Assembly (NCBI GenBank): GCA_013178155.1
Contig: JABLXH010000095.1
Span: forward strand, 1 to 33,243
Direction: 5' to 3'
Length of the DNA: 33,243 nt
Source of the DNA: Armatimonadota bacterium
GTDB lineage: Bacteria > Armatimonadota > Zipacnadia > Zipacnadales > UBA11051
Numbering within the stretch: the stretch's first letter is position 1; every line of letters starts with the position of its first letter. Shown here piece by piece: positions 1 to 33,243 of this stretch. A program made the position numbers and the translations under genes. The notes under the pieces were generated by a model. That model made no database searches. It was not told the origin of the DNA and was given only the letters and a program-made list of their open reading frames with translations.

Positions 1-421
1 CCAGCACCCGGAGAGGCTGGGCAGCTTCGGGCTGGTCAAGCAGGCTGGACGCGATAGGGTCGGCCGCGAGGAAGATGATCAGCGCAAGGACCCCGCCGCC
101 CAACCAGGCGGCCCAGGCCGCCAGCCACAGTACGCCGGCCGCGTGCTCCTTCTCGTCGCGAGCGACGTGATGCGGCAGATAGCGCATCACGGTGCGAATG
201 AGCCCGCCCGTGAAGGACATCTCCACCGCTGACCAGAAGGTGAGGCTGTAGTTGAACAGGCCCAGCACGCTGGCGCCCAGCAGGCGGGCGATCAGCCAGT
301 GTGTGGCGAACTTCAGCACTTGCTGCGCCGCGATGCCGGCGAACTGTGTGGCAGCGCCGACACCAAGACGGCGACCAACCGGCCCTGTTGACAGGTCCCT
401 GCTCGGGCTATCGTCTGCCAT
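1..421 (-). CDS. Polysaccharide flippase, MOP/Wzx-like (N-terminal part)
   Basis: An open frame runs from an ATG at 421 down to the left edge, about 140 codons, with no stop. The reading begins MADDSPSRDLSTGPVGRRLG, then a glycine- and alanine-rich amphipathic stretch containing AQQVLKFATHWLIARLLGA. This 'xxARxLGAxxxGxFxY' pattern is typical of the first two helices of oligosaccharide flippases of the MOP superfamily (Wzx/RfbX type). A second strong membrane helix lies near residues 95-120. Such proteins move lipid-linked glycans across the inner membrane. It is divergent from the MFS gene. A promoter and a perfect hairpin lie in its leader. No strong Shine-Dalgarno precedes the ATG. The C-terminal two thirds are outside the window, so the exact family is inferred. 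Confidence 0.8.
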   Translation of the reverse strand, partial: MADDSPSRDLSTGPVGRRLGVGAATQFAGIAAQQVLKFATHWLIARLLGASVLGLFNYSLTFWSAVEMSFTGGLIRTVMRYLPHHVARDEKEHAAGVLWLAAWAAWLGGGVLALIIFLAADPIASSLLDQPEAAQPLRVL

Positions 422-453
422 GTTCAGTCGTCCATCACTCAGATGCAAGAACA

Positions 454-484
454 CAGGCGAGAGACGCCGCTTCGCTCTCGCCTG
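454..484. promoter_or_regulatory. Perfect 10-bp inverted repeat in the flippase leader
   Basis: CAGGCGAGAG at 454-463 is matched exactly by CTCTCGCCTG at 475-484, with an 11-base loop. It lies 33 bases upstream of the flippase ATG and downstream of that gene's predicted promoter, so the flippase mRNA would carry it as a stable stem-loop. It could be an operator, an attenuator-like leader hairpin or a structure affecting mRNA stability. There is no T tract on either side, so it is not a standard terminator. Confidence 0.5.
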
Positions 485-508
485 CCCCCAGTCGTGTTGC
501 CTGCCCCG

Positions 509-536
509 ATTATCCCACAAATCGCCGGATAAGCAA
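509..536 (-). promoter_or_regulatory. Sigma-70-like promoter for the flippase gene
   Basis: On the minus strand TTGCTT (536-531) and GATAAT (514-509) are separated by 16 bases, close to the TTGACA/TATAAT consensus. Transcription would start near 502, leaving a leader of about 80 bases that contains the inverted repeat at 454-484. Assigned from sequence match only. Confidence 0.55.
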
Positions 537-612
537 GCAGGACATGAGCGGCGGCCGCTGGAAAGCGCCGGTGGTCTTTGCTTCTTTCGCCCGAGGTGAA
601 GTGGAGAAACCC

Positions 613-1962
613 ATGGACGCGATTGCCGCTCCCCCTGACCACGACGCGGACCTGATCCCGCCCCGGCCTCTGCGCCACCACTTGGCTCTGACGATCTACT
701 GGCTCAGTAACTCACTGCTCTGGGGCTGTCTGCTGCACACGGGCCTGCAGAGCCGCCTGGGCGACTGGTTCGGCGAGGGCACCATCGGGCTTTACTTCGG
801 AATCCTGGGCGCGGTTGGCGGAGTGGTCGGAACCATCACCCAGATGGTCATCGGAGCCTTCAGCGACCGCTCTACCCACCCCTGGGGTCGCCGCCGGCCG
901 TTTCTGGTAGCTGGTGTGCTGTGGGGAGCCGGAGCCCTGGTGCTGCTGGGCCGTTCACATTCCTTCTGGCCGCTGGCCGGGGCCTTGATGCTGCTGCAAC
1001 TGGGCACCAACGCCGCACTGGGGCCCTTCTCTGCCCTCCTCCCCGACACGGTAAACCCACGAGAGCATGGCAAAGCCTCGGGCCTTCTTGGGGTGGCGAG
1101 GCTGCTCGGCGACGTGGGGGGGCTCATCCTGGCAGCGGCCTTCATGGGGGCGGAGGGCCTGCCACCCGAGCAGAAGGCTCTGCTGCACGATGCGCGCTTC
1201 CCGGCGATGTGCAACCTGATGGCGGGGTTCATGCTCCTGACGATGGTGATTAGCTGCATCACCATCCGCGAGAAGCGCCTGCTCTCGCGACCGGGGGCCA
1301 CAGTCCGGCAGGTATTGCTGGGTACCTTCAACGTAGACGTGCGGGGCAACCCGGACTTCTTCTGGCTGTCACTCTCCCGCGCCGTCACCAACATCGGCTT
1401 CTACATGTTCCTGCAGGTAACGATCCTCTACCTGCAGTTCAGCCTGGGAATGCCCAATCCCGAGGAAGCCAACATGAAGCTCATGATCCCGGCCATCGTA
1501 GCAGCCGGCATCGGCAGCGTGGTCTCCGGCGCGCTATCCGACCGTTACGGGCGCCGGCCGCTGATCTTTGCCTCCCAGTACATCATGGCTGGCGCCTGCG
1601 TCGTCTTCGTCTTCGCCCCCAACATCACGTGGGCCTATGTCGCCGGGATACCCGCCGGGCTGGCCTATGGCATCTTTACGGCCGTGGAATGGGCCCTGGC
1701 CTGTAATCTCCTGCCCAAAGGCGAAGCGGCCCGCTATCTGGGCGTCTGGAACGCCTCCGCCGTCGTGCCCCAGGTGCTGGCCTTCGCCATCGCCCCGCCC
1801 CTGGGCAGCACCATCTCCCGCCTGGTCCCCGGACTTGGCTGGCGGGTGGACTTCGCCGTGACTGTGGTGCTGTGCATCGTCGGCGCGTACTTCCTGAAAC
1901 ATGTCCACGAGCGGCGCGACGTCGCCAGAGGCAGCACGACTGACGCACAGCGCCTTACTTAG
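613..1962 (+). CDS. MFS transporter, sugar-carrier type
   Basis: A 449-residue integral membrane protein of the major facilitator superfamily with about 12 hydrophobic segments in two halves. The loop after helix 2 carries GAFSDRSTHPWGRRRPF (near residues 81-97), the D-R-x-GRRRP signature seen in GPH/SLC45-like sugar carriers. The second half repeats it as SGALSDRYGRRPLIF. A sugar or oligosaccharide substrate is inferred from this signature and from the glycosidase-rich surroundings. The ATG at 613 was chosen because GGAG lies six bases upstream at 603-606 and the residues that follow look like a carrier N-terminus. The frame stays open upstream to 301, but that extension overlaps the divergent flippase gene and has no transporter character. 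The vapBC promoter begins four bases after the stop codon. Confidence 0.88.
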   Translation: MDAIAAPPDHDADLIPPRPLRHHLALTIYWLSNSLLWGCLLHTGLQSRLGDWFGEGTIGLYFGILGAVGGVVGTITQMVIGAFSDRSTHPWGRRRPFLVAGVLWGAGALVLLGRSHSFWPLAGALMLLQLGTNAALGPFSALLPDTVNPREHGKASGLLGVARLLGDVGGLILAAAFMGAEGLPPEQKALLHDARFPAMCNLMAGFMLLTMVISCITIREKRLLSRPGATVRQVLLGTFNVDVRGNPDFFWLSLSRAVTNIGFYMFLQVTILYLQFSLGMPNPEEANMKLMIPAIVAAGIGSVVSGALSDRYGRRPLIFASQYIMAGACVVFVFAPNITWAYVAGIPAGLAYGIFTAVEWALACNLLPKGEAARYLGVWNASAVVPQVLAFAIAPPLGSTISRLVPGLGWRVDFAVTVVLCIVGAYFLKHVHERRDVARGSTTDAQRLT

Positions 1963-1965
1963 AGG

Positions 1966-1994
1966 TTGACATTAGACCCACGGTAGCATAGAAT
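1966..1994 (+). promoter_or_regulatory. Near-consensus sigma-70 promoter of vapBC
   Basis: TTGACA at 1966-1971, a 17-base spacer, then TAGAAT at 1989-1994. The -35 box matches the consensus fully and the -10 box at five of six positions. It starts four bases after the MFS stop codon, so the toxin-antitoxin pair has its own promoter. Transcription would start near 2001, giving a 30-base leader with GGGAG at 2019-2023 before the antitoxin ATG. Confidence 0.8.
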
Positions 1995-2030
1995 CCTCAC
2001 GATAGGGCCTCCACTTTCGGGAGTAAGACA

Positions 2031-2240
2031 ATGGCTATCACGACCGTTTCGTCCAAGTACCAGATCGTTATCCCCAAGGAAGTCCGGGAGCGGATGAAGC
2101 TCAAGCCCGGTCAGAAGTTGGGGATACTCATGAAAGGCAGGCACGCGGTCCTGGTGCCAGTGCGGCCGATCGAAGAGCTTCGCGGGATCGCCAGAGGCGC
2201 CAGCATGGAGGGTTACCGCGAGGAGGAGGACCGCTATTGA
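2031..2240 (+). CDS. vapB: AbrB/MazE-family antitoxin (VapB-type)
   Basis: A 69-residue protein. Residues 1-46 fit the SpoVT/AbrB swapped-hairpin DNA-binding fold: 'TVSSKYQIVIPKEVRERM' followed by 'LKPGQKLGIL'. The acidic C-terminal tail (YREEEDRY) is the usual toxin-binding end of such antitoxins. It should neutralise the PIN-domain ribonuclease encoded next and repress the shared promoter at 1966-1994. The gene overlaps the toxin start by four bases (TTGA), and the toxin's Shine-Dalgarno lies inside this gene, so the two are translationally coupled. The family is recognised with confidence; the RNA target cannot be read from sequence. Confidence 0.88.
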   Translation: MAITTVSSKYQIVIPKEVRERMKLKPGQKLGILMKGRHAVLVPVRPIEELRGIARGASMEGYREEEDRY

Positions 2241-2620
2241 TCGTCATCGACTCCTCCGCATGGCTGCACTATTTCCTGGATGACGCGTTGGCCGATGCCT
2301 TTGCCGTGTACGCCGAGGGCGACGAGCCCATACTGGTCCCGGCTGTCGTTATCTACGAGGTCTACAAGACACTGCGGCGCGAGGTCTCCCAGGAGCTGGC
2401 GGACGAGGCCGCCCTGCATCTCAGTCGTCTGACGGTGGTCCCCTTCGACAGCGACGATGCGCTTGCCGCCGCCGACACCAGTCTGAAGCATGGCCTGCCC
2501 TTCGCGGACTCGATGATCTATTCGGTGGCCGAGGCATACGAGGCCACACTCGTGACCAGCGACACCCATTTCGCCGGGCTGCCCGGCGTCGAGTACATCG
2601 GACCCGAGACGACACCGTAG
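2237..2620 (+). CDS. vapC: PIN-domain ribonuclease toxin (VapC-type)
   Basis: A 127-residue PIN-domain protein. The acidic residues of the metal-binding active site are all present: D5 (VIDSSAW), E41 (VIYEVYKTL), D91 (PFADSMIY) and D109 (TSDTHF). VapC toxins are Mg-dependent endoribonucleases that cut tRNA or rRNA and stop growth. Translation starts at TTG 2237, overlapping the antitoxin stop codon. The AGGAGGAGGA run at 2221-2230, six bases upstream, is a near-perfect ribosome-binding site and decides this start. All catalytic residues are intact, so the toxin should be active. The family is certain from the motifs; substrate unknown. Confidence 0.9.
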   Translation: MIVIDSSAWLHYFLDDALADAFAVYAEGDEPILVPAVVIYEVYKTLRREVSQELADEAALHLSRLTVVPFDSDDALAAADTSLKHGLPFADSMIYSVAEAYEATLVTSDTHFAGLPGVEYIGPETTP

Positions 2621-2635
2621 GCGTAAGCTCCAAGA

Positions 2636-2655
2636 GGCGGGAAGAAAGACCCGCC
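2636..2655 (+). terminator. Hairpin after vapC, terminator-like
   Basis: GGCGGG (2636-2641) pairs exactly with CCCGCC (2650-2655) around an eight-base A-rich loop, 15 bases after the vapC stop. There is no following T tract, so intrinsic termination is only possible, not shown. The octamer GCTCCAAG flanks it as a short direct repeat at about 2627 and 2662. Confidence 0.3.
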
Positions 2656-2699
2656 GCGGAGGCTCCAAGGGCCAAAGCAACGCCAAGACAGCGACACAA

Positions 2700-2710
2700 T
2701 GGTATATACT
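2700..2710 (+). promoter_or_regulatory. Extended -10 promoter for the 2733 gene
   Basis: TGGTATATACT at 2700-2710 offers TG-N-TATATA as an extended -10 element, or TATACT at 2705-2710. There is no good -35 box. Transcription would start near 2715, giving an 18-base leader that holds GGAGG (2720-2724), eight bases before the ATG at 2733. Confidence 0.45.
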
Positions 2711-2732
2711 GAAAACGCTGGAGGCCTGTCCC

Positions 2733-3929
2733 ATGAAGCTCTGCTACCATATGGCGCTATACGTTAGCACGCTAATGAGCGCCTTGTGCGCCCTGGCTGC
2801 CACGACCGAGGTTTCACCCATCGCTGACCAATGCCGCGAGGACCTTGCCCAGCGCCTCAAAGTCCCGGCGGCTGACGTGACCGTCGAGGAAGTGAAGGCC
2901 GTGACCTTCCCCGACGGCTCTCTGGGCCTTCCGCGTCCGGGCGAGATGTACACCCAGGCTCTCGTGGGGGGGCACACTCTCATTCTCAAGGCACGCAACT
3001 GGCCCTACCTCTACACCGCCAGCGCTCAAACCTTCCGCTACGGTGGGCCGCTGGACGCGTGGCGCTTCAGTGCTCTGTACATCGAGCCTATTCCCCAGGA
3101 GGCCAACCTGAACGGCAACCTGGTCCAGGTGTCGTTGGCGGGGACCAATCCCCGGATGCTGTTGTCTGAAGTCAATGACTTCTGGCCTCAGCCCGACGGC
3201 GGCATCCTGGCCAAGCGGCGCACTTCTCGGTCAGGGCATGATCTGCTGTACCGGCCCGCCAAACCGGACGCCGAGACGGTACGTCTGGGCGGAGCCATGG
3301 ACTTTGCTGCCGCCACCACCAACGCCGATGCCACCCGCTGGGCCGCCATCCGTCGTCCGCGAGTGGGAACCGACTGGGAACTGGCATTCGGCTCGCTGGA
3401 CGGCAGTGAGAGCGCCAATGTGGAGCCCTGCGACTTCCCGGAAGGCACCCGTCCGGCGGGCCTCTGGTGGGACGAAGTGGGGCTGGTGGCTCTGCTGGTC
3501 TCAGACGACATCAGCGGTTACTACCGAAAGGAACCCCTTGAGGGTGGTTGGGAGCGACTGCCGCACTACGCGCCTCCCGGCGCCGGTGACTTCGTCCTTA
3601 GCCGCAGCGAGACGCTGGATGTCGAGACAGTCGAGGTAGAGGGCAAGCCGGTCACTCGCATCACGCGCGTATGGTTCACGGGCGACGAGAACCCGGTCGC
3701 CACCATCGAGGGCCTGACCCTGCACGCCGCCTGCCTGGATCCCGGACAGCGCTTCGTGCTGGTCTCGGGGCGACAGGACGACAAGCTACGCGCGTACACG
3801 GTGGACCTGGTCAGCGGCGAGGTGTTGCCGACCACCCCCGCGGAGGTTCAGGGACCGGTGAAGCTCTACCCGATCCCGCCCCATGTGTGGCTGGAGATCG
3901 CCAGTGTGACCGTTGAGAGGGAGGAGTAG
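2733..3929 (+). CDS. Exported protein with PQPGM-like motif
   Basis: A 398-residue protein of unknown function. Residues 1-23 form a signal peptide (hydrophobic core ALYVSTLMSALCALAA). Residues 27-100 match a small domain widespread in secreted bacterial proteins: a predicted helix 'QCREDLAQRLKV', then 'VTFPDGSLGLPRPGEMYTQA' and a short beta hairpin. The usual form is WPDxSLGCPQPGMxYTQ, so the Cys-Pro-Gln is replaced here by Leu-Pro-Arg. The remaining 300 residues are beta-rich with repeated Trp/Asp turns (FWPQPDGGI, LWWDEVGLV), perhaps a propeller-like fold, but no family could be assigned. The start is set by GGAGG at 2720-2724. It stands alone between vapC and the isomerase gene. Confidence 0.7.
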   Translation: MKLCYHMALYVSTLMSALCALAATTEVSPIADQCREDLAQRLKVPAADVTVEEVKAVTFPDGSLGLPRPGEMYTQALVGGHTLILKARNWPYLYTASAQTFRYGGPLDAWRFSALYIEPIPQEANLNGNLVQVSLAGTNPRMLLSEVNDFWPQPDGGILAKRRTSRSGHDLLYRPAKPDAETVRLGGAMDFAAATTNADATRWAAIRRPRVGTDWELAFGSLDGSESANVEPCDFPEGTRPAGLWWDEVGLVALLVSDDISGYYRKEPLEGGWERLPHYAPPGAGDFVLSRSETLDVETVEVEGKPVTRITRVWFTGDENPVATIEGLTLHAACLDPGQRFVLVSGRQDDKLRAYTVDLVSGEVLPTTPAEVQGPVKLYPIPPHVWLEIASVTVEREE

Positions 3930-4024
3930 ACTCCGGCGTTCGGCCCTGATGGCGGAGGAGGGGCCACGTAGTCGCCAGCCTCAGACCACTTTCACAGCAG
4001 TCCGCTCCTGTCCGCGGAGGAAAG

Positions 4025-4069
4025 ATGCGCTGCCGCAGCGAAACGCTGCGGCAGTCTCGTTACCGCTGA
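4025..4069 (+). CDS. Possible 14-codon leader ORF upstream of the isomerase gene
   Basis: ATG at 4025 is preceded by GGAGG at 4016-4020 with four bases between. The frame reads MRCRSETLRQSRYR and stops with TGA at 4067-4069, 32 bases before the isomerase ATG. Five of 14 residues are arginine. The perfect hairpin at 4030-4054 lies wholly inside it, so a ribosome translating it would melt that stem. It may be a regulatory leader peptide, or chance in GC-rich DNA. No paralogue is available to test this. Confidence 0.3.
   Translation: MRCRSETLRQSRYR
4030..4054 (+). terminator. Perfect 11-bp hairpin with AAA loop
   Basis: CTGCCGCAGCG (4030-4040), loop AAA, then CGCTGCGGCAG (4044-4054). All 11 pairs match and seven of them are G-C. 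It lies about 100 bases after the stop of the 2733 gene and 47 bases before the isomerase start. TCTCGTT follows, with only a weak T content. It could end the upstream transcript or act in the isomerase leader together with the small ORF. Confidence 0.5.
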
Positions 4070-4101
4070 CTGCTCAGTCTCCCCAAAGGAGTTGATGCAC
4101 T

Positions 4102-5808
4102 ATGCTTAAGGCCTTGCCTCTGCAGGAGAAAGCCGTTCCCGGGATGCCGGTCATCGGCGTCTTCGCCACCAGCGATCCGCGCATTGATGCCGCCAGTCGT
4201 GAGCGTTGCGTCAATATCGTCGAGATGGTTGCCAAGCACCTGGCCAAGGAGGTCAAGACGCCGCATGGGGAGGTGAAGGTGGTCTGGACCCCGGTGCTCA
4301 TTGATGGCGAGGCCCAGGCCGATGTGGTGGCCCAACAGTTCCACGCCGAGGGTGTGAACATCCTGGTGTGCGCCCCGGACACGTGGGCCTTCCCACAGCT
4401 CAGTCTCATCTCGCTGCTCTCCCAGTTCCCGGCGGATACGCCCATCAACCTGACCTGCGGCAACTCCGGCCCCAAGCCTGGCGTGGTCTTCACCCATGCG
4501 GCCAGCGGGGCCATCAGCCAGTATGGCAAGCTGATCCACATCAACGTCGGAACCTGGCCCGACACCGGGCAGAAGCCCAAGATGACCGACGCCACCGCCG
4601 AGGCACTGGTGGACTGGTGCTATGGCGCAGTCACCCGGCAGGCGCTCAAGGGACGCCGCGTGGTGATCTTTGGGCATGACTCCATGGGCATGGAGACGGC
4701 CCTGGCTCACATCATCCCCACCCGCCGCACCTTCGGCATGGAGATCACCCGCCTGGACATGAAGCTGCTGGCCGACATGCTCGCCAAGCAGGCTTACGAC
4801 GCCGAGGAGCTGAAGGCGCTCCGAGCCTGGTGCAAGCGCTACGTCGGTGACCGCGTTGAGCTTCGGGACGAGGCCGACGAGGCGCGTTTCCAGCAGTCGC
4901 TGGCGATGTACCTGATCGTACGTGACATCATGGCCGACCTGAACGCGGTCGGTGGCGGGTTCATGAGTCAGTTGGAGTGGGGGTCGGATCGCCGGGGGCT
5001 GCCGCTGCCGGTGGCGGACGTGATGGAATCGCTGTTCAACAGCACCTTCGACCACAACGGGCGCAAGGCCCCTCTCCCCTATGCCACCGAGGCCGATGTA
5101 CAGGGCCTGCTGACCATGCTGTTCTTCACCTGGCTCACCGCCGGCAACCCGCCGCTGTTCATGGATTTCCGCAAGGTGTGGGAGCCCTGGGAGATCAACG
5201 CCCTGGCGGAGAAGCTGGGCCTGGGTAACGTCGAGCCGGATGCGCTGTGGCGGCGCAAGGGCCTGGTGGATGGAGACAACTCGGGCAGCGCTGCCTTCGA
5301 CTGGGCGGCCAGGCCGGGGGCCAGTGTCAAGGAGATCATGGCCGGCGTCAGCTTCCCCCTGGCGGACGAGTTCTACTTCCCGGGCCTGGGCAACTCGGTC
5401 ACCTTCTTCACCCCGGGCGGCATTGAGGGCATCGCCGGACGCATGGCCTACAGCGCCCTGAACAACTGCTTCAGCCTGATCTGGGACGAGGCCTGCACCA
5501 CTGACCTGCCTGGCGAGCTGGGGCAGGCGGTGGCCAACACCTCCACTCCGACCTGGCCCCACACCTTCGTGGTGCCGAAGTATGCGACTATGGGCGAGTA
5601 CAAGCAGTTCGCCCCCGCCAACCACTTCCACATGACCTGGAACCTCAAGCCCGCGCGGCTGCAGTACTGGATGGATCTGGCCAATGTACTGTCAGTGACT
5701 CCGTGGCAGGCGCGACCGGGATATGTGGAAGGCGTGGACCGGCCGACACCGCTGCTGTACCTGCAGAACGGCGGCGAGAACGCGACGAAGATGATGCTTG
5801 CCCGGTAG
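4102..5808 (+). CDS. L-fucose isomerase-like enzyme (FucI/AraA superfamily)
   Basis: A 568-residue cytoplasmic protein, close to the length of L-fucose isomerase, which converts L-fucose to L-fuculose using Mn2+. The first 150 residues fit the Rossmann-like substrate domain. The middle reads NSTFDHNG (D317), and 'DNSGSAAFD' follows near residue 394; both match FucI landmarks. Likely metal ligands are E292 (QLEWGSD), D317 and H508 (PANHFH), the order seen in FucI. 'FTPGGIEG' and 'TSTPTWPHTF' near residues 435-490 fit the C-terminal domain. Exact sugar specificity is not readable; fucose, arabinose or a related deoxy sugar are possible. GGAG at 4088-4091 lies ten bases before the ATG. No kinase or aldolase gene is adjacent. 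Confidence 0.78.
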   Translation: MLKALPLQEKAVPGMPVIGVFATSDPRIDAASRERCVNIVEMVAKHLAKEVKTPHGEVKVVWTPVLIDGEAQADVVAQQFHAEGVNILVCAPDTWAFPQLSLISLLSQFPADTPINLTCGNSGPKPGVVFTHAASGAISQYGKLIHINVGTWPDTGQKPKMTDATAEALVDWCYGAVTRQALKGRRVVIFGHDSMGMETALAHIIPTRRTFGMEITRLDMKLLADMLAKQAYDAEELKALRAWCKRYVGDRVELRDEADEARFQQSLAMYLIVRDIMADLNAVGGGFMSQLEWGSDRRGLPLPVADVMESLFNSTFDHNGRKAPLPYATEADVQGLLTMLFFTWLTAGNPPLFMDFRKVWEPWEINALAEKLGLGNVEPDALWRRKGLVDGDNSGSAAFDWAARPGASVKEIMAGVSFPLADEFYFPGLGNSVTFFTPGGIEGIAGRMAYSALNNCFSLIWDEACTTDLPGELGQAVANTSTPTWPHTFVVPKYATMGEYKQFAPANHFHMTWNLKPARLQYWMDLANVLSVTPWQARPGYVEGVDRPTPLLYLQNGGENATKMMLAR

Positions 5809-5810
5809 GA

Positions 5811-5953
5811 GCGCTCGCCAGAGCGCGAGGAATCTGGCTCACCAGAGCGCGCTGGACCTGCGGCGGTGGGAACGCTTACCTGCGGACGCTTGGGTCCGGC
5901 GAGGGCAAGGGAGCGGCAAACAACACGGGGCGCGGTCAGCGGTGGCCGCGCCC
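5811..5953 (+). repeat. Hairpins and short repeats after the isomerase gene
   Basis: The 232-base gap before the protease gene holds three small structures and no gene. GCGCTC (5811-5816) pairs with GAGCGC (5821-5826) three bases after the stop. The decamer CCAGAGCGCG occurs at 5818-5827 and again at 5842-5851. GGGCGCGG (5928-5935) pairs with CCGCGCCC (5946-5953). None is followed by a T tract. They may end transcription or be remains of a dispersed intergenic repeat. Confidence 0.35.
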
Positions 5954-6040
5954 TCGTAACATTATCCGCGGGTTTCTCACATCTCCCGCAAACCTGCCGT
6001 ACCAGAAGGAAAGCGCGACTGCGATCACGAAGAGTTCAGC

Positions 6041-6670
6041 ATGAGTTGGTCAAACCGACACGTGCGAGGGATAGTGCTGACGCTGGTCTTCAGCACCATG
6101 GCTGTGATGCAGTATGCTCACAGCCAGCGGGTAAGGCTGGGTGACACCACAAGGCTGCTGGTGGTACCGGTGGGGGATGTGGACAGGCGCCTCGTGGTTG
6201 CTGTCGCGCAAGAGGTGGCGCGAGCTTACGGCATGCTCCCGCAGATCGCCACGACCAGCACTGCCCTCCCTCCTGGCGGCCTGCACCCGGTCCGCGGCCA
6301 GTACCTGGCCAGCACCCTCCGTGCGTGCCTGCGACCGGACGACCGTAGCTCTGAGGTCATTGTCCTGGGCATCACCGAGGCTGACATCTATGCCCCAGGG
6401 CTGAACTTCGTGTTCGGCGAGGCTGACCTGCCGGGGAACACCGCTGTTCTCTCCCTGGCGCACCTGCGTCCCACGACCCCCGGAGGACACATCTCTTACT
6501 CTCACCTCGCCGAACGTGCAGCCAAGGTGGCGGTACACGAGGTGGGCCATCTGCTGGGGCTGGAGCACTGCCGGGACGAGCGTTGCGTCATGCAGTTTGC
6601 CAACTCCGCCTCAGCCCTGGATGCTACCTCCTGCGAGCTCTGTCCGGCCTGCCAGCGGGAACTCCGGTAG
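6041..6670 (+). CDS. amzA: Archaemetzincin-type zinc protease (M54), membrane-targeted
   Basis: A 209-residue protein with the full archaemetzincin signature: HEVGHLLGLEHC at residues 166-177, giving zinc ligands H166, H170 and H176 and catalytic E167. C177, C182, C201 and C204 form the second, structural zinc site; the last pair sits in LCPACQREL. M184 (CVMQF) is the Met-turn methionine. Peptidase family M54 enzymes are usually cytosolic proteins without a signal. Here residues 10-27 form a hydrophobic helix ending AHS-QR, which looks like a signal peptide or membrane anchor. The ATG has only GAAGAG upstream, so the start is less certain. The regulator gene follows 99 bases later from its own promoter. 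Confidence 0.88.
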   Translation: MSWSNRHVRGIVLTLVFSTMAVMQYAHSQRVRLGDTTRLLVVPVGDVDRRLVVAVAQEVARAYGMLPQIATTSTALPPGGLHPVRGQYLASTLRACLRPDDRSSEVIVLGITEADIYAPGLNFVFGEADLPGNTAVLSLAHLRPTTPGGHISYSHLAERAAKVAVHEVGHLLGLEHCRDERCVMQFANSASALDATSCELCPACQRELR

Positions 6671-6734
6671 TGCGTCGGGCGACGCGCCAGCGCCGACATC
6701 TTGGGGGCCCCCCTCGTCTTGGGGCAGGATGTAT

Positions 6735-6763
6735 TTGACGACACCCTCGTCACGACCTATTCT
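6735..6763 (+). promoter_or_regulatory. Sigma-70-like promoter, apparently leaderless
   Basis: TTGACG (6735-6740), a 17-base spacer, then TATTCT (6758-6763). Only six bases separate the -10 box from the ATG at 6770, so the predicted first transcribed base is the A of the start codon. No ribosome-binding site could fit. This supports a leaderless mRNA for the regulator. Confidence 0.65.
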
Positions 6764-6769
6764 TGCCAC

Positions 6770-7420
6770 ATGCTGGAGCCCACCTGCCGAGCCATCCTCT
6801 GGACGCCCGATAGCAGCCGGTGGCGGGACATACTGGTCCGGGCTGGCTGCGAGGTTCGGTGCGTCGGCGACGAAAGTGCGGCGGCCGAGCTGAAGGCCAC
6901 CTGGCGGCCGGAGGCTGTCTTTATCCACGGTATGGGTTCCGGCAGGTGCGGACGCCTGCGACGTACCCCTCCCCATCTCGACATCGTCTACTGCGCCCTG
7001 CTGGAGCCGCAGGAGCTTCCGGGTGTTCAGCAGCCCGAGTTCGATGACTTCCTGGTGGCACCTGTCAGCGCGGACGAGGTGGCGGCGCGCATACGCCTCT
7101 GGCGCTGGCGGCGGGAGCGACTCAGTGCGGGGCTACTCCGCGCCGGGCCGCTGGCGGTGGACCTCAGGAACCTTCGGGTCACGGTCGAGGGCGTCCCTGT
7201 GGAACTGACCTACAAGGAGTATGAGCTGCTGGTGCTACTCCTGAAGCGCCGGGGGCAGGTGCTGACCCGAGACAGCATACTGGATGCCGTGTGGGGCCCC
7301 GACTACTACGGCGGTGAGCGGACTGTAGACGTTCACATCCGCCGCCTGCGAATGAAGATCCCCGAGCTCGCTGAGCAGATCGTCACCGTGCACGGCCTGG
7401 GCTACCGCTTTGAGCGCTAG
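6770..7420 (+). CDS. OmpR/PhoB-type regulator with degenerate receiver
   Basis: A 216-residue protein. Residues 120-216 are a clear OmpR/PhoB winged helix: 'PVELTYKEYELLVLLL', 'GQVLTRDSILDAVWG', the recognition helix 'ERTVDVHIRRLRMKI' and 'VHGLGYRFER'. Residues 6-112 have the length and ending of a receiver domain ('DDFLVAPVSADEVAARIR') but lack its chemistry. The phosphoacceptor Asp position holds H53 (VFIHGMG), the early acidic pair is absent (AILWTPDS), and the conserved Lys is A97. It therefore probably acts without phosphorylation. No histidine kinase is nearby. The ATG at 6770 fits the promoter at 6735-6763; an upstream ATG at 6701 would put the promoter inside the gene. It ends one base from the stop of the convergent gene. 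Confidence 0.87.
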   Translation: MLEPTCRAILWTPDSSRWRDILVRAGCEVRCVGDESAAAELKATWRPEAVFIHGMGSGRCGRLRRTPPHLDIVYCALLEPQELPGVQQPEFDDFLVAPVSADEVAARIRLWRWRRERLSAGLLRAGPLAVDLRNLRVTVEGVPVELTYKEYELLVLLLKRRGQVLTRDSILDAVWGPDYYGGERTVDVHIRRLRMKIPELAEQIVTVHGLGYRFER

Positions 7421-7421
7421 A

Positions 7422-8132
7422 CTAGAGCCCCAGCCAGAGCACCGCCGCGCCACAGAGGGCCAGTGAAAGCCCGGCGGCCGCGTGCGCGAAGCGCTCGTAG
7501 CGGGTCGTAGGGAGGTGCTGCAGGCCATAGCTGCCCAGCAGCACCACCGACAGCATTGTACCGATCGTGACCAGGCCGAAGGTGGCTGCCACGAGCACGA
7601 CGGCCCCGGGGGCATGGCGGGCCGCCGGATACATGAGCAGCGGGATTAGCGGCTCGCAGGGCCCGAAGACGAAGATCACGAACAGCACCCAGGGCGTCAG
7701 GTTGGGCCGCGAGCCGACATGGACGTGAAGATGGCCCTGATGGTGGGTGTGCTCGTGTTCATGGGGCTCGGGGCCGCCGTGCTGATGCGCGTGCGTATGA
7801 GAACGATCACGATAGGCGCGCCGCAGGCCCCAGGCCATGTAAACGAGCCCGAAGCTGAACAGCAGCCAGGCGGCGATGTCCCCGCGGATGCTCTCGATCC
7901 CCTCCAGACGTGTCACCGCTGTGCCCAGCGCGATGCCCACGAGGCCCAGCACGACGGAGCTCAGCACATGCCCCAGCCCGGCCAGGACCGTCACGAGGAC
8001 CGTCTTGGGCATGGACCATGCGCCAGCCCGGGACATGGCCACGAAGGGCACATAGTGATCGGGTCCCAGAAGCGTATGGATCAGCCCAAGACTGGCAGCC
8101 GTCGCTAGCAGCGCGGCCAGCTCTGTTGGCAT
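7422..8132 (-). CDS. Membrane metal transporter-like protein with His-rich loop
   Basis: A 236-residue membrane protein with about six hydrophobic segments in two halves. Segment one carries H19...GPDHYVPF (D25, H26) and the second half carries FGPCEPLIPLL (residues 156-166). The pair resembles UreH/TauE-SafE-like and NicO-like proteins linked to divalent metal transport. Residues 111-140 form a hydrophilic loop with 12 histidines, as in nickel/cobalt/zinc exporters such as RcnA. Export of a divalent metal is inferred; the exact ion is unknown. A GGAGGTGG ribosome-binding site sits just upstream of the ATG, at the end of the preceding gene, with an 18-base gap. It is the last gene of a three-gene operon. 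Confidence 0.72.
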   Translation of the reverse strand: MPTELAALLATAASLGLIHTLLGPDHYVPFVAMSRAGAWSMPKTVLVTVLAGLGHVLSSVVLGLVGIALGTAVTRLEGIESIRGDIAAWLLFSFGLVYMAWGLRRAYRDRSHTHAHQHGGPEPHEHEHTHHQGHLHVHVGSRPNLTPWVLFVIFVFGPCEPLIPLLMYPAARHAPGAVVLVAATFGLVTIGTMLSVVLLGSYGLQHLPTTRYERFAHAAAGLSLALCGAAVLWLGL

Positions 8133-8150
8133 GTGCCACCTCCACGCTGG

Positions 8151-9815
8151 TCAGCGCCCGAGTACGAGCTTCACGCCCCGCCAGATGCCCCCAACGCCGA
8201 TCGTGTTGCGTACCCGCACCGCAATGAGGTTCGGCTGACCGGGCCTCAGCGCTGGCGTGACGTCCATCAGGAAGCGCTCCTGGTAACCCACATCTGGATC
8301 AATGTCATGCACGCCACATAGTCTGCCATTGACATAGACCCACGCGGACTCGTCCACCGAACCGAAGGCCAGGTAGACGCGCCTGCCCTGTGGCAGGTCG
8401 GGAGCCTCGTACCATAGCCGGTACCAGGCATAGCCCAGGTAGCCCGCGTACCCCTGCTCGTCCCACAGGGCACGGATACATAGCAGTGGCCATGAGCGGT
8501 GGTCGAAGGCCGGTGAGGTCCAGCCTCGCTCCTCCCCCATACCGTCCACGTCGGTCTGGAAGCGCCAGCGAAGCGGCAGATCAGCCACGAACTGGTACTG
8601 TTCCCAAAGGCCCGCGAAGACGGTCTCATCGTCTATGGGACCCAGGTCCGCAGCGGTCCATTTGCGTCCCACCTGGCCCAGATCGCGCGCCGGCGGTGGG
8701 GGAACGACCGCTTTGCGGCCCTCGGCCAGGGCGTGCATGAAGGCTTCCGGCACTGGCTGCCACTCCCACTTCCCCGCCTCCCGAAACACCATGGCACGAG
8801 CATTCCAGGGGTCGAAGGACTCCGCCCACTGCCAGACGTACTTGTCGCTATAGGCCAGGGCATTATGGATAGCGTAGGCCAACTCGGCAGGTGTGTAGTA
8901 GTTACGGTCCAGGTCATCACATCGGAAGCTGGTGCGCTGAATGCCGGGGTCACCGTGCCAGTTGTCGGGCCAGACCGCGAAGCCCGCCTGAACGTGCTTC
9001 GCAAAAAGCTTCGGCACCGGGCTGGCCTTCATGGCCAACACCTTCATCTTCTCGCGCGCAGCCGCATACTGCTCGGGCTTGCGGAAACCATAAGCCTGCT
9101 CGTAGCCGTCCACGATGACGAAGCCGGGCCGGGCCTCCCGAAGCATGCCGTCCACGAAAGCGGGGATGAGGCCGCACCACTTGGTCAGGTCGGAGCGGTC
9201 GCCCGCAACGCTGGGGCCGAAATACAGCAGTATGACCATCTCCGGAAAGTGCTCATTGATGGCCTGCATCACCTGACGTCCCACCGCCTCCACGCGAGCG
9301 GCGTACTCGTGGACCGTCTTGGTGTCCCTGTGTTTCTGCAGCGTGTACTCGAAGGGGCTGGGGCCCTCGTAACACTCCGGGTCGAACTTCACGCCGACGA
9401 ACCCTGCTTCCTTGGCCGCCTTCGCGAGCCGCCCCCAGTTGGCCACCATGTGCGCGCAGCGCGCCTCGTCGAACCAGTCAAAGCCGCCATCATTCCCGGA
9501 CTCGACGCCGATGAAGTTGTCAGTGAACCGCTGGAAGGGCGTGGCTTTGGCGTCAATGACGAACTCATCGAGAGCGGCCTGCTGGCTGCGGAAGCCCTCC
9601 CAGAAAGGGTAGAAGGACCCGATGATAGCGCCGTCGTAGGGCAGCTTCTCTAGTTCGGGCGCCCGCTCACGGAAGACCTTGATGCTCGGTACGTGCCACC
9701 CGCTGGCGATGAGCTTCTTGCCCCGAACCGAAGGGCGAAACCCCGGCTCGGCTTGCGCGGCTACAAACGGCAAGGCCAAACAGCAGATCAGAGCTGTGCC
9801 AACCAGTTCCCGCAA
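8151..9815 (-). CDS. Secreted TIM-barrel glycosidase-like protein with GH2-type jelly roll
   Basis: A 554-residue exported protein. Residues 1-22 are a signal peptide ending PFVAAQA. Residues 30-370 read like an (alpha/beta)8 barrel: strands such as 'YDGAIIGSFYPF', 'GFVGVKFDPECYEG', 'MVILLYFGPS' and 'GFVIVDGYEQ'. D and E residues in KFDPECYEG and DGYEQAYG are possible catalytic acids, but no GH family was recognised. Residues 400-554 form a galactose-binding-like domain like the sugar-binding domain of GH2 enzymes ('AWYRLWYEAPDL', 'VDESAWVYVNGRLCG', 'NLIAVRVRNTIGVGGIW'). The start is TTG at 9815, six bases after AGGAGG; the nearby ATG is out of frame. It sits 15 bases after the beta-helix gene. 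Confidence 0.78.
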   Translation of the reverse strand: MRELVGTALICCLALPFVAAQAEPGFRPSVRGKKLIASGWHVPSIKVFRERAPELEKLPYDGAIIGSFYPFWEGFRSQQAALDEFVIDAKATPFQRFTDNFIGVESGNDGGFDWFDEARCAHMVANWGRLAKAAKEAGFVGVKFDPECYEGPSPFEYTLQKHRDTKTVHEYAARVEAVGRQVMQAINEHFPEMVILLYFGPSVAGDRSDLTKWCGLIPAFVDGMLREARPGFVIVDGYEQAYGFRKPEQYAAAREKMKVLAMKASPVPKLFAKHVQAGFAVWPDNWHGDPGIQRTSFRCDDLDRNYYTPAELAYAIHNALAYSDKYVWQWAESFDPWNARAMVFREAGKWEWQPVPEAFMHALAEGRKAVVPPPPARDLGQVGRKWTAADLGPIDDETVFAGLWEQYQFVADLPLRWRFQTDVDGMGEERGWTSPAFDHRSWPLLCIRALWDEQGYAGYLGYAWYRLWYEAPDLPQGRRVYLAFGSVDESAWVYVNGRLCGVHDIDPDVGYQERFLMDVTPALRPGQPNLIAVRVRNTIGVGGIWRGVKLVLGR

Positions 9816-9830
9816 AGCATGCCTCCTGTA

Positions 9831-10742
9831 TCAAAGCTCGGGTTCGGGGGGTATCTCGACGCCCTCCCATCCCGGGTCAGTGACGGGCAATCCCGTTACA
9901 TCCATGGCAGCGCCCGTGTTCATGATGACGTTGAGGCCGACCACATGCCCCACGACCACCCGCGAGTTGAAAAACACGCCGATGCGACCGCGGGGAGCAT
10001 AGATGGTGCCCTGCAGCAGCACCTTCGCGTCGTTGAACCCGATGTCAGAGTTGTTGCCCTCCGCTCGGCCGGCGCTGACGAGAAGAATATCCTTGAGCGG
10101 CCCCTCCCTGGGCGCGACCAGCTTGCCCCTGGCTCCGTTAGCGAAGGCAAGCTTGCCTGGCTTCTGCCCTGACATGATGATCGTGACGTCCTCGCCTGAG
10201 AACTCGCCAACGCCGATGAAGAAATCCCCGTCGGTGATGACGTACATCCCCGGCTCCAGACGCAAGACGGCATCCTTGCCGAAGGCGTTGATGCCGCCGG
10301 CGTAGAACCCCGGCTTCAGCGTCGTCTCCCGCTTGTCTGGCACAAACAGCTTCTGCCGCGACCGGACCTCGCCGCCCTCCGGGTATCGGATCCGGGTAAG
10401 CGGGTCGGGCACAGGTGCCGCACCTGTGGTCGGTGCCGGCGTGATGGTGCCCTCTCCCAGGTTGTTGTAGCCTCCGGCGATCAATATGGACCCCGCCAGC
10501 ACCTGGATCTGTGAGTTGGCGTTGAACAGGGCTGAGCTATGGCTGGAGTTGACGATGAGGTCGCCCTTGCGGACAGTGAGCACGTTCTCGCCGCCGAGGT
10601 TCAGAGCACCGTTCTTGTCGGTGGCATCGAGTACCAGCACCGAAGGGATGCGCAGGTCGTCCTGCGCCCAGCTCCGAATGCCGAGGACAACCAACACCGC
10701 GGCTGCCAAGACCAAGGACTTCCAGGCACGAGTCTCTCGCAT
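9831..10742 (-). CDS. Secreted beta-helix-like protein (DUF7305-like)
   Basis: A 303-residue protein. Residues 1-23 are a signal peptide (WKSLVLAAAVLVVLGIRSWA). The body has the layout of a family found beside Tad-type pilus and surface proteins: 'LIVNSSHSSALFNANSQI', 'ILIAGGYNN', 'PTTGAAPVPDPLTRI', 'LKPGFYAGGINAFG', 'LRLEPGMYVITDGDFFIG', 'GTIYAPRGRI'. Alternating hydrophobic positions suggest a right-handed beta helix or solenoid. A surface or adhesive role is inferred; no enzyme motif is visible. The ATG at 10742 was chosen because it precedes the signal peptide and follows GGAGGAG; the frame is open further upstream but that part overlaps the divergent methyltransferase gene. It is the first gene of the trio. 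Confidence 0.75.
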   Translation of the reverse strand: MRETRAWKSLVLAAAVLVVLGIRSWAQDDLRIPSVLVLDATDKNGALNLGGENVLTVRKGDLIVNSSHSSALFNANSQIQVLAGSILIAGGYNNLGEGTITPAPTTGAAPVPDPLTRIRYPEGGEVRSRQKLFVPDKRETTLKPGFYAGGINAFGKDAVLRLEPGMYVITDGDFFIGVGEFSGEDVTIIMSGQKPGKLAFANGARGKLVAPREGPLKDILLVSAGRAEGNNSDIGFNDAKVLLQGTIYAPRGRIGVFFNSRVVVGHVVGLNVIMNTGAAMDVTGLPVTDPGWEGVEIPPEPEL

Positions 10743-10826
10743 AGTCAGCCTCTCCTCCGAGCAAGGGGCTCTTTGTCCCCTGCCACGCAGCAGCCTTCGC
10801 CATCTACCGCCATAACCCTCCCGGTG

Positions 10827-10847
10827 GCACCCTTGCGGTGCTATACT
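10827..10847 (+). promoter_or_regulatory. Leaderless -10 box with adjoining inverted repeat
   Basis: TATACT at 10842-10847 lies six bases before the ATG at 10854, so transcription would begin at the start codon. There is no -35 match. Instead GCACC (10827-10831) and GGTGC (10837-10841) form a small inverted repeat that abuts the -10 box and could bind a regulator. The spacing is the same as at the regulator gene (6758-6770). Confidence 0.5.
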
Positions 10848-10853
10848 GCCGAC

Positions 10854-11891
10854 ATGATGACTCCTCGCGAGCGCGTCCTGACGGCCCTCTCCCACCAACA
10901 GCCCGACCGCACGCCGGCCGACTTCTGGGCTGAGCCTCCCACCCTGAACCGGCTTTATGCCTATCTGGGGCATCGAGACCATGAGCGGCTCTTGCACCGG
11001 CTGGAGGTGGATGTGCGGCACCTCTCCGTGCCGATGCCTGCCGATACTGCCGTCGGACCCGGTACATGGCAGAACTACTGGGGCGAACGGTTCATCTACC
11101 GCGACACGCCCTGGGGCCCCATGCGTGAGGACCTGCCCGGCGCGCTGTCCGAGGCGACCACGCTCTCCGACCTGCAAGCCTTCTCCTGGCCAACACCCGA
11201 CCTCTTTGACTACTCGGGCCTGACCGCCCAGTGTCGGGCGTTCGGCGACTACGCGCTACTGTACGGCTTCGCCGACACTTGGCAGCGACCAGGGCTGGTG
11301 AGGGGCTGGGAGAACTGGTTTGTGGACCATCTCGAGCGGCCGGAGTGGGTGCACTGGCTGTGCCGCCAGTTCACGGACTTCTACCAGGAAGACTACACCC
11401 GTGCCGCCGAGGCCACCGGCGGGCGCATTGACCTCTACCTGGTCCTGTCCGACCTCGGGCACCAGACGGGCCCGCTGATCTCACACGCCATGTTCCGCGA
11501 GTTCGTCGCGCCCTATATCCGCGACCTGGTGACCACCATCCACAGCCTGGGCGGCAAGGCGCTGTACCACAGTTGCGGCAGCATGGCCGGGTTCATCCCC
11601 GACTTGATCGCGCTAGGGATAGACATCCTCGATCCCCTGCAGCCCGTCAGCGCCGACCTGCAGCCGGAGGCCCTCAAGGCCGCCTATGGTGACCGTCTCT
11701 GCTTCCACGGCGGCCTGGACATGCAGCACCTGCTGCCTTTGGGGTCCATCGAGGAGGTCCAGGACCAGGTCCGGCGCTACTGCCGAACCCTCGGCGCAGG
11801 CGGGGGCTACATCCTCGGCCCCGCCCACCTCTTCCAGCCCGAAGTCCCGCCGGAGACTATCCTGGCGTTCTATGACGCGGGCCTGCGATAG
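10854..11891 (+). CDS. Uroporphyrinogen decarboxylase-fold methyltransferase (MtaA/CmuA-like)
   Basis: A 345-residue cytoplasmic protein of the URO-D superfamily, which includes haem-pathway UroD and corrinoid or coenzyme M methyltransferases. It begins 'TPRERVLTALSHQQPDRTP', the usual opening of the methyltransferase-like branch. H239-x-C241 (LYHSCGS) matches the zinc-thiolate site of MtbA/MtaA. The third ligand is not obvious: C283 (RLCFHGG) or H325 (GPAHLFQPE) are candidates. 'DPLQPVSADLQPEALKAAYG' and 'GGGYILGPAH' are typical of catabolic demethylation members. A role in methyl transfer rather than haem synthesis is therefore likely. The start was set at 10854, not at the upstream open frame, because of the -10 box and the family N-terminus. 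It converges on the glycosidase gene with a three-base gap. Confidence 0.83.
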   Translation: MMTPRERVLTALSHQQPDRTPADFWAEPPTLNRLYAYLGHRDHERLLHRLEVDVRHLSVPMPADTAVGPGTWQNYWGERFIYRDTPWGPMREDLPGALSEATTLSDLQAFSWPTPDLFDYSGLTAQCRAFGDYALLYGFADTWQRPGLVRGWENWFVDHLERPEWVHWLCRQFTDFYQEDYTRAAEATGGRIDLYLVLSDLGHQTGPLISHAMFREFVAPYIRDLVTTIHSLGGKALYHSCGSMAGFIPDLIALGIDILDPLQPVSADLQPEALKAAYGDRLCFHGGLDMQHLLPLGSIEEVQDQVRRYCRTLGAGGGYILGPAHLFQPEVPPETILAFYDAGLR

Positions 11892-11894
11892 GTC

Positions 11895-13967
11895 TCAGTT
11901 GCTCACCACGAAGACCGGATTCCACGTCACTTCCAGCCGGCCATCGGTGGCGACCGGGCGGCCGAACATGTCCTCCACACGCGCACCGCGGGGTACGGGA
12001 ACCGTGAACCGCTGGCTCTCTTCAGCGGCCCAGGCAACGGTCACTTTGCCGCCACCACCCTCGTAGACCGTGCGCCACAGGCCACCCTCGCTGACCCCCT
12101 GGGTGACGAGGCGGCGACCCTTCAGCAGGCTGATCAGGTGGGCATAGGCCACGTAAGCGGGCTTTGGGGCCAGTGTGAAGTCCTGGTGGTGCACCAGGCC
12201 GAAGTTGTGCTCGTTGTAGGTCAACTCGCCGCCATCATCCTTGAAATCATACCAGAAGAGCTTCTCGGTGCCCGCTGCCTGGGCGATGACAATCGTCCGC
12301 ACCAGTGACCGCGCCTGGTGCACGAAGCTGCTGGCATTGCTGCCCATGTGCGTCGGCCAGCCGATCTCGGTGATCCACAGCGGCACCCGTCTGCCGGCGG
12401 CTTGTTGCGCCGTGTCGCTGGCCCGGCGCAGATGGTCACGCAGCCACTGTCCCGGAAGCTGCGGGTAATGGTATGGGTGAACGGAGAAGGCGTCCATGGC
12501 TGCCCCCGCGCCCCCGGCCATCATGGCTGGCAACGGGTCGCTCCCCCACTCCCCGCCGATGCCACAGACGACCGCCTCGGGATTGGCCTCGCGAATGGCT
12601 CGCGCAGCCTGCAGATAGGTCGGGCCGTAGTCCTCCGCGCGGCCCTGCTTTCCCCCCATGCCGCAGCCGCCGCACCACTCGTTCCAGACCTCGAGGTGCC
12701 GCAGGTCGGGCTTCAGCTCCGACGACAGAAAGCCTGCGTAACGCGCGAAGCCCGCGCGCGCCTCAGGGGACACGGGGAAGGCGTAGTCGTCGTAGTGCTG
12801 ATTGGCATAGTCGGCGATGATGAGTGGTCGCAGGCCCAGCTCGGTCCCCCGGCGGATGTACTGCCGACAGAAGTCCGGGATGGCAAGCTGGTCCTTCTCG
12901 CGCTCGACGGCATTCCAGGAGATCTCGTCACGGTAGAAGGTGATGCCGGCGCGGGCGATGAGCGGCATGATCTCCAGCGGCCAGCCCTGGCCGAAGTGGG
13001 TGCTGACACCGTAGGGGCTGTCGTCGCCGCCCGGAGCGGATGGCGGCAGCACGGCGAAGCGGAAGTCTGCCCAGGGAGCATCGAGGTCGTCCTCGCGCCC
13101 AGCCAGGCGGAGTTGCAGGTCATAGGCCCCTGGCTGGGGGGTCAGAGTCAAGGGGGTCGGGCTGTCGGCACCAAGCGAGACCGTGCTTTCGGTCACAACG
13201 GTGCCGAACGGGTCCACCAGCCGCGCGGTCACCTGTGCGGGTAGCGTCACCTCCGCGTCAGCCGCGACCTGCAGATGCACGGGCTCGCCCGGCTCGTAGA
13301 CCAGGTATGCGCGGTCCTCGGGCACTGAGACCTTCAGACCGTGGGGCATGAGACGCTCAGGGCTCTGGCGGTAGACGGCGAGTTCTGCCACCGTGGCCTC
13401 GCCGACGGCCTGGTATGGGCTCCCCAGCTTATCGAAAAGGATGGAGACCAGTGTCAGCGGCGGATCGAGCCTCCCATTGCCATCACCGCCCCAGTGGTGG
13501 CCGGCCTGGATCTGGGTTATCCCGAGCCTCCACTGACCGGGCACGAGCGTGCCCAGGTCGTACTGGTAACATTCCCCGCCGGCGTCCAGCACCCGGATGC
13601 GGCAGGGCAGCGCCTGCTCGCCCCCGCGCATCCACAGACCGAGGGCCGTTGCGTCGTCAGGCAGAGGGACCTTGCCCTGGACGTCCACATACTCCAGCCC
13701 GTCGCGTCCGGTGAACTCGTAGCTGACGCGCAGGGCGGCCTGCCCCGGCTGACGACCCTCGCCCTGGGTCACGGCGGATTTGGCGCTCTGGTCATGGCTG
13801 GCGCCGACCCATCGGGTTGCATCGTCCAAGGGGTCCAGACCACGCACGAACTGGTATAGCTGGGCCGGCTCGCGGCGCGTCGGCGGCGTCCGCACTTCGC
13901 GCCACTCTGCGGCCGCAGCCGCCCTAGCTGTAAGCAGATACACGAAGGCAAGCCATTCGGTACGCAT
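11895..13967 (-). CDS. Secreted clan-A glycoside hydrolase
   Basis: A 690-residue exported enzyme. Residues 1-20 are a signal peptide (FVYLLTARAAAAA). Residues 35-205 form a carbohydrate-binding-like beta sandwich, and residues 215-310 a second beta domain. From about residue 315 an (alpha/beta)8 barrel follows, starting 'YGVSTHFGQGW'. The acid/base is E430 in EVWNEWCGG, and the nucleophile is E534 in PLWITEIGWPT, the NE...E pattern of clan GH-A (GH5, GH39, GH128 and others). The family within the clan is not certain. The C-terminal 80 residues are a small beta domain (VTVAWAAEESQRFTVP). GAGGTGA three bases before the ATG serves as ribosome-binding site. Last gene of the long operon, 14 bases after the preceding stop. 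Confidence 0.83.
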   Translation of the reverse strand: MRTEWLAFVYLLTARAAAAAEWREVRTPPTRREPAQLYQFVRGLDPLDDATRWVGASHDQSAKSAVTQGEGRQPGQAALRVSYEFTGRDGLEYVDVQGKVPLPDDATALGLWMRGGEQALPCRIRVLDAGGECYQYDLGTLVPGQWRLGITQIQAGHHWGGDGNGRLDPPLTLVSILFDKLGSPYQAVGEATVAELAVYRQSPERLMPHGLKVSVPEDRAYLVYEPGEPVHLQVAADAEVTLPAQVTARLVDPFGTVVTESTVSLGADSPTPLTLTPQPGAYDLQLRLAGREDDLDAPWADFRFAVLPPSAPGGDDSPYGVSTHFGQGWPLEIMPLIARAGITFYRDEISWNAVEREKDQLAIPDFCRQYIRRGTELGLRPLIIADYANQHYDDYAFPVSPEARAGFARYAGFLSSELKPDLRHLEVWNEWCGGCGMGGKQGRAEDYGPTYLQAARAIREANPEAVVCGIGGEWGSDPLPAMMAGGAGAAMDAFSVHPYHYPQLPGQWLRDHLRRASDTAQQAAGRRVPLWITEIGWPTHMGSNASSFVHQARSLVRTIVIAQAAGTEKLFWYDFKDDGGELTYNEHNFGLVHHQDFTLAPKPAYVAYAHLISLLKGRRLVTQGVSEGGLWRTVYEGGGGKVTVAWAAEESQRFTVPVPRGARVEDMFGRPVATDGRLEVTWNPVFVVSN

Positions 13968-13981
13968 GGGTCACCTCACTG

Positions 13982-15004
13982 CTAGCGCGCCGTGCCGGCG
14001 ACACACGCGCGCAGGGCATGGAGATCAAGCTCGCGGTCCTGCGGAAAGGCAAAGGGCAATAGCCACCAGTCCTCGGTGAACGACACCGACTTGCCCGGGC
14101 GGACGTCGCTGCGCGGGCCAATGGGCTCCAGTTCACAGAAGGGCAAGGGGATCGTCGTCCCTGCGGGGTCAGTGCCCTGCGGCGGCCAGTAGAAGATGGA
14201 CACCGTTATGGCCGCGATCTCGTTGTAGACGCGGTTGTGGTACACCGGGAAGCGCTTCACGAAGAGGATGTCGTTAGGCATGGCGTAGGCCAGCCATCCA
14301 GCCTCGGTGTCCAGGCCGAACTTCGGGTAGGGCGGGTTACCCCGGATCTCCAGACAGCCGTCGCGCACGCGGACGTTGGCATGGGGCTCGGGCGCGAAGT
14401 TGATGACCGACCCGGGGCCATAGGTGACATAGCCCCTCGGGAAGCGGCTCTGGGGGTTGAGCGGCACGACGCAAATGCCGTCGCCTAGACCGAAGGTGCG
14501 GCTCCAGTGGCACCAGGGCTGCACCCGGTCCGAGACGTTGCGGATGATCTGCGTGCAGCGCAGGTGGCTGCCGGTGGCGGCAAGGCGGAAGTCACGGATG
14601 AGCTGAACGCCTGTGCTCTCGTCGGGCGGACTGGTCAGGCGCACCGCCCGCGCCCCGGTGGCTTCCCACTGCCATGGGCCATAGAAGAGAGCCGGGCGCG
14701 GCGGGATCATGTACTCCGGCCCGATGTCGAACCGGCCACCGTATGGGTCAATGGTGACCCGGTCGCCAGGCTTCCAGGTCCAGCCCTCCTGCCCCGGCAG
14801 CAGCGGAATGGCCTCCTTGCCCTGCCAGGCGTAGGCCAGGACCATCCCGCCACGCTGTGGGGATAGGATGACCCGCGTCTCGGCATTCTCGATAGCGGGA
14901 CAGTCGCGATAGCCGAAGAAGTCCATGGTGCGGACGCCGAGCGGCAGTTCGGCGGCGAGCGCGACCCTTCCCACAAACAGCACGGCCACAAACGTGCCTC
15001 GCAT
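13982..15004 (-). CDS. Exported aldose-epimerase-fold-like protein
   Basis: A 340-residue protein with signal peptide RGTFVAVLFVGRVALAAE. The body is beta-rich and fits galactose-mutarotase-like sugar-binding proteins (DUF4380-like): 'RVILSPQRGGMVLAYAWQG' near the start, 'IRDFRLAATGSHLRCTQIIR', 'PWCHWSRTFGL' and a final 'GKSVSFTEDWWLLPF'. Such proteins bind or epimerise free sugars. Active-site histidines of true mutarotases could not be placed, so an enzymatic role is unproven. Two starts are possible: GTG at 15016 directly after the upstream stop, or ATG at 15004. ATG was chosen because AGGTGA lies eight bases upstream and the signal peptide begins there. It sits between two glycosidase genes in the operon. 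Confidence 0.7.
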   Translation of the reverse strand: MRGTFVAVLFVGRVALAAELPLGVRTMDFFGYRDCPAIENAETRVILSPQRGGMVLAYAWQGKEAIPLLPGQEGWTWKPGDRVTIDPYGGRFDIGPEYMIPPRPALFYGPWQWEATGARAVRLTSPPDESTGVQLIRDFRLAATGSHLRCTQIIRNVSDRVQPWCHWSRTFGLGDGICVVPLNPQSRFPRGYVTYGPGSVINFAPEPHANVRVRDGCLEIRGNPPYPKFGLDTEAGWLAYAMPNDILFVKRFPVYHNRVYNEIAAITVSIFYWPPQGTDPAGTTIPLPFCELEPIGPRSDVRPGKSVSFTEDWWLLPFAFPQDRELDLHALRACVAGTAR

Positions 15005-15016
15005 TGCTGGACTCAC

Positions 15017-18000
15017 CTACCTCCTCACTGTCCCCCTGGTATGGGCACGCTGGTAGTCGGCTTCGGCTTGCTTGAGCGGGTCAAAGCCTGGGCCGCCGCC
15101 GCGGTGCAGGAAATAGGCCACCGTCGCTGGCGCCGGGTCGCCGGTCGTGAAGCCCACCCCCGCCATGCCGCTGGAGTCCCAGTATCCCAGGTTTTCGTGG
15201 GGCGTCATCGCCACCGCATTCAGGGCCCAGTTGCCAGCCTGGTCCCACGTAGCGTACCACCTGGGTGACGAGTTCCGTCCCGAGAAGTCCTCGGCGTCGC
15301 CGCGGCCGTCAATGGTCGCCCTGTTGCCCTTGTCGTCCTGGATCTGCCCTGTGGCGACATAGTAGGCCCGGCTCATGGTGCCGTAGCGCTCCGGGGAGAG
15401 CGTGGTCACGGTGAAGAAGTCGTCGAAGAACTCGTAGCGTTTGTGGTACGAATGTCCCTTGGGCAGGTTCTTCTTCACCTCGATGATCGTGCAGACCGCG
15501 CCATCGGCGATGACCGTCAACTCGTAGTCGTCGCTCTGCTCAATGACCCAGCCGGTGTCACCGGAGGAGGTCTGGAGGTAGGACAAGATCGGAAGGTCGC
15601 CCAGGGTGACGCCGGTGATGGCCCCTTGCTCGAACTTCACCTGATAGAGCGGCCCCACATACCTGCTTCCCGCCGCGTCCCAGTGCGGTCCGCCGCGAGG
15701 CTCGTGGCGGTCCCGGCTATCGAGGTAGAGCCGGCAGGGCTGGGGGCTACCGGGCGACAGAGGGCCGGGCCACAGGAACACGAGCTCGGCTCCGGCCTCC
15801 CCGGAGACTACCTGGGCCGGCACGGACATCTCGCCGACCAGTACCCTGGGACTGGCGGGATGGGCGGCCACGTCGAGTGAGCATCTCACGAGTGGGCTGT
15901 CTCCGCCGGGCCCCTCGGCGGTCACCTGTAGGTCGAGGTGGCTGTCCCAGCGACTCCAGTCGGGGATGATGGTCACCGTTGCTCTGCGCTGGTTATCGCC
16001 CTCGGTAATCTCGGTGAAACGCGCGTCGCTGTCTACCGTCACCACCAGGGCCAGCGGACCGTCACGACGGGTCGTGTCGAGCTTGAGGTCCACTCGTCGC
16101 GTCTCATAGGGCTTCAGCGTGACCCAGTTGGTAGCCATGACACTGGCGCCGGGCCCCCGGCCGTCCTTGACCGTGACCTTGACGTTCGTGGCAGTTCTGC
16201 CCCCGTAGTTGCGCAGACTGGCCGCGATGGCGAGGGGTTCGCCCTGGCGAACCGGCGGGCGAGGGACGGGCTGGACATCGAGTACTGCCAACTCGGCGCG
16301 GCTGGCGAGCGCGGCGGGGCCGGCCAGCAACCATTGCCGGCATCGTGCGAGCGCGAACCCCAGTACGCCGCCTTGCTGCGAGACCCTGTCTTCCAGCGCC
16401 TCAGACGTCCCCGCGGCACCGACGGGGATCGTCCACCACTCCCCCTCCCCCGCCTCAGGGTACAGCCGTGCAGCCTGCAACTTTACCCACTCGACCCCCT
16501 CCGCCGCGTTGACACGGATGAGACCCTTACCCTCGGTGCGTAGCGTCACCGCGCCGCCGTTGCTGGTCTCGACCAGCCCGGGGATGTTGCCCTCGACATG
16601 GAGATAGCCGGGCGTGCGGATGATGGTGGCGGTCTTCTGGCCGTCGCCACCGGGCTGGAGGATGCGGTACTGCTCGAGCTTCGGGCCCTTGAGGTAGAAG
16701 CCATATTGGGGAAGCACGACGGTCGCGCTCGGGGGAGCACTCCTGCCAACGGTGGACGGCACCGTCAGGGCGTATGGCTTCTCGCCAAAGTTCACCCACA
16801 CCAGCGTCCCGTCGGCGAAGGCGGATTTCTGGACCGCGCGGTCCTCGGTAATGAAGCGGTGCCCGGTCATCTCCTGGAAGCCGATGATCTCATGGGGCTT
16901 GCAGGTGATGCGGTAGCTGTCCAGGAGGCGCTCGCGCAACTGCGGGTCGCTCCAGTTGTAGCTGTAGGGCTGGTTCACCCAGTACAGCGGGACCGTGCCG
17001 TAGAGAATGTTGAAGGCATCCTGCTTGTGCCCCAGGTCGGGCGCAGCGATCCGCAGGTGGCCGGTGCTGTCACCCCAGTACCAAGTCGAGACCACGCAGT
17101 CATGGAAGACCAACTCCCACAGCGGATAGCGGTTGGCCTCGCCCAGACCCCACTCTAGGTACTCCTTGCCGATTTCTTCGCGTTTCTGGGGGATGTTCTC
17201 CCCCACATAGCCCGCCGGCCATGAGTAGAACCCGCCGCTTTGCATGCCCTCCCAGTAGTTGTAGATATCCGCGCCCCACCAGCGGCCATGCTCACCGCCG
17301 AGCACCAGCCCCAGCTCATCGCCGATGTACTTCGCCAACCGTCGGTTATCCAGGCGGTCCTGGGTGAAGTCCTGGGGATGGTCGGGATGGTAGCAGTCGC
17401 GCAGACCAGTGGCGGTGGTCACATCCAGGAAGCGGGCGTTGTACGGGTGCTGCGCCAGGTCGCGCGGCACCCACTTGCGAGCCAGGCGCTCGTACAACGC
17501 ACTGCAGCGCTTCATGAACTGCTTGGGCGGATCATCGTGAGTTAGCCAGGCGGTCATGAAGCTGCCATCGGCGTTCATCACGGCATCGCGTTCGGTCACG
17601 AAGTCGCCATAGACCCCACTGTCGCCCTCATGGGCATCCTCGTAGTTGTCGTAGACACTGATGAGGTATCCCAGGGCCTTGATCTTCTCCATGTCCTCGC
17701 GCGACGACGGCCCGTTGATAAGCATGCGGTCAATGCCCGCCGCCTTGGCCTCCTGGCAGAACTTCAGGTCGGCCCGGCCCCACACATCCGGCGCTCCCAA
17801 CAGTCGCGCCAGGTGCGGCTTGCGCTTCAGCTTCTCGTACTGGGTCACCAGCATGCCGTTAGCTTTGAGGTAGGCCCGGTAGCGTTTGCAGATGCTGACA
17901 TGGCCGCCGGTGGCGGTGAAGGAGTAGCGGTAGGTCCGTGGACGGGCGAACTTCGACTTGACCGCCATGTGCAGAGCCGTCGGTGCCAGCAAGGTCTGCT

Positions 18001-19180
18001 CGCCCACCTTCACCGCTTCCAGCCGCGCCAGGCCGTAGTCGCAGGAAGTGGGCAAGTCCCACTGAAGCAAGTAGCCGATCTCACCGTCGGTTAGGCCCAC
18101 CCAGGGCATGTCCACCCAGGGCGTGCCCCAGGTGCGCCCGCGCCAGGTCATATCGTCGGTGCGCACACCAATGCCATTGCAGTAGGCGGCGCACAGGATG
18201 CGGCCACCCGGTCGGTCCAGAACCAACGGCCGGAAGACTCCGAAGGTGTCCACACGCTGGTCACGGTTGGGAGTGTCCAGCGTGATGACCAGGTCGGGCG
18301 CATCGCCTTGGAGGGCCAGCGTGACCGTGAGCGGCAGGTCCTGGCCGGCGGACTGCACCGTGGTGGCGAAGGACATCGTACCGGGCGCGGCCTTGCCGCC
18401 CACCGGCTTGAGCGCAGGCTCCCTGGTCGCCGGGGCCGCGGGAACCTGACCGTCCGAGCCGGTCAGAACGGCGGTGACAAAGGTGTCGGTGTTGGAGTGC
18501 TGCCAGCCGCCGGGATAGTAGAGCTGTCGCAGGCGGCCCGCACCGTCGCTATCATTTACCCCGACGGCGAAGGGGAAGCGCGTCCCGGGGGCTAGCCTCG
18601 GCAGGGCTGTCGGCGGCAGGTGCGCCTCTGCCTTGTATCCCGACCCGGTGCGCTCCCAGGCCAACCGGGCGCCCTCCACCGGGCCACGTGAGCACCACAG
18701 GTTCGCGCCCCAGTCACCGCCGCGCACGGCGTATTGAACCGCGCCGATCCAGAACTCGACGGAGTCTCTCTCCCACCATTCGGCCTCATCGGGCGCGGGG
18801 AGATGGAGCTGCTGGTCAGTGACTGTCGCCGCGAGATGCAGGCCCTCGTCGCTCCAGCGTAGCTCGACCGTAGCCGACAGGTCCCTGTCATCAGAGGGTG
18901 GCTCGCCCTCGGTCAGCGCATTGGCGGCCAGACCGAGGCGCGTGCCCGTCACCGGGAGAATCTTGAGGGTCTCGGTGACGGCTGCCGCGGCCTCAGGGCC
19001 CCGCCACAGATAGCCCGAGACCTTGTCCAGCACTGACAGCGCGGCCCGGTCAGCATCCACCTCGACCCTCAACGCGGCATTTTCCAGCACCCAGATGCCC
19101 CCTTGCTGGCGTGTGGAGGGCACGGCCCAGAGCGGCGCAGTCCACACCAAAGCTGCACATGCCAACAGAAGCTGACGCAT
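15017..19180 (-). CDS. Giant secreted GH101/GH129-like protein with CBM9-like and CARDB domains
   Basis: A 1387-residue exported protein. A signal peptide (QLLLACAALVWTAPLWA) is followed by a CBM9/DOMON-like sandwich at about 95-240 ('WWERDSVEFWIG', 'YKAEAHLPPTALP', 'VNDSDGAGR'). The central part (about 265-850) resembles DUF5696 and the GH101/GH129 endo-alpha-N-acetylgalactosaminidases: 'CKRYRAYLKANGML', then 'KRKPHLARLLGAPDVW'. Candidate catalytic acids are D586 (ARFLDVTT) and E630 (LGGEHGRWW). A CARDB domain lies near 960-1070 ('LRNYGGRTATNVKVTVKDG'), and a beta-rich C-terminus follows. It probably cuts alpha-linked GalNAc or Gal from exported glycans; specificity is inferred. AGGGAG lies ten bases before the ATG at 19180; GTG at 19189 is a less likely start. 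The upstream stop is 51 bases away. Confidence 0.75.
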   Translation of the reverse strand: MRQLLLACAALVWTAPLWAVPSTRQQGGIWVLENAALRVEVDADRAALSVLDKVSGYLWRGPEAAAAVTETLKILPVTGTRLGLAANALTEGEPPSDDRDLSATVELRWSDEGLHLAATVTDQQLHLPAPDEAEWWERDSVEFWIGAVQYAVRGGDWGANLWCSRGPVEGARLAWERTGSGYKAEAHLPPTALPRLAPGTRFPFAVGVNDSDGAGRLRQLYYPGGWQHSNTDTFVTAVLTGSDGQVPAAPATREPALKPVGGKAAPGTMSFATTVQSAGQDLPLTVTLALQGDAPDLVITLDTPNRDQRVDTFGVFRPLVLDRPGGRILCAAYCNGIGVRTDDMTWRGRTWGTPWVDMPWVGLTDGEIGYLLQWDLPTSCDYGLARLEAVKVGEQTLLAPTALHMAVKSKFARPRTYRYSFTATGGHVSICKRYRAYLKANGMLVTQYEKLKRKPHLARLLGAPDVWGRADLKFCQEAKAAGIDRMLINGPSSREDMEKIKALGYLISVYDNYEDAHEGDSGVYGDFVTERDAVMNADGSFMTAWLTHDDPPKQFMKRCSALYERLARKWVPRDLAQHPYNARFLDVTTATGLRDCYHPDHPQDFTQDRLDNRRLAKYIGDELGLVLGGEHGRWWGADIYNYWEGMQSGGFYSWPAGYVGENIPQKREEIGKEYLEWGLGEANRYPLWELVFHDCVVSTWYWGDSTGHLRIAAPDLGHKQDAFNILYGTVPLYWVNQPYSYNWSDPQLRERLLDSYRITCKPHEIIGFQEMTGHRFITEDRAVQKSAFADGTLVWVNFGEKPYALTVPSTVGRSAPPSATVVLPQYGFYLKGPKLEQYRILQPGGDGQKTATIIRTPGYLHVEGNIPGLVETSNGGAVTLRTEGKGLIRVNAAEGVEWVKLQAARLYPEAGEGEWWTIPVGAAGTSEALEDRVSQQGGVLGFALARCRQWLLAGPAALASRAELAVLDVQPVPRPPVRQGEPLAIAASLRNYGGRTATNVKVTVKDGRGPGASVMATNWVTLKPYETRRVDLKLDTTRRDGPLALVVTVDSDARFTEITEGDNQRRATVTIIPDWSRWDSHLDLQVTAEGPGGDSPLVRCSLDVAAHPASPRVLVGEMSVPAQVVSGEAGAELVFLWPGPLSPGSPQPCRLYLDSRDRHEPRGGPHWDAAGSRYVGPLYQVKFEQGAITGVTLGDLPILSYLQTSSGDTGWVIEQSDDYELTVIADGAVCTIIEVKKNLPKGHSYHKRYEFFDDFFTVTTLSPERYGTMSRAYYVATGQIQDDKGNRATIDGRGDAEDFSGRNSSPRWYATWDQAGNWALNAVAMTPHENLGYWDSSGMAGVGFTTGDPAPATVAYFLHRGGGPGFDPLKQAEADYQRAHTRGTVRR

Positions 19181-19231
19181 GGTCTTCACACTCCCTTTGC
19201 GGGCCGGGCACCGAACCTGCCAACGCCCGTC

Positions 19232-21883
19232 CTACCCCAGGCAGTACACCTTTCCGTCCGAACCGGCGACGAGGATGGACAGCGTGCCATCCCCGTCCAC
19301 ATCGGCCAGTGTGGGTGGTCCAAGATTGCAGGGCATCGGCACGCTCCAGGCAACGCGGCCGACGCCGTCCTCGACCTTCAGGCATAGCACCTGAAGGCCG
19401 GCCGCGCAAACCACCTCGTCCCGGCCGTCGCCATCCACATCACCGGAGGCCAGACCTGAGACACCCGAGGGCTCCGGCACAGGCAGCCGCCACAGGACCT
19501 GGCCTGTTGCCGCATCATAGCAACGCAGGCCGTCGGAATAGGCCCATCCCACGGCCTGCAGCGCCCCAGATTTGTCAAAGCGACCAAAGGCTGGCAGGGT
19601 CCAGGGACTGTGGTCGAGGGCATCCCACCACACCAGGCCGCCGTCGGCCCGGATGAGGCCCGTCATTGAGCGGTTCCCGGTGCCAAAGAAGATGTGCGGC
19701 TGCCCCTGAAGCTGCAGCGCGACCGGAAGGCCCCAGTAGACCGGCTTAGCCGGAACCTCATCCCAGAGCGCGTCGCGAGCGATGATGTCAACACCCGTGG
19801 CGCCCCTCATGATGTAGAGGATGCTGGGGTGCAGGGAGGCGATGTCGTCCAGCCCGTCGCCGTCGAAGTCGGCGATGGCAAACGGGGTGCCACCGACGCC
19901 ACGGTTGCTGATCTGGCGGTCGCGCCGCCAGATGACTTGGCCGTCCACTCCAGACAGCAGGGCTGTCTCCTCGCTATGCATCATGGAGCGACGGAGGGTG
20001 AGGGCCACGTCGAGACGCTTCCGGTCGGTGAAGTGCCCAACCTGCCAGAGGATGAGGCCGCCGGTGTTCCAGTGGGGCAGCCCGCCGGGGATCTCGGGGA
20101 AATCTGTGTGCCATACTTCCTCGCCCGTCACCTGACGGGCCACCAGCCGGGCTGCTCCCGAGGGCGCGGTAGCGGCGTAGATAAGCTGTCGGCGGCCATC
20201 ACCGGCCAGGTCAGTCGCCATCTCTTGGGCCCCCGGCGTCGCGCTGGGCCAGTCCGTCGCCTGTCCCCGACCGGCAACCGCCATCAGACGGCGAGGCGGG
20301 GCGTCACCCGCAGGGGCCTGCAGCAGCACTATCTCCTCGCCGTAGCCCTGGACGGCGATGACGGGCCGGGCCAGGCTGGCGTCGTGGGCTACGGCGACAA
20401 CACCGGCGGCGCCGGCGACCCGGCGAGTCGCAGTCGCCACGACCCGGGCGCCTCTCGCGCGCACCGCCCCGGCCTCGTCTGCAACTGTACGCGCGAGGAT
20501 GGCTCCTGCGGCATCGAGACCCACTGCCGCGAGCCCGGCGCCCTCAGCGGCTGTTACGGTGCCAAGGCGGTCATTCTGCCACCGGCACACCGACAGCCGG
20601 ATCCGGTGGTCAGGCGCCGGCTCGCGGATGACCGCGAGGGCGCTCCCGCCGTCCGCTCGCACCATCACATCGCGCCGCCCGAGGGTCGCGCCGGTGTTGA
20701 CATTCAGCGGGGGGACCGGGTCCCAGGTCTCCCAGGCGGCGTTGGCCCGCTGCCAGACCACGCGCGGCTGGCCCCCGCGCAGGCCTAGCACCTGTATGGT
20801 GTCCCAGGTCGGCAGCCCCTGTGCGGTGGCGTGGACCGTCAGGAGTTCGGCGACGCCGTCGCCGTCCAGGTCGGCCACGCCCTGCAGCACGATGTCCGGA
20901 AGTTCAGCCTTCACGGCGCCCGTCATGCCGTCGTGTATGGTCAGCCACCAACGTTTGTCGCCGGTGTCATTGTATGCGTTGACCATTACCTCTAGCCGGC
21001 CATCGCCGTCCACGTCGGCCACCGGTCGCGGGTGCACGCGCAGGATCTTCTGGGGGTTGGAGATGTCGAGCTCGATCTCCCGCTGCCAAAACAGGGAGAG
21101 CTTGCCGTCTCGATAGCCGAGCACCTCAACATGCTTGGCGAAGTCCGACTGCACCAGGAACTCACTGTGGCCGTCGCCATCGAGGTCCCAGACGCTGAAG
21201 TGACCGTAGCTGCGCCCCGACGTGAAGGGACAGCGATCCTCCACCTCGCCGGTGCGGGCGTTGAGGATCAGCAGTTCCTGCCAGGGTAGCAGGGCGATCT
21301 CCGGTTCGCCATCGGCGTCGAAGTCGCCGACAATGGGGAGGGCACTGAAAAGCATGCGGATGGTGTCACATTGCCAGACCTGCCGCCACTGCCCGTCGCG
21401 CCAGGCATGGCACCAGCCGACGGCGTCCTGCCACTGCCCATTGACCGTCGGCTTGTTGAAGCCGCTCTCGAACTCGATCTTCTCCAGCCCCGGCGTGTCG
21501 GGCAGAACGTCGGCATAGGTGACCTGTGAGTTCGGCTCCCAACGCTGCTGCTTGCCGGCGATCTCGCCGAGGGGTGCGGCCAGGCCCCAGCGCGGATGAG
21601 ATGGATCAGGCTTACTGCCGGTGCTTTCCGCCCTAGCGGCTGTGCCCGGCGCTAACTCAAGAAGCGTCTCGGTGGCCCCGATGAAGGCCTGCCATCGTAC
21701 CGCCGGGACCCTGAGGGCACCACGCAAGGGACTGTGGGCCTGTTGGGTGCCATCGCGCCGGTAACACGGCCACTCGCCAGGTGCCGGAAACGGTGAGGCC
21801 GCTGGTGTCTGCGCCCAGGCGCATGCCGCACCGGCAAGCACACCCAGCAGAATCAGCGCCTGGTCTGGACGCAATCGGCTCAC
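19232..21883 (-). CDS. Secreted FG-GAP/VCBS calcium-loop repeat protein
   Basis: A protein of up to 883 residues with signal peptide QALILLGVLAGAACAWA. It carries seven calcium-binding loops of the integrin-like FG-GAP type: DFDADGEPE, DLDGDGHSE, DVDGDGRLE, DLDGDGVAE, DFDGDGLDD, DVDGDGRDE and DVDGDGTLS. These suggest a beta propeller, perhaps with a PQQ-like segment at the C-terminus ('CYDAATGQVLWRLPVP'). Such proteins bind ligands or surfaces and lack an enzyme motif here. GTG at 21883 overlaps the previous stop by four bases (GTGA) but has no Shine-Dalgarno. TTG at 21874, five bases after GAGGTGA, would remove three residues and is equally likely. It probably anchors or senses glycan for the operon's enzymes, which is inference. 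Confidence 0.82.
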   Translation of the reverse strand: MSRLRPDQALILLGVLAGAACAWAQTPAASPFPAPGEWPCYRRDGTQQAHSPLRGALRVPAVRWQAFIGATETLLELAPGTAARAESTGSKPDPSHPRWGLAAPLGEIAGKQQRWEPNSQVTYADVLPDTPGLEKIEFESGFNKPTVNGQWQDAVGWCHAWRDGQWRQVWQCDTIRMLFSALPIVGDFDADGEPEIALLPWQELLILNARTGEVEDRCPFTSGRSYGHFSVWDLDGDGHSEFLVQSDFAKHVEVLGYRDGKLSLFWQREIELDISNPQKILRVHPRPVADVDGDGRLEVMVNAYNDTGDKRWWLTIHDGMTGAVKAELPDIVLQGVADLDGDGVAELLTVHATAQGLPTWDTIQVLGLRGGQPRVVWQRANAAWETWDPVPPLNVNTGATLGRRDVMVRADGGSALAVIREPAPDHRIRLSVCRWQNDRLGTVTAAEGAGLAAVGLDAAGAILARTVADEAGAVRARGARVVATATRRVAGAAGVVAVAHDASLARPVIAVQGYGEEIVLLQAPAGDAPPRRLMAVAGRGQATDWPSATPGAQEMATDLAGDGRRQLIYAATAPSGAARLVARQVTGEEVWHTDFPEIPGGLPHWNTGGLILWQVGHFTDRKRLDVALTLRRSMMHSEETALLSGVDGQVIWRRDRQISNRGVGGTPFAIADFDGDGLDDIASLHPSILYIMRGATGVDIIARDALWDEVPAKPVYWGLPVALQLQGQPHIFFGTGNRSMTGLIRADGGLVWWDALDHSPWTLPAFGRFDKSGALQAVGWAYSDGLRCYDAATGQVLWRLPVPEPSGVSGLASGDVDGDGRDEVVCAAGLQVLCLKVEDGVGRVAWSVPMPCNLGPPTLADVDGDGTLSILVAGSDGKVYCLG

Positions 21884-24714
21884 CTCGTCGTGTCGTATAC
21901 CTGCACCTCGTCCAGCATTGCCCAGCCCTTGCGCTCCAGACGCAGCCGGACGTAGCGCGCCATTCGCGGGGACATCTCGACGTCCACGAAGGCCACGAGC
22001 GATTCTCTGCCGGCCTCCGGGAGTGATGGCGAGACCGCCACCTCATCGCTCCAGGTCGTGCCGTCCTCGGAGGTACTGACCGCTACGCTCGTGGGGTACC
22101 ACACCCCGCCGTTGCCACCGCCCAGGACGTGCGCTCGTACCAGCGACACACGGGCCGGCGCCAGCAGGTCAACCACGACCTCCGGCGTGGCCTCGCTCCA
22201 GCCCACCACCTTGTTCCAGCCGTCGGCCGGCCGCGAAGTGTCGCCATCAGTCAGGCGAATGCCGTCGTCGGCGTACTTGGCCTCGGACTTCGGCTTCGGC
22301 GCCAGGTGGTAGGACGCCCCCAGGGCCACGTTCTGCCCCCTGACGAGCGCCTCGATCTCACTGAGCATCAGCCAGGCGTTGGATGGAAACACCAGGCGCA
22401 GGTAGCGCACAGCCGTCCCAGGGAGACGCAGGCCCAACCAGGCCAGCTCGTTGACCACGTCGCCCACCGGCTGGCGAAAGACGGTCTCCATCTCAGGCCT
22501 GCCACCGGCCAGCAGCCGCCAGTCTGCACCATCAACCGACCCAAAGACCTGGTAGGTGGCCGGAAACCGCACCGCGGCATAGTCACCTCCCTGGGTGAAG
22601 ACCCGCACGGCCTCGGGCTCCTGCTCTCGGCCGAGGTCCATCGTGACGGTCACGCCCTCACCAAACCAACCCACGGTGCGCCCATCGCTGAAACCGGTCT
22701 CGGTGAGCAGACCATCGGTCAGCTCTCGGCCGCCCGTGTCGTCATACGTCCGCTCATTATCCGGCGCAATGGTGTAGGGCTTGCCCTGGGCCAGATTGGG
22801 GGTGGGGGTCACCTGTGTCTCATCCCAGCCTACACCACGACCGCCGGAGAACTCAAAGCGCACCGTGTCAGCACGGGCGGACGCAAGCGGCAGCTCCAGC
22901 CAGGCGGAACCCTCGCCCGCCGCCTCCGCCCACGCGCTCTCGTAAGCGACATCGTCGCCTGCCAGGGCACTGACGCGACAGCGAGGCGCGCCCGCGTCAG
23001 GCGTCCAGCTCACATGCACCCGGGCTTGCTGCAGGACCCACGCTTCGTTCAGATGCAGCGTCGCGCTCCCACCATTGTCGGCGAACCGCAAAGTACCGGG
23101 CTGGTCTGCGCCCGCGGCGAGCTTGCCGTCAGTCAGCAGCGTCACCGCCTCTACTGCCGGAACTCCCACGGGCTCACCCGCGACCTCTCCGGGCGCCCCC
23201 CACAGGAGGTGCGGAGCCGGGAACATGACCACCTCGTCAACCCCCACCTCGGCCCCCTCCGGGGCCGTCAGCGTGATGCGCACCGCCCGCGCGAAGTGTG
23301 GTTTGCAGGTAACCAGAACAAACCCCTGACTCCACCCCGCGCGCGAAACCAGTTCCGGGCACGCAGCTTCAGACACGCGGGCATACGCACCATCGCCGCC
23401 GCTCGTCTCCACCTGGACGGCGAGCGGGCGAGAGGGCTGCCCCCCGTCGCGTGCGGCGACATGCACCCGCACATCGCCCACAATCTGTCCGGGGCCGAGG
23501 TCCAGTTCGATGACGGCCGGGCTCTTGGCAGTCATCACTCGTTCCGGCCGCTCGCCCCGGGTCAGCCACACGCCATCGGTCAGCTTTGGCGCCGGCTGAC
23601 CGTTCAGCGTACAGGGCGCACCCTCGCACAGCGAGACGACGCGCCGCTGGTAAGTGCCCTTGTGGAAACGGTATAGGTCGTCATAGAGCCGGTTAGCGTC
23701 GCGCAGGTCGCTGTGGTAGAGCCTGGCGATGAAGTCCTCGGCCTGGTAATACGCCCGGACCGCGCCATTCATGTACCCATCCAGCTCGTCTACGCCGTGG
23801 TTCAGGTACAACTGCAGGTTCAGCCGCTTGCCGGGGCTGACCTCAGTGTTGGTGTCCAGCTCCATCTCCACACCCAGACCGTGGTCGCGGCTGAGATTGG
23901 CGTTGTGAGTCAGCCGCCCCTCGTCGGGCACAACCGCGCCAGCGGGGTTCTTCATGAAGGCGTAGTTCGGCTGCATGACGACGAAGTCGAAACCCAGGTC
24001 GCGCCAGCGGTCGAAACCGCCGGCACGGAACCACGGGATCCAGTGCAGGCCGTAGCCTTTGCTGTGGCAGTAGGCAGCCGTGTCCTTGCAAACCTGTTCG
24101 TCCTCGCCGTAGACCCCCTCGTTCATCCAGTAGAAGCCCCAGAGTCTGAGATGCGGGTAGGCTTCTGGCCTCCAGCGCGCCAGCACCGTGTCCACAGCCC
24201 AGCGGAAGGCCTTCAGGCGGTCCGCGTCCCGGGAGCAGTCCTCGGGCTGGCCGTCGCCGTCCACATCGCCGAAATCCCTCATGGTCGGCGCCAGGTGAGG
24301 GATCATGATGATAACCGGGCAGACCTGGTCAGTGTCGCCAAGCTGCCGGCCCACTTCCTCGACGCAGGCGTTCAGCGCCGCCAGGTTCTGGTCCGGCGCG
24401 AAGAGCAGGTCGAAGTAGAAGTCCCAGTCGGCCTTGGTCGCCGAGCCAAAGGCGTAGGACCCGCCCGAGGGCGCCCCGCCGAACATCAGGAAGAGCCACG
24501 AGTCGTAGAACCAGTCCACCGGCTTGCCGCCCTGCTGCTTGTCGAGGTAGGCCACGTAGGGCAGGAAGGCCGCCTGCTTCCAGGCATCGCGGCCCATGTA
24601 GGCCAGCATGATGTCCCGCATGCCGCCGGACTGCGGGGAGTCTGGCGGGCAGTAGTCGGCCTGAGAACAAACGATGGTGACCAACAGGAGTGCCAACAGG
24701 GACAGACGACGCAT
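21880..24714 (-). CDS. Secreted DUF4855 protein with F5/8-type C domains
   Basis: A 944-residue exported protein. The signal peptide is RRLSLLALLLVTIVCSQA. Residues 20-360 match DUF4855, a putative TIM-barrel family: 'MRDIMLAYMGRDAW', 'DWFYDSWLFLMF', 'DWDFYFDLLF', 'RLWGFYWMNEGVYG' and 'LGFDFVVMQPNYAF'. E in FYWMNEG and E in VEMELDTN are candidate catalytic acids. A DVDGDGQPED calcium loop is inserted near residue 150. After that come beta-sandwich domains, the last two being discoidin (F5/8 type C)-like: one from about 640 (NLAQGKPYTI...LSEIEAL) and one from about 795 (NVALGASYHL...LDEVQVY). These usually bind glycans. GAGGTGA lies four bases before the ATG at 24714. It overlaps the next gene's start. 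Confidence 0.83.
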   Translation of the reverse strand: MRRLSLLALLLVTIVCSQADYCPPDSPQSGGMRDIMLAYMGRDAWKQAAFLPYVAYLDKQQGGKPVDWFYDSWLFLMFGGAPSGGSYAFGSATKADWDFYFDLLFAPDQNLAALNACVEEVGRQLGDTDQVCPVIIMIPHLAPTMRDFGDVDGDGQPEDCSRDADRLKAFRWAVDTVLARWRPEAYPHLRLWGFYWMNEGVYGEDEQVCKDTAAYCHSKGYGLHWIPWFRAGGFDRWRDLGFDFVVMQPNYAFMKNPAGAVVPDEGRLTHNANLSRDHGLGVEMELDTNTEVSPGKRLNLQLYLNHGVDELDGYMNGAVRAYYQAEDFIARLYHSDLRDANRLYDDLYRFHKGTYQRRVVSLCEGAPCTLNGQPAPKLTDGVWLTRGERPERVMTAKSPAVIELDLGPGQIVGDVRVHVAARDGGQPSRPLAVQVETSGGDGAYARVSEAACPELVSRAGWSQGFVLVTCKPHFARAVRITLTAPEGAEVGVDEVVMFPAPHLLWGAPGEVAGEPVGVPAVEAVTLLTDGKLAAGADQPGTLRFADNGGSATLHLNEAWVLQQARVHVSWTPDAGAPRCRVSALAGDDVAYESAWAEAAGEGSAWLELPLASARADTVRFEFSGGRGVGWDETQVTPTPNLAQGKPYTIAPDNERTYDDTGGRELTDGLLTETGFSDGRTVGWFGEGVTVTMDLGREQEPEAVRVFTQGGDYAAVRFPATYQVFGSVDGADWRLLAGGRPEMETVFRQPVGDVVNELAWLGLRLPGTAVRYLRLVFPSNAWLMLSEIEALVRGQNVALGASYHLAPKPKSEAKYADDGIRLTDGDTSRPADGWNKVVGWSEATPEVVVDLLAPARVSLVRAHVLGGGNGGVWYPTSVAVSTSEDGTTWSDEVAVSPSLPEAGRESLVAFVDVEMSPRMARYVRLRLERKGWAMLDEVQVYDTTR

Positions 24715-24743
24715 CACGTCACCTCACGAAGCCATACGTCCGA

Positions 24744-25979
24744 CTAGCGGGCAGGCAGTAGGAACAGCCGTCCCCCACCGGCATCCAACGAGAGCTGGAG
24801 ACCGTCCATGGCTGGACTGTCATCCAGGACCGGGACCTCACGCCCCGTCTCCTGGCAAACCTCGCGCACGCTGGCAGGATCCACGTCGAACTCCACCGTG
24901 GGCCAGGAGGTGTAAAGGTAATCGTAGTTCGTCAGCATAACAGCGCGACGGCCGTCGGCGTGGCGGAACATGCCAACCAGGTAGTCGCCGTGAGTGCCAC
25001 CGTCCAGGACGCGGAAGGGCGTCTGCTGCAGGGCCTCGGTCTTCCCCTCGTCCGGTTTCACCCGCACGACTCCAGTGCTGGTAAGCTGCATCAGGGCAGG
25101 GCCCATGGCCTTCACGGCAGCATTCAGACGCCTGGCCTGCTCGTAATGGCGGGTCTTGCGGCCCTCGGCGGTGATGATTGCCCCACCCTTCGGGAACTCG
25201 CCACCGCGAGGGGTCCAGTAGCAGAAGTAGAGCAGGCCCTTGGATCCATAGGCGATGGAGGTCATCATCTGCCAGCGGATGCTGTGCTCGGTGGGGTCAA
25301 AGTGCGGGCCGAAAGGCATGGTGTTGAAGAAGTTCCAGTGCGGCACACCCTTGCGAACAGACTCTCGGCGCATGACCTCCAGGTTGGCGCAGTAGGCGTC
25401 CCGGCTGTCGGCCCCCGGCTGCATCATCGGGTAGTGGTCCATGGACAGCACGTCGGTGTCCACTTCATCGGCGAAGCGCCGGACGTGCTCGTCATAGGTG
25501 GCCGTCCCCAGGGCCCAGGCCGGCGCGTAGTTGGGGAAGAGGTTGATATACCCGAAGCGCCCGGGACGCGCAGCGCGGATCTCGTCCACAGCCGTCCGCA
25601 GGCCGGGGAAGTCAGCCGCCCCCGGCTCGTCGCGGATCATGTAGCCCCAGCAGGCCGGGCCTTCGGGCAGCTCCGCCGGAGGCAGCCCCGCCCGCGACAC
25701 GATCGCCCGCAGGTTGTACTTCTCACAGAGCCGAAGCTGTTGCTGGACGGTCTCTGGCGTGGTGGCGCCGAAGCCGCCGATGACCAGCGTGAAGTTGGCC
25801 ACAGCGATGTCATGGTAGTACCGCGCCATATTCTCGTCAGCCGGCGGGTCTACCCAGAAGCCGATGGCGAAGCGGTCCTGCTGGAAGCGCACCTTGTCCT
25901 GGGCGACAGCCGGCATGACGTACCCTCCTGTGAATGCAGTCGCCGCCAGACACCAGGCGGCAAGGCGACTCATGCGCAT
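24744..25979 (-). CDS. Secreted TIM-barrel glycosidase-like protein
   Basis: A 411-residue exported protein, signal peptide ending TGGYVMPAVA-QD. Residues 35-330 read as an (alpha/beta)8 barrel: 'FAIGFWVDPP', 'NFTLVIGGFG', 'ACWGYMIRDEPG', 'FGYINLFPNY', 'DVLSMDHYPM', 'PHWNFFNT' and 'GLLYFCYWTP'. E118 in IRDEPG is the likely acid/base, since this motif sits after strand 4 in related putative glycosidases. A nucleophile was not placed with certainty, so catalysis is unproven. The C-terminal 80 residues form a small beta domain ('AVMLTNYDY'). GGGAGG precedes the ATG by eight bases. It lies 109 bases after the alpha-mannosidase gene, the largest gap in the operon, where no promoter was found. Confidence 0.72.
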   Translation of the reverse strand: MRMSRLAAWCLAATAFTGGYVMPAVAQDKVRFQQDRFAIGFWVDPPADENMARYYHDIAVANFTLVIGGFGATTPETVQQQLRLCEKYNLRAIVSRAGLPPAELPEGPACWGYMIRDEPGAADFPGLRTAVDEIRAARPGRFGYINLFPNYAPAWALGTATYDEHVRRFADEVDTDVLSMDHYPMMQPGADSRDAYCANLEVMRRESVRKGVPHWNFFNTMPFGPHFDPTEHSIRWQMMTSIAYGSKGLLYFCYWTPRGGEFPKGGAIITAEGRKTRHYEQARRLNAAVKAMGPALMQLTSTGVVRVKPDEGKTEALQQTPFRVLDGGTHGDYLVGMFRHADGRRAVMLTNYDYLYTSWPTVEFDVDPASVREVCQETGREVPVLDDSPAMDGLQLSLDAGGGRLFLLPAR

Positions 25980-26088
25980 GGGTCTTCCTCCCGTGAAGCG
26001 GTCAGTCTCAGTGCCACAACAGTCACAGGAGGTGCTTCGCCCCGGCCTCGCCCATGGCCTTCCGCAACGGCCTGCTCTCGCTCCGCAG

Positions 26089-29000
26089 CTATTCGGCTCT
26101 GAGGATCAGCCGCACCGTGGCCAGGCAGCGAGGCTGGACCTCGACCTCAAACCCTCCCTCATCCCGGTCCACCAGGCGCGCGCCGCCAGGCAGGGTCGCA
26201 TCGTCCTGCTCGACGACCGACGTCAGCCGCACCTCGGCGACAGGGCCGAGGCCGACCGCGACCCGGCCCCGGGCGGGCTGCGGCGCCGGGTTCCACAGCC
26301 GCAGGATCAGCCCACGACGATCATCCGCCAGCTTACAGGTCAGCAGTGCCAGGTAGTCGCCGGTGACTCTGAGCAGGCTGCCGCTCAGGGGCAGATGCCC
26401 CGGACGGCGACGCTCGGCGAAGATGGTCTCACAGGGCGTGACGGCCCCCCAACCCAGCCGAGTGGCCTCGGCGTCGCTGAGACTGCCCGGCGCCGTGGTC
26501 AGGCTGTAGCGGAAGAGCGCTGTGCCGGACTGCGAGACCGCGAAGTTCGTGCCGAAGTTGTTGGCAAAGAGCAGCGAATAGAGCCAGCCACGCGCCAGGA
26601 TGTCGGCAGTTGCGGGCTCGTGGTGAGCACGCTCCGGTACGCGGCAACTGTGAGCAGGCGACGTGTAGCCAGGGTGCAATTCCCCCAGCGAGACGACCGG
26701 AGCCTCCAGGCTGGACCACAGCACACTCCAGGCGCCATCACTGAGACAAACCCAGTTCTGTACGGTCACCGCGTCCCAGTAAGCGGCGGGGAGGAAGTCG
26801 CGGATGGGTTCCACCACGGCCAGCACGCTCTCATACCGCCAGCCTGGGGTCTCCAGGCGGAAGGGGAACGCCAGATAGGTCTCCAGCAACGGTGTCGGGT
26901 CCTTGAGTACGCGACACGCAAGATCCAGCCGCTTCACCCCGGCATGGAGACCCAGCGTCCAGTGGACCCGCGGATGCCCCGGCGCGAAGCTGGTGAAGCT
27001 GAGTCCGCGGTAGACGGGGCCATCGGCGCTGAGCGTGCAGCACACGGGCGCCTCGGCAGGCAGAAGCCCCTCCGGGTCGCGCACGACCAGCTCGCCCAGG
27101 CCGTGGGGCGCCCCGGCATCCAGCAGCTCCCGGTCGGCCTCGCGGTCCACGATGCTGACCACGCGGCCCGTGTCGGGATCAGCCTCGACCCGGTAGTACT
27201 CATTCTCGACGACCAGAGCACCGGGCTTGCCACCGGCCACCGTCTCCGGACGCGGCTGGGACCAGGGCTTCAGCAGGTAGGTGCGGTAACCGCCGGCTGG
27301 CAGGTCGCGGGCCACAAAACGCAGGTCTCGGCCCACCCCCGATGGTGTCTCAAAGATGCCCAGGCGCTTGCCCCCCTGCGCCAAACCGTACCTCTGCGGC
27401 GCGTATGGCATGGGGTCATGCGGCGAGGCCATTTCCACGATCTGGAAGGGCACTGCCTCGCCCGTCTCCGCGTCGAGCAGGTCGAAGTGGCCACGCAGCA
27501 CCTCCGCCGGCGGGTAGCGGTGCCAGCGGTCGGTCAGCGCCACGCCTTGCAGAAACGGCCCCGCATCCGGATCGTCGGGGTCTACGCGGCGATGCATGGT
27601 GCTACCGCAGTTCTCCAGTTCCCGCAACGGCGTGGAGACTGCCGCGGTCCGCGGGTGCGGCAGCGGGTTGTAGACCACCAGGCAGAAGCCGTCCGTCGGA
27701 AGCTCGATGTGGTCGGCGACGCGGGCCAGGTAACGGCTGATGACATCGTGCGTCACCGCGGCGGCTCGGTAAGCGTGGACCTGTTTCTCGCACTCGGAGG
27801 CCTCGGCCGCTGGTCCTGCGGGGAAGTGATGGCCCCAGGTGTGCTCGTCGTACCAGAGCACGTCCTCATAAGCTTCGTCCAGGGCCTCCGTCGCCGCAGG
27901 CAGGTCGGTAGTCGCCGCCGCCACCGTTGACAGTTGCTCAGCCACCAGCAGCCGGGCATGGTTCGCCCGGTTCACACCCGTTGCCGCTGCCGTGGACATG
28001 GCACCCACGGGGTAGTCCTGACCGGGCAACTCGCCCCGGAACACCGGAAGGTCCGGGGGAAGCTCCTCGCGCAGGTCCTGGTAGAAGCGGTCGTTGGTGC
28101 TGACAGAGAGCCGGGGGTAGGCCCAGCGTGCGTTCCACTCGCGGACGGTATGGCAGTGGTCCACGATGTAGGGCGAGTTGTCGCGCGCCCCACCGCGCAC
28201 GGGCCAGTAGACGGTCTCGTAGGGGTAGCCGGTGTCAGCCAGCTCCTGAAGCCGTTCGGCGAGACCCGGCAGGTTGGAGTGAACGTTGCCGCCGGCGCCG
28301 AAGGCCGACTCCCACAGCAGCACGCGCCGTCCGGAGGGGGCTTCCCACCAGAAACCTCCCGGGCGGCCTTGTGGGAAGAGCGCGTCATCGTCCCAGAAGG
28401 ACTGCATGGGCGGGTCGCACCAGTTCCAGTAGCGAGGGAGACCGGGGGCAAAGAACTCTATGCCCGCCTCCGTGAGCACCTGAGCCAGACCCCAGGAAAG
28501 GCCGGGGATGTCGTTGTGCTCGGCCGTGGTGATTCGGAAGCCGAAACGACGGGCAATGCGCTGGGAGGGATAGAGAGCCCGCACCAGCTCCTCGGGACCA
28601 CAGAGCTCACTGGTCATGTTGCCGAACAGCGCTGTGAGCTCGATCTGGCCGGTGCGTAGCAAGTCTCCCATGCGCGCCACCCGCTGTTCCGGTGCGCGAC
28701 GGAGGAACTCCCATAGCGACCAGGCCTGCTCGATGACCAGGCGAAACCGTGCCGCCTCGGGGAAGTCCACAGTCGCCTCGGCCATGCCGATCGCGTCGTC
28801 CAGGAAGGTGACATGCTCACGCAGCACGGCCGAGGCGAGGTTGGTGTAGCCTACGTCGTGGTGTGAGTGCTGAACCACATGCACTCGCCAGCGCCGGGGC
28901 GGCTGCCACGCGACTGTCTTCTGGCTGGTGACCGCCCCACCCGCCCGTAGCACGAAGGTCAGGTCGGCTGGTAGGCCGATGGCCGGGATGCTGGCCTCGT

Positions 29001-29193
29001 GCGCCGACTGGCCCGCAGGCAGGACGCCGAGGTCCACGTCCGCATCGGCGACCCCTCCGCGCACAAGTAGGGCGGCGCTGCACGGGGGCCCCGGATTGGC
29101 AACACTCACGCGCACGACCTGCCAGAGGTCGTCATCGGTGCCGGTGAGAAAGACGGTAGGCACGATCTCCAGCAGTGCTGGTTGGGTAGTCAC
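26089..29193 (-). CDS. GH38-type alpha-mannosidase
   Basis: A 1034-residue protein without a signal peptide, so cytoplasmic. An N-terminal beta domain (1-100) precedes the GH38 barrel. Zinc ligands fit H111 and D113 (VVQHSHHDVGYT), the nucleophile D228 (AEHNDIPGLSWG) and H451 (WYDEHTWGHH), the order seen in GH38 alpha-mannosidases, which remove terminal alpha-mannose with a retaining mechanism. The motif has Tyr where Trp is usual (DVGY). The C-terminal half (about 510-1034) is the beta-sandwich region typical of the family ('VVENEYYRVEADPDTGRVV'). GTG at 29193 follows GGAGGTG, 9 bases away, and three bases separate it from the stop of the GH2 C-terminal part. It may also act on other alpha-linked sugars. 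Confidence 0.83.
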   Translation of the reverse strand: MTTQPALLEIVPTVFLTGTDDDLWQVVRVSVANPGPPCSAALLVRGGVADADVDLGVLPAGQSAHEASIPAIGLPADLTFVLRAGGAVTSQKTVAWQPPRRWRVHVVQHSHHDVGYTNLASAVLREHVTFLDDAIGMAEATVDFPEAARFRLVIEQAWSLWEFLRRAPEQRVARMGDLLRTGQIELTALFGNMTSELCGPEELVRALYPSQRIARRFGFRITTAEHNDIPGLSWGLAQVLTEAGIEFFAPGLPRYWNWCDPPMQSFWDDDALFPQGRPGGFWWEAPSGRRVLLWESAFGAGGNVHSNLPGLAERLQELADTGYPYETVYWPVRGGARDNSPYIVDHCHTVREWNARWAYPRLSVSTNDRFYQDLREELPPDLPVFRGELPGQDYPVGAMSTAAATGVNRANHARLLVAEQLSTVAAATTDLPAATEALDEAYEDVLWYDEHTWGHHFPAGPAAEASECEKQVHAYRAAAVTHDVISRYLARVADHIELPTDGFCLVVYNPLPHPRTAAVSTPLRELENCGSTMHRRVDPDDPDAGPFLQGVALTDRWHRYPPAEVLRGHFDLLDAETGEAVPFQIVEMASPHDPMPYAPQRYGLAQGGKRLGIFETPSGVGRDLRFVARDLPAGGYRTYLLKPWSQPRPETVAGGKPGALVVENEYYRVEADPDTGRVVSIVDREADRELLDAGAPHGLGELVVRDPEGLLPAEAPVCCTLSADGPVYRGLSFTSFAPGHPRVHWTLGLHAGVKRLDLACRVLKDPTPLLETYLAFPFRLETPGWRYESVLAVVEPIRDFLPAAYWDAVTVQNWVCLSDGAWSVLWSSLEAPVVSLGELHPGYTSPAHSCRVPERAHHEPATADILARGWLYSLLFANNFGTNFAVSQSGTALFRYSLTTAPGSLSDAEATRLGWGAVTPCETIFAERRRPGHLPLSGSLLRVTGDYLALLTCKLADDRRGLILRLWNPAPQPARGRVAVGLGPVAEVRLTSVVEQDDATLPGGARLVDRDEGGFEVEVQPRCLATVRLILRAE

Positions 29194-29196
29194 TGG

Positions 29197-29772
29197 CTAC
29201 TGCACCTCCGCGAGGGTCACCGGCACATTCCAGCCCTCGACTTCTACCCGCAGGCCCGGCCCGGCGCCACCGTGCACGGCAGCAACGGTTTTGCACTCCC
29301 CTGGCAGCAGTGAGAAGTAATTGTCCTCCCAGTACACCGGACGCACCTCCTGACCTGCCGCATCGAGCAGGCGCAGCTTCATGAAGAAGGCCAGGTGGTC
29401 GGTGGGGTTGGTCAGGGCGACCTGGCAGGTCCCCTCCGCGCTTGCTCTCCCTCTCCACCCTGTGGAGAGGGGGTCGGGGGGTGAGGTGACCGTAACCTCC
29501 GCCGGTGGCAGGTCCTCCAACTCCCGCAGACACGGCGTATCGCGGGGCACCGCCAGGGGCTTGTCGGCGGGGAACTGGTGCAGGTCGCCGCGGAAGGCGA
29601 TGTCATAGTCGTCCAAGCGCGGCGAGAGCCAGTAGAAGTTGTCCGCCAACACCTCTCCCCCGGCATCGCGCAGCACCAGCTTGACGAAGTACACCGCCGC
29701 CTCTTGCACCGATATGGGCTGAGGGATGAGAAAAGCATCGGTGTAGCTGTTGGCCGGGGCGTCCACCGGGCC
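29197..29772 (-). pseudogene. C-terminal part of the GH2 gene after an in-frame stop
   Basis: About 190 codons in the same frame as the GH2 gene upstream, separated from it only by TAA at 29775-29773. It reads from GPVDAPANSYTDAF through 'AVYFVKLVLRDAGGE', 'DNFYWLSPRLDDYD' and 'VYWEDNYFSLLPGECKTV', the last two beta-sandwich domains of GH2 beta-mannosidases. It has no start signal beyond a weak AAGG before GTG at 29766. Independent translation would give a free domain of 189 residues with no active site. It therefore belongs to the GH2 enzyme. The segment SPPDPLSTGWRGRA inside it is encoded by an inserted palindromic repeat. Confidence 0.8.
29449..29486. repeat. Palindromic repeat inserted in the GH2 tail
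   Basis: CCCTCTCCAC (29449-29458) pairs exactly with GTGGAGAGGG (29462-29471) around a three-base loop, and GTCGGGGGGTGAGG follows to 29486. Read on the minus strand this is the CCTCACCCCCCGACCCCCTCTCC type of hairpin repeat scattered through many GC-rich bacterial genomes. It is in frame and adds SPPDPLSTGWRGRA between two beta strands of the GH2 C-terminal domain. Only one copy was noticed in this window. Confidence 0.65.
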
Positions 29773-31971
29773 TTACTGGTCGTGCAGGACACGCAGGGAC
29801 AAGTCGTAGATGACCGCCTGGACCTCAAGCCCCGCGGCATCGGTGAAGGTGTTGTTGACCACCGACACCATGCCGTCGAGCGGGCAGAGCTGGACCGCGA
29901 AGCGAGCGCACGCCTTGCGAATGGCGAACATGCTGGGCATGGGGCGCAGGAACCAGTCGTGGATCTGCCACTGGATGTCGGGGAAGGCGCTGTTGAGCTT
30001 CCATTCACCGAAGCCGCTGGTGATCTCCCACATGCGGTGGTGCACAGCCTCAAAGAAGGCTCGGTGCTGGTCGTAGGTGGTCAGGTGTGCCTTCCACACA
30101 TAGTCGCGCAGGTCCCGCGGCTCACCATAGAGCAACCGCAGGCCGCGATCAAACCACTCGTAATAGGAGTTGGCTCCGTAGTGGGCCCAGGCCTCATCGA
30201 GCGGATAACGCGGGTCCGAGCCGTCGTTCGGCGCCAGCTCAAGCAGGTGCGGCATGAAGGTGAGGAGGCTTTCCACCGGCGGCACCGATGCCGCGCCGCT
30301 CTCGATCATGAACATCCAGTTGCGCTGGTGGCGCACAAAGTCATAGTAGACCCACGGGAGCTGCCAGCCGTAGGACTTGGGCGTGTAGTCATTGCAGCCC
30401 GCCGGTAACTCTCGCGCAAACCAGTCAGGGATGTCTGTGCGGTAGTCCGGGAAGGAACCCGAGGGGATCAGGAAGCGCGTGTCGTCTTGGGCCAGGACCG
30501 TGCGGCGCCACATCTCATAGACATCCTGGCGCGTCTCGCCCTCGTTCTGGGCCATGTGGACCACCACCGACGGATGGTTGCGGTAGCGCCTGGCGATGTC
30601 CACGGTCGCGTCCTCCAGCACCTGAAGGTCCACGTCCCAGGGGCGGTTGTACTGCAGCCAGTAGCAGTCATAGAAGCAAGTCCAGAACATGAGGCCATAC
30701 TGGTCACATAGGTCCAGGAACCAGTCGGGCGGATTGGGGATGTCCTCAAAAGCCACGTAGTTAAGGTGGGCGTGGGCGAGATAGCGGATTTCGGCCTCTG
30801 CGCGCGCACGGTCCCAGTCGAACATCATCTCCGGCTGGATGTAGCCGCCGCGCTGGAAGATGCGCTGACCGTTGACGTACAGCCGGAAGCCGTGGGCTCC
30901 GTCCAGTTCATACAGCTCCCGGTCCAGCCGCCGGATGCCGAAGGTTGTCTCCACTCTCGTGGGCGGGGTCTCCAGACGCCGGTGGGCGAAAGACAGCTCC
31001 AAGTGATACAGCGGCTGCTCCCCGTAGGTGTTGGGCCACCACAGCCGCGGGTTGGCCAGAGATAGCTCCGCCGCGTCGTTCGGCGTCACGGTGATGAGCT
31101 GCGTCTCGTGGCTCAGCAGTGTCACCGGTCGCGCGAACCGCGCGACCACCTGGCCTTCGGGGTCCGTGACCGTCCCCTCCAGCGTGCCACGGACAGACCG
31201 CGACGAGGCATTGACCAACTCCGCCGAGACTGTCAGCCGCGCCGGGTTCAGGTCCGGCAGGTCCAGGTTGGCCCGCACGAAGGGGTGGCGGATGTCCACC
31301 GGGCCGGTGACATCGAGGGTCATCTCCTGCACCAGCCCCATGTTGCGGTCGGGCACGGTGGGAAAACAGTCGTAGCCGATGGTCATGACCTCGGTAACAT
31401 CGTTGCAGATGTCCTTGTGGAATTCCCGGACAGGGCCAAACACCTCGAGTTGCGTGTCCGGGGTGCCCGGATGGTCCACCGGGTATACCAGGATCGCCAG
31501 CGCATTGGGGCCGGGCCGCACAGCCTCGGTCACCTCCAGTCGGAAGCGACGGAACATGCCAACGAGCTGCTCACGGTCGGCCAGGAGCTGGCCGTTGAGC
31601 CAAACGTCGGCGCGGTAGTTGAGGCAGTTCAGCGTCAGCCAGAGCCGCTGATCCGCAGCCAGTTCGGGGCTAGCAAACTCGATGCGGTACCACCAGGGAT
31701 CGCGCCAGGGGTTGTGCTCGTCGGGAAGGTGGCTGAACTGAGCCAGGCTATGGGTGGCATTGAACTCATCCGAGGAGTCGGGGATGCGCATGGCGTTGGG
31801 CCAGAAGCGCGGGTCAGGGTAGGTGCCGTCATGGACTAGGCTGCACAGCACGGTGCTAGGGACGACGGTCTCATGCCAGCCCGCCACTTCGGCCCCAGGT
31901 AACGAAAGCGCAACGCCGTCCCGCCCTGCGAGGTAACAGGTCTGCAGTTGCCAGCCATCGCGTAGGTCCAT
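29773..31971 (-). CDS. GH2 beta-mannosidase-like enzyme, cut short by TAA
   Basis: A 732-residue protein with the GH2 layout: a sugar-binding jelly roll (about 1-190, 'DPWWYRIEFASP', 'LNYRADVWLNGQLL'), an Ig-like domain (about 215-345) and a TIM barrel (about 365-700). The acid/base is E477 in MAQNEGE and the nucleophile E557 in FMIESGAAS. Relatives include mannosylglycoprotein endo-beta-mannosidase and exo-beta-glucosaminidase; the exact substrate is not readable. No signal peptide, so cytoplasmic. The ATG at 31971 follows GGAG by about eight bases; GTG at 32013 is a weaker start. Translation ends inside a beta domain ('YDLSLRVLHDQ', TAA) although the same frame continues for 190 codons. The barrel is complete, so activity may remain. 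First gene of the operon. Confidence 0.83.
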   Translation of the reverse strand: MDLRDGWQLQTCYLAGRDGVALSLPGAEVAGWHETVVPSTVLCSLVHDGTYPDPRFWPNAMRIPDSSDEFNATHSLAQFSHLPDEHNPWRDPWWYRIEFASPELAADQRLWLTLNCLNYRADVWLNGQLLADREQLVGMFRRFRLEVTEAVRPGPNALAILVYPVDHPGTPDTQLEVFGPVREFHKDICNDVTEVMTIGYDCFPTVPDRNMGLVQEMTLDVTGPVDIRHPFVRANLDLPDLNPARLTVSAELVNASSRSVRGTLEGTVTDPEGQVVARFARPVTLLSHETQLITVTPNDAAELSLANPRLWWPNTYGEQPLYHLELSFAHRRLETPPTRVETTFGIRRLDRELYELDGAHGFRLYVNGQRIFQRGGYIQPEMMFDWDRARAEAEIRYLAHAHLNYVAFEDIPNPPDWFLDLCDQYGLMFWTCFYDCYWLQYNRPWDVDLQVLEDATVDIARRYRNHPSVVVHMAQNEGETRQDVYEMWRRTVLAQDDTRFLIPSGSFPDYRTDIPDWFARELPAGCNDYTPKSYGWQLPWVYYDFVRHQRNWMFMIESGAASVPPVESLLTFMPHLLELAPNDGSDPRYPLDEAWAHYGANSYYEWFDRGLRLLYGEPRDLRDYVWKAHLTTYDQHRAFFEAVHHRMWEITSGFGEWKLNSAFPDIQWQIHDWFLRPMPSMFAIRKACARFAVQLCPLDGMVSVVNNTFTDAAGLEVQAVIYDLSLRVLHDQ

Positions 31972-32158
31972 CGGTCTTCTCCAAGAGCACGGTTTGGGTG
32001 CGGCCGGCTCCACATTGCTGGTTCACCGCCGCCGCAGGTTCCCCGGACTGGTTCCGGTTCCCTCTGGCGCGGGCGGTCGGCAGGGATAGCCTGAGTATTG
32101 CTGGAAATGGCCCCGTGGAAAGCAGACCATAGTACGCCGATCAGGAGGGCGATTCGGG
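31972..32158. other. Divergent intergenic region with no clear promoter
   Basis: The 187 bases between the GH2 start and the rightward secreted-protein gene must hold promoters for both, including the long operon. No -35/-10 pair with good spacing was found on either strand; TAGTAC at 32130-32135 and TACTAT on the minus strand are only partial -10 matches. AGGAGGG at 32143-32149 is the ribosome-binding site of the rightward gene. An alternative sigma factor or regulated promoter is possible. Confidence 0.4.
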
Positions 32159-33243
32159 TTGACCACGAGAGCTCTGCTGACAGCACTCGTCCTGGCTATC
32201 TGGGCCCCGGCCGAAGCGGCCCCACCGGTCGTGGATGAGCCACTCGGGGCCCGCTACTCGCTGGGTATGACGCTGTGGCACATGGGGCGGGACGCGCCAA
32301 CGATCGTGCGCTTCCACGAATTCCTGCGCAGCCAGGGCTTGGGCCCCCAGAAGCTGCTCCCCAGGGAGGCCCTCGCCGTCCCCAAGGACCTGCAACGGGT
32401 CCTGCTGGACTTTGAGCTGGCCACCCCTGAGCAACTCAACGGCTGGCAGGTACAAGGTGAGTGCGCCGTCAGTGCGGCCACGGACGCCGGTCCAACACTG
32501 AGTATCCCGCTGCATGTGCCCAGGAGCAGCACCTACCGCCTCTGGGTACGCTACCTGGGGCGCCCTGAAGCCAGGGCGGTAACCGCCCTGCGTGTGTACC
32601 GGGCAGGAGAGGAGCATCTTGGCCCTGTTCACCAGGCTGAGGAGGTCTACGCCGAGCCACCACCCGAGGCCGGGCCGGCATGGCATGGGTTCATCATGGA
32701 CCTGGCCGCCGGTGACTATGTGGTCAAGCTCAGTCATGTCACGCGCTGGTGGCACGGTGGAGGACACTATGACCTGCGGCAGATGGACTGCCTGTACTTG
32801 ACCGAGGAGCTGTGGGCCTCACCACCAACAAGCGAACAGCTCCAGGCTATGCGGGACGCCAGGGAGGCCGACGGCGTTCAGCGGACGTGGACCGTTCCCC
32901 TGGCCACGGCAGAGCGTGAGACCTGGCAGTGGTGGCAGGTGCGCCCCCTGTCCTGGGAAGACCGGCTGGCCAGACCGGAGCTGTTTGCACTGAGCCGACG
33001 CTTCTGGCAGCAGACGGTGTCGGCACTGGCAGCCAGGGACTATCCTGAAACGCGTGAAGGGCTTCCGGACTACCGTGCCCCCGAGCGTCAGGTCGTCTTC
33101 GATGAGACGTGGAACATGGTGGCCAATCCGGTGCGGGCCCGGCGCCAGCAGCAGACGCTTCTGGCGGATGTCCAGACGACCCCTCTCCCCTATCATTATG
33201 TCTGGCATGACATCGCCGGCAACATCCCCGACCTGACCGCGCC
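32159..33243 (+). CDS. Secreted protein of unknown function (N-terminal part)
   Basis: An open frame of about 361 codons that runs off the right edge. TTG at 32159 is the likely start, ten bases after AGGAGG (32143-32148). It encodes the signal peptide TTRALLTALVLAIWAPAEA. A short helical region ('RFHEFLRSQGLG') is followed by a beta sandwich at about residues 95-225 ('STYRLWVRYLGRPEARAV', 'AAGDYVVKLSHV', 'QMDCLYLTEELW'), which looks like a carbohydrate-binding-type domain. The following part ('TWQWWQVRPLSWEDRLARPE') is not recognised. It diverges from the GH2-led operon, so it may be a linked binding or degrading protein, but that is inference. The rest of the protein is outside the window. 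Confidence 0.7.
   Translation, partial: MTTRALLTALVLAIWAPAEAAPPVVDEPLGARYSLGMTLWHMGRDAPTIVRFHEFLRSQGLGPQKLLPREALAVPKDLQRVLLDFELATPEQLNGWQVQGECAVSAATDAGPTLSIPLHVPRSSTYRLWVRYLGRPEARAVTALRVYRAGEEHLGPVHQAEEVYAEPPPEAGPAWHGFIMDLAAGDYVVKLSHVTRWWHGGGHYDLRQMDCLYLTEELWASPPTSEQLQAMRDAREADGVQRTWTVPLATAERETWQWWQVRPLSWEDRLARPELFALSRRFWQQTVSALAARDYPETREGLPDYRAPERQVVFDETWNMVANPVRARRQQQTLLADVQTTPLPYHYVWHDIAGNIPDLTA

Follow-up and report, generated by a model that had tools for sequence, protein, structure and literature searches.

A gene of glycoside hydrolase family 2 (GH2) in a draft Armatimonadota genome has probably been interrupted by a recent nonsense substitution that is confined to a single lineage; the gene encodes a five-domain protein related to exo-beta-D-glucosaminidase. 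It lies on the minus strand of the window, the whole 33,243-nucleotide stretch of contig JABLXH010000095.1 that was analyzed. From the most plausible start, the ATG at 31971, the frame runs for 732 codons to an in-frame TAA (29775-29773), continues past it for 191 sense codons (29772-29200) and closes with a TAG (29199-29197), with no further stop or frameshift in between, so that the preliminary description of this DNA, which had reported about 190 additional codons in the same frame, was accurate on this point. Base shuffling leaves the tail without an in-frame stop in only 0.9% of cases. The tail matches the Pfam domains Ig_GlcNase (E 1e-24), Ig_mannosidase and the second half of Mannosidase_ig, as anticipated when it was described as encoding the missing C-terminal beta domains. 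In the read-through translation, the two halves of Mannosidase_ig join into a single domain that bridges the stop, and the same domain spans this site in L009 and L083, two homologues that lack the interruption. The source genome is an assembly of 211 contigs, and the TAA is known from the assembly consensus. The features of the locus are collected in Table 1.

Table 1. Coordinates of the interrupted GH2 gene, its sequence features and the adjacent gene (positions in the window)
Feature	Position	Strand	Basis or remark
GH2 gene, N-terminal part (head), 732 codons + TAA	29773..31971	-	Sugar-binding domain, Ig domain, catalytic barrel, first half of Mannosidase_ig
In-frame TAA, codon 733	29773..29775	-	Ser, Gln or Thr in homologues of the clade
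GH2 gene, C-terminal part (tail), 191 codons + TAG	29197..29772	-	Frame, Pfam, homologues
Mannosidase_ig domain, split by the stop	29620..29868	-	Residues 702-784; residue 733 within predicted strand 728-738
Ig_GlcNase domain (PF18368), sole copy in genome	29224..29529	-	Pfam
Asn476-Glu477, catalytic acid/base doublet, intact in head	30541..30546	-	Alignment
Glu557, catalytic nucleophile position, intact in head	30301..30303	-	Alignment
Glu409, loop-2 position (Trp in beta-mannosidases, Glu in GH2_16)	30745..30747	-	Alignment
GTG just past the stop, possible but weak restart site	29764..29766	-	Ribosome-binding score
Copy of dispersed palindromic repeat, in frame	29444..29492	-	Linker between the two C-terminal GH2 domains
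GH38 alpha-mannosidase-like gene	26089..29193	-	Starts 3 bases past the GH2 stop TAG

The principal evidence comes from the homologues. The search covered the contigs of the source genome and of 60 related genomes, the latter nearly all metagenome assemblies, and the close homologues that it yielded make up a small clade, in which several members come from Armatimonadetes assemblies. Five homologues with about 65-68% identity (L009, L043/L083, L044, L013 and L010/L045) are uninterrupted across the site, and the fragment L046 and the more distant L012 and L014 (about 44% identity) are likewise continuous through codon 733. The TAA is absent from every one of these eight homologues (five close ones, one fragment and two distant ones), and none of the relatives covering the site has a separate gene for the tail; the stop is therefore specific to the source genome. 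A natural stop followed by a separate second gene is ruled out by the continuous homologues. The locus in related genomes, a comparison already outlined in the preliminary description, is thus one continuous gene that does not end at codon 733, and the codon here is a lineage-specific nonsense codon. Residue 733 is serine in L009, L043, L044, L010 and L046, with the codons TCG, TCC, AGC and TCA in the closest relatives, glutamine in L013 and L012, and threonine in L014; glutamate occurs at this position in distant relatives only, which speaks against the GAA-to-TAA change that was originally suggested. No replacement paralogue was detected: the next GH2 protein in the genome is about 28% identical. 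A literature search on GH2 pseudogenes in Armatimonadetes returned little.

The tail shows no clear decay, and the stop is therefore either recent or not real. GC content by codon position is 0.70/0.46/0.83 in the tail versus 0.65/0.43/0.85 in the head, and the family motifs ADNFYWLSPR, DNYFSLLPGE and GWN are kept. Over residues 734-846, the identity between the window protein and L009 is 0.565, with most other pairs at 0.44-0.55. The last 45-50 residues are slightly more diverged (identity of 0.47-0.58 for the window protein versus 0.48-0.73 for the relatives), and this small excess could represent relaxation after an older stop; the L010 branch is nearly as long as that of the window protein in this segment. 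With the topology fixed, the ratio of the tail to head terminal branches is about 3.7 for the window protein, compared with 4.4, 4.1, 2.6 and 1.4 for L010, L044, L013 and L009, respectively. At this divergence, saturation of synonymous sites is to be expected.

If the stop is not real, the TAA would be a wrong consensus base, resulting from a sequencing error or from mixed strains, and the gene would be intact in the living cell. We consider this explanation, the main rival of a real nonsense mutation, rather unlikely, albeit worth taking seriously: the source genome is a fragmented draft, the relatives are known almost entirely from metagenomes, the tail is not clearly decayed, and a gap-made false frameshift does occur in a homologue, in that the seemingly broken copy in G004 (L085) contains two N at 5726-5727 rather than a mutation. 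However, only 230 of the 6588 single substitutions in the head create a stop, so that such an error should be rare, and the gene shows no other error. From the beginning, nonsense mutation and assembly error had been preferred to a normal stop, and the continuous homologues together with the conserved tail support this preference. The likelihoods that we attach to this and the other explanations are matters of judgement and were not computed.

Stop-codon usage adds little to the case. It had been argued that a lone TAA among genes ending in TAG or TGA made a normal stop improbable, but TAA is an ordinary stop in the source genome. In about 400 kb of this genome (all genome-wide figures given here come from samples), mechanically selected ORFs (100 codons or more) end with TGA in 146 cases, with TAG in 118 and with TAA in 33 (33/297, about 11%), and 19 genes would all lack a TAA stop with a probability of about 0.11. 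The idea that TAA is so rare as to be suspicious is hence ruled out, the argument from stop usage is weak, and it is the homologues that carry the case. The window counts themselves (14 TAG, 5 TGA and 1 TAA) were reproduced by mechanical ORF selection, although one of the counted 'genes', the minus-strand ORF at 32141-32767, is probably not a gene. It overlies a plus-strand gene (32159-33243) that is divergent from the GH2 gene, runs off the window, and has a signal-peptide-like start, with a TTG after AGGAGG; no Pfam match was obtained for this gene. As a separate observation, the preference for TAG over TGA is stronger in the window (14:5) than in the genome sample (118:146; Fisher p 0.017); TGA is described as the commoner of these two stops in most prokaryotes (PMC10471768).

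The location of the stop within the fold bears on the explanations that involve a functional product. An AlphaFold2 model of the read-through protein, with 14 relatives included in the input, has a mean pLDDT of 84 and a pTM of 0.89, and residue 733 is located inside a strand of a beta sandwich that is modeled with pLDDT above 90. A stop in mid-strand, with one domain half-built and the last one lost, argues against a useful short form as well as against two cooperating polypeptides. The latter arrangement, whereby the head ends at the TAA, the tail is translated from the GTG at 29766 and the two parts associate, appears highly improbable. It is true that a GTG is found just past the stop and that the tail has stayed open and conserved, but the ribosome-binding score before this GTG is equalled by 45% of random 20-mers, compared with 1.2% for the start of the adjacent GH38 gene, so that restart at this codon was rejected for want of a convincing ribosome-binding site; furthermore, the tail is not a separate gene in any relative, and the predicted break falls in the middle of a domain.

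Programmed or suppressor-driven readthrough of the TAA, which would give rise to short and full-length isoforms and which the preliminary description had listed as an option, is more improbable still, no feature supporting it having been found. The conservation of the tail is compatible with readthrough, and a survey of bacterial genes argues that isolated in-frame stops are often read through, over short evolutionary times (PMC7918605). The stops in that survey resemble the present one in that they are single, involve no frameshift, leave the remainder conserved and are evolutionarily short-lived; the survey, however, required the stop to be present in two or more genomes, whereas here it is found in one genome only. 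Against readthrough, the stop is common to no relative, the genome encodes two release factors (PCRF), as expected for RF1 and RF2, and the 44 Rfam tRNA hits, an incomplete set in which Asp and Trp were missing, included no suppressor tRNA with the anticodon TTA; the short form, moreover, would end in mid-strand. When 590 kb of the genome were scanned for coding potential, the GH2 junction ranked third; most of the junctions ranked around it are normal gene boundaries, with a start codon no more than a few codons away. Besides the GH2 junction, a single TAA junction exceeded the threshold, with a weaker signal; no other TAA junction in the 590 kb has a comparably strong two-sided coding signal. 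Among the weaker in-frame stops, five with late start codons gave no match to Pfam. It is equally hard to credit that this lineage reads TAA through at a useful rate and, by making two GH2 forms, tunes the coupled GH38 gene.

The features that define the GH2 family, namely the sugar-binding, Ig and barrel domains, the Asn-Glu acid/base and the Glu nucleophile, are all present: PF22666 and PF00703 score above the cut-off and PF02836 just below it, and N476, E477 and E557 are invariant in 15 sequences. The assignment to a subfamily is less straightforward. Beta-mannosidases have Trp at loop 2, and GH2_16 beta-glucosaminidases have Glu at this position along with Ser-Asp replacing the Asn-Glu acid/base (PMC12243196). 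Glu409 of the window protein, which aligns by sequence with the Glu of the CsxA motif 'RLEGHIE', is shared by the six nearest homologues in the alignment, with Trp in the distant ones. Glu instead of His at loop 2 and a C-terminal Ig_GlcNase (PF18368, 87 bits versus a cut-off of 26.3) are those of GH2_16, but the strictly conserved Ser-Asp doublet of that subfamily is not found, Asn-Glu being present in its stead, and the loop-2 Trp of the beta-mannosidases (GH2_13/GH2_17) is lacking as well.

CsxA, the exo-beta-D-glucosaminidase of Amycolatopsis orientalis (PDB 2VZS/2X09, GH2_16), is the top match both by sequence (residues 17-917, E 7e-66) and by predicted fold (TM 0.82-0.89). The two proteins have the same domains, including Ig_GlcNase, and the same loop-2 residue, but they are only 24% identical, CsxA has Ser-Asp where the window protein has Asn-Glu, and the window copy is split by the TAA. 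The GH2_13 beta-mannosidases, such as that of Bacteroides thetaiotaomicron (PDB 2JE8), are similar in overall architecture, in the Mannosidase_ig and Ig_mannosidase matches and in the Asn-Glu acid/base; they differ in having Trp at loop 2, and the fold match is weaker (TM 0.69-0.79). The original label of beta-mannosidase thus finds no support, and, judging from these sequence features, we call the protein a GH2_16-like enzyme with an unassigned substrate that fits neither subfamily definition in full. With a Glu at loop 2 as in GH2_16 and an Asn-Glu doublet as in other GH2 subfamilies, the clade may constitute an uncharacterised GH2 subgroup.

The GH2 gene belongs to a glycan-degradation neighbourhood that extends over 4102-31971 of the window and includes L-fucose isomerase, GH129-like, GH5-like, GH38 and GH2 genes and genes for DUF4855 proteins. 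The order GH2-GH38 is also found in G004, and the strong ribosome-binding site of the GH38 gene (about 29204-29209) is located within the last GH2 codons.

The palindrome in the GH2 tail is one copy of a repeat of about 45-60 bp, with the core CCTCTCC...GGAGAGG, that is dispersed in the source genome and related genomes and is also found within other long frames. Copies flank the single strong DUF559 nuclease-like domain of the genome (G000:C194:804-3524; L088, L139), and this domain, along with the flanking palindromes, forms part of the reading frame of a 1543-codon gene for an Eco57I-type restriction methylase (L088:331-4959, G000:C194). In the source and related genomes, palindromes adjoin 8 of the 17 strong DUF559 loci, compared with a sampled background of about 0.1 copies per 10 kb in the source genome; besides the window and C194, the loci recorded for this observation are L144, L148, L151, L153, L156, L157 and L158. 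These observations suggest a DUF559-linked mobile palindrome, perhaps comparable, by analogy, to the REP/RAYT systems. A literature search on DUF559 palindromes returned little, and no paper on the repeat.

Under the favored explanation, a recent nonsense substitution, translation would terminate at the TAA to give a 732-residue product. The catalytic glutamates 477 and 557 would both be retained, but the break would fall within a beta strand of the fourth domain, and the fifth domain would be absent; such a product would probably be misfolded or inactive. The GH38 gene may lose its translational coupling to GH2, although it has a strong ribosome-binding site of its own. The message of this case is mostly one of caution. 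An annotation would list the gene as two proteins or as a pseudogene, and the truncated gene call would mislead the reading of the glycan-degradation cluster. Should the base be wrong, the cluster would be intact; should it be right, the lineage would be losing one enzyme of the pathway.
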